A stretch of 64,000 bases of DNA from Bacillota bacterium (GTDB lineage: Bacteria > Bacillota > Dethiobacteria > DTU022), in the NCBI GenBank assembly GCA_033549065.1, contig JAWSUE010000003.1:1-64000 (forward strand), written 5' to 3'. A program made the translations under genes and the position numbers. Numbering within the stretch: the stretch's first letter is position 1; every line of letters starts with the position of its first letter. The notes beneath the pieces were generated by a model that saw nothing but the letters and a program-made list of their open reading frames with translations, searched no databases and was not told the DNA's origin. Positions 1-64,000 of the stretch are shown here, in pieces.

Positions 1-246
1 GTCGTTTTCAAAGAACGTCTGGGAGCTAAAGTAAAAAAACGCTACGATATTGCTAAAACACCATTACAGCGATTGCTCGAAAAGGATGTGTTAACTGATA
101 AGATGAAAATTAATCTCCTAGATCAGTATCAGAGCTTAAATCCACTTGCTCTCCATCGCCAAATCGAGAGCCTTCTGGCTGCAGAGCTTCACGGCTTTAC
201 TATTGATCTTAACCTTGATAAAGAACCAGCTCTTTCTCTTTCTTAG
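1..246 (+). CDS. Insertion-sequence transposase, C-terminal part (cut by window start)
   Basis: Frame 1 is open from the first base to a TAG at 244-246 and gives 81 residues. The pattern KERLGAKVKKRYDIAKTP, then QRLL, then a conserved L-N-P-x-x-L-x-x-x-I stretch, is the C-terminal tail I associate with DDE integrase-core transposases (rve-type, COG2801-like). The catalytic core would lie upstream, outside the window. There is no sign of frameshift in the visible part, so the element may be intact. Near-identical direct repeats begin at its stop codon. The exact IS family cannot be assigned from the tail alone. Confidence 0.6.
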   Translation, partial: VVFKERLGAKVKKRYDIAKTPLQRLLEKDVLTDKMKINLLDQYQSLNPLALHRQIESLLAAELHGFTIDLNLDKEPALSLS

Positions 247-298
247 GGTAAGATCCTTATATGAGTGAGCCATCCGCTTAGGGTAAGATTTTTATATG
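242..298. repeat. Two 22-bp direct repeats at the transposase 3' end
   Basis: The units at 242-263 and 277-298 both read CTTAGGGTAAGAT, then two variable bases, then TTATATG. They differ at two positions (CC against TT) and lie 35 bp apart. The first unit overlaps the transposase stop codon. Their position suggests transposase-binding subterminal repeats marking the right end of the element; this is inference. Confidence 0.5.
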
Positions 299-365
299 GG
301 TTTACACGGAACATTGATTAAGGTTACAATATTTTTTAGGGCTTATTTAAGAGGAGGCTGACTTG

Positions 366-1046
366 ATGTATAAAGTGGTAAACAAATTTGATTTCAGGCT
401 TACGACTGAAGATGTTCTGAAGGGTCAGGGCATAGATCCGGACCGGGCATCTGATCGGTTGATCGAAACGGCAGAATCGGTAATTGAAACAGCGGAAAGC
501 CTTCTTAAACCGGCAGCCATGTATATACTGGCCAGAGTTTCTGATTTTGAACATCAGAAGGTTACCTTTGAAGGAGGAAGCTTCGAAGGATCATTGGTAG
601 CAAGAGCTATGGCCGGCGCTAAACACCTGTATATTGGCCTATGTACTATCGGAGAAGATTTGGAACTGAAAGTTGAAGAGATGATGAATGAAAATCCCGT
701 TCTGGCTATCGCTCTTGATGGTGCCGGTATTTCTGCTGTCCGGAAGGTATCAGAAACGGTTGAAGATATTATCAGTGCCGAAACCTGTGAATTGAAGCTA
801 TCATTGGGTATGAGAGCCCAACCCGGCCAGGAAGGCTGGCCCCTCGAACAGCAGCGCCAGGTTTTTGAAATCCTGCCTGGTGAAGAGATCGGGGTAAGGC
901 TAACTGAAAGCTGCCTGATGATCCCCAGGAAATCAGTTACCTTTGTTATACCCAGAGGGAAAGAACTGGGCACCAGCGTTGTCCCCTGCGATTTCTGTTC
1001 CAAACGAAACCGCTGTGACTGGAGAAAAGAGAAGCAGGCTGGATAG
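366..1046 (+). CDS. Methionine synthase activation domain-like protein (corrinoid-related)
   Basis: A 226-residue soluble protein. The ATG at 366 is chosen over the TTG at 363 because GAGGAGG at 351-357 then sits 8 nt upstream. The body resembles the B12-dependent methionine synthase activation domain used as a free-standing protein in Clostridia: it has the L-x-E-S-C-x-M-I-P-x-K-S-V segment near residues 175-190. In MetH this domain binds S-adenosylmethionine for reductive remethylation of cob(II)alamin. The C-terminus has a small cysteine cluster, C-D-F-C then C-D-W-R, which could bind metal or Fe-S. It is a single gene between the IS tail and a terminator, and no metH is in view. The family assignment is by remembered pattern, so the exact role is uncertain. 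Confidence 0.55.
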   Translation: MYKVVNKFDFRLTTEDVLKGQGIDPDRASDRLIETAESVIETAESLLKPAAMYILARVSDFEHQKVTFEGGSFEGSLVARAMAGAKHLYIGLCTIGEDLELKVEEMMNENPVLAIALDGAGISAVRKVSETVEDIISAETCELKLSLGMRAQPGQEGWPLEQQRQVFEILPGEEIGVRLTESCLMIPRKSVTFVIPRGKELGTSVVPCDFCSKRNRCDWRKEKQAG

Positions 1047-1066
1047 AACCATTTAGATAAAAAGTG

Positions 1067-1104
1067 AGGCAGAACTCCATTTGGATGTTCTGCCTTATTT
1101 TTTT
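1067..1104. terminator. Bidirectional intrinsic terminator
   Basis: AGGCAGAAC at 1067-1075 pairs with GTTCTGCCT at 1087-1095, with a further TCCA/TGGA pairing inside. On the plus strand the stem is followed by a T-rich tract to 1104, closing the upstream gene. On the minus strand it is followed by CACTTTTT, closing the tRNA transcript. Confidence 0.85.
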
Positions 1105-1178
1105 GGCTCCCCAGGCAGGATTCGAACCTGCAACCTACCGGTTAACAGCCGGCCGCTCTGCCGTTGAGCTACTGAGGA
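1104..1178 (-). tRNA. tRNA-Asn (anticodon GTT)
   Basis: The minus strand folds as a cloverleaf. Acceptor TCCTCAG (1178-1172) pairs with CTGGGGA (1114-1108). The anticodon arm is CCGGC-TGTTAAC-CGG with anticodon GTT, and the T arm carries the GGTTCGAATCC loop. The discriminator is G and the CCA end is encoded (1106-1104). It is 75 nt long including CCA. Confidence 0.95.
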
Positions 1179-1228
1179 ATCTAAACCAGCATTAGTATTA
1201 TACTGAATGCAAATTGGCCCGTCAAGGA

Positions 1229-2623
1229 CTATTTTGAATCTCTGGCCGCGATCTTCTGCAGAATCTCGTCATACTTTTCTTTTGAAATCGGATAAAAAGA
1301 AAGAATAATGATACCGGTTATGAAGAACAGGATCGGTATGGGACCGCAGAGAAGCCTGATTCCGAGCAGTGACAACTCAGTCTGGGGCACATCGGGAATA
1401 TAGCCGAATGCGCTGAGTGTCCAGCCGCTCAGGGCGATGGCAAAGGCCTGCCCCACCTTGCTGGTAAATGTCCATAAACCGTAAAAGACACCTTCCCTTC
1501 TTATACCTTTTTCGGCATAATCATACTCAACAACATCGGGTACTATGGCATAGGGCATTACATACTGGGTGGCAAACCCTACACCAGCTACAGCCATGAT
1601 TATATACGAAAATTCCATCGGAATCCGGTGGCCGATGAGGAAGAAAAGCAATACGGCAAGAGCCATGATAAACATGCCGCTGTTATAGCTCTTCTTTTTA
1701 CCCAAACTTTTTGAGATGTGCGTCCACACGGGGATGAAAATCATGGAACTGATAAGCAGTGAGACCAGGGCCAACTGAAAACCGGTCTCATTACCGTACA
1801 GATAGACATAGTAATAGAGCAGAGCTCCCTGGATAATCGTTATCCCGGTTATATGCAGGGTCCAGGGGATCAGGCAGGTCAGAAATGTTTTCATGCCGAG
1901 AACTTCGGCATAGGATCTGAAAATATTTTGTTTGGTTGGCGCTTCTCTGTGAACCGGTTCCCTTACTGAAAAAACAGTGATCAGAGCAGTAACCATCATT
2001 ATCGCTCCCATTACAGCGCCCATCAGCCTCCAGCCTGAAACCACCTCACCGGTTAAGCCGACCAGCGGAAGGACCAGGCCGGCTCCGACCAGCGTGCCGA
2101 CAACTGCGCTGCTCATCCTGAAAGCATTGAGGACAGTCCGTTCGTTATAGTCGGTTGTAAGTTCCGGAGTGAGCGCTCCATAGGGGATATTGACCAGTGT
2201 ATAGGCGGTGCAAAGCAGGCAGTACATCACGGCAGCCCAGGCGAAGAGGGTCCACTGGTTGATATAGCCGGGTTTGCTGAACATGAGAATCATCATCAGG
2301 AATAGCAGGAAAGAGCCGACAAACATGTACGGACGCCTCCTGCCCCAGCGTGTTCTGGTCCGGTCTGACAGGTAACCTACTGCAGGATCGGTAACCGCGT
2401 CCCACACTTTCCCGATCATCAGGGCAGTCCCCGCCAGGCCTGCAGCCAACCCGACTATATCAGTCATGAAGAAGAGCAGGTAAAATCCCATCATTGTGAA
2501 GAAAAGATTTCCGCCTAAATCACATATTCCAAAACCGAGTTTTGTCTTTAGTGGAAGTTTGCCGCTGAAAATTTCGACTCTCTCAACATTGTCGGGCAAT
2601 ATTGCACCTGCTTTCTTTATCAA
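1229..2623 (-). CDS. GPH-family sugar:cation symporter (MelB/YicJ type)
   Basis: A 464-residue membrane protein of the glycoside-pentoside-hexuronide:cation symporter family (MFS fold, about 12 membrane helices). The N-terminus has G-x-G-I-C-D-L-G-G-N-L-F-F. The family loop motif D-P-x-x-G-Y-L-S-D-R-T-R-T-R-W-G-R-R-R-P lies near residues 85-105. These permeases import sugars, glycosides or uronates with Na+ or H+. The TTG at 2623 has no clear ribosome site; a TTG at 2599 preceded by AGGTG is an alternative giving 456 residues. It diverges from the ThDP enzyme at 2808, and the shared 184-bp gap implies co-regulation, so it probably imports the substrate of that operon. The substrate cannot be told from sequence. 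Confidence 0.85.
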   Translation of the reverse strand: MIKKAGAILPDNVERVEIFSGKLPLKTKLGFGICDLGGNLFFTMMGFYLLFFMTDIVGLAAGLAGTALMIGKVWDAVTDPAVGYLSDRTRTRWGRRRPYMFVGSFLLFLMMILMFSKPGYINQWTLFAWAAVMYCLLCTAYTLVNIPYGALTPELTTDYNERTVLNAFRMSSAVVGTLVGAGLVLPLVGLTGEVVSGWRLMGAVMGAIMMVTALITVFSVREPVHREAPTKQNIFRSYAEVLGMKTFLTCLIPWTLHITGITIIQGALLYYYVYLYGNETGFQLALVSLLISSMIFIPVWTHISKSLGKKKSYNSGMFIMALAVLLFFLIGHRIPMEFSYIIMAVAGVGFATQYVMPYAIVPDVVEYDYAEKGIRREGVFYGLWTFTSKVGQAFAIALSGWTLSAFGYIPDVPQTELSLLGIRLLCGPIPILFFITGIIILSFYPISKEKYDEILQKIAARDSK

Positions 2624-2701
2624 AATTATTTACTTATGTTTCTGAAATACCTCTGCAGCCAGTTAATCTTACAGGGCGTAATTTGTCAATACAATTTTAC
2701 C

Positions 2702-2776
2702 CCTGCAGTTGCAGGATTTTATTGATCTGAAGCGAAATAGATGATCAATTGTTAAATTATGGTTTTAGTTTATAGG
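2702..2776 (+). promoter_or_regulatory. Divergent control region: palindrome and weak promoter
   Basis: The gap between the symporter and the ThDP gene holds a perfect palindrome, CCTGCAGTTGCAGG, at 2702-2715 (operator candidate or small hairpin). It also has a weak promoter-like pair for the plus strand, TTGTTA at 2749-2754 and TATAGG at 2771-2776 (16-bp spacer). A strong GAGGAGG site at 2793-2799 serves the GTG start at 2808. No regulator gene is adjacent. Confidence 0.35.
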
Positions 2777-2807
2777 TTGTGGCAGAACCTGTGAGGAGGT
2801 TGGCGTA

Positions 2808-4604
2808 GTGCGTTTAACAGGCGGTGAGTTAATTGCCCGGGCTTTGATTCAAACCGGAGTTCCCTGGGTGGCCGGAATTCCCGGTCACGGTTGTCTGGCT
2901 CTTGTCGATGCTTTTTATAAAAATAGAGATGAATTGCCCCTGTACATGGTCCGTCACGAGCAAAGTGCAGCCCATATGGCCGATGGTTATTTTCGCGTAA
3001 CCGGCAGACCGGCTGCTGCGTTTACATCGATCGGTCCGGGTGCTCTTAACCTGGCTGTCGGACTGGCTACCTCTTTCGTTGATTCCACAGCGCTGCTGGC
3101 GCTGATCGGTGAGACCCATACTTATATGTTCGGCCGGGGCGTCCTCCAGGAGATTGAACGACGCCGGGCCGCCGATTCATTAAGCGCGCTGGCCCCGCTA
3201 ACAAAATATTCACAGCTGATTACCCGGGTTGACCAGCTTCCCCACGCCCTTAACCGTTCTTTTAGAGCTATCCATACCGGGCGGCCCGGACCGGCAGTTA
3301 TCGCTTTGCCGATGGATGTTCAGGCAGATGGGATGGAAATTGATCCGGAAGCTCTCACTTTTACTTTTCCCGGACCGGCCGGACCGCCCGGCCTGGAAAT
3401 TTATGAAGCGGCCAAACTGCTGCTTGAAGCAAAACGGCCGCTTATTCTGGCCGGTGGCGGTGTCCTCCGCGCAGGCGCATCCGGAGCGCTGGTAAAACTT
3501 GCCGAGAGAATTGGCGCGGCCATGATCACCACCATGGCCGGGAAAAGTTCCGTCCCGGAAGATCATCCCCTTTATGCCTGGCATGCCGGTTCCAAAGGAA
3601 CATCCTGCGGTAATGCGCTGGCTGCCAGTGCTGATGTAGTCCTTGCAGTTGGCTGTCGTTTCGCTGATGAAACGACATCATCTTACCGTCACGGGATCAG
3701 TTTTAAAATACCGCCGGCCAGGTTGATTCACATTGATGTCGATGGAACAGAAATCGGCAAGAATTACCCAGTGGAAATCGGCCTCTGCGGTGATGCCCGT
3801 TTGATTCTGGAAGCTCTGGTTGACGAGTTGGGGAAACCGGATAAAAATATGCTTGACACACCTTATGCGGCTGAAATAGCCAAGACCCGTGAACTCTGGT
3901 TCAAAGAGCTGGCAGAATTTAACATAACTGCTTCTCCGATTACTGTATCCGGCGCTCTGAAGGAGATCCGTTCTGCCCTTCCACGCAGCGGATACCTGGT
4001 TACATCCTCCGGGCACAGCCAGGCCCAGGTTCTGCAGGAATTTCCTTTCTATGAGCCGGGCACTCTGGTCACAACCGGCGGTTTCTCAACAATGGGCTTT
4101 TCACTGCCCGCAGCATTCGGTGTAAAACTGGCCAAACCTGAGGAAGCAGTTATAGCCCTGGTCGGAGATGGTGATTTTCTGATGACCGCCCAGGAACTGG
4201 CCACGGCAAGACAGTACGACCTGGGAGTGGTTATAGTAGTTCTCAACAACAACGGCTTTTTATCGATCCGGGATCTCCAGACTGATGTTTACGGAGAAGC
4301 CCGGCGTTATGCCACCGAGTTTACCAATCGAAAAGGAGACAGTGTTTCTCCCGATCTTACCGCAATGGCCAGCGCTTTTAGCATTCCGGCGGTTAATGTA
4401 TCGGAACCCGGTGAGGTTGAACCGGCTGTTAGAAGAGCAATAGCCGAAGGTGGCCCCTGGCTGATCGAGGTCACAGTGAACCGCGAATATCCCTGGTCCG
4501 GCGGAAAGGCAGCCGGCTGGTGGGATGTACCGGTACCCGAATACCTCGTGGAACAAAGAAAGAATTATTTGAATGCCCGCCGTGAAGAACGGCTGTATCG
4601 CTGA
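2808..4604 (+). CDS. ThDP-dependent enzyme of the acetolactate synthase-like family
   Basis: A 598-residue protein with the three-domain layout of acetolactate synthase-type thiamine diphosphate enzymes: Pyr domain, Rossmann-like middle domain, PP domain. The catalytic glutamate is E51 in R-H-E-Q-S-A-A-H. The ThDP/Mg2+ motif begins G-D-G-D-F at about 453-457 and ends N-N-N-G at about 480-483. It is unlikely to be biosynthetic IlvB: there is no small subunit nearby, and its neighbours are a sugar symporter, a Gfo/Idh/MocA oxidoreductase and a sugar-acid-type dehydratase. The middle domain also diverges from that of IlvB. A decarboxylase, carboligase or C-C hydrolase acting on a 2-keto acid or diketone from a sugar acid or cyclitol is the likely role. 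The GTG start has a GAGGAGG site 8 nt upstream. First gene of a three-gene operon. Confidence 0.8.
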   Translation: MRLTGGELIARALIQTGVPWVAGIPGHGCLALVDAFYKNRDELPLYMVRHEQSAAHMADGYFRVTGRPAAAFTSIGPGALNLAVGLATSFVDSTALLALIGETHTYMFGRGVLQEIERRRAADSLSALAPLTKYSQLITRVDQLPHALNRSFRAIHTGRPGPAVIALPMDVQADGMEIDPEALTFTFPGPAGPPGLEIYEAAKLLLEAKRPLILAGGGVLRAGASGALVKLAERIGAAMITTMAGKSSVPEDHPLYAWHAGSKGTSCGNALAASADVVLAVGCRFADETTSSYRHGISFKIPPARLIHIDVDGTEIGKNYPVEIGLCGDARLILEALVDELGKPDKNMLDTPYAAEIAKTRELWFKELAEFNITASPITVSGALKEIRSALPRSGYLVTSSGHSQAQVLQEFPFYEPGTLVTTGGFSTMGFSLPAAFGVKLAKPEEAVIALVGDGDFLMTAQELATARQYDLGVVIVVLNNNGFLSIRDLQTDVYGEARRYATEFTNRKGDSVSPDLTAMASAFSIPAVNVSEPGEVEPAVRRAIAEGGPWLIEVTVNREYPWSGGKAAGWWDVPVPEYLVEQRKNYLNARREERLYR

Positions 4605-4620
4605 TTGAGGAGAGGAAACT

Positions 4621-5718
4621 ATGATCAATGTGCTTTTTGCCGGATGCGGCAGGATCTCCGATCTGCATGCCCTGGGCTACGAAAATAACCCGGATGCAAA
4701 GATTTACGGACTATTCGATCCGGATACCGAAAAAGCGGAAAATAAATCTAATCAATGGAAGGCAGAAAAAGTATACCCGAGCTATGCGGAAGCTCTGGCT
4801 GACCCGGCAATTACCCTGGTTGAAATTTTAACTCCCCATCACCTCCACTGCGAGATGGCAGTAGAGGCAGCTAAAGCGGGCAAGCATGTTTCGCTGCAGA
4901 AGCCGATGGCCATGAGCCTGGAAGAAGCAGACAGGATTATTGAAGCTGCCGAAAAAAACAGGATTACCCTCCGCATCTATGAAAACTTTGTCTATTATCC
5001 TCCATATGTTAAAGCCCGTGATTTAATCATGGAAGGAGCAATCGGTGATCCGCTTTCTTTTAACCTGCGCGTTCGCTGCGGCTTTAGCCCCAATGCCTGG
5101 GATATTCCAATCGATTCCTGGCAGTGGCGTTTTAACCCAAAAACAGGCGGCGGTTGCCCGGTAATGTTTGATCACAATTACCATAACTTTTCACTGGCCC
5201 TCTTTTTGCTCGGACCGGTTGAGAAAATAGCAGCCTGGACCGGAGAGACCGAAGTTATCCAAGACAGCGGACTGACCGTGGATACCCCAGCGGCGGTGAT
5301 CTGGAAATATAAAAATAAGAGCACTATCGGGTTGATGGATGTTGTGATGGCACCCGAGCTTATAATTGACAGCAACTACTATGCAGACGAAAGCAGACTG
5401 GAAATTACGGGAACCAGAGGGATAATTTTTGTTAACCGCTGTACCGGACAGCTGCAGAACCGTCCCCCGGTCGAGCTTTATGCAGAAGGAATTACTACAT
5501 CATATGAGCATATCCCGGCCGGCTGGGAAGAGAGTTTTAAGGCAGCTACCAGGGATATGATCGATTCTATTATGGAAGGCCGGCAACCAAGGCTCTCGGG
5601 TAAAGAGGGCAGGGATGCCCTGGCTATGACCCTTGCCGCCGGGAATTCAGCCTCTTCGGGCCAGACAGTTTATCTCGATTCACCGGCTCCGGGAAAGGTG
5701 GATCAAGCAGATGACTGA
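4621..5718 (+). CDS. Gfo/Idh/MocA-family NAD(P)-dependent oxidoreductase
   Basis: A 365-residue dehydrogenase. The N-terminal Rossmann fold has G-C-G-R-I-S-D-L-H near residues 8-16. The family E-x-x-T-P-x-x-x-H appears as E-I-L-T-P-H-H-L-H, and the E-K-P-M-A motif appears as Q-K-P-M-A (residues about 97-101). Replacement of the usual Glu by Gln before the catalytic Lys is unusual, though Lys itself is kept. Members oxidise or reduce hydroxyls of sugars, inositols and their acids. It lies 16 bp after the ThDP gene behind GAGGAGAGG, and its end overlaps the dehydratase start as ATGACTGA. It probably oxidises or epimerises the imported sugar before dehydration. Confidence 0.85.
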   Translation: MINVLFAGCGRISDLHALGYENNPDAKIYGLFDPDTEKAENKSNQWKAEKVYPSYAEALADPAITLVEILTPHHLHCEMAVEAAKAGKHVSLQKPMAMSLEEADRIIEAAEKNRITLRIYENFVYYPPYVKARDLIMEGAIGDPLSFNLRVRCGFSPNAWDIPIDSWQWRFNPKTGGGCPVMFDHNYHNFSLALFLLGPVEKIAAWTGETEVIQDSGLTVDTPAAVIWKYKNKSTIGLMDVVMAPELIIDSNYYADESRLEITGTRGIIFVNRCTGQLQNRPPVELYAEGITTSYEHIPAGWEESFKAATRDMIDSIMEGRQPRLSGKEGRDALAMTLAAGNSASSGQTVYLDSPAPGKVDQADD

Positions 5719-7390
5719 TAAAGGGAAAAAGATCAGCAATGAACTAACCGAAGGACTGGAAAGAACCGCGCATCGGGCTTTACTTCTCGGTCTGGGAATG
5801 AACCGCAGCGATTTCGGGAAACCGTTGATCGGTATTGCCAATTCACAAACCGACCTGGTTCCCGGGCATATGCATTTAAACGAACTTTCCGCTGTAATCC
5901 GTGAGGGAATTGCCGCCGGCGGCGGCATTGCCCGCGAATTCCACACCTGTGCTGTCTGCGACGGGCTGGCCCAAGGGCATGCAGGCATGAACTATTCCCT
6001 TCCCAGCCGTGAAAATATTGCCGATACTGTCGAGATCATGACCCGCGCTCACTGCCTGGACGGTCTGGTTCTCCTATGCGGATGCGATAAGATTGTTCCC
6101 GGCCAGTTGATGGCAGCCCTGAGGCTGGACATCCCGACTATCATGGTCACTGCAGGCTGCATGACAGAAGGCCGGTGCGGCAGTCATCACAGCTTAACCT
6201 TAAGCAGTATGCGTGAACTTGCCGGTGCGGCTGCTTCGGGAAAAATTTCTGCTGAAGAACTTGCAGCGGTTGAAGAAGCAGCAATACCCGGAGCAGGAAG
6301 CTGTGCCATGCTGGGTACAGCAAATACCATGTCTTACCTGGCGGAAGCGATGGGGATAACCTTACCCGGAATGGGAGCAGCTCCCGCCCGCAGCGCTTGT
6401 AAACTTCGTCTTGCCAGAAGCAGTGGTGAGCAAATCGTCGAATTGGTTAACCGGGGGATTACGACCAGGCAGATTATCAACCGCAGCGCCCTGTTGAATG
6501 CCATTGCAGTTGATATGGCCCTGGGTGGCTCAACAAACAGTATTCTACACCTGCTTGCCCTGGCAGCCGAGGGAAACATTGAATTGAAGCTAAAAGACTT
6601 TGATCATATATCCGATCTAATACCCCATTTATGTGACCTGCTTCCCGGTGGTAATTACCCCGTATCCGAATTTTACCATGAAGGCGGAGTTCAGGCTTTG
6701 CTGGCAGAACTGAAGACCTGCTTACCCGATGGGTCAGTTAAGAATGTCCTGGGCAAATCTGTTAATGAAATGGTCGGGGACTGGAAAAAAGATCGTTCCA
6801 TGCTAAAAACCGGGAAAGTGATCCATCCCCTCTCCGATCCGATTCACCCCAGCGGCGGTTTAACAGTTCTTTACGGCAACCTTGCCCCGGAGGGCGCAGT
6901 TCTTAAAAAAGCTGCTGTAAAAATGGACCAGGAGATCTTTGAAGGCAGGGCACAGACCTTTGATTGTCTTGAAGATGCAATTGAAAAGGCATTGGCGAAT
7001 AAAATAGAGAGCGGTTCGATCGTCGTCTTACGCTATGAAGGCCCCCGGGGTGGACCAGGAATGCGGGAGATACACATGTTAAGCGCTCTGCTGAGCGGAA
7101 TGAAGAGTGGTACAGCGGTAGTCACCGACGGTCGCTTTTCCGGTTCTACACGCGGTCTCTGTATCGGTCATGTTACCCCCGAGGCTGCTTCAGGAGGGCC
7201 GATTGCCCTGGTTCGTGATGGAGATTTAATCCGCATTGACCTGAAAAAACGTGAAATTTCTATCCTGGTAGATCAAAAGATCCTGAAAGATAGAAAACCC
7301 TCTGCACCTGATAAAAATATTTCCCGGGGAATCCTGACCCGTTACGGCAACCTGGCCGGTTCTGCTTCTGAGGGAGCTATCCTGAACTAA
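5711..7390 (+). CDS. IlvD/Edd-family dehydratase
   Basis: A 559-residue Fe-S dehydratase related to dihydroxy-acid dehydratase, phosphogluconate dehydratase and sugar-acid dehydratases. The ATG at 5711 overlaps the previous stop. Family motifs are G-H-x-G-M-N-Y-S-L-P-S-R-E, G-C-D-K-I-V-P-G with cluster Cys125, G-S-C-A-M-L-G-T-A-N-T-M with cluster Cys198, and the C-terminal G-G-P-G-M-R-E and D-G-R-F-S-G stretches. The first region reads Q-T-D-L-V-P-G-H, as in E. coli-type [4Fe-4S] enzymes, rather than carrying a third cysteine. Extra cysteines sit at C80 and C83. Genomic context (symporter, oxidoreductase, ThDP enzyme, no ilvC or leu genes) favours a sugar acid as substrate over dihydroxyisovalerate. 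Last gene of the operon. Confidence 0.85.
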   Translation: MTDKGKKISNELTEGLERTAHRALLLGLGMNRSDFGKPLIGIANSQTDLVPGHMHLNELSAVIREGIAAGGGIAREFHTCAVCDGLAQGHAGMNYSLPSRENIADTVEIMTRAHCLDGLVLLCGCDKIVPGQLMAALRLDIPTIMVTAGCMTEGRCGSHHSLTLSSMRELAGAAASGKISAEELAAVEEAAIPGAGSCAMLGTANTMSYLAEAMGITLPGMGAAPARSACKLRLARSSGEQIVELVNRGITTRQIINRSALLNAIAVDMALGGSTNSILHLLALAAEGNIELKLKDFDHISDLIPHLCDLLPGGNYPVSEFYHEGGVQALLAELKTCLPDGSVKNVLGKSVNEMVGDWKKDRSMLKTGKVIHPLSDPIHPSGGLTVLYGNLAPEGAVLKKAAVKMDQEIFEGRAQTFDCLEDAIEKALANKIESGSIVVLRYEGPRGGPGMREIHMLSALLSGMKSGTAVVTDGRFSGSTRGLCIGHVTPEAASGGPIALVRDGDLIRIDLKKREISILVDQKILKDRKPSAPDKNISRGILTRYGNLAGSASEGAILN

Positions 7391-7393
7391 AAA

Positions 7394-7419
7394 CGGCAGG
7401 CTTTCTTAACAGCCTGCCG
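7394..7419. terminator. Bidirectional terminator between the dehydratase and rpoD
   Basis: CGGCAGGCT at 7394-7402 pairs with AGCCTGCCG at 7411-7419. On the minus strand the stem is followed by TTTTTAG, a good intrinsic terminator for rpoD. On the plus strand the following tract is weaker (CATTTAGTTT). Confidence 0.85.
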
Positions 7420-7446
7420 CATTTAGTTTACAGAATCATAAACTGC

Positions 7447-8562
7447 TTATTCGAGATAATCACGAAGCCTTTTACTGCGCATCGGGTGCCGCAGTTTCCG
7501 GAGAGCTTTAGCTTCGATTTGGCGAATCCTCTCCCTGGTTACACCAAAGTACTGTCCTACTTCCTCGAGTGTACGGGACCTTCCGTCATCCAGACCGAAC
7601 CGCAGGCGAAGAACTTTTTCCTCCCGGGCTGAAAGAGTATCGAGCACATCTTCGAGCTGTTCCTTGAGCAGTTCAAAGGCAGCAGCATCGGCCGGGGCCT
7701 GAGCTTCATGGTCTTCTATAAAATCTCCGAGATGGCTGTCATCTTCTTCCCCGATGGGAGTTTCCAGTGAAACCGGCTCCTGGGCAATTTTCAGAATTTC
7801 CCGAACCCGTTCTTCGCTGATATTCATTTCCTGGGCAATTTCTTCGGGAAGCGGCTCGCGGCCCAGTTCCTGAACAAGCTGGCGCGAAATCCTGATCAGT
7901 TTGTTGATCGTTTCCACCATATGAACCGGGATCCGGATTGTTCTGGCCTGATCAGCAATAGCCCTGGTAATTGCCTGACGTATCCACCAGGTTGCATAGG
8001 TGCTGAATTTATATCCTTTTCGATAATCGAACTTTTCAACAGCCTTGATCAGTCCAAGGTTGCCTTCCTGGATCAGATCCAGGAACAGCATGCCCCGACC
8101 GACATATTTCTTGGCAATGCTGACAACCAGCCTCAGATTTGCCTCGGCCAGCCTTCTCCTTGCCTCGTCGCTGTTATGTTCAATAGCCTGGGCCAGCTCG
8201 ACTTCTTCTTCTGGAGTTAAAAGCGGAATTTTACCGATTTCCTTCAGGTACATACGAACGGGATCATTAACAGCGACCCCTTCGGGAGCCGTAAGGAGAT
8301 CTGCGCTCTCCGTTTTCGAATCACCTTCTGTATCACTATCATGATCTGCATCCTGAACATCGGATACGGAATCATCGGTAATGTCGATTCCTTCCTGCAC
8401 TAATTTATCATAGAAAATATCAAGAGCTTCTACAGAGAGTTCGTAAGGCTGCAAGGTATCAATGATCTCCTTGTAACTGATTGAACCCTTGCTCTTACCA
8501 CGCTCAAACAGCTCATGCTGTGCATCTTCCAGTGAAATTGTTTTTTCTACATCTTTAGCCAT
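7447..8562 (-). CDS. rpoD: Primary RNA polymerase sigma factor (SigA/RpoD)
   Basis: A 371-residue housekeeping sigma-70 factor of the short Firmicutes form, without the long non-conserved insertion of proteobacterial RpoD. Visible regions are 1.1 at the N-terminus, an acidic linker (about 60-85), region 1.2 ([11 protein letters not shown]), region 2 with the -10 recognition helix [14 protein letters not shown], region 3, and region 4 with the -35 recognition helix ending [18 protein letters not shown]. Its ATG overlaps the dnaG stop by 8 nt (ATGGCTAA), so the two are translationally coupled in the classic dnaG-rpoD operon. It ends 28 bp before an intrinsic terminator. Confidence 0.98.
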
Positions 8563-10390
8563 CGAAATCCCCTCCTTTTCCAGGACGGTCAGGGCTTCCG
8601 TCTTTGCTGAGTAAAAGGTGCTGATATTTATTCATAAATTCCTTAATTTCTTCTTCAGTTCCCGAGGTTTCCAGTTCTTTCAACTTTTTCTGAATGTCCC
8701 TTTTTTGACTTTTCAGCCAGGACTGACGAATTTCATTCATACAATCTTCAGCCATACGCTTCGCGATCTTGGGCTGCAGATCCTGCAACTCAGGATCGGT
8801 TACAGCTTCTGTAACCATTTTAACTACCTGAGAATCTTCAAAGCGATTTAGCAGCTTTTCAGTACTCAGGCTTAAGTCTTCTTCAGCAAGCGCCCAGATT
8901 GATTCAATCACTTCTCTGATACGTTTATCTTCAAAATATTCAGGTTCTAAGTTATTTCGCCCTTTTTCGGCAATATCCTTGCTCTGAAGCATTAAAGATA
9001 TTAATATTTTTTCAGCTCTTCTAACCGTTATAGCGGGACCGGCCGCCAAAAAATCAGTCTGTTCCGAATCAGCTGCCCGCCCGGTTTTTTTGCGTCTTAT
9101 CTTTAGCTCCCTGCGCAGCGCATCTTCATCAATTGCAAGTTCTTCAGCAGCCCGTTTAAGATAAAAATCCTGCTCAACCTGGTTAACAGCCGCCAGAAGA
9201 AAAGACATTAACTCTTCCGTATAGTCCAATCTTCCCCGGTCGGAAGTTAGATCAAATTGCTTTTTAAGCTGCAGGAGCCGGTATTCCATTAATGGTGTAG
9301 CCTTATCCACCAATGTGAGAAAAGCTTCTTTGCCGTATTCTTTGATATAGCTGTCGGGATCGCTTCCCTCCGGTAGTTCAGCTACATGAACCAGGCAGCC
9401 TGTTTTCTGCAGTATACTTAGACCTCTCCAGGTTGCCGCCTCACCGGCTGTATCTGAATCGTAAGCTGTAATTACAGTCTCCGCCTGGTGTCGAAGAATT
9501 CTGCCCTGTTCAGCCGTTAGCGCTGTGCCCAGTGAAGCAACTACATTTTCAATTCCTTCCTGATAAGCGGTAATCACGTCGGTATAGCCCTCCATGACCA
9601 CTGCTTTCTTCTCCCGGCGAATAGCCTCTCTGGATAGATTCAACCCGTAAAGCATTGAACCTTTGTTAAATACCGGGGTTTCCGGTGAATTGAGATATTT
9701 GGGTCCGCTATTTTCATTTTCATTCAGGGAGCGGCCACCGAAACCGGCAACTTTACCGCTTATATTAAAAATGGGAAAGATCAGCCTGTCCCTGAAGCGG
9801 TCATAATATCCTTTATCCTTGCCCGGAGAAACCAGCCCGGCTTTGACCATCAGGTCTGCCGGTATACCCTTTTTATGGGCAAAATTAAAAAATCCGGTCC
9901 AATCAGCCGGGGCATATCCCAGTTTAAATGTTTCGGCAGACTGGGCGTTTATCCCTCTTTTTTGTAAATAACCCAGTGCTTTACTGCCAGATTTGGTTTT
10001 AGTAAGGCAGTAAGCAAAAAAACGGGCCGCCAGCTGATTAAGTTTATAGATATTCTCCTTTAAATCCTCTTCTCCTGCCTTTTCTTTTCTGTATTCAGGG
10101 ATCTTCACACCGGCCCGGTCTGCCAGGAATCTTGCTGCTTCCGGAAAACTCAGGTTTTCCAGCTGCATAACCAGGCTGAAAACATTTCCTGAAGCGCCGC
10201 ACCCGAAACAGTGAAAAAGTTGTTTTTCAGGAGATACAGTAAATGAAGGAGTTTTTTCATTGTGAAAGGGGCAAAGACCGACCATATTTTTACCTCTTCT
10301 TTCAAGTTTGAGATATTCTCCAGTCAGGTTGACCAGGTCGGTATGCTGACGAATCTCGTCTATTATCTCTTCCGGTATACCCTGTGGCAT
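8555..10390 (-). CDS. dnaG: DNA primase
   Basis: A 611-residue primase that synthesises RNA primers at the replication fork with DnaB. The N-terminal zinc-binding domain carries C-P-F-H and C-F-G-C-G (residues about 41-66). The Toprim domain shows the conserved Glu in M-E-G-Y-T-D-V and the metal-binding D-S-D, preceded by the catalytic-core helices. The C-terminal part (about 430-611) corresponds to the helicase-binding domain and is poorly conserved, as usual. The ATG at 10390 has GGAGGAATTCTGCT before it. It is co-transcribed with rpoD and preceded by a leader holding an intrinsic-terminator-like hairpin. Confidence 0.97.
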
Positions 10391-10451
10391 AGCAGAATTC
10401 CTCCGGTAAGCTCATTTTCAATGCCTGAGCTGCATTTGACCGCCGTTAAGT

Positions 10452-10568
10452 AATAAAAACCCCATCTCTATGACTGAGACGAGGTGCTCCCGGTTCCCCG
10501 GCCGGTTCGGTTATCTATAAACCCGGGCCAATGTAACCTATTCGACAATTAAGTTTTTATTCCTGCAA
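10452..10568 (-). ncRNA. Candidate short leader RNA or attenuator upstream of dnaG
   Basis: On the minus strand TTGCAG (10568-10563) and TCGAAT (10545-10540) form a promoter-like pair with a 17-bp spacer. About 90 nt downstream is a terminator-like hairpin: CCTCGTCTC (10484-10476) pairs with GAGATGGGG (10468-10460) and is followed by TTTTTATTA. Between them is a GC-rich stretch containing CCGGCCGG and CCCGGG. dnaG starts 60 nt further on. This could be a small RNA, or a leader where dnaG-rpoD transcription is attenuated. I do not recognise a known riboswitch. Confidence 0.4.
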
Positions 10569-10600
10569 CAATCAGCCAAGTGAACTCAATGGAAGGTGGC

Positions 10601-10639
10601 AAAAAAGTACCCCCCGTAATTTATTGTCCCGGGGGGTAC
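10601..10639 (-). terminator. Intrinsic terminator after the GltD/ferredoxin gene
   Basis: On the minus strand GTACCCCCC (10639-10631) pairs with GGGGGGTAC (10615-10607), a 9-bp GC-rich stem. Six T residues (10606-10601) follow. It lies 34 bp after the stop of the gene at 10673. Confidence 0.9.
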
Positions 10640-10672
10640 ATGGTATTTTTTTGTCTGACAGATATTCTTAAA

Positions 10673-12736
10673 TTATTTGATCTTCGCTGCAGCTTCAGCA
10701 ACGATTTGATCGAACTTTTCAATTTCAGATCCGGCAAGTTCGGTATAGGAAACTCTATCTCTTTCCATGCCTAGTGCTTCCATCATATCACAGGCGTGGC
10801 CGACCCTTTTCCCTGTCCAGAAAGTGATATCCTTGTACTGACACTTGTTCTTGTCATCCTCACCGCATCCAACTACTACTACTCCGTCAACACCCAATTC
10901 GAAAGCCTTTAGGATGTGTACAGAATCAAGTTTACCAACACAGGGATAGCGGACTACCGCTGTATTTTTATGTTCCTTGTTAACAAATTCCGGCATGGCA
11001 AAGGCTCCGTAGGCACAGGTAATGGCCAGCATCACCGGTTCGCCGTTTCGTTTTGCCAGCGCTTTCTGTACTGCAGGCTCGATAGAGTTTACAGCATCTT
11101 CAACATAAGGTGCATGGAACTTGATCGCGTAAACAGGGCAGACACTCATACATAAACCACAGGCCTGGCACTGTTCGTTTCGGACACTTACCTTCCCTTC
11201 TTCATTAAGCACCGGCACATCGTATGGACAGATGCGCAGGCAGGTCAGGCAGTGCACACAAAGTTCTTCATCCTGGCAGGCTCCTGCCGCACAGGTCAGG
11301 CAGCGGCGAGCCTCACTGATAGCTGTTGCCACATCATAGCCCAGTTCGGCTTGTTTGAAGTGGCGAACTCTTTCTTCAGGGGTCATCATCGGAATCTGGT
11401 AACGATCAATTTTGCCGACCTCTCCGGCAACCTTCGGATCGAGTTTTTCAAGTTCCGGGATCTCGTTGATATCGGCCTTGTCAAATGGAACTCCCTGCAG
11501 GTAACTGGCAATAGCCTGGGCGGCTAACCTGCCGTTCCCCATGGCCTGGACTGCAGTCCCCGGTCCCATAACCATTTCCCCACAACTGAATACACCGGCT
11601 CTGCTGGTGGTCATCCTGGAGTCATTAAAAACCACCCTGCCGCGCTCATCAATATCAATTTCGCCGCGGACCGGTTCGGGATCTCCACCCTGGCCGATGG
11701 CAAATATTACTAAATCGCCTGAAATAACTTCCTGGCATTCCTCATTCATGGTTGGATTAAACCGGCCCTGATCATCGAAAACGCATGTACATTCAACAAC
11801 TTCGAGACCGGTAATTTTCCCATTATCCCGGACGATTGCCTTCGGTCCCCAGGATGTATTAAATTCAATACCCTCTTCTTTTGCTTCTTCTATTTCCCAT
11901 TCAAAAGCCGGCATTTCTTCATCACATTCAAGGCAGGCCAGTTTAACTTTTCCTGCCCCTGCCCTGACAGCGGAACGGGCAACGTCCATTGCCACATTAC
12001 CGCCACCGATTACAATAACTTCGGGGCTGCCTTCGAATTTAAATCCTTCTCTTTTCACCTGCTGCAGGAATGGCAAAGCATTAAGCACCCCTTCACCCTC
12101 TCCGCCGGGCAGGTTCAATCCGCGGCTAACCGGCAGACCCATGGCCAGAAGAATCGCCTGGTAGCCTTCTTTCTCCAGTTTTTCGATGGTAATATCTTTA
12201 CCCATCTCCACTCCAAATTTAAACTTTACACCCTGCTCTGCAATCTCTTCTATATCCTGGTCGACTGCTTCATCAGGTAGACGGTAAAGCGGAATATAGT
12301 GCCTTACTGCCCCGCCGGCTGCATTTTCACGGTCAAATACTGTAACATCTGCTCCAAGACGGGCCAAATCATATGCAGCTGTAAGTCCGGCAGGACCGGC
12401 TCCGACAATCGCAACTTTTCCACTGATCTTTGCACCATCTGCAGGCGGGGCGGCTTTAGCCTTCCCGTACTCAACGGCAAATCTCTTTAAAGCCCTTATC
12501 GAAGGTGGTTTGTCTACATCATTGCGACGGCATTCGTCTTCACAATGATGAGCACAGATTGTTCCGCAGACAAAAGGCAGTGGATTGGTTTCTTTGATTA
12601 TTGCCAGCGCACGGTCAAAATCTCCGGTAGCGATAGCCAGCAAATAATCACGACAACCCTGGTGCACCGGACAGGCCGACTGACAGGGTGGTTGAATATT
12701 GTGCGAAGCCAAATCATGGTTATGATGCTGGGTCAA
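10673..12736 (-). CDS. GltD-like flavin oxidoreductase fused to 2x[4Fe-4S] and an MvhD-type domain
   Basis: A 687-residue soluble redox protein. The TTG at 12736 is chosen because AAGGAG lies 8 nt upstream; an in-frame TTG at 12754 would sit before that site. The N-terminal Fe-S region (C-Q-S-A-C-P, then C-G-T-I-C and C-E-D-E-C) and two dinucleotide folds (V-G-A-G-P-A-G-L near 113, I-G-G-G-N-V-A near 245) match the small subunit of glutamate synthase and NfnB-type enzymes. A cysteine-rich ferredoxin segment lies at about 490-550 (C-V-H-C-L-T-C-L-R-I-C-P and C-Q-A-C-G-L-C-M-S-V-C-P). The last 130 residues resemble MvhD/hydrogenase iron-sulfur subunit D (V-V-V-G-C-G near residue 640). It probably passes electrons between NAD(P)H, ferredoxin and an unidentified partner. 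It is monocistronic with its own terminator, and no hydrogenase or HdrA gene is adjacent. Confidence 0.8.
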   Translation of the reverse strand: MTQHHNHDLASHNIQPPCQSACPVHQGCRDYLLAIATGDFDRALAIIKETNPLPFVCGTICAHHCEDECRRNDVDKPPSIRALKRFAVEYGKAKAAPPADGAKISGKVAIVGAGPAGLTAAYDLARLGADVTVFDRENAAGGAVRHYIPLYRLPDEAVDQDIEEIAEQGVKFKFGVEMGKDITIEKLEKEGYQAILLAMGLPVSRGLNLPGGEGEGVLNALPFLQQVKREGFKFEGSPEVIVIGGGNVAMDVARSAVRAGAGKVKLACLECDEEMPAFEWEIEEAKEEGIEFNTSWGPKAIVRDNGKITGLEVVECTCVFDDQGRFNPTMNEECQEVISGDLVIFAIGQGGDPEPVRGEIDIDERGRVVFNDSRMTTSRAGVFSCGEMVMGPGTAVQAMGNGRLAAQAIASYLQGVPFDKADINEIPELEKLDPKVAGEVGKIDRYQIPMMTPEERVRHFKQAELGYDVATAISEARRCLTCAAGACQDEELCVHCLTCLRICPYDVPVLNEEGKVSVRNEQCQACGLCMSVCPVYAIKFHAPYVEDAVNSIEPAVQKALAKRNGEPVMLAITCAYGAFAMPEFVNKEHKNTAVVRYPCVGKLDSVHILKAFELGVDGVVVVGCGEDDKNKCQYKDITFWTGKRVGHACDMMEALGMERDRVSYTELAGSEIEKFDQIVAEAAAKIK

Positions 12737-12865
12737 TTGGATCACTCCTTGCAACTATTTTAACTGATCAACTATTCGCCATAAAATATGGTTCTCCTGT
12801 TTATATCAACTGACAATTGCAAGATTGAATCTTCTTATTATTCAATCCTCAAACTTACTTACCCT

Positions 12866-15508
12866 TTACAGAGTCGCCCGTGCAGCTGCCAACCTGGCAA
12901 CAGGTAATCTGAATGGCGAGCAGCTGACATAATCCAATCCGGCAGTGTTGAAAAACTCAATTGATGCCGGATCCCCCCCATGCTCCCCACAGATACCGAC
13001 TTTCAGGTTAGGTCTGGAATTGCGTCCCTTTTCTATGGCTATTTTTATTAACTGGCCTACGCCTTCCCGATCTACTTCTGCAAAGGGATTTACCTTTAAA
13101 ATTTTGTGCTGAAGGTAAAATGGAAGAAACTTGCCTTCCGAATCATCCCGGCTGTACCCGAGTGTAGTCTGGGTTAAATCATTGGTTCCGAAGGAAAAGA
13201 AGGAAGCAGATTCTGCCAGATGATCGGCAACGAGGCAGGCTCTGGGCAGCTCGATCATAGTCCCGACCAGGTAGGGAACCTGCCTTCCCATTTCTTCAAA
13301 AAGAGTCCGGGCTGTTTCATCAACCAGTTTTTTCATCAAATCCATTTCCTCACGATGACCGACCAGGGGGATCATAATTTCCGGCTGCAGCTGGTCGATG
13401 GAAATCCCTTCGTTTAACAGTTCAAAAGCTGCCATGAAGATCGCCCTGATCTGCATACGATATATCTCAGGATAGACCAGCCCTAACCTGCAGCCGCGGT
13501 GACCGAGCATGGGGTTAAATTCGGATAAAGACTGCACTTTGTGCAGCAATACTTCTTTAGCCTTTAACTCTCCGGCATCCCCGTTTTCTCTTCTTAACCG
13601 GTCAACTTCAATTAAAAGCTCTTCGCGATCCGGTAAAAATTCGTGTAGGGGTGGATCAAGTAACCGGATGGTTACCGGATATCCGGCCATTTCCCTGAGA
13701 ATTCCTTTAAAATCACCTTTTTGCATCGGCAGTAACTCGGCCAGCGCAGCTTCACGTTCTTCCAGATTTGTGGAAAGAATCATTCTCTGGACAACCGGAA
13801 CTCGATCTGCGGCCATAAACATGTGCTCTGTCCGGCACAGGCCGATTCCCTGGGCTCCCATTTCAACCGACCGGCGGGCATCTTCCGGATTATCTGCATT
13901 CGCCCGGACTTTCAACCGGCGAATTTCATCGGCCCACCTTAAAAGCTCGTGAAAATCATCGGTAAATCGGGGCTCAATAAGCGGAACCTCGCCCAGGATA
14001 ACTTCGCCGGTACTGCCGTCAATTGATAATATTACTCCTTCTTTGTATTCAACTCCCTGAACCGTAAAGCGTCCCCCGCTGATATCTATTTTTAAATCTT
14101 CACACCCGCAAACACATGGTTTGCCCATTCCCCTGGCTACAACTGCAGCATGACTGGTCATGCCTCCCCTGCTGGTCAGAACACCCCGGGCTGCAATAAT
14201 TCCGTGTATATCATCAGGCGTGGTTTCTGGACGGACCAGCAGAACATCCTTTCCTGCCTGAGCCATATCCTGCGCACGGTCTGCATCAAAAACAACAATT
14301 CCGGATGCAGCTCCCGGCGAGGCCGGCAGTCCGCGGGCGATAACTTTCTTCTCAGCATCGGGATCTATCCGCCAGTGAAGCAGATGCTCCAGTTGAGCCG
14401 GTTCTATTCTCTGCAAGGCTTCCGTCTTGGTGATTAAACCTTCTTTAACCATTTCAACTGCAATACGGACAGCCGAAGAGGCCGTCCTCTTGCCGGTCCT
14501 GGTTTGCAGCATGTAAAGTTTACCCTGTTCAATGGTAAACTCAATATCCTGCATATCACGGTAATGCAGTTCAAGCGTCCGGCAGTGCTCTACAAACTCC
14601 CTGTAAACTTCCGGCAAATCGTGCTCCAACTCATCCAATGGGTGGGGCGTTCTGATTCCGGCTACGACATCCTCCCCCTGTGCGTTCAGAAGATATTCGC
14701 CGTAAAGTTTATTTTCTCCGGTTGAAGGATCCCTGGTGAAAGCAACACCTGTTCCGCTATCCTCACCAAGGTTACCGAAAACCATGACCTGCACATTTAC
14801 CGCGGTTCCAAGTGTTTCAGGTATTTTATGTGCCTGGCGGTAGACTACTGCCCGATCCGTATTCCAGGATTTAAATACAGCCTCAATTGCCATGATTAAT
14901 TGTTCCATTGGATCGGTGGGAAATTCTCTGCCTGTTTCCTTACGGACGATAACCAGGAATTCTTTAACAACATTTTCAAGATCCCGTTCATCCAGTTCAG
15001 CATCGGTCTGGACATTTTTCTCGTGCCTGACCCTGGTTAGAACATTTTCAAACTGGTAGTGGCCGACTTTTAATACTACATCGGCAAACATCTGGATAAA
15101 ACGACGGTAGCAGTCAAGGGCAAATCGACGGTTTCCCGCTTCACTGGCCAGATATTCAACTGTATCTGTTGTAAGCCCGAGATTGAGAACAGTATCCATC
15201 ATACCGGGCATGGAAACCACCGCTCCCGAACGGACAGATAGCAGTAATGGTTTTTTCCCTCCAAATGTGCGCCCGGTTCCATGCTCAAGAGCTTTAAGGT
15301 TAGATTCTATTTCCGACTCAAGCTCCGGCCACAATCCATCCCCCAGACTCAGGTAGCGGTTGCATGCTTCGGTGGTCACAATAAATCCCGGCGGAACGGG
15401 CAGACCAATGCGGGCCATCTCGGCCAGATTGGCGCCTTTTCCGCCCAGTAAACTTTTCATCGATTTGTTACCCTCTGCAAAGGGATAAACATATTTGCCG
15501 CTGTTCAT
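12866..15508 (-). CDS. ppdK: Pyruvate, phosphate dikinase
   Basis: An 880-residue enzyme that interconverts pyruvate + ATP + Pi and phosphoenolpyruvate + AMP + PPi. The N-terminal ATP-grasp domain opens with K-G-A-N-L-A-E-M. The phosphohistidine domain holds G-G-M-T-S-H-A-A-V-V-A-R-G near residue 455, with the catalytic His and the regulatory Thr two residues before it. The C-terminal TIM barrel ends with G-I-C-G-E-H-G-G-D-P, carrying the acid/base Cys. Length is normal for bacterial PPDK. The start overlaps the stop of its regulator by one base (TAATG), so the two are co-translated. In anaerobes it serves gluconeogenesis or PPi-linked glycolysis. Confidence 0.98.
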   Translation of the reverse strand: MNSGKYVYPFAEGNKSMKSLLGGKGANLAEMARIGLPVPPGFIVTTEACNRYLSLGDGLWPELESEIESNLKALEHGTGRTFGGKKPLLLSVRSGAVVSMPGMMDTVLNLGLTTDTVEYLASEAGNRRFALDCYRRFIQMFADVVLKVGHYQFENVLTRVRHEKNVQTDAELDERDLENVVKEFLVIVRKETGREFPTDPMEQLIMAIEAVFKSWNTDRAVVYRQAHKIPETLGTAVNVQVMVFGNLGEDSGTGVAFTRDPSTGENKLYGEYLLNAQGEDVVAGIRTPHPLDELEHDLPEVYREFVEHCRTLELHYRDMQDIEFTIEQGKLYMLQTRTGKRTASSAVRIAVEMVKEGLITKTEALQRIEPAQLEHLLHWRIDPDAEKKVIARGLPASPGAASGIVVFDADRAQDMAQAGKDVLLVRPETTPDDIHGIIAARGVLTSRGGMTSHAAVVARGMGKPCVCGCEDLKIDISGGRFTVQGVEYKEGVILSIDGSTGEVILGEVPLIEPRFTDDFHELLRWADEIRRLKVRANADNPEDARRSVEMGAQGIGLCRTEHMFMAADRVPVVQRMILSTNLEEREAALAELLPMQKGDFKGILREMAGYPVTIRLLDPPLHEFLPDREELLIEVDRLRRENGDAGELKAKEVLLHKVQSLSEFNPMLGHRGCRLGLVYPEIYRMQIRAIFMAAFELLNEGISIDQLQPEIMIPLVGHREEMDLMKKLVDETARTLFEEMGRQVPYLVGTMIELPRACLVADHLAESASFFSFGTNDLTQTTLGYSRDDSEGKFLPFYLQHKILKVNPFAEVDREGVGQLIKIAIEKGRNSRPNLKVGICGEHGGDPASIEFFNTAGLDYVSCSPFRLPVARLAAARATL

Positions 15509-16329
15509 TATTTATGACCTCCCCTGATAATCTGGATAATCCTGTTGGCAACTTCTTCAACAGCTTTGTTGGAAACATCAAAAACAGTACAGCCAAGTTT
15601 TTTCATAATGCGTTGGGCATATGCCAGCTCTTCCTCGATCCGTTCACCAGAAACATAATTGGCGTCATCCTCAAGCCCCAGTGATTTGAGCCGTTCCCGC
15701 CTGATCTGCTGGAGCTGATCGGGGTTGATGATCAGGCCTATAATTTTATCGCTGGGAATCCAGAAGAGTTCTTCCGGAGGCTCGACCTCCGGTACAAGAG
15801 GCAGGTTGGCAACCTTTATTCTCTGGTGGGCGAGATACATGCTGAGCGGAGTTTTTGATGTTCGGGATATCCCGATCAAAACAACATCCGCCTGAAGCAG
15901 CCCCCGTGGATCTTTGCCATCGTCATGTTTAACGGCGAATTCCACAGCGGCCACTCTTTTGAAATAATCTTCATCAAGCTTTCTGACCCGTCCTGGTTCA
16001 CTTCGCGGTTCTTTCGCCGTAATGCAACTGAAAGCATTCATTAATGAACCGAGAATATCCGCAGTGCAGATATTATAAAGTCTGGATTCTTCTTCCATAG
16101 CCTGCCGTAGTTCAGGAACGACCAGGGTATAGGCAACAATGGCATTGCTCTCGGCGGCATCCTTAATAACCTGGTAAACCTGGTTTTTATCCTCAACAAA
16201 AGGGACCCTGCGCATTTCCACTTTACCTGAATCAAACTGGCTGGCAACAGCTTTGACTACAAACTCGGCGGTATCACCGATTGAGTCCGATACGATATAG
16301 ACAATCGGCTTGTCAGTAATAAAATTCAT
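15508..16329 (-). CDS. PPDK regulatory protein (bifunctional kinase/pyrophosphorylase)
   Basis: A 273-residue DUF299 (YqfL/PpsR) protein. Members inactivate PPDK by ADP-dependent phosphorylation of its active-site Thr and reverse this with Pi. Visible motifs are the N-terminal S-D-S-I-G-D-T-A-E and the P-loop-like G-I-S-R-T-S-K-T-P near residues 152-160. It sits directly upstream of ppdK with a one-base overlap, which makes PPDK rather than PEP synthase its target. The ATG at 16329 has GGAGG upstream. It is separated from glyS by 107 bp without an obvious terminator. Confidence 0.95.
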   Translation of the reverse strand: MNFITDKPIVYIVSDSIGDTAEFVVKAVASQFDSGKVEMRRVPFVEDKNQVYQVIKDAAESNAIVAYTLVVPELRQAMEEESRLYNICTADILGSLMNAFSCITAKEPRSEPGRVRKLDEDYFKRVAAVEFAVKHDDGKDPRGLLQADVVLIGISRTSKTPLSMYLAHQRIKVANLPLVPEVEPPEELFWIPSDKIIGLIINPDQLQQIRRERLKSLGLEDDANYVSGERIEEELAYAQRIMKKLGCTVFDVSNKAVEEVANRIIQIIRGGHK

Positions 16330-16436
16330 CCATAAACCTCCCGCACACCTTAAATCAATAACAAATCCTGCTGTTATTTAACATTACAAGCTTACTATAC
16401 TGTATAAACCTTCGTTCTTCCTGCCTGAATAATGAA

Positions 16437-18515
16437 TTAAGGAGTTTGCAACCGGGAAAAATCAGCAACCCGGTTGAATAGAGCTTTTATCCTCGCTAAC
16501 AGGTTTAGTCTGTTGTCCCTTATGGCCCTATCCTCGACCATAATCATTACGCTGTCAAACAAATTATCAATTGACGGTTTCAAAGTCTGCAGTTCTTCCA
16601 AACTGTGAGCAGTATCCCCGTTCCCTTCAATTGCTGTTTCCACAGCCAGCATGCTGTGATAAAGTTCTCTCTCCGTATCATCAACGAATAGATTCTCATT
16701 AATTACTCCACCGGAAGTTTTTCCGGCCAGATTGGCAACACGATTATAGGCAATGACAACATCATCAAGCAGCGGACCTTTAACATATTCATCCAAAACT
16801 ACTGCCCGGTTAAACATTTCGTAAATTGAATTGAAGGGAACTGCAAGTACTGCTTCAATGACATCAAAAGTAATACCCTGTTCCTGCAGGGCAAATCTGA
16901 TCCGCTGAGTAATAAAATCGGTCAGGTTTCCGCTGATTTCATCTACCTGCTTCGGGGTTAGATTCAAAGTCCCGGTCAGGTTATTCAAAGCGATCCCGAT
17001 GAAATCTGCAATAGAAAGATCTAATTTCTTGCCGAGCATGATTGAAACTGCCCCCTGAGCCTGACGCCTCAGGGCATAAGGGTCCTGGGATCCTGTAGGC
17101 TGTATCCCGATGGCAAAGCATCCGGCCAGGGTGTCAATGCGATCAGCCAGCGAAACCAGAGCTCCTACCATGCCGGCTGGTATATCATCACCGCTGAACC
17201 GTGGAAGATAATGCTCATATATACTCACAGCTACTTCTTCTGTTTCACCGCTCAATCGGGCATATTCCCTTCCCATTACACCCTGCAATTCGGTAAACTC
17301 CTTGACCAGGCTGGTTACCAGATCTGCTTTGCAGAGATGAGCGGCTCTTTGGGCAGCTTCTATTTGATCCCGGGGAAGGCTCAAAGCTTTTCCGAGCTTT
17401 TCAGTTAGCTGTACCAAACGATCCCGCTTCTGATCGAGAGTACCCAGGGACTCCAAAAATATTACACTGGAAAGCTGCTCCACATAGTCTTCCAGGGCCT
17501 GTTTACGGTCTTCATTAAAGAAAAAGCGGGCATCAGCAAGCCTGGCCTGCAGTACCTTGGCATAACCTTTCCTGATATTTTCATGAAACCGATTATTGCT
17601 GATTCCAACAAAATAGGGCAATAAACCCGAACCGTCTTCTTCCAAAATGGGGAAATACCTCTGATGATGCTGCATGGTGGTTATGAGCACTTCCTGCGGT
17701 AGATCGAGATAAGCTTCATCAAAATAGCCATCAACGGCTACCGGATATTCAACCAGATGAATAACCTCTTCCAGAAGATCGGGATCGATCAAGGCTTTTC
17801 CACCTTTTTCGGCAGCTTTCTGTTCAAGCTGTTTACGGATAATTTCACGTCGTTTATCCTGGCTGACCACAACGAAGTTCTCTTCCAGGGTTTTAAAATA
17901 GCTTTCTATATCGTTAATCTTCAGAGGTTCCTTTGTCAGAAAACGATGACCTAATGTGAATTTACCGGAAGTAACTCCGGCATATTCAAAGTGAATTTCC
18001 CGGTTGTCGTACAGCGCCAAAAGCCAGCGAATCGGACGGGCAAACCGAATATCTTTACCTTGCCAGTACATGGGCCGTGGAAAATTTAGTTTTTGAATCA
18101 ACCTGGGCAGCAGCAGGGTTAGTAGGTTGGCTGTAGGCCGGCCGGCAATTTCTTTTTGAATTACTACATAGCGGGCATTTTTTATAACCTCTTCCCCAAC
18201 CTGATCAATGGAAACACCCTGACCCTGCATAAAGCCGGTGAGCGCTTTTGTCGGTTTGCCATCTTCATCATAAGCCCTGTCTAAAGGTGGCCCCTTGACA
18301 GTTTCAACCAGATCAGGCTGTGCCGTTTCGAGATTTCCGACTACCATAACCAGTCTTCGCGGGGTGCCCCAGGTCTCGATATCCCCATGTTCCAGGCGAT
18401 TATCTGCAAGCAGCGCTGCCGCTTCAGTCTTAAGCTGTTCAAGAGCACCGGCCATAAAACGGGATGGAATCTCTTCGCAGCCTATTTCAAATAAAAGGTC
18501 GGCTGTTTTTGTCAT
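16437..18515 (-). CDS. glyS: Glycyl-tRNA synthetase beta subunit
   Basis: A 692-residue beta subunit of the alpha2beta2 bacterial glycyl-tRNA synthetase; it recognises tRNA-Gly and completes the active enzyme. The start shows the typical [13 protein letters not shown]. The C-terminal part carries an ArgS-like anticodon-binding domain (residues about 580-680). The ATG at 18515 overlaps the glyQ stop (ATGA) and has AGGAGG 9 nt upstream. Length is normal for the family. Under T-box control through glyQ. Confidence 0.97.
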
Positions 18516-19396
18516 TTCGTCATTCCTCCTTTGGCCAGCAGCGGGTAGCCCGCATCTTCACGTTGTTTAAGATAGCACTCTGCACACATCCTGGCCAGCG
18601 TTCTCACCCGGCCGATATATGCCGCTCTCTCACTTACACCGATCGCACCCCTGGCGTCAAGGTTGTTAAATGTATGAGAACATTTCAATATATAATCGTA
18701 AGCGGGGTAAACCAGGTTCAACTCGAGCAGCCTCTTTGCTTCAGCTTCATAATCTGAAAATAATTTAAAGAGCAGATCGCGATCTGCATAATCAAAGCTG
18801 TAGCTCGACTGTTCCCATTCCACCCGTTGAAAAACCTCTCCATAGGTAATATTGCCGGTCCAGATAAGATCAAAAACATTATCGCAATCCTGTAAATACA
18901 TCGCTATTCTTTCCAGGCCGTAAGTCAGTTCAACCGGAACCTGCTCAACATCGAACCCGCCAACCTGTTGGAAATAGGTAAACTGGGTTATCTCCATCCC
19001 GTCCAGCCATATTTCCCAGCCCAGGCCCCAGGCTCCCAGGGTAGGCGCTTCCCAGTTATCTTCAACAAAGCGGATATCATGCTCCAGCGGATCAAGGCCT
19101 AAATAGGCCAGACTGTCCAGATACTGCTGTTGAATGTCCGGTGGCGCCGGTTTGATTATTACCTGGTATTGGAGGTGCTGGTATAACCTGTTGGGGTTTT
19201 CTCCGTACCTTCCATCTGCCGGACGCCTTGATGGTTCAACATAGGCAACAGACCAGGGTTCGGGACCCATTGATTTAAGAAAGGTTGCCGGGTTCATTGT
19301 CCCCGCCCCTTTTTCCACATCATAGGGCTGCCAGATCAGGCACCCTCTCGAAGCCCAGAACTCCTGAAGTTTGATCATAATCGTTTGTAGATCCAT
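18512..19396 (-). CDS. glyQ: Glycyl-tRNA synthetase alpha subunit
   Basis: A 294-residue catalytic alpha subunit of heterotetrameric glycyl-tRNA synthetase. The N-terminus [16 protein letters not shown] is diagnostic, and the class II motifs E-P-S-R-R-P-x-D-G-R-Y and E-L-T-Y-G-L-E-R are present. Length matches the family. The ATG at 19396 has GGAGG 7 nt upstream. It is the first gene after the T-box leader, so expression should respond to uncharged tRNA-Gly. Confidence 0.98.
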
Positions 19397-19458
19397 CGCA
19401 TTTCCTCCACTTCATGCCAATTATTCTGCTGATTTCTATAAAGGCCATTTTGGATATC

Positions 19459-19675
19459 AAAAAACCTCCTGCCCCCGGCTGTTTCTGCCATAGGGACGGG
19501 AGGTATTCCCGCGGTTCCACCCTACTTGATCCTCATTAATCAGGATCCTCTCACTTGTAAATAACTCGGGAACGCCATTCACCGGGCCTTCTGCCGGGCT
19601 TACACTCTCCCCGGCTCGCTGTGCAAAGGTCACTTCCGGTTACTTCTTTCCTTCATCGTAGATACTCTATTCAAT
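19459..19675 (-). promoter_or_regulatory. T-box leader (tRNA-Gly responsive)
   Basis: The minus strand carries the T-box sequence AGGGTGGAACCGCGGG at 19523-19508. A terminator hairpin follows: ACCTCC near 19505-19499 pairs with GGAGGT at 19469-19464, and a T-run occupies 19464-19459. The upstream Stem I region (about 19570-19665) has the usual AGCGAGCCGGGG segment and a specifier-loop-like GAATGGCG with GGC (glycine) at 19576-19574. Readthrough is expected when uncharged tRNA-Gly stabilises the antiterminator. It controls glyQ-glyS and possibly the PPDK pair downstream. Confidence 0.93.
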
Positions 19676-19682
19676 TATAAGC

Positions 19683-19711
19683 ATACTAACAACAGCCTGC
19701 TTTTTTGTCAA
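19683..19711 (-). promoter_or_regulatory. Promoter of the glyQS T-box operon
   Basis: On the minus strand a perfect TTGACA (19711-19706) is followed after 17 bp by TAGTAT (19688-19683). A perfect TATAAT also occurs at 19679-19674, but it is 26 bp from the -35 box. Confidence 0.65.
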
Positions 19712-19761
19712 GTTTCACTCGGGCTTTAGCAAAACGATCCCTGTTTCAGTATGATCAATAT

Positions 19762-21330
19762 CTAATTTTTGGGTTTTCCCTGATTTTTCCTGTAGGCTCT
19801 CCAGGTTGAAGCAAACTTCTCAGCATTAACCAGAGGATCCGGATCAATCTGGCCAATTGGGCAATTATGGGGTGCATTAAGAACCAGATCTGGATTGTTA
19901 CAGGCTTCGCCCGCAACCTGTCTGATGATTGCGGCGTACTCATCCAGGTCATCTTTCGAATACGACTCAGGCGGCTCGGGGGTGAATGGCTCAGGAATGA
20001 TTCGCGGATGATGACTCGTGAAATATGTTTGCAGGCCATAGTCCAGAATGCGGCGATTAATATCATCAGTTCCCACCCCGGTTTTATCCTTCAGATCGAT
20101 CCAGCTTAACCTGGCCTGCTCTATTCTCTGCCGGCCCTCACCCATGGGACAGCTAAGGCCCGGAATATCAAGCAGCTTCGCCAACAGGTAGTTGTTATTC
20201 AAGATTGAAAGCAGCGCTGCCATTTTCAAACCATCAGCACCAAGGCTTCTGATGAAAGCATAAGCCCTGACGAAAACGGGAGGAACCCCATGAAACTTTC
20301 TCAGTTTCCCGATAGAATCCGGCCGGTTATAGTCGAGGAAGTATTTTTCGCCGTCAAATTCAACGGTCGGGAGAGGGAGGAATTTTGCCAGTTTATCAAC
20401 CACTCCCTGTGCGCCGGCACCCGGCCCATGGCTGCCGTGAGGTGATGAGAAAGACTTATGCAGGTTGTAATGACATAAATCAAAACCCATATCCCTGGCT
20501 CTGACAATTCCCATCAGGCCGTTTGCATTGGCATGGTCATAACAGCAGAGCCCCCCAGCCGAATGAACCAGATCGGTGTATTCTCTGATCCGTTCATTAA
20601 ATATGCCTGTATCTTCGGGGTTTGTAATGAAAAGTGCCGCAGTTTTACCTGAAACCGAGGCCTTAAGCGCTTCCAGGTCGGGTAAACCGCTTTCATCCGG
20701 CATAAGAGTAATTACTTTATATCCTGCTGTACTGGCAGCCCCGGCATTACCGGGATGAGATAGAATGGTTGTGATAACCTCGTCTCTGGAGTTTTCCCCT
20801 TTTTCCCGGTGATAGGCCCTGATCACTGCGGCATTGGCATAGATCGCCTGAGAGCCTGACCCTGCCTGGAAGGAAAACTTATCCATACCAGATAGCTCTT
20901 TCAGGTATGATTCCAAACTATGGGTTAATTCCAAAATTCCCTGTAGGGTCCGATCATCCTGGTATGGATGCAGTTCGGCTAACTTATGATTGCGGACAAA
21001 TGTTTCATGTGCTTTGGGGCTGTACTTCATAGTGCAGGTTCCCTGGCCGAAATCGATAGCCAGATCGGCCCCGATTGTTTCCTGTGAAAGCCGCAAATAA
21101 TGTCTCAACACCTGCATCTGCCCCAGCTCAGGCAAAGCAGGTGATTTTTTTCGTCTTAACCCGGTCGGTATAAGTCCTGAAGGATCCCCGACAAATTCTT
21201 TAACCCCGGGTTCCGCTTCGGGTACCAGAATACCGCGCTCCCCGGGAGAGCCCATCTCCATTATTATCGGTTCATCCCACATGGCTGCATGGTAAGCTCT
21301 CAACCTCTTGCTTCTATCGGTGTTTTTCAT
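19762..21330 (-). CDS. Glycine dehydrogenase (decarboxylating) subunit 2-like protein
   Basis: A 522-residue PLP enzyme, the GcvPB-like half of a split P-protein. The PLP lysine lies in N-L-H-K-S-F-S-S-P-H-G-S-H-G-P-G, matching the family N-L-H-K-T-F-S-T-P-H-G-G-G-G-P-G except for S-H in the glycine-rich tail. The C-terminal A-P-H-N-C-P-I-G motif also departs from the usual A-P-H-T-T-P. It is longer than typical GcvPB (about 490). It overlaps its partner by one base (TGATG). No gcvT, gcvH or lipoate gene is in the window. It either works in glycine cleavage with distant genes, or is a divergent paralogue acting on another amino acid. Confidence 0.8.
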   Translation of the reverse strand: MKNTDRSKRLRAYHAAMWDEPIIMEMGSPGERGILVPEAEPGVKEFVGDPSGLIPTGLRRKKSPALPELGQMQVLRHYLRLSQETIGADLAIDFGQGTCTMKYSPKAHETFVRNHKLAELHPYQDDRTLQGILELTHSLESYLKELSGMDKFSFQAGSGSQAIYANAAVIRAYHREKGENSRDEVITTILSHPGNAGAASTAGYKVITLMPDESGLPDLEALKASVSGKTAALFITNPEDTGIFNERIREYTDLVHSAGGLCCYDHANANGLMGIVRARDMGFDLCHYNLHKSFSSPHGSHGPGAGAQGVVDKLAKFLPLPTVEFDGEKYFLDYNRPDSIGKLRKFHGVPPVFVRAYAFIRSLGADGLKMAALLSILNNNYLLAKLLDIPGLSCPMGEGRQRIEQARLSWIDLKDKTGVGTDDINRRILDYGLQTYFTSHHPRIIPEPFTPEPPESYSKDDLDEYAAIIRQVAGEACNNPDLVLNAPHNCPIGQIDPDPLVNAEKFASTWRAYRKNQGKPKN

Positions 21331-22748
21331 CAGGCCTTCCCCCTGTTCCGGGTAACAATAGACTTCAGGGCTTCGGCCAGTTTCTTGATATCCGTTTCGG
21401 TGATCATCTCAGTTATACAATAAAGTGCTGTCTGACCCAATTCAGGAAATTCAGATGAAAGATCTTTTCCTCCAAAAATTTCATACTCAAGTAGTCTGGT
21501 ATTGATCTCCTTTACACTCAAACCGGTGGAATCAAAATTAACAGGAAATTCTTTGAAAGATAATGACTTGAAGGATGTGGTATTGATTCCACCGATACTG
21601 GCAAGAAACTCTTTTGCATAGTATGTCCGGCTGATGATTGTCTCTCCGATTTCTTTCATTCCCTGCGGCCCCATCAAAGCAAGGTAAACAGCAGCTGTAA
21701 TCGCCCAGAGGCCTGCTGCCGTTCCCATATATTCTTTACCCTTCTCCCTGCTGCCATGAGAAGTACGCCAGTTAAGGGCCCGGCCCCAACCGAAACCCCG
21801 ACCATTTTTGGTCTCCGCAAGCCCGATCAGGTAGGTGGGATATTCGTTGATAATGCGTTCTTCGTCACGGGAAGCAATAAAACCGGCACAACCGCCGCCA
21901 AAGTGCATATGAATACCTAAAGGTTGAATATCGCCACATACCAGATCGGCTCCATAAGAAGAAGGAGGCTCCAGAATTCCAAGTGAAATCGGATCGGTGT
22001 AAACTATACTTAAGGCATTTTTTTTATGGGCAATATTAATTATTTCCCTGCCCTTCTCTTCCAGAAAACCGAGATAAGAAGGGTTTTCGAAAAATACTGC
22101 TGCTGTTTGATCAGTTGCATTTCTTTCCAGATCCTCAATGTCGAGCTGTCCTGTTTCAGAATCATAGTTAACCAGTTTAATTACAGCATCTTTTCCACAG
22201 TAATCAACGGCCTGGGAGAGTATTTCAGGATTCATGGTCCGCGGCAAGAGCAATTCCCGCTTTCCGGTTATCCTCATGGCCATCCTTAATGCAGAACATA
22301 CCGCCTGGCCGCCGTCAAATGTTGGGTAACTAACCACGTCCATATCTAGCAGTTCGGCCATCATACTGCAAAATTCAAAGAAAGCCTGAAATTTGCCATG
22401 ATCAGAGTAGGTATCACCAACATAGGCAGTCAAAAACTCGGACCTGCTGTTAATTTCGTCGCAGACTGCAGGGACATAATGCCGGTAGCATCCGGCCCCC
22501 AAAAAACTTAAATAATTCGAGCAGGAAATATTTTTATCAAGTATACCGTCAACGTGCTGTTTCAGGTCTGCTTCTGCATTTAAAGGCCCGGGTATGTCCA
22601 AATGACCTTTATAGATAAGAGCTTCCGGAATAACTTTTATTAAATCTTCCAGTTTTTCCAGGCCAAGGGTTTCAAGCATCTCATCCCTTGTAGCAGGCAC
22701 ACTGGTCGGCATGTAAGGATGACTTTTTGAGCCGGGTTTAATTTCCAA
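21330..22748 (-). CDS. Glycine dehydrogenase (decarboxylating) subunit 1-like protein
   Basis: A 472-residue GcvPA-like subunit that would pair with the downstream GcvPB-like protein to form the PLP decarboxylase (P-protein). It has the family N-terminus Y-M-P-T-S-V-P-A-T-R-D-E-M-L and S-F-L-G-A-G-C-Y-R-H-Y-V-P (usual form S-F-L-G-A-G-A-Y-D-H-Y-I-P). The segment usually reading N-x-S-x-Y-D-G is here Y-P-T-F-D-G-G. The TTG start at 22748 has AGGAGGAGACGGT before it. There is no glycine riboswitch upstream; the 79-bp gap to the flavodoxin gene is too short. Divergence at several signature positions makes canonical glycine cleavage likely but not certain. Confidence 0.8.
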   Translation of the reverse strand: MEIKPGSKSHPYMPTSVPATRDEMLETLGLEKLEDLIKVIPEALIYKGHLDIPGPLNAEADLKQHVDGILDKNISCSNYLSFLGAGCYRHYVPAVCDEINSRSEFLTAYVGDTYSDHGKFQAFFEFCSMMAELLDMDVVSYPTFDGGQAVCSALRMAMRITGKRELLLPRTMNPEILSQAVDYCGKDAVIKLVNYDSETGQLDIEDLERNATDQTAAVFFENPSYLGFLEEKGREIINIAHKKNALSIVYTDPISLGILEPPSSYGADLVCGDIQPLGIHMHFGGGCAGFIASRDEERIINEYPTYLIGLAETKNGRGFGWGRALNWRTSHGSREKGKEYMGTAAGLWAITAAVYLALMGPQGMKEIGETIISRTYYAKEFLASIGGINTTSFKSLSFKEFPVNFDSTGLSVKEINTRLLEYEIFGGKDLSSEFPELGQTALYCITEMITETDIKKLAEALKSIVTRNRGKA

Positions 22749-22827
22749 ACCGTCTCCTCCTGTTTATATACTGCATATTATTAACTCTTTTCAAAATCAT
22801 CTCCAGTTCCACCAGGGGTTTGAACTG

Positions 22828-23295
22828 TTAAAAATACTTGCCCATATTTTCGATACATTGTTTGGTTGTCTTATCTCTTTTTGATTCTGCCCAGACGACA
22901 ATATCTGTTCCGACTAAATTGGCTCCCCTTGATTCAACTTCTTTTTTCATCCTGGCGATAGCACCCGTTCCGCCGACGAAGAGCAGGGGAAGCTGCTTGG
23001 TTACGAAACAGGCAACCTTTTTGCCGCTTAACGACGGAAGCTGACTCATATAGGCAATCATTGCCGGATTTAATGAAAATGCCTGGACCGGAGCACCGAA
23101 TATAACGGCTTCGTAGCCTTCAACCGCCGGTACATGGTTTAACTGAAACTGTCTCGGCTGGGCCGGGCTTTTACCGGTGATGGTGATTTCATCAAGGGTA
23201 ACTTCATGACCGGAATCTACCAGCTTATCTTTAATTTTTCCTGCTACCTGCCTCGTATTCCCTGATTGTGAATAATAAACCAAACCAATTTTCAT
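22828..23295 (-). CDS. Flavodoxin-domain protein
   Basis: A 155-residue FMN-binding flavodoxin-like protein. The phosphate-binding loop is Y-Y-S-Q-S-G-N-T-R-Q-V-A at residues 7-18. The FMN aromatic-loop region follows the A-V-I-F-G-A-P-V-Q-A-F strand. It probably acts as a soluble one- or two-electron carrier. It lies between the membrane ferredoxin protein and the GcvP-like pair on the same strand, 53 and 79 bp apart, with no terminator seen. That suggests one redox operon running from the promoter at 24149. ATG with AAGGAGGAAGG upstream. Confidence 0.85.
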   Translation of the reverse strand: MKIGLVYYSQSGNTRQVAGKIKDKLVDSGHEVTLDEITITGKSPAQPRQFQLNHVPAVEGYEAVIFGAPVQAFSLNPAMIAYMSQLPSLSGKKVACFVTKQLPLLFVGGTGAIARMKKEVESRGANLVGTDIVVWAESKRDKTTKQCIENMGKYF

Positions 23296-23348
23296 TTTCC
23301 TTCCTCCTTCACTTAATACTCAGTTGGCTATTCCGGGCCTCGATTCCA

Positions 23349-24086
23349 TTAATTCCCATTCTGGTAAAGAAACTTATACTTAATTGAGCTCTGCGGGCAG
23401 TTATCAATACATGAACCACATAATATGCATTCACTATCATCTTCTATTCCCGATTTAACCAAATAATTAACATCAAGACTCATCGGGCATACCTTGTTAC
23501 ACCGCTTACAGTCATTGCATGAATCCGGATTGGCTGAAAGGTGAAGGGATGGCCAAAAGCGAAGGCTTTTTATCTTTGTCCCGATGATCATAAAAGGGGC
23601 CATCCAACACACGTAGTGGCAAAAAGCCCGTTTGCCCGCCGCTAAAGATAGAACCAGGATAAGACCGACGAAGAAGTAATAAACAAAGTAATCGCCGGGT
23701 TGGGAGACAGATATTCCTCCCGGTATATGGAATAACATATCAACTTGCGGAATGCTGCCGCTTCTGAACAGCATGATGACCATCAGAATCAACCAGGGGA
23801 CCCAGATGAAGTATTTAATTAAGTTCGCTTTTCCTCCGCGAGCCGGTTTTCCCGATATATAAAAACAGGCTTCCTGAAGTCCTCCACCCGGACATAACCA
23901 ACTGCAGAAGAGGCGCCCGACAAGCATTGATGTAAAAAACATCAAAATAAAAATAACCAGGCTGCCGGCAATTATACCTTCATAGGCACCCATAAGAACC
24001 AGTACCGGGGATAAAAAATAAATGGTGATGGGGAAAAAGAGAAAAGAGATAAAGATAACGGTCCGTCTGATTTTTTGCCTGGTCAT
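23349..24086 (-). CDS. Membrane polyferredoxin (NapH/CcoG-like 4Fe-4S protein)
   Basis: A 245-residue membrane protein with about four or five helices. It has NapH-type membrane-facing motifs C-S-W-L-C-P (about 62-67) and C-H-Y-V-C-W (about 155-160), then two C-terminal [4Fe-4S] ferredoxin motifs: C-N-D-C-K-R-C-N-K-V-C-P and C-I-L-C-G-S-C-I-D-N-C-P. Family members pass electrons between membrane quinones or partner reductases and soluble carriers. It is the first gene after the extended -10 promoter at 24149 and is followed by the flavodoxin, its likely soluble partner. The reductase it serves is not in the window. Confidence 0.8.
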   Translation of the reverse strand: MTRQKIRRTVIFISFLFFPITIYFLSPVLVLMGAYEGIIAGSLVIFILMFFTSMLVGRLFCSWLCPGGGLQEACFYISGKPARGGKANLIKYFIWVPWLILMVIMLFRSGSIPQVDMLFHIPGGISVSQPGDYFVYYFFVGLILVLSLAAGKRAFCHYVCWMAPFMIIGTKIKSLRFWPSLHLSANPDSCNDCKRCNKVCPMSLDVNYLVKSGIEDDSECILCGSCIDNCPQSSIKYKFLYQNGN

Positions 24087-24148
24087 TTAGACAACATCTC
24101 CAAGATTAAGAATCTTCAGCCGCAAATATATCTGCTGCAACCAAAACT

Positions 24149-24157
24149 ATTATAACA
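24149..24157 (-). promoter_or_regulatory. Extended -10 promoter of the membrane-ferredoxin operon
   Basis: The minus strand reads TGTTATAAT (24157-24149), a perfect TATAAT with the TGn extension, 63 bp upstream of the gene starting at 24086. No good -35 hexamer is visible, as is common for extended -10 promoters. Confidence 0.55.
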
Positions 24158-24163
24158 AAAACC

Positions 24164-24346
24164 TTAAAGTTCAAAATACTTCAGAGCCTCGTATACCAGA
24201 AAAGCGGGCCAGACAAGCGCTTTCAGAAAACCTAAAACACCTGTCCAGAATGTAGCAGCCTGCCCGATAAAATAAATAGCCGCTCCTATAAAGCCAAGCC
24301 CGTAAACCGCACCTGCAGCACCACTATGGTGATATTCCCTGGCCAT
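24164..24346 (-). CDS. Small conserved membrane protein
   Basis: A 60-residue protein. The ATG at 24346 is chosen because AGGAGG lies 8 nt upstream; an earlier in-frame GTG at 24352 would be only 2 nt from it. The N-terminus M-A-R-E-Y-H-H-S-G-A-A-G-A-V-Y-G-L-G is followed by two hydrophobic helices (about 16-30 and 36-55). I recall similar small proteins with the H-S-G-A-x-G-x-V-Y-G-L-G start in other Gram-positive bacteria, without known function. It is the last gene of the recO/era operon and is followed directly by the next promoter. Confidence 0.7.
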   Translation of the reverse strand: MAREYHHSGAAGAVYGLGFIGAAIYFIGQAATFWTGVLGFLKALVWPAFLVYEALKYFEL

Positions 24347-24378
24347 TTGCACTACCTCCTGATAATTTTATTTTTGCA

Positions 24379-25128
24379 TTACCTTTCGCTTTTCAGCATA
24401 TCCTGAAGTAATCTTCTCGATTTTATTTCTCCCAGGTCAAGATGATAATTTATAAATGAAGTTGTTATTCTGTTAAGCTCTTCTTGCTGGCGAACTGATG
24501 GCCTGATCAACTTCACCTGTGACAGAGAACTTTCAATTAGCCGTTTCGCCAGGGCAAGAGTTCCCGGCTCAATCGATATGGCATCGACGCCACAACAAAG
24601 AGAGCAAAGCATCCCCCCCTGCCTGGGACTGAAGGATGAAGTTTTCTCCACACCGCAGTTCTGGCAGCATTGTAAATTAGGGTTATACCCGGAAAAGTAG
24701 AATAGTTTTAATTCAAAAGCTCTGCATATAAGATCACGATCAACATCTTCACCCAAAGCCGTCCAGGCATCGAAGAGCAGATGAAATATATCAGGGCATG
24801 ATTCCTCACCCGACAGAAGCCGGTCAGTTAACTCTGCCAGGTAAAGACCGTAGGGATATAAATCGGGGTCATTGCGAAACCAGAGGAATCTTTCAATTGC
24901 TTCCTGACCGGTTATGATCGGCCAGGTTTTACCCTGGTGGAAAGTATAATGTCCGTATGTAAATAGATCGACCCCGGCTGCCAAACGACTCTTAATTTTT
25001 CGTGCACCCTTAGCCAGAGCTTCCAGTTTTCCTTCCTGTTCAGTCAGGATAGTTATTAAACGATCAGCTTCACCTAATATCCTGGTTTTTAATACAAGGC
25101 CATCTGCTTTAAATAAACGCTCTCTCAA
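24379..25128 (-). CDS. recO: DNA repair protein RecO
   Basis: A 249-residue recombination mediator that loads RecA on SSB-coated DNA with RecR. The N-terminal OB fold has the typical K-A-D-G-L-V-L-K-T-R-I-L-G-E-A-D-R-L opening. A C4 zinc finger (C-C-Q-N-C then L-C-S-L-C-C) lies near residues 150-180. The TTG start at 25128 is preceded by GAGGG. It follows era by 33 bp, the standard Firmicutes order. Confidence 0.95.
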   Translation of the reverse strand: MRERLFKADGLVLKTRILGEADRLITILTEQEGKLEALAKGARKIKSRLAAGVDLFTYGHYTFHQGKTWPIITGQEAIERFLWFRNDPDLYPYGLYLAELTDRLLSGEESCPDIFHLLFDAWTALGEDVDRDLICRAFELKLFYFSGYNPNLQCCQNCGVEKTSSFSPRQGGMLCSLCCGVDAISIEPGTLALAKRLIESSLSQVKLIRPSVRQQEELNRITTSFINYHLDLGEIKSRRLLQDMLKSER

Positions 25129-25161
25129 ATAAATCCCTCGCTATTTGTCCTATAAAAGCAT

Positions 25162-26046
25162 CTACCGGTATCCTAACCTGCGCAATTCATCTTCCCGATT
25201 GCGCCATTCGCGCTTAACTTTAACCCTCAAATCAAGAAAAATATGCTGCCCCAGGATAGCTTCCAATTCCTGCCTGGCCTGAATTCCAACCTCCCTGAGC
25301 AGCAAACCTCCCTTGCCGACAACAATCCCAACCTGCGACTTGCGTTCAACATATATTTCCGCCCGGATATCAAGTAAATTGCCCGATTCACGGGGTCTCA
25401 TCTCTTCAACTACCACGGCAACTGAAAAAGGGATTTCCTGCCTGGTTAGTTTAATAATTTTTTCCCTGATTATCTCTGCGGCAATAAATCGTTCAGGTTG
25501 ATCCGATATCATATCCGGTGGATAGTACTGAGGTCCTTCAGGAAAGAGACCAATTGTAGATTCGATCAACGGCTCGAGATCCAACCCTTTCAGGGCAGAA
25601 AGTTTGAATGTGGCTTTAAAGGAAAGCAGCTTTTTGTAGAGTTCACCGTTGGAATTTACTTTTTCAGGCGATGTGAGGTCCGTTTTATTGATCACCAGGT
25701 ATACAGGGCTGTCAGTCGCTACCAAAATATCAGCAATATATCGATCCCCTGCACCAGGTGCTTCATTGCCTTCAACAATAAAATAAATAAGGTCCACTTC
25801 CTGCATGGTCGCTCTGGCCATGTGAACCATTGAATCGCCCAGCAGGTGCTTCGGTTTGTGCAGACCTGGAGTATCTATATAAATCACCTGAGCGTCAGAT
25901 CTGGTCAAAATAGCGCGTATCTGGTTCCGGGTCGTCTGCGGACGATCAGAAATAATCGAAACTTTTTCCCCTACCAGGGCGTTCAATAAGGTTGATTTGC
26001 CCACGTTGGGACGGCCAATCAGTGCAACAAATCCGGAACGATGCAT
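25162..26046 (-). CDS. era: GTPase Era
   Basis: A 294-residue GTPase for 16S rRNA maturation and 30S assembly. G1 is G-R-P-N-V-G-K-S-T at residues 11-19, G3 is D-T-P-G-L-H-K-P near 60, and G4 is N-K-T-D near 122. The C-terminal KH domain is marked by V-G-K-G-G. Length is typical. It sits with ybeY, dgkA and recO, genes that share its ribosome-maturation neighbourhood in Firmicutes. Confidence 0.97.
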   Translation of the reverse strand: MHRSGFVALIGRPNVGKSTLLNALVGEKVSIISDRPQTTRNQIRAILTRSDAQVIYIDTPGLHKPKHLLGDSMVHMARATMQEVDLIYFIVEGNEAPGAGDRYIADILVATDSPVYLVINKTDLTSPEKVNSNGELYKKLLSFKATFKLSALKGLDLEPLIESTIGLFPEGPQYYPPDMISDQPERFIAAEIIREKIIKLTRQEIPFSVAVVVEEMRPRESGNLLDIRAEIYVERKSQVGIVVGKGGLLLREVGIQARQELEAILGQHIFLDLRVKVKREWRNREDELRRLGYR

Positions 26047-26073
26047 AAAATACCTTCCCTGGGAATTACCGTT

Positions 26074-26901
26074 TCAATTGCCCGGTAAAACCGTTTTAAT
26101 ATCGAGCACCGGAGTACCATTAATCAGGTCAAGCCCTTTTACCGTAATAACATTTTCCCTGACTGTGATCAGTTCAACTGTTGACTGGGCCAGAGCATTA
26201 GGCCGGGATGGAGTTCGACAGGCAAATACTCCATATGTTTCATTGCCCCGGCCACTGCGCTTATCCTTCAGGATATAGTCGCCGACCCGGTGCAGGTAAG
26301 CGATAATGATCAGCTGTTCTTCTTCATCAAGCCTGTAGAGACCCTCTTTCATTTCCCTGTCAATTACTATACTGGACAGTTTCTCCCTATAGTTCTTTGG
26401 TATAGCTGAGGGTTCGCTATATTCGTTTACCACGTATCCTACCGGATGAAAAAGAATCGGCAGGCGCCATGTTTCTTCCTCTCCGGGATCCAGATAATTA
26501 ACGGGATTCTCAATCCATTTTTCGGAACCGAACGGTACGGGTAAAAGCTCCGAAAGAGACATTACAATTGAATTATCTTCAAGATTACCCATGTATACAT
26601 CTATATTTCCAGCCAATTCCCAGAGAACCTGCCGACAGGCACCACAGGGACTGGGAGGCGGTTTAGAATCTGCTATAACCGCAATACTTTTAAATTTTCT
26701 GTAACCGGCATGAAGAGCATTCCAGACAGCAACTCTTTCCGCACAGACTGTTAATCCGTACGAAGCATTTTCAATATTTGCCCCGGTAACTACTGCCCCT
26801 TCTTCAGTTAACAGAGCAGCCCCCACAGCAAATTGTGAATAAGGGGCATAAGCTTTAAGTCGTGCCGCTCTTGCTATTGTCAGTAAAGATTTTGCTGTCA
26901 A
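26074..26901 (-). CDS. Cytidine deaminase fused to a TrmO/TsaA-like tRNA methyltransferase domain
   Basis: One uninterrupted 275-residue frame with two domains. Residues 1 to about 130 are a homotetrameric-type cytidine deaminase: C-A-E holds the catalytic Glu, and the zinc cysteines lie in V-C-A-E and P-C-G-A-C-R-Q. Residues about 150-275 match the TsaA/TrmO fold, which methylates N6 of t6A37 in tRNA using S-adenosylmethionine. The stretch Y-G-V-F-A-C-R-T-P-S-R-P-N-A-L-A aligns with the family G-V-F-A-T-R-x-P-x-R-P-N-P-I-G, and G-L-D-L-I-N-G-T-P-V-L-D-I-K is nearly canonical. The change of N-P-I-G to N-A-L-A may affect activity. TTG start with AGAGGTG upstream. Cdd alone is usual at this position, so the fusion is odd. 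Confidence 0.82.
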   Translation of the reverse strand: MTAKSLLTIARAARLKAYAPYSQFAVGAALLTEEGAVVTGANIENASYGLTVCAERVAVWNALHAGYRKFKSIAVIADSKPPPSPCGACRQVLWELAGNIDVYMGNLEDNSIVMSLSELLPVPFGSEKWIENPVNYLDPGEEETWRLPILFHPVGYVVNEYSEPSAIPKNYREKLSSIVIDREMKEGLYRLDEEEQLIIIAYLHRVGDYILKDKRSGRGNETYGVFACRTPSRPNALAQSTVELITVRENVITVKGLDLINGTPVLDIKTVLPGN

Positions 26902-26919
26902 TTCGTCACCTCTTCTCTT

Positions 26920-27975
26920 TCAATCAAAACTTTTATAAGCCGGTAAAAGGATAAATCCAGACTGACTTACCTCAAAGATCAGCCCCCGTCGTGTTTCCAG
27001 ATCATTTAAAATAATTTTTAAACCGCTGATCAATAAGTCAGGATCACCGACTGCCTGAATAACAACCGGATTCGATGCTATCTGCCTGTAATTGACCATA
27101 ATTAGCGGGCCAGTACACCGGATACCGCTGGTAGCTGTGAGGCGTTGTCCTCCGACAGATATACCCTTTGCCCCGGCACTGAAGAGCTCATTAACGATGT
27201 CCCTGACATCAGCATCATGAACCAGCGAAGCAGAAACCTGCGTATCGGGAGCATCATATAGATAAAGTGTAATCCCCGGACCAGCCATATCAGCTAAGCC
27301 GGCCTCTACCCTGGTTTCATGCAGCTGCTGACGCAGGGCACTTAAATCTTCGTTTAGAATTGATAATTGTTCTTCGGGAGTCTGAGGCAGGGCCAGCTTG
27401 CAATCTCCTTCAAATATCTCCAGATCAATATGCTGATTACCGTAATGGCGGTTTGGAACCAGCAAAGCATTGATCCGTTGCAAAGTTGCTGATTCAAGAT
27501 ATTGGTCAGGATAAACGGTATAGTTGCCGTTCTCGATTCGAATAAACAGATGCATCCTTTCGACTGTTCCTCTCACCTGGTTGTCACTCCGCACCGCCTG
27601 CAGTATATTATCCCGCAGCCGGGCATCAGACTCCCGGTATATTGTCTCCTGAGCCCACTGACCCTGCTTTAAAATGACCTGGATCAAATCTTCGCTGTTC
27701 CCGGCCTGATCAAGCGCATAGTTGTATTCTGCCAGTGCTTCCCGGACTGACGAAAGATTATTTACCCCGAGATCTTTTGCCAGGCGGTGATTATAATCAG
27801 CTATATCCCTGGCCAGTTCCTGTTTATAGGCCAATAAAGTATCGGTGCTGGTCAACCGGTAGATCAAGAAATAATATCCTAAGGCAATTAATGCCGTATT
27901 AACCAGGACAATAATCAAGATAATAAGCTGTATTTTACCTGAACGGTAAATGTGGCGAGCCGAGTTATCTGACAA
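26920..27975 (-). CDS. DUF881-family protein with long N-terminal extension
   Basis: A 351-residue membrane-anchored protein with one helix near residues 14-38, then a soluble region with coiled-coil character (about 50-125). From about residue 210 it is DUF881-like: L-R-x-x-L-x-E-T-R-V-x-A-G, G-P-G-I-T-L-Y-L-Y-D-A, then D-I-V-N-E-L-F-S-A-G-A-K-G-I-S-V-G-G-Q-R-L. DUF881 proteins are normally about 240 residues and often near division genes; this one is about 100 longer and lies inside the era operon. Function is unknown. TTG start at 27975 with a weak ribosome site. Confidence 0.75.
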   Translation of the reverse strand: MSDNSARHIYRSGKIQLIILIIVLVNTALIALGYYFLIYRLTSTDTLLAYKQELARDIADYNHRLAKDLGVNNLSSVREALAEYNYALDQAGNSEDLIQVILKQGQWAQETIYRESDARLRDNILQAVRSDNQVRGTVERMHLFIRIENGNYTVYPDQYLESATLQRINALLVPNRHYGNQHIDLEIFEGDCKLALPQTPEEQLSILNEDLSALRQQLHETRVEAGLADMAGPGITLYLYDAPDTQVSASLVHDADVRDIVNELFSAGAKGISVGGQRLTATSGIRCTGPLIMVNYRQIASNPVVIQAVGDPDLLISGLKIILNDLETRRGLIFEVSQSGFILLPAYKSFD

Positions 27976-28035
27976 GACGCTCTCAATCCTTGTAAATATT
28001 TATTATTTGTCTCAAACCTGGCGCTCGTTTACTGG

Positions 28036-28395
28036 TCACTTCAATAGTGCCCATAAAGGAGGTCCGAGGATAATTACCCCGACAATTACTGCGAATATAG
28101 AAGTTAATAATACCGCGCCGGCAGCAACGTCCTTAGCCGTTTGGGCAAGATGGTTACGTTCCCGGGTATAGAGGTCAATTGTCTTTTCCAGGGCAGTATT
28201 AAACGATTCGGCGACCAGAACCAGAAATACTGCAGCAATCAGAAAAAGAAATTCAGCTACTGACACAGAAAGAACCAGGCCGGAAATAAGTACAATCACT
28301 CCGACTATGGCATGAATTGTCATATTGCGTTGAGTTACAAAACAGTATCTCAACCCAATAAATGCATTCTTCAGACTGTTGATTACCCCATTCAT
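28036..28395 (-). CDS. dgkA: Undecaprenol/diacylglycerol kinase
   Basis: A 119-residue integral membrane kinase with three helices, of the DgkA family. In Firmicutes it phosphorylates undecaprenol for recycling of the cell-wall lipid carrier. The conserved E-S-F-N-T-A-L-E-K-T-I-D motif at about residues 63-74 carries the catalytic and metal-binding Glu. Its ATG follows the ybeY stop directly (TGAATG) with GGAGG inside the ybeY end, so the two are translationally coupled. Confidence 0.95.
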   Translation of the reverse strand: MNGVINSLKNAFIGLRYCFVTQRNMTIHAIVGVIVLISGLVLSVSVAEFLFLIAAVFLVLVAESFNTALEKTIDLYTRERNHLAQTAKDVAAGAVLLTSIFAVIVGVIILGPPLWALLK

Positions 28396-28878
28396 TCAGG
28401 AAACCTCCGGGGTTTCAGGATAAAATCTATGCAGAAGATCAATTTCATGTTGCTCCATCAATGCTGCATCCTGATCATTTTCATGTTCAAATCCCAGTAG
28501 GTGGAGTAATCCGTGAACGGAGAGCCTGGCGATTTCACTTTCAAGCGAATGTTTCATATCTATTGCCTGTTCAGCAGCCCGATCCAGAGAAATATAGATA
28601 TCTCCAAAAGCGAACTCATCATTGTCTGCGTCTGCCAAATAATCTTCCTTTTCATTCGGCTCAAGGTAATTAAAAGAGAGCACATCAGTCGGACCAGATT
28701 TCCCTCGATATTTTTCGTTCAATTGTTCCAGGTGAAGATCATCGGCAAAGATTAACCCCAGTTCGCCTTTCTGCAACTCTCTCTCTTCAAGTATAGAACT
28801 GATCATCTCTTCAAGTTTTTCAAGAAACTGAGTGGTCAATTTTTTATCCTGATGTATGATCGCAATATTTATACTCAC
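28396..28878 (-). CDS. ybeY: Endoribonuclease YbeY
   Basis: A 160-residue zinc-dependent endoribonuclease for 16S rRNA 3' processing and ribosome quality control. The signature H-G-L-L-H-L-L-G-F-E-H near residues 127-137 supplies the three zinc-binding His. The GTG start overlaps the yqfF stop (GTGA). Order yqfF-ybeY-dgkA is standard. Confidence 0.97.
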   Translation of the reverse strand: MSINIAIIHQDKKLTTQFLEKLEEMISSILEERELQKGELGLIFADDLHLEQLNEKYRGKSGPTDVLSFNYLEPNEKEDYLADADNDEFAFGDIYISLDRAAEQAIDMKHSLESEIARLSVHGLLHLLGFEHENDQDAALMEQHEIDLLHRFYPETPEVS

Positions 28879-30986
28879 TTAACTCCGGTACTCCTCTCAA
28901 ACTCGGCCTTAAGTTCTTTTTCAGGATACTCGATCCTGGAGTGATATATTCCGGACATTATATAGACAAAAGCTCCGGCGATCTGATCCAGCTCTTTTAA
29001 GGTCAGATCACTCTGATCCAGCTGGCCGTCGTCGAGTTTTTCTTTAATCATCCTGCGAATCATGGTTTCGACCCTGTTGCTGGATGGTTTGGAAAGTGAC
29101 CGCACTCCAGCTTCGACTGCATCTGCCAGCATAATTATAGCAGCTTCCTTGCTTTGAGGCTTCGGACCTTCATAGCGGAACTTTTCTGATGCAACATCCT
29201 CACGACAGCTGTTTTCCAGCGCCTGCTGATAGAAGAAAGAAATCATGCTTGTTCCATGATGCTGAACGGCAATATCAAGAATAGTATCCGGAAGACGATG
29301 TTTTCTACCCAGTTCAACCCCGTCCTTCGGGTGGGCTCCGATGATCAAAGAACTCAAATTTGGCGACAGCTTGGAGTGCGGGTTTTCCCCGGAAAGTTGA
29401 TTTTCCGAGAAAAAATATGGTCGCTTCAGCTTTCCTATATCATGATAATAGGAACCGACCCTGGCCAGAAGTGTATTGGCATTTACTCTTTCTGCTGCAG
29501 CTTCAGCCAGGTTGGAAACCATCATGCTGTGATAATAAGTGCCTGGAGCTTTCATCAGCATCTCTTTAAGCAGTGGATGATTGGGGTTGGATAATTCGAG
29601 CAGGGTAATTGCTGTTGTAACCCCGAATATACTCTCAAGGTAAGGCAGCAGGCCGATAGCAACAACCGAAGAAAAAATCCCGTTTCCAATTCCGGCAACT
29701 ATACTGTAACCCAAATTTATAAGCGAATCATATTCAAAGCTTACATTGCCGTAAAAGAGGTATACAGCGACGATCACAACGGCATTTGTAACGGCAACAT
29801 AAAATCCTGCCCTGGCAAGATCGCTGCGCTGGCTAAGCCTGGTAACTGCATAAATGGAAACCAGGCCGCCCATCATTGCAACAAGAACAAATGAGAAGTC
29901 CCCACCGGTTATCAACCCAACCATCAAGGCAAGGACCAAATTAATGATTACTGCAAGTTTATACCCGAAAAGAACAGTTAAGAGGATAACACCCATGGCA
30001 ACCGGTATGAGATACCCTGAAAAATATATGGCTGCAATCGAAAAAATCAGGGTTATAATGAATACCAATCCCATTAATAGCAATAAGGCAGGGCTTGAAT
30101 AAACATTATTGACAAATATATAAATATAGATACCAACCAGGACAAAGATGACAACCAAGAGGAAAAAAAGGCCAAAATAACCGGGGTAATCAGCCTGCTG
30201 TCCCCTGATCAAACCAAGATCTTCAAGCTGTGCGTACTGCTGCTCGGTAACCGGCTCACCCTCGCTGATGATCAGTGTATTTCTCAGGATTATAACCGGT
30301 TCAACCTGGCTCCTGGCTGATTCACGGTTCTCTTCTGTTAACTGAGCGTTGTAAAACATGTTCTGGTGAATAAGTGAAGTAACCAGAATTTCTGCTATTC
30401 TTTTTAAATCTGAACTAAAGGGATAGAGGGCAATTTCCTGGGTTAACCGCCGGCGGGCGAGATCATTATCATTTTCTCTAATGCCCTGTTCAAAGACTTC
30501 CCGAATAGAAAAATTTAAGCGCCCCTGAAGATCCCGCAGGGTGAGGCTGTCGGTAAGCAGTGAAGCCAGGGTTGATTCGGGCAGCTCTTCGTCAAGCAGA
30601 GCCTGCAGGAGATCAAGTTTTTCCTCTTGCCCAAGGTCAGGGTTATTGTTAAGCGAAATAACCTTATCGAAGAAAAGTCCGACCTCCCCAAGCGCATCTT
30701 CCAAAGCCTCGGGGTCATAATCATAAACATCGGGAACGGCATCTGCCGCTGCCTGCCTCAAACGCTCGGTTGAATATTCGTCGATTGCATCACGGGGTGC
30801 AAAGACCGTTCGCGGACTTGGTCTGCCGATAGTGAGATCCAGGCGGGCCGGCATGCTTACGAATATGAGGAGAAGGTAAATTACAACGAATAAAATGGAT
30901 ACCAGCACTATCTTTTGCAGGCGTACATTATCTTTAAATGCGATTGGCCGCATTAGGTAATCCCTGATCCGATTCTTTTTATTCAT
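28875..30986 (-). CDS. Membrane HD-domain phosphodiesterase (PgpH/YqfF family)
   Basis: A membrane protein of about 703 residues from the ATG at 30986, which overlaps the phoH stop as ATGAATAA with AAAGGAA upstream. A longer in-frame start at 31013 is less likely. Architecture: N-terminal helix, a large extracytoplasmic domain (about 50-270), seven helices (about 280-455), and a cytoplasmic HD domain with Y-Y-H-D-I-G-K-L-K near residue 522 and Q-H-H-G-T further on. PgpH-type proteins hydrolyse cyclic di-AMP, a signal tied to potassium and cell-wall balance. Potassium uptake genes lie elsewhere in this window (61276-64000), but no direct link is visible. Confidence 0.92.
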   Translation of the reverse strand: MNKKNRIRDYLMRPIAFKDNVRLQKIVLVSILFVVIYLLLIFVSMPARLDLTIGRPSPRTVFAPRDAIDEYSTERLRQAAADAVPDVYDYDPEALEDALGEVGLFFDKVISLNNNPDLGQEEKLDLLQALLDEELPESTLASLLTDSLTLRDLQGRLNFSIREVFEQGIRENDNDLARRRLTQEIALYPFSSDLKRIAEILVTSLIHQNMFYNAQLTEENRESARSQVEPVIILRNTLIISEGEPVTEQQYAQLEDLGLIRGQQADYPGYFGLFFLLVVIFVLVGIYIYIFVNNVYSSPALLLLMGLVFIITLIFSIAAIYFSGYLIPVAMGVILLTVLFGYKLAVIINLVLALMVGLITGGDFSFVLVAMMGGLVSIYAVTRLSQRSDLARAGFYVAVTNAVVIVAVYLFYGNVSFEYDSLINLGYSIVAGIGNGIFSSVVAIGLLPYLESIFGVTTAITLLELSNPNHPLLKEMLMKAPGTYYHSMMVSNLAEAAAERVNANTLLARVGSYYHDIGKLKRPYFFSENQLSGENPHSKLSPNLSSLIIGAHPKDGVELGRKHRLPDTILDIAVQHHGTSMISFFYQQALENSCREDVASEKFRYEGPKPQSKEAAIIMLADAVEAGVRSLSKPSSNRVETMIRRMIKEKLDDGQLDQSDLTLKELDQIAGAFVYIMSGIYHSRIEYPEKELKAEFERSTGVK

Positions 30987-32085
30987 TGCCGTTCCTTTCT
31001 CTGAGATTTTCATATATTTCGTAAGCTTTAATAATCGACTGGACCAGAGGATGCCTGACTACATCTTTTTCTGTAAGATAAACCAGCGCTATCCCCTCGA
31101 TCCTGGATAGTATACGCGGAGCTTCCTCCAGACCTGAATATCGCCCCTTCGGAAGATCGATCTGGGTAATGTCTCCGGTGATAACCGCTTTGGACCCAAA
31201 ACCAAGGCGGGTTAGAAACATTTTCATCTGTTCCGAAGTTGCATTCTGCCCCTCGTCCAGGATAACAAACGAATCGTCTAAAGTTCTACCGCGCATATAG
31301 GCCAGGGGGGCGATTTCAATAATACCCTTTTCCCTGTATTTCTGAAAAGCATCAATACCTAACAAATCATATAATCCATCGTATATGGGTCGCAGATAGG
31401 GATCGACCTTCTCCTGAAAATCTCCCGGTAAAAACCCCAGGTGTTCACCGGCTTCAACAGCCGGGCGGGTCAGGATAAGTCTCTGAATCTGCTTGTTCTT
31501 CAGGGCATCAACAGCCATTGCCAGGGCGAGGTAAGTTTTTCCTGTCCCGGCAGGACCGATCGATAATACTATGTCATGACAGCGAATAGCCTCAAGGTAT
31601 CTTTTTTGACCAACTGTTTTCGGACGGATCTGTTTTCCCCTGGGAGTGACCAGAATTAAATCACTAAATAGGGAGCGGATCATTGATGCTTCTCCCTGGG
31701 CAGTAAGTTTAAGCGCATATTCAAATTCACGCCCTGTCAGTAAATGCCCCTTGCGAATATGGATCAGCAGTTCTTCAAATAAGCCGTACACTGCCTCAAC
31801 TTCTTCAGGCTGCCCTTCGATTATCAACTCATGCCCTTTGGGAATCAGCCTGACATCAAATTTATCTTCTACCATACTGAAATGCCGGTCATGTTTACCC
31901 AACAGTTGAACTGATTCGTCGCCACTGGCCAGCAATATAGTCCGGCTTAATATGCTTTCAGTCAATAAATGTATATCTCCCTTCAGTGTCCTGATTATCA
32001 GTTTATCCCGGTCTTCCGGTACTTCGACAGGTGGAACAATATTCCTTTCACTGCCAAGGGTGCCGGAATCCGGAACAGTGCCCAT
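30979..32085 (-). CDS. phoH: PhoH-like ATPase
   Basis: A 368-residue ATPase of the PhoH family, with Walker A G-P-A-G-T-G-K-T near residues 178-185 and Walker B V-I-L-D-E-G-Q-N. An RNA-binding-type N-terminal domain precedes it. Linked to RNA metabolism and ribosome maturation with YbeY; the biochemical role is not settled. The ATG at 32085 has no Shine-Dalgarno, and a TATAAT lies just upstream. A start at the internal TTG before T-E-S-I-L-S, behind AAGGGAG, is possible. Confidence 0.93.
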   Translation of the reverse strand: MGTVPDSGTLGSERNIVPPVEVPEDRDKLIIRTLKGDIHLLTESILSRTILLASGDESVQLLGKHDRHFSMVEDKFDVRLIPKGHELIIEGQPEEVEAVYGLFEELLIHIRKGHLLTGREFEYALKLTAQGEASMIRSLFSDLILVTPRGKQIRPKTVGQKRYLEAIRCHDIVLSIGPAGTGKTYLALAMAVDALKNKQIQRLILTRPAVEAGEHLGFLPGDFQEKVDPYLRPIYDGLYDLLGIDAFQKYREKGIIEIAPLAYMRGRTLDDSFVILDEGQNATSEQMKMFLTRLGFGSKAVITGDITQIDLPKGRYSGLEEAPRILSRIEGIALVYLTEKDVVRHPLVQSIIKAYEIYENLRERNGNE

Positions 32086-32112
32086 TATTTATTATATCAG
32101 TACAATTATTTT

Positions 32113-33012
32113 CTATCTTCTTGTTTTAGACATGTATGCTGCAAATACTTCATAGATAATTTTCAGGGCAGCCCAGGAGGTAATGTCGGAATGGTCAACC
32201 GGTGGTGCTACTTCTACCAGATCCATTGATTTCACCGGTAAATTTATAATTAACTCTCTCACTATCTCTATTACTTCCCTGGTCATCAGACCTCCGGCCT
32301 CGGGAGTACCGGTTCCCGGAGCAAAAGCTGGATCAAGAACATCTATGTCAAGTGATATATATACAGCTTTTACATCTTGCATAGCCTGATAGACTGTTTC
32401 GAGAGTATATTCCAACCCACTATAGTGGAATTGCCTGGCTCCGATGACCTTGATTGAAGGGTTTTCTTTAAGAAACTCGCGTTCCTCCGCTTCGTATGAT
32501 CTAATCCCGATTAAAACCAGGTTATCGGGTGATGTATTATCAAGTTCAAGAAAACGCCTCTGCGGACAAGCATGTGACCAGTTTCGCCCATCATAGGTAT
32601 CCATCAGGTCGCAGTGAGAATCCAGGTGGATCATACCCACTTTATGAGGATGGTAATGTTCGGCAAACGCTCCTGCCAAGGGTATGGTTACCGAATGATC
32701 GCCGCCCAGAAACAGGTTAAACCGTTCACTGGCGATTAAATCGAAAGCCTCTTTTTTTACTTTCCGGTAGAAAGAGCTCCAATCATCGGATGAACAGGCA
32801 TTGCCCTGGTCGGCAATAATTAGATCGCGCAGGTCGGTCCCTTCCTCAGAAAATGGAGGTAATATCGCGGATAGTTTCCTGATCCGGTTCGGGGCTTCTG
32901 CTGCGCCGGAAAGATTGCTTACAGCTCCATCAAAAGGAACTCCATAAATAATGATATCGCTCTTCTGCGGAGCGCCGGTTTTTATTTCCCGCCATGGTTC
33001 TTTTTTCTCCAC
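32113..33012 (-). CDS. speB: Agmatinase/arginase-family ureohydrolase
   Basis: A 299-residue Mn2+ ureohydrolase. Metal ligands are visible in G-G-D-H-S-V (about 110-115), L-D-S-H-C-D-L (usual D-A-H-x-D) and S-L-D-I-D-V-L-D-P. The family tail G-T-G-T-P-E-A-G-G is present. Agmatinase (agmatine to putrescine + urea) is the likeliest activity; arginase, guanidinobutyrase or related activities cannot be excluded, and no spermidine synthase or arginine decarboxylase is adjacent. GTG start with GAGGAG 9 nt upstream. It probably heads the operon leading to phoH. Confidence 0.85.
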   Translation of the reverse strand: MEKKEPWREIKTGAPQKSDIIIYGVPFDGAVSNLSGAAEAPNRIRKLSAILPPFSEEGTDLRDLIIADQGNACSSDDWSSFYRKVKKEAFDLIASERFNLFLGGDHSVTIPLAGAFAEHYHPHKVGMIHLDSHCDLMDTYDGRNWSHACPQRRFLELDNTSPDNLVLIGIRSYEAEEREFLKENPSIKVIGARQFHYSGLEYTLETVYQAMQDVKAVYISLDIDVLDPAFAPGTGTPEAGGLMTREVIEIVRELIINLPVKSMDLVEVAPPVDHSDITSWAALKIIYEVFAAYMSKTRR

Positions 33013-33039
33013 AACCGCAATCTCCTCTACTGCGTATTA

Positions 33040-33066
33040 GGGGACACGTTATTTGAACATGTCCCC
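33040..33066. repeat. Hairpin element GGGGACA...TGTCCCC
   Basis: GGGGACA at 33040-33046 and TGTCCCC at 33060-33066 form an inverted repeat with a partly complementary 13-nt centre. On neither strand does a run of T follow at once, so it is not a good terminator. It resembles dispersed REP-like palindromes; only one copy is visible here. Confidence 0.35.
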
Positions 33067-33116
33067 GTAAAAAGTTTTAATGCTTATTAATTTCTTATTT
33101 AATTCTGACTAACTGA

Positions 33117-33569
33117 TCAACGCTTCTTTCTTATAGCGTGCGGTGGTCCCAGTATTTCACTGAAAATAAATGCCGCCACAAGTGGATCTTTCCGGGTCAG
33201 CACATTTTTCAGGTTCAATTCCAGTGCAGAAGGCCTTACAGTTCTGCTTACCGGCAAAATTGATTCCGGCTTGCTATATTCAGGAGTATCTTCTACAATC
33301 TCTTCTTCTTCATCTTCAATAGGCTCCGACTCGATATACTCGGCTTCAATTACGGGTCTATCTTCTTCAAACTTCCCCATAAGTCGGTATTCAAGCTCTC
33401 TTAATTCTTCCGCCCATGCTTCTTTACCTTCAGGTTTGGTAAAATCCCCTTCCACCACCGGGGATTTTCTTGCAGAAGGTTGATTCTGCGCACCCTTGAT
33501 AACCCTCATTATGATATTAAAAAGGTTAAAAAGAACCACAATTATAATTAAAGTTATTATGCTTTCCAA
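33117..33569 (-). CDS. Hypothetical single-pass membrane protein next to floA
   Basis: A 150-residue protein with an N-terminal hydrophobic helix (about 3-22), a very acidic middle (residues 62-100, rich in Glu) and a C-terminal motif D-P-L-V-A-A-F-I-F-S-E-I-L-G-P-P before a basic end. That C-terminus recurs, as I recall, in small proteins beside floA/nfeD in Clostridia. The TTG start has GGGAGG upstream, and the gene lies 15 bp after floA in the same operon. Function unknown; a role with membrane microdomains is only implied by context. Confidence 0.65.
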   Translation of the reverse strand: MESIITLIIIVVLFNLFNIIMRVIKGAQNQPSARKSPVVEGDFTKPEGKEAWAEELRELEYRLMGKFEEDRPVIEAEYIESEPIEDEEEEIVEDTPEYSKPESILPVSRTVRPSALELNLKNVLTRKDPLVAAFIFSEILGPPHAIRKKR

Positions 33570-33584
33570 AAGAAAGCCTCCCGT

Positions 33585-34577
33585 TTACTTGGTTTCGCCC
33601 TGCTGTTGATCCTGCTCACCAAGTTTGCTGATGCTCTTACGCATATCTGTATCGGCCATTACATTTTTTAGCTGGTAATAATCCATAACACCAAGGTTTC
33701 CATCTCTCAAAGCCTGGGCCAGTGCCTTTGGCACTTCAGCTTCAGCTTCAACAACCTTCGCCCTCATCTGTTGAACTGCGGCGATCATCTCCTGCTCCTT
33801 GGCGACAGCCATTGCCCTTCTTTCTTCTGCCTTGGCCTGGGCAATGCGTTTGTCAGCTTCAGCCTGATCGGTCTGGAGTTGGGCGCCGATATTCTTGCCT
33901 ACATCAACATCGGCAACGTCGATGGACAGAATTTCATATGCGGTTCCTGAATCGAGCCCTTTATTGAGAACAGTGTTTGATATTTTATCGGGATTTTCCA
34001 GAACCATCTTATGGTTATCAGCGGAACCGATGGTCGTAACGATTCCTTCTCCAACCCTGGCAATGATTGTTTCTTCTCCGGCTCCACCGACCAACCGATC
34101 GATATTCGCCCTGACTGTAACTTTTGCCTTGGCCTTAACTTCAATGCCGTCTTTAGCTACAGCAGCAACTATGGGGGTTTCAATTACTTTCGGGTTTACA
34201 CTCATCTGAACAGCCTGTAGAACATCACGGCCGGCAAGGTCTATTGCAGCAGCCCGCTCGAAGGGCAGCGGTATTTCTGCGCGCTGTGCGGCGATCAATG
34301 CGTTAACAACACGGTCAACATTACCGCCTGCCAGAAAGTGACCTTCCAGTTTATTGACATTCAGATCAAGTCCGGCCTTAGTTGCTTTAATCAGGGGAAC
34401 AACGATCTTGACCGGTGCTACCCTTCTCAGGCGCATACCGATCAGGGCAAAAATACCAACCGGAACCCTTGCCGCAAGGGCCGATATCCACAGTCCGATC
34501 GGTACAAAGCTGAAAATTACGGCTAAAAACAGGATAATCAGAGCAACAAAAATTAATAAAGTAATTAATTCAGGCAT
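33585..34577 (-). CDS. floA: Flotillin-like protein FloA
   Basis: A 330-residue membrane scaffold protein of functional microdomains (YqfA family). It has an N-terminal membrane hairpin (about 5-45), then an SPFH-like domain with [16 protein letters not shown]. The Ala/Glu-rich coiled coil follows (about 230-295, with repeated A-x-A-E-E-R-R-A and E-A-E-A-E). Length fits FloA rather than FloT. ATG with GGGAGG. It lies 54 bp after nfeD, its usual partner. Confidence 0.96.
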
Positions 34578-34631
34578 TTAATAACCTCCCAGTGAATTTA
34601 ATTTGTCTATTTGTGGAGAACCGCTTAACAT

Positions 34632-35960
34632 TTATCCGGTCTCCTTATCTATGCGGTTAACTATAACACGAACTCCCTCTACCCGATCGACTACCAGGGA
34701 TTCACCGGCAGGGATAAAGGCGCCCTCGCTGATGACATCTACCCTCTTCCGGTCGATCAGGGCTGTTCCCGATGGTCTCAGAGATGTGATCGCAATTCCT
34801 TCCTTGCCAACCAGGCTTTTCTGATCAAGAGGTGCAACGTATCCCTGATCTGCTCTTTCTTGCTCTGACAGAATAATATGGCGCAGAGCACCCCGCTTTG
34901 CAAAAAACCTGAAAGACAGGTATGAGAAGACTCCGGCCAGGATAATTGAAACCAGGAGCATGACCATCCCGGTTTGAACCGAAGCTGCAGCCAAAACAAT
35001 GGCCACTACAGTTGAAACCAGCCCGGAAATACCGAATACCCCAAATCCGGGCATGAACGCTTCAACAAGCATCAGGACAACTCCCAGAACAAAAAGGATC
35101 AAAACCCAGTATTCAGCCATTCCGGCAGCTATATTACCGCCAAAATAGAGAGCAAATGCAGCAATGCTGATTATCCCGGCAATGCCGAAACCGGCCGAAA
35201 TCACTTCCGCAATCAGCCCCCCGATACCTATCATCAGCAATATGGTCCCGATAATCGGATTTGTGGTATAGCTGACCAGGGAATCACTGATTCTCGGCTC
35301 AATAACCTGCCTGGGAGCATCCGGCAGACCAACCGCTTCCAAAAGTCCCGAAAGATCGCTGACGGTTGCTTCACTGTAGCCAACTTCAAGAGCCTCATTG
35401 GCAGTCAGGGTTAGCAGGACTCCTTCTTCAACCAAACCTTCAATAGAAATATCGCGGCGAACCATAGCGGAAGCTATTTGAGGGTCCCTGTTCCGCCTCT
35501 CTGCCATTCCGGCCATCTCTTTTTCCCAGAATGAAACAGATTTTTCATCTGCCTCTCCTAACCCCAGGAATCGGGGTTCAGCCGCTCCCATGGTGCTCCC
35601 GGGCACCATAAATATCTCATCGGCAGCAAGAGCCAGATATGCTCCGGCAGAAATAGCGTTGGGATGAACAAAGGCATAGATCGGTTCGGAAAAATCATCC
35701 ATCCGGCGCCGAATTTCTTCTGCTGAATTAATAAATCCTCCCGGGGTATCCAAATCAAGGATTATGGCAGAAGAACCTCTTCTTTCTGCTTCTGCTACTG
35801 CATAGTTGAAATAACTGACTGTTCCGGGATCTATAGTCCCCTTAATTTCTATGATTACAACTGAACTGTTAGACTGCGAATCTACCGCGCCGGGCATATA
35901 AATAACCAGCCCGATTAACAGGAAGGTTATCCAGATAAAAATTCTTTGCACTCTATTCAC
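34632..35960 (-). CDS. NfeD-family membrane protein with ClpP-like serine protease domain
   Basis: A 442-residue long-form NfeD (NfeD1b) protein. The GTG at 35960 is chosen because AAGGAGAG precedes it, and because an intrinsic terminator (35978-36003) lies between it and the upstream in-frame ATG at 36026. A signal/anchor helix comes first, followed by the ClpP-class domain (about 30-210) with D-L-D-T-P-G-G and the nucleophile region N-A-I-S-A-G-A-Y-L-A. Then come four or five membrane helices (about 215-350) and a C-terminal OB-fold NfeD domain with G-K-E-G-I-A and P-S-G-T-A-L-I-D. These proteins work with flotillins in membrane organisation or stomatin cleavage. Same operon as floA. Confidence 0.9.
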   Translation of the reverse strand: MNRVQRIFIWITFLLIGLVIYMPGAVDSQSNSSVVIIEIKGTIDPGTVSYFNYAVAEAERRGSSAIILDLDTPGGFINSAEEIRRRMDDFSEPIYAFVHPNAISAGAYLALAADEIFMVPGSTMGAAEPRFLGLGEADEKSVSFWEKEMAGMAERRNRDPQIASAMVRRDISIEGLVEEGVLLTLTANEALEVGYSEATVSDLSGLLEAVGLPDAPRQVIEPRISDSLVSYTTNPIIGTILLMIGIGGLIAEVISAGFGIAGIISIAAFALYFGGNIAAGMAEYWVLILFVLGVVLMLVEAFMPGFGVFGISGLVSTVVAIVLAAASVQTGMVMLLVSIILAGVFSYLSFRFFAKRGALRHIILSEQERADQGYVAPLDQKSLVGKEGIAITSLRPSGTALIDRKRVDVISEGAFIPAGESLVVDRVEGVRVIVNRIDKETG

Positions 35961-35977
35961 TATCCGGCTCTCCTTGT

Positions 35978-36003
35978 ATAAAAACCCAGCCATGCCGGCC
36001 GGG
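35978..36003 (-). terminator. Intrinsic terminator between yqeY and nfeD
   Basis: On the minus strand CCCGGCC (36003-35997) pairs with GGCTGGG (35991-35985) around a 5-nt loop, followed by TTTTTAT. It lies 4 bp after the yqeY stop and only 18 bp before the nfeD start codon, so it ends the HIT-rpsU-yqeY unit or attenuates nfeD. Confidence 0.8.
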
Positions 36004-36006
36004 CTT

Positions 36007-36459
36007 TTACTGCAGATTTCTTTCAACTATCTGACGCACCAAACCACCGTCAGCTTTGCCCTTTACACGGGGCATGAGCAGGCTCATTACTTTACCTATC
36101 TCACGTTTTGATTCTGCCCCGCTTTCTTTAATCGTTTCTATTACTATTTTTTCCAGTTCATCTTCCTCTAACTGCTTGGGAAGATAGCTTTTAATGATCT
36201 GGATTTCCTGCTTTAGATCTTCAACTATATCCTGGCGTCCTGCTTTTTCAAAATCCCCCAGGGCCTCCTGCCTTCTTTTTAACTCCCGGGTTAATACGGT
36301 GAGTTCTTCCTGGGTATCAAGAGGAGCTTTTTTGGCAATAGAACTATTTTGCAGTTCTGCCCGCAGCATTCGGATTACCGAAAGCCGAAACCGGTCTTTG
36401 GCTTTTGTTGCATCCTTTTGGTCGTTAAATAATAAATCAGCTAATGTCTGTTCAGGCAT
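36007..36459 (-). CDS. GatB/YqeY domain protein
   Basis: A 150-residue helical protein of the YqeY family, resembling the tRNA-interacting tail domain of GatB. It has the signature S-V-I-R-M-L-R-A-E-L-Q-N near residue 27 and L-P-x-Q-L near 94. The role is probably tRNA-linked but is not proven in the family. ATG with GGAGG; 27 bp after rpsU, the standard order. Confidence 0.93.
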   Translation of the reverse strand: MPEQTLADLLFNDQKDATKAKDRFRLSVIRMLRAELQNSSIAKKAPLDTQEELTVLTRELKRRQEALGDFEKAGRQDIVEDLKQEIQIIKSYLPKQLEEDELEKIVIETIKESGAESKREIGKVMSLLMPRVKGKADGGLVRQIVERNLQ

Positions 36460-36486
36460 AAGCAGCGCACCTCCGTCTAGTATATA

Positions 36487-36660
36487 CTAACGGCGCCTTT
36501 TCCGCGCAGCTTCAGCTTTTTTCTTACGTCGCACGCTTGGTTTTTCATAATGTTCACGCCGTCTTGCCTCGGACAACACACCCGAGCGGGCGCACTGTTT
36601 CTTAAACCTCTTTAAAGCCTTATCCAAGGTTTCATTTTTCCCAATTTTAACTTCTGCCAT
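36487..36660 (-). CDS. rpsU: Ribosomal protein bS21
   Basis: A 57-residue protein translated from the ATG at 36660 to TAG at 36487. It starts [20 protein letters not shown] and ends in a run of Arg and Lys, as S21 does. The internal C-A-R-S-G-V-L and [12 protein letters not shown] segments are diagnostic. It takes part in 30S initiation. Confidence 0.97.
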
Positions 36661-36714
36661 TAATGTTCCCCCCTCTCCTTGACACCATGGCCTGAGGGCT
36701 CCAGTATGTTCAAT

Positions 36715-37077
36715 TTAAACGCCCCTACCCTTAGCTATGGTTTGCAACAAAGGCCTTCCTCCCAGGAGGTGGAGGTGAAGATGAAAAACGATCTGCCCCG
36801 CATCCGGACCGCAGTTTATTACGACGCGGAAGCCTTTTTTATCGAGCTTAAAAGCCCTGGCAACTTCATTGGCCACCCTGTGCATATGACCGATCAGGGC
36901 TTCATCGTCTTGCTCCATATCAAGCAAACATGGGATGTGCTTACGAGGAACAATTAAAATATGAACCGGTGCAGCCGGGTTGATATCTTTAAAAGCAATG
37001 ACTTTATCGTCCTCATAAACTATATCGGCATCCAACTCACGATCAATTATCTTACAAAATATACAATCAGCGGACAT
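36715..37077 (-). CDS. HIT-family nucleotide hydrolase (HinT type)
   Basis: A 120-residue histidine-triad protein. The active-site motif is H-L-H-L-H-L-L-G-G near residues 98-106, and the N-terminus D-C-I-F-C-K-I-I-D-R-E has the C-x-x-C of the Hint branch. Members hydrolyse adenosine phosphoramidates and aminoacyl-adenylates. It precedes rpsU by 54 bp and is the first gene after the promoter at 37098. Confidence 0.95.
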   Translation of the reverse strand: MSADCIFCKIIDRELDADIVYEDDKVIAFKDINPAAPVHILIVPRKHIPCLLDMEQDDEALIGHMHRVANEVARAFKLDKKGFRVVINCGPDAGQIVFHLHLHLLGGRPLLQTIAKGRGV

Positions 37078-37097
37078 ATCAATTCCTCCTGACCGGT

Positions 37098-37106
37098 ATT
37101 ATAACA
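37098..37106 (-). promoter_or_regulatory. Extended -10 promoter of HIT-rpsU-yqeY
   Basis: The minus strand reads TGTTATAAT (37106-37098), a perfect extended -10 element 21 bp upstream of the HIT start codon, with AGGAGG between. No clear -35 box is seen. Confidence 0.55.
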
Positions 37107-37284
37107 TAGCCCATACCCATTGAGAAGCAAAGAAGGCACAAAATACGCTATATTCTCAAATATAGTTCGCTATAATATTCACTAACACCTTTTAACCGGT
37201 AAAAAGTTTTTACAGCCAGCGGGCTATCAGCTATAATTATAAATAACCATGAGATAGTTTACCGGAAGTGAGGCTGGAACGCAA

Positions 37285-38373
37285 ATGGAAATTGATATAG
37301 ATGATGCAATAAGGCGTTCCGATCTGATCTTTATCGATGTCAGGGCTCCAGGGGAGTATGCTTTCGCTTCAATACCGGGCGCAGTGAATATCCCCCTCTT
37401 CGATGATCGTGAGCACCGCCAACTGGGCATTATTTTTAGACAGCTTGGTGAATCAGAAGCCCGGAGGGTTGCTCTTGATTTTGTTTTACCAAAATTGCCG
37501 TTTCTTATAACACAAATAGAGAAATCCTGTGGAGGTAAATTACCACTTCTATATTGCCGCAGGGGCGGTTTACGCAGCCTGAGCCTCTACCAGGTCCTAA
37601 CTCTGGGCGGCATACCGGCTATGAGATTAAAAAAAGGCTACAAAGCGTACCGACAGTATGTAAATGAACGTTTGGCCGGATTTACAATGAGCAGCAGGCT
37701 CTTTGTACTGCACGGCTTAACCGGGGTAGGGAAAACTGCTGTCCTGAAAATTTTGGGAGATAAAGGTATGCCGGTAATAGATCTGGAGGAACTGGCCCGC
37801 CATCGCGGTTCGGTTTTCGGTAATTTAGGGCTTGATGCACCTCGCTCCCAGAAAGATTTTGACGCACTTTTACTTAAAGAGCTGGATCAGTTAAGTCATG
37901 AACCTTCAATTTTTATCGAGGGCGAAGGCCATCGGATTGGCAATGTATACCTTCCACGATTCTTAACCGAAGCGATGGATCAGGGCAAGCAGATTCTGCT
38001 CACGGCGCCGCTCGAAATCAGGGTTCAACGTATTTTGGACATATACAGCCCCCTGCTGATGCCTGGAAACAGGATTATCCAGATAAGAGATGCCCTACGC
38101 TCGCTGGAAAACCGCATGGGCAGCAACAAAGTAGAACTGCTGCTCAAAATGCTGGATAACAGGGAATACGGAAATTTAGCCCGAATGCTCTGTACCGATT
38201 ACTATGATCACTTTTACCATGATTCCAGGCCGGAATATTCAAGATTTGACCTGCTGATTGATGCCACAGATCTGAACCAGACTGCAGGCAATATAATCGA
38301 TTATAATAATTCTTTCTACAGAAAGGAGACTGCTTATGATGAATCCTTACGATGCCGCTCACAATCTGGCTAA
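37285..38373 (+). CDS. mnmH: tRNA 2-selenouridine synthase
   Basis: A 362-residue SelU/YbbB protein. It converts 2-thiouridine at the tRNA wobble position to 2-selenouridine via a geranylated intermediate, using selenophosphate. The N-terminal rhodanese domain has I-D-V-R-A-P-G-E-Y and the catalytic Cys91 in Y-C-R-R-G-G-L-R-S. The C-terminal domain has a P-loop G-L-T-G-V-G-K-T-A near residue 145. It implies a selenophosphate supply (SelD) in this organism, although selA, selB, selC and selD are not in the window. It starts a plus-strand operon; the next gene begins 38 bp before its stop. Confidence 0.93.
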   Translation: MEIDIDDAIRRSDLIFIDVRAPGEYAFASIPGAVNIPLFDDREHRQLGIIFRQLGESEARRVALDFVLPKLPFLITQIEKSCGGKLPLLYCRRGGLRSLSLYQVLTLGGIPAMRLKKGYKAYRQYVNERLAGFTMSSRLFVLHGLTGVGKTAVLKILGDKGMPVIDLEELARHRGSVFGNLGLDAPRSQKDFDALLLKELDQLSHEPSIFIEGEGHRIGNVYLPRFLTEAMDQGKQILLTAPLEIRVQRILDIYSPLLMPGNRIIQIRDALRSLENRMGSNKVELLLKMLDNREYGNLARMLCTDYYDHFYHDSRPEYSRFDLLIDATDLNQTAGNIIDYNNSFYRKETAYDESLRCRSQSG

Positions 38374-38719
38374 AGCCCTGCGGGAATCTCAGGATTTCAA
38401 GGATTTAAAGGATACACAAACAGCCTTGAAAGCAGATGAGTCAGCCCGCAAAATGCTTCTTGACTTCCGGAATGAACAGCTTGAACTACAGAAACAGAAA
38501 CTATCAGGAGTTGAGGTTGCTCCTGAACAGGAAGAGAAGCTGGAAAAGTTATTTGAAGTCGTTAACATGAATACCACAATCAGGCATTTTCTGCAGGCAG
38601 AATACAGGGTTGCTGTACTTCTGCAGGATATTCACAAAACCATTGGTGAAGCAACCAGCGAAATTATTGATCCGGAACTGATGGCTCTGCCTGATGAATT
38701 CGAAGAGGATGAAGAATGA
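38336..38719 (+). CDS. YlbF/YmcA-family protein
   Basis: A 127-residue helical protein of the YlbF/YmcA (RicA/RicF) family. In Bacillus these help RNase Y-dependent mRNA processing and affect competence, biofilm and sporulation. The pattern A-H-N-L-A-K-A-L-R-E-S-Q-D-F-K-D-L near the start and the E-Y-R-V-A-V-L-L-Q-D-I-H-K-T-I helix are typical. The first ATG (38336) lies 7 nt after AAAGGAG; the start overlaps the mnmH end by 38 bp. The acidic tail ends in ATGA overlapping the HAD gene. Confidence 0.85.
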   Translation: MMNPYDAAHNLAKALRESQDFKDLKDTQTALKADESARKMLLDFRNEQLELQKQKLSGVEVAPEQEEKLEKLFEVVNMNTTIRHFLQAEYRVAVLLQDIHKTIGEATSEIIDPELMALPDEFEEDEE

Positions 38720-39444
38720 GTAAGAAAGAAAGAGAAAGCTACAAGGCATTGTTCCTGGATCTTGATGGCACCCTGCTGGATCTCGATATAGAAAAATTTA
38801 TCCCGGCTTATCTTGAAGCGCTTTCAGAGAGGTTTGATGGCATGATCAGTAAAGAATCATTCATCGGACATCTTTTTGCTTCTACCGCCAAAATGGTTCA
38901 GAACAGTGATCCCGGGAAAATCAATAAGGCGGTATTTTATGAAGATTTCTGCCAAAGGATAGGTTACACATACGATAGTATCAAACCGATCATCGATGAT
39001 TTTTACGAAAAGGATTTCCCCAAATTAAAATGTTGGGGGAAAGAGCATCCCCATGCTGAAAAATTACTGAATACCGCCCGGGATAAAAACCTGACACTTG
39101 TTCTGGCCACAAATCCGATTTTTCCGGCAACAGCTGTTCTACAACGCCTATCATGGGGTGGTATTTCTGATGAATATTTCAGCCTGATCACAACAATGGA
39201 GAATATGCATTTCTGCAAACCGAACCCTGAGTATTACCGGGAGATTATTGAGCAGCTGCATCTTGAACCCGAAGATTGCCTGATGGCCGGTAATGATACC
39301 CTGGAAGATACGAGCGCTTCATTGATCGGGATTGACACTTACCTGGTCGAAGATTTTATGCTGCACAGGGGTGAAAACTCCCTGCCTGCCAAATATAGCG
39401 GAAATCTGAGGGATCTGGCAAATTTCATTGATAATCTTGAATAA
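38716..39444 (+). CDS. HAD-superfamily hydrolase
   Basis: A 242-residue phosphatase-type HAD protein. Motif I is F-L-D-L-D-G-T-L-L-D (nucleophile Asp near residue 16). Motif II is an L-A-T-N-P strand near 132, and motifs III/IV include K-P-N-P-E and M-A-G-N-D-T-L-E-D. An alpha-helical cap lies between motifs I and II. Substrate unknown. Translationally coupled to the YlbF gene (ATGA). It converges on mtaB with only 14 bp between the stops and no clear terminator. Confidence 0.88.
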   Translation: MSKKERESYKALFLDLDGTLLDLDIEKFIPAYLEALSERFDGMISKESFIGHLFASTAKMVQNSDPGKINKAVFYEDFCQRIGYTYDSIKPIIDDFYEKDFPKLKCWGKEHPHAEKLLNTARDKNLTLVLATNPIFPATAVLQRLSWGGISDEYFSLITTMENMHFCKPNPEYYREIIEQLHLEPEDCLMAGNDTLEDTSASLIGIDTYLVEDFMLHRGENSLPAKYSGNLRDLANFIDNLE

Positions 39445-39458
39445 GCCTGACCTGATTA

Positions 39459-40766
39459 TTACCTGACCCGGACGGCCTTGATATAAGGGCCGTCTTCTTT
39501 TTCAAGCAGCGCATTTACTATTTTGCCCCGCCAGTGGACTGCCTTCAGATCAGTATTAACCTTTACCCGTAAATAGTGTGGGGTAAACCCCTCACCGTAG
39601 GAATAAGGTTCAACTTTCTCAACAAGTACCGGTACTCTTTGACCGATGAACTGTCTTCGATATTCTGATGCCATCTTTTCACCGAGTTCAATCATTTCCC
39701 TGCTGCGCCTCTCTTTTATTTCATTCGGCAAAGGTGAAGGTAACTCTGCAGCCCTGGTTCCCGGTCGTGAAGAAAATTTAAAGACATGCAAACGGCTAAA
39801 ACCTATAGCTTTAATCAGAGCCATACTACGCCGGTGATGTTGCTCAGATTCCCCGGGAAACCCGACAATAACATCGCTACTGAGTGACAGCCCGGGGATT
39901 TCCTGTTTAAGCCATTGGGCAAGATATAGGTACTCAACAGGTTCATAAGGGCGGTTCATCAAACGTAATATCTCTCCGTCTCCACTCTGAAGAGGGATAT
40001 GAAGATGGGGACAAACAATTTTTGATCCGGCAATCCGTTCAACCAACTCCGCCGTAACATCAGAAGGTTCCAGGGAGCTTAAACGCAGCCTTAATAAACC
40101 GGTTAGCGATTCCATCTCACCGATTAGTTCTGTCAGGGTTGTATCAAAGAGATCAACCCCGTATAATCCCAGATGAATACCGGTTAGAACTATTTCCTTG
40201 CAACCTGAATCTATCAGGGTTTTTGCCCTTTCCAGGGCATCTGCAGGAGGGAGGCTGCGCAGCGGCCCTCTAACCGAGGGTATAATGCAGTAACTGCAAA
40301 ACTGGTTACAGCCTTCCTGGATCTTGAGAAATCCTCTCGTTCTACCCCGGCGTTTTGAAGGAGGAAGGATTTCGAATTTATTTTCCGACCGGTGAGCCCT
40401 GACCAGTTCCAACTGCGAGCCGGGCAAAGCAGATTCAATAATCTGTGGCAAGTTCTCACGGTTGTTATTACCAATGATCAAGTCAACCCTGTCCAGCTTT
40501 TTCAACTCTTCGGGATTTCCCTGGGCGTAACAGCCGGTTGCAACAACAATTGCGTCAGGATTATTTCGCCTGGCTCTGCGGATTGCTTTCCTTGACTTGT
40601 GATCACTGGATCCGGTTACAGTACAGGTATTGATTATATAAACATCTGCATAGTCTTCAAAATCAATAATCCTGTAACCGGCACGTTCAAATAGAACCTG
40701 CATCGATTCAGTTTCACAGAAATTTACTTTACATCCCAGTGTATAAAAGGCGGCCTTCTTTTTCAA
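39459..40766 (-). CDS. mtaB: tRNA t6A37 methylthiotransferase MtaB
   Basis: A 435-residue radical-SAM enzyme that adds the methylthio group to t6A37 giving ms2t6A. The N-terminal UPF0004 domain binds a [4Fe-4S] cluster through Cys in L-G-C-K-V-N-F-C-E-T-E, I-N-T-C-T-V and T-G-C-Y-A-Q. The radical-SAM motif is C-N-Q-F-C-S-Y-C near residue 146. A C-terminal TRAM domain follows. The TTG start overlaps the rsmE stop (TTGA). It acts at the same modified base that TrmO-type enzymes methylate, relevant to the Cdd-TrmO fusion at 26074. Confidence 0.93.
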   Translation of the reverse strand: MKKKAAFYTLGCKVNFCETESMQVLFERAGYRIIDFEDYADVYIINTCTVTGSSDHKSRKAIRRARRNNPDAIVVATGCYAQGNPEELKKLDRVDLIIGNNNRENLPQIIESALPGSQLELVRAHRSENKFEILPPSKRRGRTRGFLKIQEGCNQFCSYCIIPSVRGPLRSLPPADALERAKTLIDSGCKEIVLTGIHLGLYGVDLFDTTLTELIGEMESLTGLLRLRLSSLEPSDVTAELVERIAGSKIVCPHLHIPLQSGDGEILRLMNRPYEPVEYLYLAQWLKQEIPGLSLSSDVIVGFPGESEQHHRRSMALIKAIGFSRLHVFKFSSRPGTRAAELPSPLPNEIKERRSREMIELGEKMASEYRRQFIGQRVPVLVEKVEPYSYGEGFTPHYLRVKVNTDLKAVHWRGKIVNALLEKEDGPYIKAVRVR

Positions 40767-41521
40767 TTACGGTCCACTTCCCCTGAATAATCGCCCCAGA
40801 AAGCTTCAATAAGCGCGACAGTGACGACTGAGGCAGTTTCGGTTCGCATGATTCTCGGACCCAGATGGACGGTTACGGCTCCGGACTGTTGAAGTACTTC
40901 AATTTCCCTGCTGCTGAAGCCTCCTTCCGGTCCGATAAAAAGCGAAACAGCCTTATCGTCAGGGCAAGGCTGTTTAAGTATTTGAGGCAAAGACTGACAC
41001 TTTTCCAGCTCCCAGGGGACAATTGTTGTCGTCCCCCTGATGGTATTTACCGCATCATCAAAACCCATCAGATCTTCTACCAAAGGGATGAAAGCCCTGC
41101 GTGACTGAGCCGCAGCCGACCGGGCAATAGATTGCCACCTTTGAAGCCTCTTCAATCCCTTTTTTTCATCCGGCAGCGGGATGCTTCTTTCTGACTTTAC
41201 AGGTATAATTCTGCTCACACCGAGTTCAACCGTCTGCCTGATAACCTGATCCATTTTTTCTCCCTTGGCCAAAGACTGCAGAAGCGTCAATTGGAGAGAT
41301 GATTCGTTGGATGCAGTCAACTCTTTCAGCAGAACAGTTACCTTTTCAGCCGAAGCAAAAACAACCTCTGCCCTGAAGGCTTTTCCCCGTCCATCAGAAA
41401 TGATAACTGGATCATTTTTTTTTAAACGCAGAACCCGAAATGCATGGTTAATATCTCCGGAATCAAGCTCAATGTCCATACCAAGCCCAAGATTGCGGTT
41501 ATCAATATAGAAATAATGCAT
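40763..41521 (-). CDS. rsmE: 16S rRNA m3U1498 methyltransferase RsmE
   Basis: A 252-residue SPOUT-class methyltransferase that methylates N3 of U1498 in 16S rRNA. The C-terminal knot region shows F-I-G-P-E-G-G-F-S-S-R-E-I-E and L-G-P-R-I-M-R-T-E-T-A, both diagnostic. It lies 23 bp after dnaJ; the ribosomal protein L11 methyltransferase gene (prmA) that often separates dnaJ and rsmE in Firmicutes is absent here. Confidence 0.96.
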   Translation of the reverse strand: MHYFYIDNRNLGLGMDIELDSGDINHAFRVLRLKKNDPVIISDGRGKAFRAEVVFASAEKVTVLLKELTASNESSLQLTLLQSLAKGEKMDQVIRQTVELGVSRIIPVKSERSIPLPDEKKGLKRLQRWQSIARSAAAQSRRAFIPLVEDLMGFDDAVNTIRGTTTIVPWELEKCQSLPQILKQPCPDDKAVSLFIGPEGGFSSREIEVLQQSGAVTVHLGPRIMRTETASVVTVALIEAFWGDYSGEVDRN

Positions 41522-41544
41522 TTAAATCTCCAATCAGTCCGGAA

Positions 41545-42690
41545 TTATGCCCCGCTGAATGCATCCTTGACACGATCAATTATTCCCTTGTGATCCAGCC
41601 CCGCTTCTTCTCCGCTTACACGGGCCAATTCAGCCAGCAGCTCCTTCTGCCTGGGATTGAGCCGTTTTGGCACATTTATCTTAACTGTTACCCGCAGGTC
41701 TCCCCTGCCGGATCCCCGCAGATATGGCATCCCATGTCCTTTAAGTCGGAAAGTTGTTCCATGCTGGGTCCCTTCCGGTACGCGCAAGTTTGCATTACCT
41801 TCAAGAGTCTCCACTTCCATTTCAACTCCGAGTGCAGCCTGGCTGATACTGATCGGTACTTCCTTCATCAGATCAGGTCCCTGTCGTCTGAATATCTTAT
41901 GCGGTTTGACTCTTACAACAACGTATAGATCACCGGGAGGGCCTCCACGCAATCCTGCTTCACCTTCTCCGGCAATCCGCAGTTTTGCGCCGTCCTCAAT
42001 ACCTGCCGGAATCTTTACATCAATTTTCTTCTCTTTTACAACCCTGCCCTGTCCGCTACAAGACGGGCAGGGATCTTTAATAACTTTACCTTCTCCGCGG
42101 CAGGCAACACAGGGATGCATACTGACAAAACGTCCAAAGGGAGTACTGCGGGTTTGCTGCTGCTGGCCGCTGCCTCCACAGGCGGAACAGGTTTCAGGCC
42201 TGGTGCCTGCTTTAGCTCTGGTACCATTACATTCGGAGCACGTTTCAGTCCGCGGAATAGTAATCACTTTTGACTTGCCTTTAAAAACCTCCTCAAGAGT
42301 GATTTCCAGATCATAACGTAAATGATTGCCCTGTTCCGGTCCGGGAGGACGGCGTCTGCCACCCATACCTCCGAAAAATTGTTCGAATATGTCATCAATC
42401 CCACCGAAACCGAAACCGCCGAAACCCTGGCCGCCAAATCCACCGAACCCTCCGGTTCCACCGTTAAAGTCAGATTGATGGCCAAATTGATCATACTGCT
42501 GGCGTTTTTGCGGATCGCTTAAAACGTCATAGGCTTCCTTAATCTCTTTGAATCTTTTTTCTGCTTCCTTATCATCTTTATTGAAGTCAGGGTGATGCTG
42601 TTTCGCAAGCCGCCGATAGGCTTTCTTGATTTCTTCAGCCGTAGCGCTGCGCTGCAAACCCAAAACTTCGTAGTAGTCTCTTTTACTCAT
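41545..42690 (-). CDS. dnaJ: Chaperone DnaJ
   Basis: A 381-residue type I J-protein, co-chaperone of DnaK. The J domain has H-P-D at about residues 33-35. A Gly/Phe-rich linker follows (about 72-105). Four zinc-finger repeats of type C-x-x-C-x-G-x-G occur at about 147-220 (the first reads C-S-E-C-N-G-T-R, the third C-V-A-C-R-G-E-G). The C-terminal substrate domains follow. It lies 51 bp after dnaK in the CIRCE operon. Confidence 0.98.
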
Positions 42691-42741
42691 ATCTGGAAAT
42701 CATCCTCATTTTTTATGGTCAGCATCCGGTAATATAACCGT

Positions 42742-44586
42742 TTATTCTTTATTTTCTTCTTCCTCTTCCTGAACATCGTAATCAGCATCTACAACATTTT
42801 CACTTTCTGATTGAGCTGGTTCGCCTGCCTCATTCTCAGGTTGCTGTTGTGCTTTAGCCTGCTCATATAGCTTGGAAGAAAGTTCATGCATGAACCCGTT
42901 CATTTTCTCAGTTGCGGCCTTTATTCTTTCCAGATCTTCACCTTTGGCTGCATCACGCAGTTCTTCGACCGCTTTATTGATTTCTTCACTCTTTGCGGCA
43001 TCAACCTTGTCACCCAGATCCTTAAGTGACTTCTCTGCACTGTAGGCCAGGCTGTCAGCCTGGTTACGCGCTTCCGCCAGTTCCTTCCTCTTACGGTCAT
43101 CTTCTGCATGTTTCTCAGCATCGTTGACCATCTCATCGATATGATCTTTCTCCAGGCCGCTTGATGCAGTTATTGTTATATTCTGTTCCCTGTTTGTAGC
43201 CAGATCCTTGGCCGAAACATTGACTATGCCGTTGGCATCTATATTAAAACTGACTTCAATCTGGGGAATACCCCGCGGTGCCGGAGGAATTCCGTCCAGC
43301 ATGAAACGACCCATTGTCTTATTGTCTGCAGCCATGGCTCTTTCTCCCTGCAAAACATGGATATCAACACTGGTTTGATTGTCAGCTGCAGTTGAAAATA
43401 TCTGCTTCTTCTCGGTTGGAATTGTGGTATTACGTTCGATGATCTTGGTAAAGACACCACCCAGCGTTTCAATACCCAGGGAGAGAGGAGTTACATCCAG
43501 AAGTAAAACGTCTTTTGCTTCGCCACCGAGAACGGCTGCCTGGTATGCAGCTCCGAGAGCGACAACTTCGTCGGGGTTTACGCCTTTGTGGGGTTCCTGA
43601 CCGAGCAGCTTTCGGATAGCTTCCTGCACGGCAGGAATCCTGGTTGAACCTCCGACCAGGATAATGCGATCAATCTCTTTAGCTGTCAGCCCGGCATCAG
43701 AAAGGGCTTGTTTGGTCGGCCCCATTGTTTTTTCAACCAGATCTGCAGTCAGTTCATCAAACTTTGCCCTGGTCAGTGTAACATTCATGTGTTTCGGACC
43801 ATCCTGGGTTGCTGTAATAAACGGCAGGTTTATGTCTGTTGTCGTTACGGAAGATAGTTCCACTTTTGCTTTTTCAGCGGCTTCAATCAGTCTCTGAAGA
43901 GCCATCCGGTCATTACGCAGGTCTATTCCCTGATCTTTCTTAAATTCTTCTGCTACATAATCAACAACCCTCTGGTCAAAATCATCTCCTCCAAGACGGT
44001 TGTTTCCACTTGTCGCCTTCACCTCTACAACATCATCACCCAGTTCAAGAACCGATACATCGAAGGTTCCTCCACCGAGGTCAAAAACAAGAATTTTATG
44101 ATCTCCCTTCTTGTCCAGACCATAAGCAAGGGCTGCAGCTGTGGGTTCATTAATGATTCTCAAAACCTCCATGCCGGCTATAGTCCCGGCATCCTTAGTG
44201 GCCTGACGCTGGCTGTCTGTAAAATAAGCCGGCACCGTGATAACTGCCTGGGTTATTTTCTCGCCCAGAAAGCTTTCAGCATCTGCTTTCAATTTTTGCA
44301 GAACCATTGCTGATATTTCCTGTGGGGTATACTCTTTGTCATCAATATGAACCTTGTGACTTGTCCCCATTTCCCGCTTTATAGACATGATAGTCCTTTC
44401 AGGGTTGGTTATCGCCTGGCGTTTGGCTACCTGACCGACCAATCGTTGACCATCTTTGGTAAAAGCAACAACTGAAGGTGTCAACCTGCTTCCTTCCGCA
44501 TTGGCTATAATCTCTGGTTCACTTCCCATTAATACTGCAATTACCGAGTTGGTTGTTCCAAGGTCAATTCCTACAACTTTTCCCAT
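42742..44586 (-). CDS. dnaK: Chaperone DnaK (Hsp70)
   Basis: A 614-residue Hsp70. The N-terminus G-I-D-L-G-T-T-N-S, phosphate loop F-D-L-G-G-G-T-F-D near residue 170, and G-G-S-T-R-I-P near 312 are all canonical. The substrate-binding domain, lid and acidic C-terminus (E-E-E-E-N-K-E) are intact. Length is typical of Gram-positive DnaK, which lacks the long insert of proteobacterial Hsp70. Member of the HrcA/CIRCE regulon. Confidence 0.98.
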
Positions 44587-44636
44587 TTGTTAGCCTCCTA
44601 ACTTTTTTCTGTAAGTAATTAATATTTAACCACCGA

Positions 44637-45182
44637 TTATTCGCGGCAAACTTTAACCATCGCCGGCCGCAAAATTCTTTTCCGGTGTTTATATCCTTTC
44701 TGTAGTTCTTCAATAACTGTCCCCGGTTCACTGTCTTCGGCTTCAACCTGGATAACTGCATGGTGACAGTGTGGGTCAAAAGGCATACCCTGCGCTTCAA
44801 TTGCGCTGACACCCTCTTGTTCCAAAATTTGAATAAGCTGTTTACGAATCATCTCCAACCCCTCGACATAGGATGAAGGGATATTTTCATCTGCCCGGGC
44901 AGAGTCAAGCCCTCTCTCCAGGTTGTCGAGTACAGGTAAAAGCCGGCATAGAAACTCATATAACGCGTATTCCCTTGCTTCCGCCTGCTCCATTTTGCTT
45001 ATTCGTCTCAGGTTATCGATATCAGCCTGTTTTCTTTTCAACCGGTCAAGCAGTTCTTCATTTTCCTGCTGCAGGGCATTTAGTTCTTCTTTAGAATCGA
45101 CATCTTCAGGCATCTCTTCCTGTGTATCAACCATTTCGTCATTTACCTTCTCCGCCTCGTCTTTTCTTTTTTTACCACTCAT
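44637..45182 (-). CDS. grpE: Nucleotide exchange factor GrpE
   Basis: A 181-residue GrpE that releases ADP from DnaK. It has an acidic N-terminal tail, a long coiled coil (about 30-80, L-D-R-L-K-R-K-Q-A-D-I-D-N), and the C-terminal beta domain with the G-M-P-F-D-P-H-C-H-H-A-V signature. The ATG at 45182 is preferred over the TTG at 45185 by spacing from AGGTGAT. Confidence 0.96.
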   Translation of the reverse strand: MSGKKRKDEAEKVNDEMVDTQEEMPEDVDSKEELNALQQENEELLDRLKRKQADIDNLRRISKMEQAEAREYALYEFLCRLLPVLDNLERGLDSARADENIPSSYVEGLEMIRKQLIQILEQEGVSAIEAQGMPFDPHCHHAVIQVEAEDSEPGTVIEELQKGYKHRKRILRPAMVKVCRE

Positions 45183-45225
45183 CAATCATATCACCTGCTT
45201 TTTCTGTTTTCAGCATTTACAATAT

Positions 45226-46260
45226 TCAGGAGCTTAGACTCTGGTTAAGATGATCAACCAATCGGCGCATTACACTGATTACACGGCTGTAATCCATTCT
45301 TGTCGGACCCAACACACCGACCGCCCCGATTGTTTTATCATGTATTTTGTATGTCCCTGTAATCAGGGTGCATTCCCTGATATCTTCAAAATCATTTTCT
45401 TCCCCTATTCTGACAACAATATCATTGTCGCTGGAATTATCTTCCAGTATCCTGAACAGGAGCGGTTCCTGTTCAAAAAGATTGAGCATCCTTCGAATCT
45501 TATTGACATCTTTAAACTCCGGCTGGTTTAGTATGTTGGTCGTGCCTCCGAGAAAAACCCTGATCTGCTTCTCTTCTTTTAAACTTTCCTCAAGCAAAAT
45601 AAATGCCTGCTCCAATATTTCCAGACGCCTGAAGAGGTCACGTTTTAACTCGTTGATCAACGAAGTAGTTACCTGATCTATGGTCAGGCCGTAAAGCTTC
45701 TGGTTGAGATAATTTACAACCTGCTGCAGTTCAGATGGGCTTAACTGCTGTTGAAAATCGATAACCTTATTTTTAATAAACCCCGTATCAGTTATGAGCA
45801 CAACGAGTCCGCGTTTTTCATCCAACGGTAATATGCGCAGCTGACGAAAAGCGCTTTTTCTAAACTGCGGCCCCATAATTAGCGATGTTTGATTTGTAAT
45901 AGAAGATAAAACCCGGGCTGAATTGACGATAATCTGTTCAATCTCACGCATCTTTTCCGTGCTAAGTGAACTCATCAAGACAAGCTCATCGTCATCACTT
46001 AACTCTCCGGAATCCATGAGGTTATCAACATAAAAACGGTATCCAAGTTGTGAAGGTATTCTGCCGGCCGAGGTATGAGGTTGGATCAGGTAACCCATTT
46101 CTTCCAGGTCGGCCATTTCGTTGCGGATTGTGGCTGAACTAAGACCCATACGGTAAAGTCTGGCAACAGTTCGTGAACCAACCGGTTCTGCCGTTTTTAT
46201 ATAGTTGGCAACTACTGCTCGCAGTATTTGCTGTTTTCTTTCATTAAGTGGCGCTGACAT
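45226..46260 (-). CDS. hrcA: Heat-inducible transcription repressor HrcA
   Basis: A 344-residue repressor that binds CIRCE and depends on GroEL for folding. The N-terminal winged helix has V-A-N-Y-I-K-T-A-E-P-V-G-S-R-T-V and A-T-I-R-N-E-M-A-D-L-E-E-M-G-Y. The rest is the GAF-like dimerisation region. It is the first gene of the hrcA-grpE-dnaK-dnaJ-rsmE-mtaB run, and a perfect CIRCE lies 23 bp upstream, so it represses itself. Confidence 0.97.
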   Translation of the reverse strand: MSAPLNERKQQILRAVVANYIKTAEPVGSRTVARLYRMGLSSATIRNEMADLEEMGYLIQPHTSAGRIPSQLGYRFYVDNLMDSGELSDDDELVLMSSLSTEKMREIEQIIVNSARVLSSITNQTSLIMGPQFRKSAFRQLRILPLDEKRGLVVLITDTGFIKNKVIDFQQQLSPSELQQVVNYLNQKLYGLTIDQVTTSLINELKRDLFRRLEILEQAFILLEESLKEEKQIRVFLGGTTNILNQPEFKDVNKIRRMLNLFEQEPLLFRILEDNSSDNDIVVRIGEENDFEDIRECTLITGTYKIHDKTIGAVGVLGPTRMDYSRVISVMRRLVDHLNQSLSS

Positions 46261-46283
46261 TTCATGCCCCCCGTTTCAAATCA

Positions 46284-46310
46284 TTAGCACTCTGACCTTT
46301 AGAGTGCTAA
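46284..46310. promoter_or_regulatory. CIRCE operator
   Basis: TTAGCACTC at 46284-46292, a 9-bp spacer, then GAGTGCTAA at 46302-46310. It matches the CIRCE consensus without mismatch. It is placed between the hrcA promoter and start codon, where HrcA blocks transcription. Confidence 0.98.
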
Positions 46311-46322
46311 TGCTACTAAAAA

Positions 46323-46350
46323 AATATCATCCTTTGGAGGGGTTTGTCAA
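46323..46350 (-). promoter_or_regulatory. hrcA operon promoter
   Basis: On the minus strand TTGACA (46350-46345), a 16-bp spacer, then GATATT (46328-46323), just upstream of CIRCE. This is a sigma-A type promoter with a perfect -35 and a fair -10. Confidence 0.7.
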
Positions 46351-46386
46351 GCGGCTAATCTAAATTCATCTGATCTATTTAACTAC

Positions 46387-46761
46387 CTAAACTGCTTCAT
46401 GGCTTTTTCGGTAATTGTTAATCGCGTCATGCAGGGCATCCGCTGCAAGATTTGAACAATGCAGTTTAAGGGGTGGTAAACCGCCTAACCGATCAGAAAC
46501 ATCTTTATTTGAAATCTCCATTGCCTCATCCAGGGTCTTCCCTTTGACCATCTCGGTCATCATGCTACTGCTGGCAATTGCTGCACCACACCCGAAGGTC
46601 AGGAACTTAATATCCTCGATCCGGTTATCCTTTACCTTCAGAAATATTTTCATCGTATCCCCACATTTAAAACTTCCTGTCTCACCGATAGCATCCGCAT
46701 CAGTTAATTCTCCAACATTACGGGGGTTGGTAAAATGATCCACTACTTTTTCATTATACAT
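46387..46761 (-). CDS. iscU: Fe-S cluster scaffold IscU/NifU-N
   Basis: A 124-residue scaffold protein. The three cluster cysteines are in F-K-C-G-D, F-G-C-G-A-A and L-H-C-S-N-L-A-A. The usual N-P-x-C-G-D is replaced by S-F-K-C-G-D. Length and lack of a C-terminal NifU domain match the short clostridial form. It lies 15 bp after iscS in the iscR-iscS-iscU operon. Confidence 0.95.
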   Translation of the reverse strand: MYNEKVVDHFTNPRNVGELTDADAIGETGSFKCGDTMKIFLKVKDNRIEDIKFLTFGCGAAIASSSMMTEMVKGKTLDEAMEISNKDVSDRLGGLPPLKLHCSNLAADALHDAINNYRKSHEAV

Positions 46762-46776
46762 TTCACTTGCTCCTTT

Positions 46777-47943
46777 CTACTGGCGTGAATGATAAGTGGG
46801 TGATATATTACGCAATCTCTCAACAATCAATGGTATTTTTTCCAGCGTATAATCCAGATCGGCATCACTATTGCCCAAACCTAAGGTAAATCGAACAGAT
46901 CCATGAGCTGTTGGATGATCAAGACCGATCGCTTTTAAAACATGTGAAGGTTCCAGGGAACCGGAAGAACAGGCAGAACCACTCGAAGCGGCTATACCTT
47001 CCAGATCAAGGCTTAACAAAACAGATTCTCCTTCGATATGCCTGAAACTGACGTTGATATTTCCCGGCAAGCGTTCTTCCGGGTGGCCGTTCAAGATAAC
47101 ATCATCAATTTTTAATAGTCCGGCTATCAATCTATCTCTCAGTTTTTCTGTAGCCGCTCTCTTCGTGGGGATTTCGGCAACTGAAAGTTCAACTGCTTTA
47201 CCCAGTCCCACTATACCGGGCACATTTTCAGTTCCCGGCCTTAATTTTCGTTCCTGGCCGCCTCCCCGGTAAAGCGGGGTTATTTTTGTACCCCGGCGGA
47301 TATAGAGCGCTCCCACACCCTTGGGCCCGTTAAATTTATGCGCCGATAAAGAAAGGGCGTCAATATTAAGATCGTTTACATCCAATGGAAGCTGACCGAC
47401 AACCTGAACCGCATCGGTGTGAAACAGGATTCCTTTGGATTTTGCGATTAGCCCGATCTCACTAACCGGTTGCAGTGTGCCGATCTCATTATTCGCAGCC
47501 ATGATTGATATAAGAAAAGTGTCGGAGGTGATCGCTTTTTCTACATCTGCGGGGCTAACCCGACCATAACGATCAACAGGCAGGTAGGTTACCCGGTGTC
47601 CTCTCTTTTCAAGATCCTGACATACATCAAAGACTGCATGATGTTCAATGCCGGTCGTGATGATATGCCCTGCAGAGGCTCTTTTCTCAGCAGATCCATA
47701 AAGAACCAGATTATTTGACTCCGTGCCCCCTGAAGTAAAATAAATTTCTTCGGGTTTCGCACCCAGGGCAGCAGCGGTTTTTTGACGAGCTTCTTCAACC
47801 GCCCGGCGCACTTCTCTTCCGGGAGCATGAAGGCTTGACGGATTTCCATAATATTCATTGAAATACGGGAGCATGGCTTTTAGCACCTCTTCACGAACCG
47901 GTGTTGTTGCTCCATGGTCCATATAAATCAGTTTTTTTGTCAT
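46777..47943 (-). CDS. iscS: Cysteine desulfurase (IscS/NifS)
   Basis: A 388-residue PLP enzyme that takes sulfur from cysteine for Fe-S clusters and tRNA thiolation. The PLP lysine is in S-A-H-K-F-N-G-P-K-G near residue 202, and the active-site Cys in S-G-S-A-C-S-S-G-S-L-E-P near 325. It starts one base after the iscR stop, with AAGGGA upstream. It could also process selenocysteine, but that is not shown by sequence. Confidence 0.96.
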   Translation of the reverse strand: MTKKLIYMDHGATTPVREEVLKAMLPYFNEYYGNPSSLHAPGREVRRAVEEARQKTAAALGAKPEEIYFTSGGTESNNLVLYGSAEKRASAGHIITTGIEHHAVFDVCQDLEKRGHRVTYLPVDRYGRVSPADVEKAITSDTFLISIMAANNEIGTLQPVSEIGLIAKSKGILFHTDAVQVVGQLPLDVNDLNIDALSLSAHKFNGPKGVGALYIRRGTKITPLYRGGGQERKLRPGTENVPGIVGLGKAVELSVAEIPTKRAATEKLRDRLIAGLLKIDDVILNGHPEERLPGNINVSFRHIEGESVLLSLDLEGIAASSGSACSSGSLEPSHVLKAIGLDHPTAHGSVRFTLGLGNSDADLDYTLEKIPLIVERLRNISPTYHSRQ

Positions 47944-47944
47944 C

Positions 47945-48391
47945 TTATTCGTCCTTCCCTTCTATCCGGTTTGCTGATGATTTATCGTCGATCAACTCAT
48001 TTAAGGTCACTTCATCAAGTACATCATTTATTTTATCGCGTAATTTTTCCCATACCTGCCTGGTCAGGCATCCGGTTTTACGATGACAGCAGGGATCGGA
48101 ATTATCATCGGCAAGACAGTTGACCGGGGTTATGGGACCTTCAACCGCGCGGACAATATCGCCGACCCTGATTTCCGAAGGCGGTCTGGAAAGCATGTAA
48201 CCGCCATGGACACCCCGGACGCTTGACACTAATCGTGCTTTTCTCAAGTCAGGGAAAATTTGTTCGAGAAATTTGAGGGAAATCCGCTCCTGGCCAGCTA
48301 TCTCTCGCAATGGAACTGGATCTGAAAGGTAGTGGAAAGCTAATACCGCCATGGCCCGGACACCATATTCTACTCTGGCTGATAGTTTCAT
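47945..48391 (-). CDS. iscR: Rrf2-family Fe-S regulator (IscR type)
   Basis: A 148-residue winged-helix regulator. The N-terminus M-K-L-S-A-R-V-E-Y-G-V-R-A-M and recognition region G-V-H-G-G-Y-M-L-S are typical of Rrf2 proteins. Three cluster-ligand candidates lie in C-L-A-D-D-N-S-D-P-C-C-H-R-K-T-G-C. It probably senses Fe-S status and represses its own iscRSU operon; a palindrome sits inside its promoter. Confidence 0.92.
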   Translation of the reverse strand: MKLSARVEYGVRAMAVLAFHYLSDPVPLREIAGQERISLKFLEQIFPDLRKARLVSSVRGVHGGYMLSRPPSEIRVGDIVRAVEGPITPVNCLADDNSDPCCHRKTGCLTRQVWEKLRDKINDVLDEVTLNELIDDKSSANRIEGKDE

Positions 48392-48450
48392 GGTGATTGA
48401 TATAGCTCCTTATAAATTCCGACTAAAAAACTCGGGATTATCCAAAAAAA

Positions 48451-48479
48451 AGAATAACACCGGAGAACTCCGGTGTCAA
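48451..48479 (-). promoter_or_regulatory. iscR promoter with perfect palindrome between -35 and -10
   Basis: On the minus strand TTGACA (48479-48474), a 17-bp spacer, then TATTCT (48456-48451). A perfect 20-bp palindrome with half-site ACACCGGAG occupies 48457-48476, filling the whole spacer and part of the -35 box. It is a strong candidate IscR operator. The same palindrome followed by TATTCTTTTTTTTT also looks like a second terminator for the cold-shock gene, so it may do both. Confidence 0.6.
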
Positions 48480-48483
48480 CAGG

Positions 48484-48517
48484 TAATTAAAATAAAAGCC
48501 GGCAATAACTGCCGGCT
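48484..48517 (-). terminator. Terminator of the cold-shock gene
   Basis: On the minus strand AGCCGGCA (48517-48510) pairs with TGCCGGCT (48504-48497), followed by TTTATTTTAATTA. It lies 50 bp after the csp stop. Confidence 0.8.
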
Positions 48518-48566
48518 GATAAAATCAAACGTATTTAAGTTTATAACTATGGTCAAGCCGGAAAGA

Positions 48567-48764
48567 TTATATCTTAACCACGTTTGCCGCCTGCGGCCCG
48601 CGGTTTCCTTCGACTATTTCGAATTCAACAGCCTGGCCTTCCTCTAATGTTTTGAACCCTTCTTCCTGAATCTCCGAATAGTGAACGAAAACATCTTTAC
48701 CTTCTTCGACTTCGATGAAGCCGTACCCCTTTTCGGGGTTAAACCATTTGACCTTACCCTGCAT
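48567..48764 (-). CDS. Cold-shock protein (CspA family)
   Basis: A 65-residue OB-fold RNA chaperone. RNP1-like K-G-Y-G-F-I and RNP2-like V-F-V-H-Y motifs are present, with the N-terminus G-K-V-K-W-F-N. AGGAGG lies 10 nt before the ATG. A palindromic hairpin CCCTGAAAATCAGGG at 48788-48802 in the leader may shape its cold response. Monocistronic. Confidence 0.97.
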
Positions 48765-48883
48765 TAAAAAACAACCTCCTAAAATGACCCTGAAAATCAG
48801 GGCGTAATTTCGATATCACATTACCATAACCTAGTATAAAAAGCAAGGTATTTAATGAATTTTCAATGTGCGTTAAAATAGTT

Positions 48884-48889
48884 TATAAT
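48884..48889 (+). promoter_or_regulatory. -10 element upstream of acpS
   Basis: A perfect TATAAT at 48884-48889, with a poor -35 (TTTCAA at 48861-48866, 17-bp spacer). Transcription would start near 48896, leaving a short leader before the TTG at 48924. Confidence 0.45.
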
Positions 48890-48923
48890 CTTCAATAAAC
48901 GGGCATTACTGGGAGTGAATTCT

Positions 48924-49319
48924 TTGTTGGCAGGTATTGGGGTGGATCTGATCTCTATTGACCGTATTGAGAAAGTATACAGCCGGTATGGTGAAAAATT
49001 TCTAAAGAGGATCTTTACCACAAGAGAGATAGAAATCTTCATGCACCGCGGAGCAAGGATCTCCACTCTCGCGGCCTGTTTCGCAGCAAAGGAAGCGGTT
49101 CTCAAAGCCCTTGGCTGTGGTATAGGACCGGCAGAACTGAATGAAGTTGAAATTATAACATCCTCCGGTCATCAGCCTGAAGTTAATTTGCTGGGGAAAG
49201 CCCATGTAATAGCTCAAGAGAAAGGTATTAACCAGGTTGCTCTTTCACTTACCCATGAACCGCCTTTCGCCTGTGCTTTTGCTGTCGCTGTCAGCGCTTA
49301 TCCCCGCGGGTTAAATTAA
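48924..49319 (+). CDS. acpS: Holo-[acyl-carrier-protein] synthase
   Basis: A protein of about 131 residues that transfers 4'-phosphopantetheine from CoA to acyl carrier protein. The start G-I-G-V-D-L-I-S-I-D carries the Mg2+-binding Asp, and F-A-A-K-E-A-V-L-K-A-L-G holds the catalytic Glu/Lys. The TTG at 48924 is preferred because GGGAG lies 8 nt upstream and the product then begins just before G-I-G-V-D, as in the family. A GTG at 48915 is the alternative. Its 3' end overlaps the convergent aconitase gene by 29 bp. Confidence 0.92.
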   Translation: MLAGIGVDLISIDRIEKVYSRYGEKFLKRIFTTREIEIFMHRGARISTLAACFAAKEAVLKALGCGIGPAELNEVEIITSSGHQPEVNLLGKAHVIAQEKGINQVALSLTHEPPFACAFAVAVSAYPRGLN

Positions 49320-51219
49320 GCAGCCCTCCAACCCTGATTATCTCGATCTGTCTTTCTGATAAATTGTGACCGATTTCTATTTCAGAACCGCTTTCTGCCC
49401 TGATGATTACCGTGTTGCCCCCCGATAGCTGAGCATAAACATCATCGATAACCAGCAGGTCGCCGATATTAAATCTTTCATGATCACCGGGATTCTTGAA
49501 GACCAGGGGGATAATACCGTAATTGACCAGATTGGAGTGATGGATCCTGGCAAAAGACTTGGCCACTACCGCTTTTACTCCCAGGAACATGGGGGCCAGG
49601 GCAGCATGTTCCCGACTTGAGCCCTGCCCGTAATTATCCCCGGCAATGATAATACTGCTTTTAAATTCTTTTGCCCGATCAGTAAAGCTGCTGTCCAGAG
49701 CGTCAAATACATATTCACTGAGCGCCTGTATGTTTGATCTCAGCGGCAGTACTTTCGAACCTCCCGGGGTAATATCGTCGGTTGTGATGTTGTCTCCCAC
49801 AATCAAAGCTACCCTGACCTTCAAATTTTCCGGTAAAGGTTTGTTTAACGGTAGCGGTTTTATATTTGGACCACGAAGCACTTCAACCGGTGGGTCATTC
49901 TCTTTTCTTGGAGGGATTAACATCCGATCATCGATGACCGGGGGTGATTCATCAGGCAGATCAGGATAGGAACCGATCTCGCGGGGATCAGTTAAAAAAC
50001 CTTTAAGTGCTGCAACAGCGGCAACAGCAGGTCCGGCAAGATATACTTGTGCATCTGCCGTTCCGCTCCGTCCACGAAAATTACGATTAAATGTTCGAAC
50101 AGAAACTCCCCCTGATGAAGGAGCCTGGCCCATGCCGATACAGGGACCGCATGCTGATTCCAGAATTCTTGCCCCTGAAGATACCAGTTTTTCCATTACC
50201 CCTTCCCGGGCTAAAGTTAAGTAAGTCTGCCTAGAGCCGGGCGAGACAACTAAGCTAACCCCTGGATGTATAACATTATCACCCATGATTGCTGCCAAAA
50301 GTCGGAGGTCGCTGTACGAACCGTTGGTACAACTCCCGACAGCAACTTGATCAACTGCTATCGGCTCAACCTCACTAATTTTTTTCACCGCGTCGGGGCT
50401 GTGCGGAATGGCAACAAGCGGTTCAAGACTGCTTAAATCGATCGTTATTTCTTCATCGTAATGTGCTCCCGATTCAGGAGCAAGCGGTTTCCAAACTTCT
50501 TCCCTGCCCTGCTTTCTTAAGAAATCCAGGGTGACCTCATCACTGGGAAATATGGAGGATGTTGCCCCCAGTTCAGCTCCCATATTGGTGATTGTAGATC
50601 TGTCACGAACCGACAAATGGTCAATACCGGGACCACCATATTCGATTACTTTGCCCACGCCACCTTTAACAGAAAGCCGTCGAAGCAGCTCCAGGATAAT
50701 ATCTTTCGCCCCGACCCAGGAGGGCAGTTCTCCAACCAGGTTTACTTTGATTACTTTTGGTAAAGATAGATAAAATGGTCCACCGGCCATAGCCACGGCA
50801 ACATCAAGCCCCCCGGCTCCGATTCCCAGCATACCCAGTCCCCCCGCCGTGGGAGTATGACTGTCCGAGCCGAGCAGGGTTTTACCGGGGACACCAAATC
50901 TTTCCAGGTGAACCTGGTGGCAAATGCCGTTTCCAGGCCTGGAAAACCAGATCCCGTAATTGGCGGCAACCGATTGAAGATAGCGATGGTCGTCTGCATT
51001 TTCAAACCCGCTCTGCAGAGTATTATGATCTATATAGCTTACCGACAACTCGGTACGGACCTTATCAAGTCCCATCGATTCAAGCTGAAGATATGCTATT
51101 GTTCCGGTTGCATCCTGAGTTAAAGTTTGATCAACGCGGATACCGATTTCACCTTCACCGCTGAAATCTCCGGAAACGAGATGCTCTTTGATGATTTTGA
51201 AAACCAGGTTGTCGGCCAT
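49291..51219 (-). CDS. Aconitate hydratase (monomeric aconitase/homoaconitase-like)
   Basis: A 642-residue Fe-S hydratase interconverting citrate and isocitrate. Cluster ligands appear as G-S-C-T-N-G-S near residue 300 and A-C-G-P-C-I-G-M-G further on. The swivel domain has D-N-I-T-T-D-D-I-T-P and Y-G-Q-G-S-S-R-E-H-A. The length and the single-chain order match the mitochondrial/clostridial type. Other hydroxyacid substrates cannot be fully excluded. It ends inside the acpS 3' end on the opposite strand. Confidence 0.88.
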   Translation of the reverse strand: MADNLVFKIIKEHLVSGDFSGEGEIGIRVDQTLTQDATGTIAYLQLESMGLDKVRTELSVSYIDHNTLQSGFENADDHRYLQSVAANYGIWFSRPGNGICHQVHLERFGVPGKTLLGSDSHTPTAGGLGMLGIGAGGLDVAVAMAGGPFYLSLPKVIKVNLVGELPSWVGAKDIILELLRRLSVKGGVGKVIEYGGPGIDHLSVRDRSTITNMGAELGATSSIFPSDEVTLDFLRKQGREEVWKPLAPESGAHYDEEITIDLSSLEPLVAIPHSPDAVKKISEVEPIAVDQVAVGSCTNGSYSDLRLLAAIMGDNVIHPGVSLVVSPGSRQTYLTLAREGVMEKLVSSGARILESACGPCIGMGQAPSSGGVSVRTFNRNFRGRSGTADAQVYLAGPAVAAVAALKGFLTDPREIGSYPDLPDESPPVIDDRMLIPPRKENDPPVEVLRGPNIKPLPLNKPLPENLKVRVALIVGDNITTDDITPGGSKVLPLRSNIQALSEYVFDALDSSFTDRAKEFKSSIIIAGDNYGQGSSREHAALAPMFLGVKAVVAKSFARIHHSNLVNYGIIPLVFKNPGDHERFNIGDLLVIDDVYAQLSGGNTVIIRAESGSEIEIGHNLSERQIEIIRVGGLLNLTRGDKR

Positions 51220-51245
51220 TTTGAAAACCTCCAGATGTTGAATGA

Positions 51246-52460
51246 TTAATCTTGGTTAAGAAAATAATCCATTAAGCGGAAACCTTCCCTGATATGTACT
51301 CCCGTATTGGCCGCGCTCTCTTCATCAAAACTATTCTCAGGATTTGAATCCTTCTTATTACTGCGGAATATTACAAAGGGAACGGGTTCCCTGGTGTGGG
51401 TTCCCAGGGCAAGTGGGGTGGCATGATCGGTAACTAACAATATACTAAAGTCATTTCCTTTAAATTCAAGCGCTTCCCTGAGCACTTTCAAAACCTCATT
51501 ATCAATCAGTTCAATAGCTTTAATCTTATTTTCAGCTTCAAAACGATGGGAGCATTCATCGGGGGCTTCAATATGCAGGTAAACAAAGTCGGTACCGTTA
51601 TCGAAGGCTTTTAAAGCAGCCTCAACTTTTCCCCTGTAGTTTGTGTCAATATAGCCGGTTGCCCCTTCAACAGCAACCGGTTTCAATCCTGCAAAAAGGC
51701 CGATCCCTTTAACAAGGTCCACAGCAGATATTACTTTTCCATACAGCCCATATTTATCAAAGAATGAAGGCAGTAAAGGTTTCTTTCCGTTACCCCAGAT
51801 CCAGATCGAATTGGCCGGGTTGAAGCCTCTTTCAACACGGCTCTTATTGATCGGATGTCCGGCCAGCAGTTCGTAGCTTTGCTGCATCATCTTCACAACT
51901 GCCGGCCCTTCGGGACCTGAAGGCAGGTAAGAGCCGATCTTCTTTCCGCTAATATCATGGGGTGGAGTTACATCCCACTGATCAGGCCCACCATGCCAAA
52001 CCATTATATGCCTGTATCGAAACCCTGTATGAAAATCAATTTCGCCAGTGCCGAGTTCTTTACTGACCAGACTGATCAGCTGATCAGCTTCCTCCGTTGA
52101 TATTTCTCCGGAGCAGTAATCAGTCATTACTTTTTCACTGTATGGTTCATCATCTGATAGTGTTACAAGGTTACAGCGAAATGATACATCTTCCGGACTC
52201 AGGTTTATTCCCAGGCTTGATGCTTCAAAAGGCGAACGACCGGTATAATACTTTAACGGGTCATAACCCATTACGGATAGATTGGCAGTATCGCTTCCCG
52301 GAGGAAGACCTTCCGGGATAGTCTGGCAGAGACCGAGGGTGCCCTCCCTGGCCAGAAGGTCAAAATTTGGGGTCCGTGCAAACTGTAAAGCGCTCAGACC
52401 ATTAAATTTTTCATGCGGGTAATCAGCCATACCGTCACCGACCAAAACAAGAAATTTCAA
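51246..52460 (-). CDS. Cofactor-independent phosphoglycerate mutase, archaeal type
   Basis: A 404-residue metal-dependent mutase (ApgM) of the alkaline-phosphatase superfamily that interconverts 3- and 2-phosphoglycerate. Metal-site motifs include V-G-D-G-M-A-D near the N-terminus, P-G-S-D-T-A-N (usual nucleophile region) and T-D-H-A-T-P. The TTG at 52460 (before K-F-L-V-L-V-G-D-G) is preferred, with AAGGAG 12 nt upstream. The longer GTG start at 52523 would coincide with the predicted transcription start. It may also act in serine/threonine metabolism as a homoserine-kinase-like ThrH substitute; it diverges from thrC. Confidence 0.85.
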   Translation of the reverse strand: MKFLVLVGDGMADYPHEKFNGLSALQFARTPNFDLLAREGTLGLCQTIPEGLPPGSDTANLSVMGYDPLKYYTGRSPFEASSLGINLSPEDVSFRCNLVTLSDDEPYSEKVMTDYCSGEISTEEADQLISLVSKELGTGEIDFHTGFRYRHIMVWHGGPDQWDVTPPHDISGKKIGSYLPSGPEGPAVVKMMQQSYELLAGHPINKSRVERGFNPANSIWIWGNGKKPLLPSFFDKYGLYGKVISAVDLVKGIGLFAGLKPVAVEGATGYIDTNYRGKVEAALKAFDNGTDFVYLHIEAPDECSHRFEAENKIKAIELIDNEVLKVLREALEFKGNDFSILLVTDHATPLALGTHTREPVPFVIFRSNKKDSNPENSFDEESAANTGVHIREGFRLMDYFLNQD

Positions 52461-52525
52461 GTCCTGCTCACACTCCTTGAAAAATATTGATGGATTTATG
52501 TAGATAATCGTGGATAGTTTCACTG

Positions 52526-52554
52526 AAAATACCTTTTATCGGGATTTTTGTCAA
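52526..52554 (-). promoter_or_regulatory. Promoter of the phosphoglycerate mutase-aconitase pair
   Basis: On the minus strand TTGACA (52554-52549), a 17-bp spacer, then TATTTT (52531-52526). It predicts a transcript starting near 52519, which favours the TTG start at 52460. Confidence 0.7.
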
Positions 52555-52636
52555 GTATGAAAGTCGCCTATAAAGGATTTCACCTCCTTTTCGACGAATT
52601 GAAGCAACCTGTATTTAACAAGATCGAGGTGGGATA

Positions 52637-54136
52637 ATGAATTACAAAAGTACCAGGGGAAGCACCAGTAATATCGGTTCTGCAGAAGCAATAATCAGGG
52701 GACTTGCCCCTGACGGAGGCCTTTTCGTGCCTGCCGAAAATTTGTTTCCTTTTGATCTGGAAAAAATCTATACCAGAGATTATCAAACTCTGGCCAAGAC
52801 AATATTTAATAGATTTCTTACGGATTTCAATTCAACGGACCTGGAAAATGCTATCAGCGGGGCATACGAAAGAAATAATTTTACCCACTATGACATTACA
52901 CCCATTAAAAAAGTAAGCGATAATCTATTTTACCTTGAACTCTGGCACGGCCCTACCTGTGCATTCAAAGATATAGCCCTGCAGGTGCTGCCCTATCTGT
53001 TACACTCAGCCTTAAAAGTAACCGGAACAGAAAAAGAAATTGTAATTCTGACAGCTACTTCGGGAGATACTGGCAAATCGGCGCTTGAAGGATTTCGTGA
53101 TAAGCCCGGAGTGAAAATATTAGTTTATTATCCCCAAAATGGTGTCAGCGAAATACAGAAACTGCAGATGACTACCCAGGAAGGCAGTAACCTGAGCGTG
53201 GCAGCCGTCCGGGGTAATTTCGACGACACCCAGAAAGGCGTAAAGGAAATTTTTAACAATGCTGAACTGGCAGATTTCCTGTACAATCAGGGATACAGCT
53301 TATCATCTGCCAATTCAATTAACTGGGGGAGGCTGCTGCCCCAGATAGTTTATTATTTCTATGCCTATTTTAAATTAATTGCAGAAAAAGAAATAGTGCC
53401 GGGATCAAAAATTAACTTCATCGTTCCCACCGGTAACTTCGGTAATATTCTTGCCGGATATTACGCCAGGCAGCTTGGCTTACCGGTAAACCGCTTAATA
53501 TGTGCTTCAAACAGAAATAATGTATTGTCAGAGTTTATCAATACAGGAAGCTATATGAGCAACCGGCCCTTGTACCAGACAAATTCCCCCTCAATGGATA
53601 TTCTGGTTTCAAGCAACCTGGAGAGACTGCTTTTTGAGCTTGCTGAACATGAAAGCGATCGGATCAATCGCTGGATGAACGATTTAAAGATCAAAGGTGA
53701 ATATAAAATTGATTCAAAAATGTTGAGCAGACTGCAGGAACTTTTCTGGTCCGATTTTGCCGATGATGCAGAATCACTGGCAGAAATTGCCATTACCTAT
53801 CGCGATCATAACTACCTTATAGACACTCATACCGCAGTTGCCACTTCAGTATACAGAAAGTACCATATCAAGGAAGCAGATTCTGCTCCCGCGGTGATTC
53901 TTTCAACGGCCAGCCCGTTTAAGTTTACCGGCAGCGTTGTTGAAGCACTCTTTGGAAAAGAAAAATATCATAAATACTCCGAACTGGAACTGGTCTCAAT
54001 TCTGGCCAGTGAAACCGGAACAAGTATACCGGCGAGCCTGAGCAATCTCGGAGATCGGGTAGAAATATATAAGCAGGTGATCACCCCAAACGAGATGAAT
54101 GACCACCTGCTCGAATTCCTTAAGTTACAAGTTTAA
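52637..54136 (+). CDS. thrC: Threonine synthase
   Basis: A 499-residue PLP enzyme of the longer (E. coli/yeast) threonine synthase class, making threonine from O-phosphohomoserine. The N-terminus Y-x-S-T-R-G has the family signature, and the PLP lysine lies in C-A-F-K-D-I-A-L-Q near residue 112. T-S-G-D-T-G-K is at about 137, and the phosphate-binding G-N-F-G-N region is present. ATG with GAGGTGGG. It converges on the bactofilin-like gene with a 2-bp gap. Confidence 0.95.
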   Translation: MNYKSTRGSTSNIGSAEAIIRGLAPDGGLFVPAENLFPFDLEKIYTRDYQTLAKTIFNRFLTDFNSTDLENAISGAYERNNFTHYDITPIKKVSDNLFYLELWHGPTCAFKDIALQVLPYLLHSALKVTGTEKEIVILTATSGDTGKSALEGFRDKPGVKILVYYPQNGVSEIQKLQMTTQEGSNLSVAAVRGNFDDTQKGVKEIFNNAELADFLYNQGYSLSSANSINWGRLLPQIVYYFYAYFKLIAEKEIVPGSKINFIVPTGNFGNILAGYYARQLGLPVNRLICASNRNNVLSEFINTGSYMSNRPLYQTNSPSMDILVSSNLERLLFELAEHESDRINRWMNDLKIKGEYKIDSKMLSRLQELFWSDFADDAESLAEIAITYRDHNYLIDTHTAVATSVYRKYHIKEADSAPAVILSTASPFKFTGSVVEALFGKEKYHKYSELELVSILASETGTSIPASLSNLGDRVEIYKQVITPNEMNDHLLEFLKLQV

Positions 54137-54138
54137 GG

Positions 54139-55506
54139 TTATGCTCCCGGCAGCTCCTGAACAGTTTCAGCCGGATCGGAAGCCCCAAAGCGGGTTACCA
54201 ATGCTGCACCAATAGCCAGGATATAAACGGTCAGGGTTACGAGCCAGCCTAAAATCGGAATCATCCCGATCAATCCGATTATCAAAACCCCGAGGGCAAT
54301 CGCTCCGAGCGAATTGGCATTATCCACTGCTTCATTTCTAATTATACGGCTCCCGATGAGGCCGGTCAGTCCCGTATAACCCAGTATGGCAGCGGCAGCA
54401 AGAAAGAGGATTTCCACAATAATCAACGGTATCCCGATAATTGTAATGGCCAGAAGTATCATAAGCGGTATGGCCAGAACAGCGGCGAGGATTCCCCAGC
54501 CGATTACCGGTCCCGGTTTCACTGTTATCGCGTTACCGGCAGCCCTGACATGTTTCGGGAAAAGAGTTGAGGTTAAAGCTGCAAGCGCAAACATGATCAG
54601 CATGTTGATCACACCCCGGGCTATACTGCTGCCCGAGAAACCCATGAAGGGAAAGGGGAAAAAGACCCAGTCCCGGTTCCTGAACATGTGCGGCATGAAA
54701 TTAGAATCGCGAAAAGCGCGGTTTACAGATTCTTCAACGCGACGCCCGATACTTTCTACAAAATTTTGATCTATCCCATCAAAGCGGTAACCGGTATCTA
54801 CTGAACCGTTTCCGTCAGATTCTTCAAATTCCTGAAGGGTTACTTCTTCAATAATTTCCACCGGACCGGTAACCGAAGTTTTAGAAAGCTTAACAAGTCC
54901 GCGGCCTACTGAGATCTTCCCCGATACCACTGCGTTGGGTCCCAGCTCAACGACTCCCTGTTCGAGGATTACGTCGCCCTCTACAATCCCGGTTATAATA
55001 ACATTACCGGCCTTACTGTTTACATCACCGGCTACTGCTCCGGCAATCTTCAACTCACCAAATCCCGAGCCGATGCTGCCACCAACAGTCCCATCAATAT
55101 TGGTTGCACCCAGGTCGGCAAATACATTCCCGCCAACCGAACCTTTGATCAAGACTTCTCCCATCCGGGTTTTCACGTCTCCGGCAACATTCCCGTTGAT
55201 AACTACCTGGCCCATATTGGTATCAACATTTCCATTAATGTCGCCGTTTATCGTTACCTGCCCCATATTGCTGTTAACATTACCGTTTACAATGCCGTCA
55301 ACAGTTAATTCCCCCAGATTCAGGGTGATATTTCCGTTCACAGTGGTATTGCGGGGTATTTCCAGACTGCCTGCTGCTTTGTTTATATCTTCGTTAATTA
55401 CTGATTCTCCCTGAGCAATAGCTGCAGCGGGAATTAACAAGCTTAAACCAAATACGAATAACGTCACAACCAACATTCTTTTTTTAAATACTTTATTGAA
55501 AATCAT
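54139..55506 (-). CDS. Bactofilin-like secreted/membrane polymer protein
   Basis: A 455-residue protein. The ATG at 55506 is chosen because GGAGGG precedes it and it overlaps the anti-sigma stop (ATGA). A signal peptide (about 1-32) ends A-A-A-I-A-Q-G. A right-handed beta-helix region (about 35-215) follows, built of repeats of the type G-D-I-N-G-N-V-D-T-N-M-G-Q-V, like bactofilins (polymer-forming cytoskeletal domain). The C-terminal third has a membrane helix near 285 and three or more helices at about 340-445. Unlike typical bactofilins it is secreted and membrane-tethered. Last gene of the sigma/anti-sigma operon, so a likely sensor or envelope effector. Confidence 0.75.
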   Translation of the reverse strand: MIFNKVFKKRMLVVTLFVFGLSLLIPAAAIAQGESVINEDINKAAGSLEIPRNTTVNGNITLNLGELTVDGIVNGNVNSNMGQVTINGDINGNVDTNMGQVVINGNVAGDVKTRMGEVLIKGSVGGNVFADLGATNIDGTVGGSIGSGFGELKIAGAVAGDVNSKAGNVIITGIVEGDVILEQGVVELGPNAVVSGKISVGRGLVKLSKTSVTGPVEIIEEVTLQEFEESDGNGSVDTGYRFDGIDQNFVESIGRRVEESVNRAFRDSNFMPHMFRNRDWVFFPFPFMGFSGSSIARGVINMLIMFALAALTSTLFPKHVRAAGNAITVKPGPVIGWGILAAVLAIPLMILLAITIIGIPLIIVEILFLAAAAILGYTGLTGLIGSRIIRNEAVDNANSLGAIALGVLIIGLIGMIPILGWLVTLTVYILAIGAALVTRFGASDPAETVQELPGA

Positions 55507-55976
55507 TTCAATCCCTCCACTAATTTTAACCTGTTTAATATTAATATTTCGAGTCCTACCAGGGCTGCCGTGATCAGGACAAGCCATAATGGTCCGAGGC
55601 TTTGCCCAAGGTAGAAAAGGCCGAGGAAAGCGTCTATAAATACTGTAAACTGGCGGGTAATACCGACTGATAACCACCACTCGAGGTACCCCGGATTCAG
55701 GAAATAAGCGCTGATAATGGCCAGGCCGAATATAACTGCGGCCACAATCGCGGCTGGAAAGGGTTTGGGATTAATTCTTGCCGATAAGATTTCAAAGAAG
55801 TTATCGGGCAGTTTATCTGCACAGTTTAACCTGTCTGCCTCAACTGATAGCTGAAGCATCTCAAGCCGGGTCTGCCGGCAGGATGGGCAAATTTCAATAT
55901 GATTCAGAACAAGTTCGTCTGTGCATTCCCCATCAACAATAGATTGGATAACCAGTATGTCCGGACAATTTTTCAT
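55503..55976 (-). CDS. Anti-sigma factor with zinc-finger domain
   Basis: A 157-residue protein. The N-terminal cytoplasmic ZAS-type motif is H-I-E-I-C-P-S-C (about 26-33). Two or three hydrophobic helices follow (about 75-97, 108-125, 128-148). It should hold the upstream ECF sigma factor inactive at the membrane. It lies 4 bp after the sigma gene and overlaps the next gene. Confidence 0.8.
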   Translation of the reverse strand: MKNCPDILVIQSIVDGECTDELVLNHIEICPSCRQTRLEMLQLSVEADRLNCADKLPDNFFEILSARINPKPFPAAIVAAVIFGLAIISAYFLNPGYLEWWLSVGITRQFTVFIDAFLGLFYLGQSLGPLWLVLITAALVGLEILILNRLKLVEGLK

Positions 55977-55980
55977 CTTG

Positions 55981-56502
55981 TTATCCCCTTCCCTTCTCCA
56001 GCGCTTCTTTCAGCATCATTCTGCCCCTGTAAAGCCTGTTTTTAACCAAACTCGGTTCCAGTTCCAGGGTTTCACCAATCTCAGCGTAACTCAGTTCACC
56101 GACATGCTTTAACAGTAAAACTTCCCGATACATCTGCGGCAGAGAATATAACGCTTTAATCAGTTCATCTTCCCCTTCCCTTTCCAAAACATACTTTTCG
56201 GGGCTCTCTTCTTCCGGAGCCTGCAGATCGTCGACCATTTCCACCGGCAGCTCTCGATTGTCTCTTAGCCAGTTACGGCAAAGGTTATTGGCAATCTTGA
56301 AGAGCCAGGGCCCGGCCGGTTTACTTCGGTCAAATCGATTCAGGTGCTTGTAAGCCCGCAGGAATGTTTCCTGTGTGAGATCCTGTGCCATGTAGCTGTC
56401 CCGGGTATAACGCATTGCCAGGCGATAAATCCGATCTCCGTATGTTTCTACCATTTCCTGCATCAGCTTTTGCAATTTAGCACCACCAGTTCGGCTTTCC
56501 AT
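55981..56502 (-). CDS. ECF-type RNA polymerase sigma factor
   Basis: A sigma factor of about 173 residues. Region 2 has A-Q-D-L-T-Q-E-T-F-L-R-A-Y, and region 4 has L-P-Q-M-Y-R-E-V-L-L-L-K-H-V-G-E-L-S-Y-A-E-I-G-E-T-L. The ATG at 56502 is downstream of the dapF-like terminator, which excludes the longer frame from 56586. No good ribosome site precedes it, and a TTG at 56475 behind GGTGG is an alternative. It forms an operon with an anti-sigma factor and an envelope protein, so it probably controls an envelope stress response and its own operon. Confidence 0.88.
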   Translation of the reverse strand: MESRTGGAKLQKLMQEMVETYGDRIYRLAMRYTRDSYMAQDLTQETFLRAYKHLNRFDRSKPAGPWLFKIANNLCRNWLRDNRELPVEMVDDLQAPEEESPEKYVLEREGEDELIKALYSLPQMYREVLLLKHVGELSYAEIGETLELEPSLVKNRLYRGRMMLKEALEKGRG

Positions 56503-56544
56503 AATATATATACACAACAGGTTAAAAAAAGTCTGATCATCCAG

Positions 56545-56570
56545 AAAAAAACCGGCTTTTTGGGCCGGTT
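56545..56570 (-). terminator. Intrinsic terminator after the DapF-fold gene
   Basis: On the minus strand AACCGGC (56570-56564) pairs with GCCGGTT (56556-56550) around CCCAAAAA, followed by six T (56550-56545). Confidence 0.88.
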
Positions 56571-56595
56571 TATCTTTTATACGCATTGGACAAGC

Positions 56596-57537
56596 TTAAA
56601 TTCTTGCCTCGCCGATCGATGTGATCTCTACCAGGCTGTGGGAAAAAACTGCCGAAACCACCCTGCCTGATTCAATCTTCATTTCCAGGGTAGTTATATC
56701 AGGCCCACCCAACTCTATACTGCCACCCGATTCAATTTCGAGGACAACTTTACCATCTGCTGCAGAACTTTGCTGATCAAGCTCTCCGGCAGCTAACACG
56801 GCCAGGCCGAGTGCGACAGAACCGGTTCCACAGGATGGTTCAAAGATATCATCCTGAACATAGTGGGGAAAAACTATCCGCATATTGCCTCTGCGTTCAG
56901 GATGCCAGTCGTAAAGCGCAACATTTGGTTCAACCTCTCCTGTTTCAGATAAAAACCGGTTTTGAATATCCCGCATAGTATCTCTTGTTTTCTGATTCCA
57001 GGTTATAAATTCTGTACCGGGATACCTCTTGATAAACTGGTCAGCGTTGATTACCAAAAACTTTCCGGCTCGCATTACCTCCAAACCATCAAGCATCAGC
57101 CGGAAGACCCCTCTTTCATAACACTCTTTGACGAAACATTCCATAACAGTTCTTACCCTGACGGCTTTACCTTTAGCAGATTCTATTGAAAGTGCCGTTG
57201 GGCCGCATTCTGTATGAAGCATTACCTCGGAAGTAATTCCAGATCGGTCAACACCGAATAAATCTCCCAACTCGGTTTCGATCAGCGCAGCTCCCAGAAC
57301 CTGTGTAAAACCACCACAGGCACTGATAAAACATGGTATTGTCGGTTCGGCAATTTTAACATCAATTTCACCCGGGTTACCGGCAGGATATAGAATTCCT
57401 GCTTCATGGGCATGCAGGTAATTAGGTTCCATCAGTTTAACGGCGATCTCCAATTCACGTCCCACGGGAATTTGATCCCCCCTGAGCAGTATGATCAGGT
57501 TGCCGCCCATGTGACCGCGAACAAAATCAAGTTTCAT
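56596..57537 (-). CDS. DapF-fold epimerase/isomerase, divergent
   Basis: A 313-residue protein with the two-cysteine layout of the diaminopimelate epimerase fold: S-A-C-G-G-F-T near residue 93 and E-P-S-C-G-T-G-S near 237. Canonical DapF has N-G-N-x-D-F at the start and G-N-G-x-R near the first Cys. Neither is present here, and the protein is about 35 residues longer. It may be an amino-acid racemase, a PhzF/PrpF-like isomerase or a divergent DapF. It follows the selenoprotein candidate by 93 bp and ends in its own terminator. Confidence 0.65.
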   Translation of the reverse strand: MKLDFVRGHMGGNLIILLRGDQIPVGRELEIAVKLMEPNYLHAHEAGILYPAGNPGEIDVKIAEPTIPCFISACGGFTQVLGAALIETELGDLFGVDRSGITSEVMLHTECGPTALSIESAKGKAVRVRTVMECFVKECYERGVFRLMLDGLEVMRAGKFLVINADQFIKRYPGTEFITWNQKTRDTMRDIQNRFLSETGEVEPNVALYDWHPERRGNMRIVFPHYVQDDIFEPSCGTGSVALGLAVLAAGELDQQSSAADGKVVLEIESGGSIELGGPDITTLEMKIESGRVVSAVFSHSLVEITSIGEARI

Positions 57538-57618
57538 TCTTCAATATCCTCGCTATCCGAATCATTTAAATTAATTGATGTATTATATGCTTCTAATAAA
57601 GCTAAAACTGTCAGGTCT

Positions 57619-57639
57619 AAGGAGTGAAACTCACCCCTT
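57619..57639 (-). promoter_or_regulatory. Candidate bacterial SECIS element
   Basis: On the minus strand AAGGGGTGA (57639-57631), loop GTT (57630-57628), then TCACTCCTT (57627-57619) form a 9-bp stem with one G-U pair. The loop begins 25 nt after the in-frame TGA at 57657-57655. Known bacterial SECIS rules (short stem, small apical loop with G in the first two positions, loop about 16-37 nt from the TGA) are met. On the plus strand the G-U becomes an A-C mismatch, so pairing is complete only in the coding-strand RNA. No T-run follows, which argues against a terminator. Confidence 0.65.
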
Positions 57640-58029
57640 GAGGTGGAAAAGGTTTCAGTAGCATTTTCCATACTTGCGTACATCGTTCATCCTGGTCGGA
57701 AGACAGGGGCAAACATTTTCCGGGATATTCTCAAAACGGCATGGGCAGTAAAAATCGCCAAAGAGTCTATTCTTTTCTATTAAGCCTTCCATCACCAGTT
57801 CTTTATCCTCGTTGAAAATGTAACCTCGCAGGCGGGCATAGTTTTCAGCCCTGTTGCGCATTTCAACCTCGGGTTCCTGGGCAAAACGGGATGCTTTAAC
57901 CTCAGGTTCTGTTTCGAGGATTTCCAGCTCAGCGCCGCAAACAGTACATACAACTTTATTGCCTACCTCAGGTTCGCCGTTATAAATGAACGAAACACGG
58001 CAGACTTCACAATATATTTTATGCTTCAC
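57631..58029 (-). CDS. Ferredoxin-thioredoxin reductase-like catalytic protein, probable selenoprotein (TGA = Sec125)
   Basis: Reading through the in-frame TGA at 57657-57655 gives 132 residues ending at a second TGA (57633-57631). Stopping at the first TGA gives 124. Residues 7-31 form a LysW-like zinc ribbon (C-E-V-C ... C-T-V-C-G-A-E-L-E-I). The catalytic part has C95-P-C97, C107-P-C109 and Y-G-K-C123-Y-[TGA125]-N-L-F. The family normally ends Y-G-x-C-Y-C-G-L-Y/F; in plant-type enzymes this last Cys is the partner of the active-site disulfide next to the [4Fe-4S] cluster. The TGA replaces exactly that Cys, and the tail continues after it. The GTG start at 58029 (AAAGGGG 9 nt upstream) overlaps the glutaredoxin gene. 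A plain truncation with loss of the Cys is the alternative. Confidence 0.72.
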
Positions 58030-58267
58030 TGTCAAGCGCCCCTTTAATTTCCTCCTCTTTAAATCCCTGTATAACCTGATCGTTGATCACGGTAACCGGG
58101 AATGAGCGCCTTCCGGTCAACTTTTCTACTTCAGCCAAGGCCTGTTTCTGGTCGTCACCTTCAGCCAGATCAACTTCTACAACATCATATTCGACTCCAT
58201 GATCATCAAGCAGTTTCTTCACCTTTTTGCACCACGGGCATGTGCTAAGCGAATATACCTTAACCAT
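58019..58267 (-). CDS. Glutaredoxin-family protein
   Basis: An 82-residue thioredoxin-fold protein with active site C-P-W-C (residues about 9-12), a cis-Pro region S-F-P-V-T-V and G-F-K-E-E at the end, close to glutaredoxin/NrdH. Start choice is the second ATG (58267), 8 nt after AAAGAGG; an ATG at 58270 is possible. It lies 14 bp after serA and overlaps the FTR-like gene, so it is the obvious substrate or partner of that reductase. Confidence 0.9.
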   Translation of the reverse strand: MVKVYSLSTCPWCKKVKKLLDDHGVEYDVVEVDLAEGDDQKQALAEVEKLTGRRSFPVTVINDQVIQGFKEEEIKGALDSEA

Positions 58268-58281
58268 CATACACACCTCTT

Positions 58282-59886
58282 TCAGATTAATTTTGCACTC
58301 CTGTATACAATATTTTCCAATACAATAAACCTCGCTGTATCAATAATATCAAGATCTCTGACTTTCGCAACCTTTTCGGGTTTCATCTTTTCGTCAACCT
58401 GAAGTACCATCATAGCTTCTCCGCCGGCTTCCACCCTGCCCAACTGCATTGAAGCAATATTTACATTTTCATTGCCTAAAAGTGTCCCGATTCTTCCGAC
58501 CACTCCCGGTTTGTCATGATGAGTAGTAATAAGCATATACTTTTCGGGAATAATTTCAATCCGGTAATCATCTACTCTTACAATGCGCATTTCATTATTA
58601 AGCAGTGTTCCCGAGATGTGGTGTTGTTCCTGGCCTGAACGGGCGCTCATTGTGATCAGGTTGTTGTAATTTTTAACTTCTGTGGTAGAAACTTCCCTCA
58701 CGGCTATACCCCTTGCCCTGGCAATATACGGCGCGTTGACCCAGTTTACATCATCCCCGACGACATGGCGCAGAAATCCGATCAGGCAGGATGTTGTCAA
58801 TGGTGCCAAGGGTAAAGTAGATACTTCACCACTATAAGTTAATTCGATCTCATCAACTGATCCACCGAACATCTGAAGATAAAAACTGCCCAGAATTCTT
58901 GTCAGCGGCAGATAGGGTTCCAAAACTGCCCTGGTTTCCGGCATTAGGGCGGGAACGTTAACTGCAGATACAATCGGTTCTCCCCGAAGAGCTTTAATTA
59001 CCTGCTCCGATACCTGAAGGGCAACATTTTCCTGTGCTTCGCGGGTCAGCGCTCCCAGGTGTGGGGTAACAATTACATTATCCAACTCAAGCAGATTGCA
59101 ATTTTCCGGGGGTTCCTGTTCAAATACATCAAGCGCTGCTCCTGCCACCCGGCCTTTTTTTAATGCTTCATAAAGAGCTTGCTCATCGATCAAACCGCCG
59201 CGGGCACAGTTAATAATCCGGATCCCCGGTTTTAACATGGCAAATTCTTTCTCACCAATAATATGTTGTGTGGAAGCATTCAAAGGCAGGTGCAGGGTAA
59301 TAAAATCTGATTGCTTCAACAAATCTTCCAGCGTTACCATGGTGATACCGATTTTTTCTGCCTGATCAGCAGAAATATGGGGATCGTAGCCCACGGTTGT
59401 CATGTTCATCGCCCTCGCCCGACGGGCCACTTCACTACCGATACGGCCGACACCGATGATTCCGAGAATCTTTTTATTAAGTTCTACTCCGGTATATTCA
59501 GACCGCTTCCATTCACCGCATTTAACCGAGCGATTAGCCTCGGTTATATTTCTGGCCATGGATGTCAGGTGAGCTATGGCCAGTTCTGCTGTTGAAATTG
59601 TATTTCCATGAGGTGCATTAATTACAATAATCCCCTTCTCGGTCGCCTTATCGAGATCGATATTATCAACTCCCACACCGGCCCGGCCGATTACTTTCAA
59701 ATTCTTTCCGGCATCAAGAACATGGGCATTGACTTTAGTCCTGCTCCGAACCAACAGCGCATCATAAGTGCCGATTTCACTTATCAGCTGCTCGGGGGTA
59801 ATATCAGGTTGATAGGATACCTCCGCAAACTCCTCCAGTATTTTCAAGCCCTCTTCAGAAAGGGCATCGCTGACCAAAACCTTCAA
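58282..59886 (-). CDS. serA: D-3-phosphoglycerate dehydrogenase
   Basis: A 534-residue NAD-dependent enzyme for the first step of serine synthesis. The Rossmann motif is G-V-G-R-I-G-S-E-V near residue 147. Catalytic residues lie in N-C-A-R-G-G-L-I-D, the E-Q-E-P-P stretch and T-P-H-L-G-A. An intervening ASB domain and a C-terminal ACT domain (about 455-525) make it the long, feedback-regulated form. TTG start at 59886 behind GGAGGTG. It heads the serA-glutaredoxin-FTR run. Confidence 0.97.
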
Positions 59887-59979
59887 AATCTACACCTCCG
59901 GGGTTTCTGCAAGAGAAAAAAGTTGTAAAATTACTATATCACAAATATTTCGAAGCTCCAATAAGGTCAGGCTCCCGAC

Positions 59980-61107
59980 TTATTTCCCATTCACTTTGAT
60001 CGCTCCCTGGGCACAATGTTCCTGGCAGCAGTAACAGCGTATACATTCATACTGGTCTATATCGGGTATACCGAGTTTTAACTCAATTACCTGGGCCGGA
60101 CAAACCTCCGCACATATACCGCAGCTCGTGCACTCACCGGAAAAAACCACGGGATAGGGTCTGCGGGCATAAAGCATGTTCCTGATATACGAAATCGGAA
60201 AAGAGGCAATCATCCGGCTTACTTTTCCTGAACCGGCCGGACCCCGGTCAAAATCTTTAACCCGGCTTTGTTCCAAACTCAACCCTCTAATCTCAATATC
60301 AGCAAGATTTGAGCCGCTCAATTTAAGTTCACGTGCAGCAGCAATAGTCGTTACCTGTTCAGGTTTAAAGCCCGTTATTTCAGCGGCCACACTATCAAGA
60401 GCAATGCCGTTTGGAGAAGCCATGAGCAGGCCAATCTGTTTTGGTTTACCTTTTCTCGGCCCCGGCCCTTCCATGCCGATCACAGCATCAATGATTGAAA
60501 ATGCCGGTTTAACCGCGAGGTAAATATCGATCAATAAACGTGAAAAATCTAGCGGAAGGGGATGTTCAAGGTGATAACGTTTTTTAAAATTACCGGGGAT
60601 ACAGCCGTAAACATTCTTAACTGCCCCGGTCAGCCCTGTCAGGGCATGAGTCTTCAGCTTGGCAACATTAAATATAAGATCAATCTCATCCAGCTCTGCT
60701 GCCAGCGGAATGCTTCTTTCCTTAAAACCGTTAACCTTTTTGTAACTTATCTCTTTGAATGGAAGCACATCTGCTTCTGTTTCGTCAATCACCTGTTGGA
60801 TTCCCGAACTTTTCAGGGCCTCTGCCTGCTTGTCGTTTCCCGGGCTGTCGCCCACAAAGACCTGCCCACCGGCTGTATTAATCAAATCTGTTAACACTTT
60901 GATCAACATGGGGTGTGTAGTTACTGCTTCGGACACTGTAGCAGCAGCCAGCAGGTTCGGTTTCAGAAGAACCTTCTTGCCGGGAGCCACAATCGATCTG
61001 ATACCCCCGAAAGGCTCAAGTATTTTTTTTACAGCAGTATTTAATTCCTCTTCGTGATATTTCGAGCAGCCGGCTATTGTCACGATTGGTTTATCCATGA
61101 GTTTCAT
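59980..61107 (-). CDS. DUF362 protein with C-terminal ferredoxin domain
   Basis: A 375-residue protein. The N-terminal DUF362 domain spans about 1-290, with the family features L-L-K-P-N-L-L near 46 and N-V-A-K-L-K-T-H near 160. Two [4Fe-4S] motifs follow, C-T-S-C-G-I-C-A-E-V-C-P and C-I-R-C-Y-C-C-Q-E-H-C; the second departs from the normal spacing. Such proteins are common in anaerobes, but their function is unknown. ATG at 61107 with AAAGGA 8 nt upstream. The gap 59887-59979 to serA holds only a weak promoter-like TATAGT. Confidence 0.8.
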   Translation of the reverse strand: MKLMDKPIVTIAGCSKYHEEELNTAVKKILEPFGGIRSIVAPGKKVLLKPNLLAAATVSEAVTTHPMLIKVLTDLINTAGGQVFVGDSPGNDKQAEALKSSGIQQVIDETEADVLPFKEISYKKVNGFKERSIPLAAELDEIDLIFNVAKLKTHALTGLTGAVKNVYGCIPGNFKKRYHLEHPLPLDFSRLLIDIYLAVKPAFSIIDAVIGMEGPGPRKGKPKQIGLLMASPNGIALDSVAAEITGFKPEQVTTIAAARELKLSGSNLADIEIRGLSLEQSRVKDFDRGPAGSGKVSRMIASFPISYIRNMLYARRPYPVVFSGECTSCGICAEVCPAQVIELKLGIPDIDQYECIRCYCCQEHCAQGAIKVNGK

Positions 61108-61200
61108 TCCTTCAATCCTTTCGCTGGGTATGATGCTGATTAATCATAATTGAACCTGAACATAGCATGATAAATATATTATCATAATGGAGGCTTCCTG

Positions 61201-61239
61201 AAAAAAAAGAAGCAGTTTATCAACTACAAAAAACTGCTT
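61201..61239 (-). terminator. Intrinsic terminator of the trk genes
   Basis: On the minus strand AAGCAGTTT (61239-61231) pairs with AAACTGCTT (61218-61210). A T-rich run (61208-61201) follows. It lies 37 bp after the trkA stop. The rest of 61108-61275 shows no gene. Confidence 0.85.
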
Positions 61240-61275
61240 TATAATAAACCATTCACCATTAATAAATTAAATCGA

Positions 61276-62634
61276 TCAAAGCTTAACATTAGTAAAGTAA
61301 CGGCCCAATTTGTGAGCTGTTTTCGGAAGTGAAAAAATAATCAGGTGATCTCCCGGATACAACAAAGTGTCTCCATCTGGAACCAAAACATCACTATTAC
61401 GGACGATTGATCCGATCATCATTCCCCTCGGAAGATGCAAATCCTTAATTTTTTCATAAGCGGCCCTTGCAGTTTCAGGCAAAACCACTTCGAGAACTTC
61501 AGCTTTTTCACCCTGAACCATGGAAAGCGCGACCACTTCTTCCTGTTTGGTCAAGCGCAAGATCTGGGCAGCAGCCAGCATTCTGGGATTGATTAAACAA
61601 TGAATACCTAATGTATTATAAACAGATACATACTGAGGCTTTTTTACTTCACAGATAATCTTTTTAACGCCAAATCTCTGCGCCAAAAGGGCTGATACGA
61701 TATTATTACGATCATCTCCAGCTGTGGCAACCACTGCATCGGAACTTTCCATGTCCTCCTCTTTCAGCATGGCATATTCTGTAACATCCCCATGCAGGAT
61801 TAGAGTATCCTTTAGCTCCCTGCTTAACTCCTCGCAGCGTTTGGCATCCTTTTCTATTAGCTTTACTCTGAAAGGCTGGCGGCTGGACTCAAGCTGCAAA
61901 GCCAGCTGACGGCCGACCATCCCTCCACCGAGGATCGTTACCTGGTTGATCCTGGTTTTTTCATGATGAAGCAGCATGCTTATATCTTTTAAAGCCTGAC
62001 TCTTCCCAATCAAATAAATTTTACTGCCCGGCTCGATGATATCATTGCCGTCAGGTATAATGAACTTTCCACCAGGTTTGCTGATACCAACAATAATACT
62101 CTCCGTATTATTCATCGGCAGTTGGTGTAAAGGCACACCGGTTATTTCTGCCTCTTCTCCAACAGTAACACCTACCATCAGCACTTTCCCCTGCGTGAAA
62201 TATTCCACCTCACTGGCATCAGGAAAATGAAGCATCTTCGAAATCTCTGTGGCAGCAACCTGCTCGGGGTTGATTACAGCGCTGATTCCCAATTTCTTGG
62301 GACTGATACCAAAATTGTCATCCATATGTTCCGGGTTGCGTATCCGGCAGACTATCTGCGGTACGCCGTACTGGTTGGCCAGAATACAGGCAATGATGTT
62401 TACCTCATCAAGATCGGTAACAGCTATGAGCATATCGGCATTTTTTATACCGGCCATTTCCAGGGTTGCCGCACTGGCCCCGTTTGTTTCGAGAACCATA
62501 ACATCGAGCGACTCCCTGAACCGCCTGGCCTTCTCTTCAGTTTTTTCGATTACCACTATATCCTGGTTATTTTCAGAGAGGTGCTGCGCCAACTGATAGC
62601 CAACCCCTCCTCCACCGACGATAATGATATGCAT
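61276..62634 (-). CDS. trkA: Trk system potassium uptake protein TrkA
   Basis: A 452-residue cytoplasmic regulator with two tandem RCK units, each an NAD-binding fold plus a ligand-binding RCK-C domain. The first nucleotide motif is G-G-G-G-V-G-Y-Q-L-A at about 6-15; the second is L-G-G-G-M-V-G-R-Q-L near 236-245. It gates the TrkH/KtrB channel. It follows the KtrA-like gene by 30 bp. Confidence 0.94.
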   Translation of the reverse strand: MHIIIVGGGGVGYQLAQHLSENNQDIVVIEKTEEKARRFRESLDVMVLETNGASAATLEMAGIKNADMLIAVTDLDEVNIIACILANQYGVPQIVCRIRNPEHMDDNFGISPKKLGISAVINPEQVAATEISKMLHFPDASEVEYFTQGKVLMVGVTVGEEAEITGVPLHQLPMNNTESIIVGISKPGGKFIIPDGNDIIEPGSKIYLIGKSQALKDISMLLHHEKTRINQVTILGGGMVGRQLALQLESSRQPFRVKLIEKDAKRCEELSRELKDTLILHGDVTEYAMLKEEDMESSDAVVATAGDDRNNIVSALLAQRFGVKKIICEVKKPQYVSVYNTLGIHCLINPRMLAAAQILRLTKQEEVVALSMVQGEKAEVLEVVLPETARAAYEKIKDLHLPRGMMIGSIVRNSDVLVPDGDTLLYPGDHLIIFSLPKTAHKLGRYFTNVKL

Positions 62635-62664
62635 GGTTTATCCGCCTTTCTGGCACCGGGTATT

Positions 62665-63339
62665 TTATACCCAGTCCAGTTTCTCCAGCTGTTTGTTTTC
62701 ACCAATAGCGACGATTATATCGCCTGCTTCAACAACATCTTCGGCAACAGGTGAAATATTCGTGCTGCCCCCGTTATTGCGTCTGAAAGCAATGACGCTG
62801 ACGCCGTAGCGCGCTCTCAGGTTGAGTTCCAACAGCGTTTTACCGACCATCTCAGCCGGTGCCTTTACTTCCACAACACTGTAATCATCCGACAGCTCGA
62901 TCATGTCAATAATGGTCGGTGCAATTAAGCTGCGGGCGATTTTTTGCCCCATGTCACGCTCCGGATAAATTACCCTGTTTATACCGATTTTTTCCAGAAC
63001 TTTACCATGAAGGTCTGTCTGAGCTTTAGCCACAATATACCTGGCTTCCTTTTCGATCAGCAGAATTGCAGCCATTATACTGGCCTGCACATCAAAACCA
63101 ATGGCTAATACAATTGCATCAAAATCTCTTACGCCAAGGGCTTTAACGCAACTTTCGGAAGTGATATCAGCAGAAACTGCATCCGTTACGTCACTGCTGA
63201 TCTGCTGAACTAAGGTTTCATCCTTATCAACCACCATAACATCATGGCCGGCATCGCAAAGTGTTCGGGCAACACTTTTGCCAAAACGTCCAGCGCCAAT
63301 TACCAAAAAAGACTTTTTCAAATTAAGGACCTCCATCAA
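62665..63339 (-). CDS. Potassium channel regulator, single-RCK type (KtrA/TrkA-N)
   Basis: A 224-residue protein with one RCK unit: nucleotide motif V-I-G-A-G-R-F-G-K-S-V near residues 13-23, acidic strand end V-V-D-K-D-E, and RCK-C domain at about 140-222. It forms octameric rings that gate KtrB-type channels. It lies 15 bp after the channel gene, its likely partner. Presence of both a KtrA and a TrkA regulator for one visible channel is notable. Confidence 0.92.
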   Translation of the reverse strand: MMEVLNLKKSFLVIGAGRFGKSVARTLCDAGHDVMVVDKDETLVQQISSDVTDAVSADITSESCVKALGVRDFDAIVLAIGFDVQASIMAAILLIEKEARYIVAKAQTDLHGKVLEKIGINRVIYPERDMGQKIARSLIAPTIIDMIELSDDYSVVEVKAPAEMVGKTLLELNLRARYGVSVIAFRRNNGGSTNISPVAEDVVEAGDIIVAIGENKQLEKLDWV

Positions 63340-63354
63340 TATTTTGCTACGTAT

Positions 63355-64000
63355 TTAACCGATTAAGATATGTTCTTCCGGGTAATGTAAAACATCAGCC
63401 TCCCTACGCCTGGCTAAAGCAACCATCAGGGTTAGGGGGCCTATACGACCACCAAACATAGTCAGGATAAGAGCTATCTTGCTGGCAGAGCTTAAATCAG
63501 GAGTGATCCCCCTGCTTAAGCCCACAGTGCCGAATGCAGAAAATGCCTCGAAAAGCAGGGCGCTGAATTCATGATCTTCAAAGATGGTCATTACAAAAGT
63601 AGCGACAAAGATGAGGGCGATGGCCGCACTCATAATCGATATTGCCTTCATTATCTGACTTAATGAAAAGACACGTGAAAAGACTACCGGTTCCTGTCGC
63701 CCCCTGATCATATTAAGGAAAGTGAAAAATACAATACCAAAAGTGGTGGTTTTAACCCCGCCTCCGGTGGAAGTTGGTGAAGCACCGATAAACATTAAGC
63801 CCATTAGAATCAGCAACGTCGGGTAGGTTAAAGCTGCTGTATTGAGCACGCTAAACCCGGCCGTCCTGGGTGTAGCTGCGGTAAAAAGAGCTGTAAAGAC
63901 CTTTCCGCCTGCAGGTAAAGCTCCCATAGTAGCCGGATTATTATACTCGAGAGTTAAAACCATGAGCGTACCACCAACCAGTAGTACCAAAGATATCATC
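63355..64000 (-). CDS. TrkH/KtrB-type potassium channel subunit, C-terminal part (cut by window end)
   Basis: About 215 residues of a membrane channel; the N-terminus lies beyond 64000. Selectivity-filter-type loops are visible as T-P-R-T-A-G-F and F-G-T-V-G-L-S-R-G, with the gating region S-P-T-S-T-G-G-G-V-K-T-T between. The end L-P-T-type tail reads A-D-V-L-H-Y-P-E-E-H-I-L-I-G. Forms the uptake system with the KtrA-like protein downstream. Confidence 0.92.
   Translation of the reverse strand, partial: MISLVLLVGGTLMVLTLEYNNPATMGALPAGGKVFTALFTAATPRTAGFSVLNTAALTYPTLLILMGLMFIGASPTSTGGGVKTTTFGIVFFTFLNMIRGRQEPVVFSRVFSLSQIMKAISIMSAAIALIFVATFVMTIFEDHEFSALLFEAFSAFGTVGLSRGITPDLSSASKIALILTMFGGRIGPLTLMVALARRREADVLHYPEEHILIG

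Follow-up and report, generated by a model that had tools for sequence, protein, structure and literature searches.

The ferredoxin:thioredoxin reductases (FTR) of plants and cyanobacteria need a variable subunit and reduce thioredoxins. In their structures (Synechocystis numbering) the cluster ligands are Cys55, Cys74, Cys76 and Cys85, and Cys57 and Cys87 form the redox pair. The ferredoxin:disulfide reductase (FDR) of Methanosarcina acetivorans (structure 4tpu) reportedly reduces methanoredoxin, a glutaredoxin-like protein; the work of Prakash et al. 2018 on this enzyme is cited in PMC7278568. In the solved structure 7PWE, from Desulfotalea psychrophila, a glutaredoxin domain and an FDR domain are found in one chain; our literature search retrieved no paper on this structure or on a ferredoxin:glutaredoxin reductase.

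Selenocysteine (Sec) has also been predicted in this family. A Sec-containing FTR was proposed in 2008 by Zhang and Gladyshev from two Global Ocean Sampling sequences, one of them with both redox cysteines replaced (PMC2398784), and an inventory of 2026 lists it as NF041072, with a CxU motif and two Sec residues (PMC13188914). No other FTR entry appears in the passages found of that selenoprotein inventory (PMC13188914). A preliminary description of the DNA analysed here had doubted whether such a form was already on record: a Sec-containing FTR had indeed been predicted, but the single-Sec subfamily presented below had not.

The gene studied belongs to an uncultured anaerobic bacterium and lies in a window of 64,000 nucleotides, this being the whole stretch of DNA that was analysed. 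The Sec codon, the SECIS, the domains and the gene pair, as identified by sequence analysis, are located as follows:

57619..57639, minus strand: predicted bacterial SECIS hairpin, AAGGGGUGA-GUU-UCACUCCUU, of 9 bp, its loop beginning with G and lying 24 nt after the UGA
57631..57633, minus strand: second in-frame TGA, taken as the true stop, within the 5' arm of the SECIS
57631..58029, minus strand: predicted selenoprotein gene, with a GTG start at 58029, 132 residues including Sec125, and the stop TGA at 57631-57633
57634..57873, minus strand: FTR/FDR catalytic domain, residues 53-132, assigned by Pfam match and fold
57655..57657, minus strand: TGA codon for Sec, residue 125, at the position held in FTR by the final Cys of the CxC motif
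57880..58029, minus strand: N-terminal domain, residues 1-50, CxxC...CxxC, a putative zinc ribbon of LysW type (Zn or Fe)
58019..58276, minus strand: gene for a glutaredoxin of at most 85 aa with a CPWC motif, sharing 11 nt with the FTR gene
58282..59886, minus strand: serA (phosphoglycerate dehydrogenase), immediately preceding the gene for the glutaredoxin

From the GTG at 58029 up to the first TGA, the frame gives a product ending in ...CPCRFENIPENVCPCLPTRMNDVRKYGKCY. When this TGA is read as Sec, the minus-strand reading from 58029 to 57634 yields ...FYCPCRFENIPENVCPCLPTRMNDVRKYGKCY-U-NLFHLKG, followed by the second TGA at 57631-57633. The preliminary description had placed the first TGA at the last Cys of the family, which forms the disulfide, and had noticed that the NLFHLKG tail is kept beyond it and then ends at a stop; both the assignment (within the motif CPC, CPC, CxC) and the coordinates of the tail are borne out. 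As the TGA looks like the end of the frame, proteins of this kind are liable to lose their last catalytic residue in automatic annotation. The gene almost certainly encodes a small iron-sulfur enzyme in which selenocysteine replaces one active-site cysteine.

In the predicted protein, the LysW-like zinc ribbon comes first and the FTR/FDR catalytic domain follows. The match to the Pfam model FeThRed_B (PF02943) extends across the TGA, from residue 57 to residue 129 (45.9 bits, with a cut-off of 22; E = 6.4e-12), and this model is matched by all 28 aligned members of the group, while the zinc ribbon match (residues 7-42) is weak, its 21.3 bits falling below the cut-off of 27. An AlphaFold2 model built on the alignment of 28 sequences, with Sec modelled as Cys, has a mean pLDDT of 96.3 and a pTM of 0.89. 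Foldseek relates the catalytic part of this model to 7pwe, to the plant and cyanobacterial FTR (1dj7, 2pu9) and to 4tpu, and its N-terminal part to LysW (3wwl). Throughout the alignment the motif residues of CPC, CPC and CxC do not vary: Cys95, Cys97, Cys107, Cys109 and Cys123 are always Cys, and position 125 is always Cys or Sec. By analogy with the FTR structures, Cys95, Cys107, Cys109 and Cys123 are expected to be the [4Fe-4S] ligands, with Cys97-Sec125 as the redox pair. In FTR, the counterpart of Sec125 interacts with the cluster in the half-reduced state; Sec125 would be the cluster-facing partner of the redox bond, and its selenolate would take the role of the FTR residue. Chemistry of the FTR type with the cluster is highly probable.

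The closest described selenoprotein, FtrB_double_U (NF041072), shares with the window protein the FTR catalytic domain and a Sec at a redox-active Cys position. Its model is matched weakly by all 28 aligned members (best E = 1.2e-7), the window protein reaching 22.3 bits, below the cut-off of 160. Unlike FtrB_double_U, the window protein has a single Sec (CxU), the Cys97 of its CPC motif being Cys in 28/28 sequences, and it possesses an N-terminal zinc ribbon and a paired glutaredoxin gene. Thus, by its sequence features, it belongs to a distinct single-Sec FTR subfamily. With the M. acetivorans FDR it shares an FTR domain accompanied by an extra metal domain (CxxC/CxxC), and a Tyr that separates the final two cysteines of the motif. 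However, the extra domain of that FDR is a C-terminal rubredoxin, and it has no Sec, whereas the window protein carries an N-terminal LysW-like ribbon; no C-terminal rubredoxin domain is present in it, only 7 residues following Sec. The plant and cyanobacterial FTR catalytic subunits (1dj7, 2pu9) have the same fold and the same CPC, CPC, CxC pattern but neither Sec nor zinc ribbon. As for 7PWE, its joined glutaredoxin and FDR domains resemble the adjacent gene pair of the window, although there they are fused, contain Cys only and gave no zinc ribbon match.

The product of the gene upstream has the active-site sequence STCPWCKK and matches Pfam Glutaredoxin with E = 1.9e-18. Among solved structures it is closest to the glutaredoxins 3nzn and 5cax (5cax being the methanoredoxin of M. 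acetivorans), with 7pwe in fourth place, and by this similarity it is a methanoredoxin-like glutaredoxin. The same glutaredoxin gene immediately precedes the FTR gene in 67 of 68 bacterial and archaeal loci, in Sec and Cys forms alike. Some of these loci duplicate a gene already counted; of the 59 distinct genes, too, only L069 lacks the glutaredoxin, because its contig ends 355 nt upstream. The other neighbours, serA and a DapF-like gene, are adjacent only in the window's own family, so that serA is regarded as context and not as part of the module. There is no dedicated ferredoxin gene within the FTR-glutaredoxin pair. In 7pwe, the N half matches the glutaredoxin and the C half matches FTR, and this fusion, together with the conserved neighbourhood, points to the glutaredoxin as the acceptor. 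Thus, the partner is likely to be the adjacent glutaredoxin rather than thioredoxin, and we consider it probable that this glutaredoxin is the main acceptor. It could be argued that an FTR-like enzyme which does contain Sec has thioredoxin or some other disulfide as its main acceptor, the glutaredoxin being co-expressed or serving in another thiol pathway. Plant-type FTR does reduce thioredoxins (complexes 7bzk and 2pu9), and acceptors are not readable from sequence; however, the glutaredoxin is adjacent at every locus with upstream sequence, other tested neighbours vary, and both domains share one chain in 7pwe, which makes this alternative rather unlikely.

Some peculiarities were observed among these neighbours. 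At L038 (genome G057, minus strand), the glutaredoxin gene upstream of the Sec-FTR has a TGA where the first Cys of the active site would be encoded (UPWC), with a weak hairpin (CAAGC-AGUU-GCUUG, -4.4 kcal/mol) 17 nt further on. Both members of this pair may be selenoproteins; this is seen in one genome only and the hairpin is weak, so the TGA may also be a sequencing error. At L040 (genome G052), the glutaredoxin upstream of the Sec-FTR is split over two frames, by a frameshift or an assembly error. Downstream of the gene pair in the window, positions 56596-57537 encode a protein of 313 aa with no Pfam match and a weak match to histidine racemase (E = 0.019), which is perhaps an epimerase of DapF fold.

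The glutaredoxin:FDR reading presupposes that the TGA at codon 125 is translated. Otherwise, the TGA would be a real stop, and the functional product would have 124 residues ending in ...GKCY, the similarity downstream being a remnant. This would accord with the standard genetic code and with the use of TGA as a common stop in the genome; in the window, TGA otherwise behaves as an ordinary stop and ends 13 of the 44 stop-to-stop frames of more than 200 codons. The homologues speak against it. Once duplicates are removed, TGA occupies the codon in 33 distinct relatives and TGC or TGT (Cys) in 26 homologues, and neither TAA nor TAG occurs there in any of these 33 Sec and 26 Cys forms; the column thus contains TGA or Cys codons only, the point on which the preliminary description had proposed that homologues be compared. 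A truncated product would moreover lack the redox position at which every Cys form has its Cys.

With regard to distribution, the gene was found in 27 of 60 related genomes, with exactly one in-frame TGA in 26 of them and none in G038. Class-wide, 33 of the 34 full-length matches from the 98 available genomes have the TGA. A search of public genome contigs gave 34 loci: the codon at the column is mostly TGA in Bacillota, as in the complete genome NZ_CP017634.1, and TGC or TGT in Atribacterota and in archaea of Thermoplasmata type. Three Cys forms (L101, L102 and L104) come from more distant Bacillota. A tree of 59 ingroup sequences implies at least 4 changes between Sec and Cys, with weak deep support; its deep forks are left open by the small number of columns, and a single origin of Sec is compatible with it. 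The viral collection searched yielded no relative of the gene. One of the public loci, L055 (JAGUZX010000038.1), is labelled Desulfovibrio sp., but its sequence is identical to that of G016, placed in the window's own family, and the label is probably wrong.

The codons beyond the TGA argue further against a stop, NLFHLK being kept through many silent changes. Over the five codons after the TGA, pN/pS in frame is 0.10 for the 24 closest sequences and 0.25 for all 33, against 0.67 and 3.2 (24 closest) or 0.71 and 2.3 (all 33) in the other two frames. These codons are therefore under strong purifying selection. Among the 24 sequences, codon 2 after the TGA encodes Leu in 21 and codon 5 in all 24, by means of many different Leu codons. 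At codon 8 the 33 Sec forms have TGA (23), TAG (4), TAA (4) or CAG (2), an exchange which indicates that the second TGA is the stop. The 23 Sec forms with TGA here, out of 33, end at another UGA situated in the 5' arm of their SECIS hairpin, so that within 24 nt of a single gene UGA serves first for Sec and then for termination. Elsewhere in the window, two further in-frame TGA codons (62752-62754, plus strand; 20514-20516, minus strand) pass a simple bSECIS filter; they have no homology support and are probably due to chance.

A search near the Sec codon for a SECIS revealed the hairpin at 57619..57639, which fits the bacterial geometry. The limits published for bSECIS elements in the 2026 inventory (PMC13188914) allow 3-9 nt for the loop and 4-16 bp for the stem, and they require a G in the first two loop positions, a distance of 16-37 nt from the UGA and an MFE of at most -7.5 kcal/mol. 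The window hairpin falls within all of them, with a loop of 3 nt (GUU), a stem of 9 bp, a distance of 24 nt and -10.2 kcal/mol. The geometry recurs in 33/33 Sec forms, with the loop at 23-24 nt; when the energy limit is included, 23 of the 33 pass, the other ten being weaker than -7.5 kcal/mol. The whole SECIS model is passed by only 3 of the 26 Cys forms and by 43 of 3300 shuffled sequences (1.3%), and the hairpin is not a feature of Cys forms. It spans the gene's own stop codon, and thus half of it is free of coding constraint. In the ungapped alignment, changes on both sides occur at 7/7 counted pairs (22 cells versus 7.5 in shuffles), and slid versions of the hairpin alignment score worse for covariation. 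No SECIS match was obtained in the Rfam search, and the 51-nt stretch after the UGA, when folded whole, is little more stable than its shuffles (z = -0.90). The signal thus resides in the local hairpin and its covariation and not in the stability of the whole stretch. Taking into account this covarying hairpin, the codon column and the conserved tail, we regard a real stop at codon 125 as very improbable.

The genome from which the window comes (2.39 Mb in 61 contigs, 97.8% complete) was checked for the Sec genes named in the preliminary description; selA, selB, selD and tRNA-Sec were all detected by sequence analysis. On contig C14, selB (384 bits), selA (592 bits) and selD (381 bits) lie side by side, and the tRNA-Sec gene is on C12 (72 bits; anticodon TCA according to ARAGORN). 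The selD gene (L079, G000:C14:30023-30955) itself contains one in-frame TGA and is probably a selenoprotein gene too. In the search of relatives, selB was present in all 26 genomes with the Sec form except G007 and G034, both of which have tRNA-Sec. Neither selB over the cut-off nor tRNA-Sec was found in any of the 18 Atribacterota and archaeal genomes with Cys forms, and six Bacillota genomes with Cys forms have selB over the cut-off. Sec forms are thus found only in genomes able to make Sec, and Cys forms in genomes with and without this ability. This selB contrast holds only against Atribacterota and archaea; inside the class, the presence of selB does not separate genomes with the gene from those lacking it, because nearly all genomes of the class have selB. 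Many of these have selB without a Sec-FTR gene, so that the gene is not essential.

The presence of this machinery also bears on the idea that the UGA stands for some other amino acid, such as Trp, owing to a suppressor or to recoding of UGA. Nothing was found in support of it, and it appears extremely improbable given that UGA ends many genes in the window, that tRNA-Sec(UCA) and the Sec machinery are present, and that the homologous residue is always Cys. A sequencing error or a pseudogene, conceivable because most sequences come from metagenome-assembled genomes, has a practically negligible probability: the codon is found again in dozens of assemblies, the rest of the frame is intact and conserved, and 33 distinct sequences, one of them from the complete genome NZ_CP017634.1, rule out an error. 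From the sequence data as a whole, Sec insertion at codon 125 can be predicted with near certainty.

The product of the gene is probably a disulfide reductase of ferredoxin:glutaredoxin type whose Cys97 and Sec125 form a selenenylsulfide next to a [4Fe-4S] cluster, Sec being incorporated by means of SelB, tRNA-Sec and the hairpin. The preliminary description had read the gene as a selenoprotein form of a ferredoxin-dependent disulfide reductase; the analysis supports this, and none of the refuting results that it had named turned up. From the related enzymes we infer the chemistry of the cluster, ferredoxin as donor, the glutaredoxin as acceptor and the direction of flow, and the following sequence of events can be proposed. 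Translation would begin with the GTG at 58029, inside the 3' end of the glutaredoxin gene, and UGA codon 125 would be decoded as Sec by SelB and tRNA-Sec, directed by the hairpin downstream. In the folded enzyme, four cysteines would hold the [4Fe-4S] cluster, with Cys97 and Sec125 forming the selenenylsulfide beside it. Electrons from reduced ferredoxin would reach the cluster one at a time, perhaps by way of the CxxC/CxxC domain at the N-terminus, and the cluster would reduce the Cys97-Sec125 bond in two one-electron steps. Later, Cys97 would attack the disulfide of the partner glutaredoxin (CPWC), which would hand the electrons on. It may be speculated that the advantage of selenium is to make the one-electron steps faster or to confer resistance to over-oxidation.

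In a wider perspective, we tentatively suggest, as a possibility somewhat short of an even chance, that ferredoxin, FDR and glutaredoxin, in this order of electron flow, make up a widespread anaerobic two-gene module independent of NADPH and glutathione, and that in the bacterial Sec form selenium, placed beside the [4Fe-4S] cluster, acts during turnover as a transient fifth ligand of a cluster iron, which would be a natural selenolate-bound cluster intermediate.

With these results, a prediction based on two marine reads becomes a well-supported selenoprotein subfamily in many anaerobic Bacillota, including one complete genome, that of Candidatus Formimonas warabiya DCMF. A Sec at the cluster-facing position lets one ask what role selenium plays beside a [4Fe-4S] cluster and offers Se as a spectroscopic label. 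In addition, the conserved glutaredoxin-FDR pair suggests how anaerobes could reduce their glutaredoxins without glutathione.
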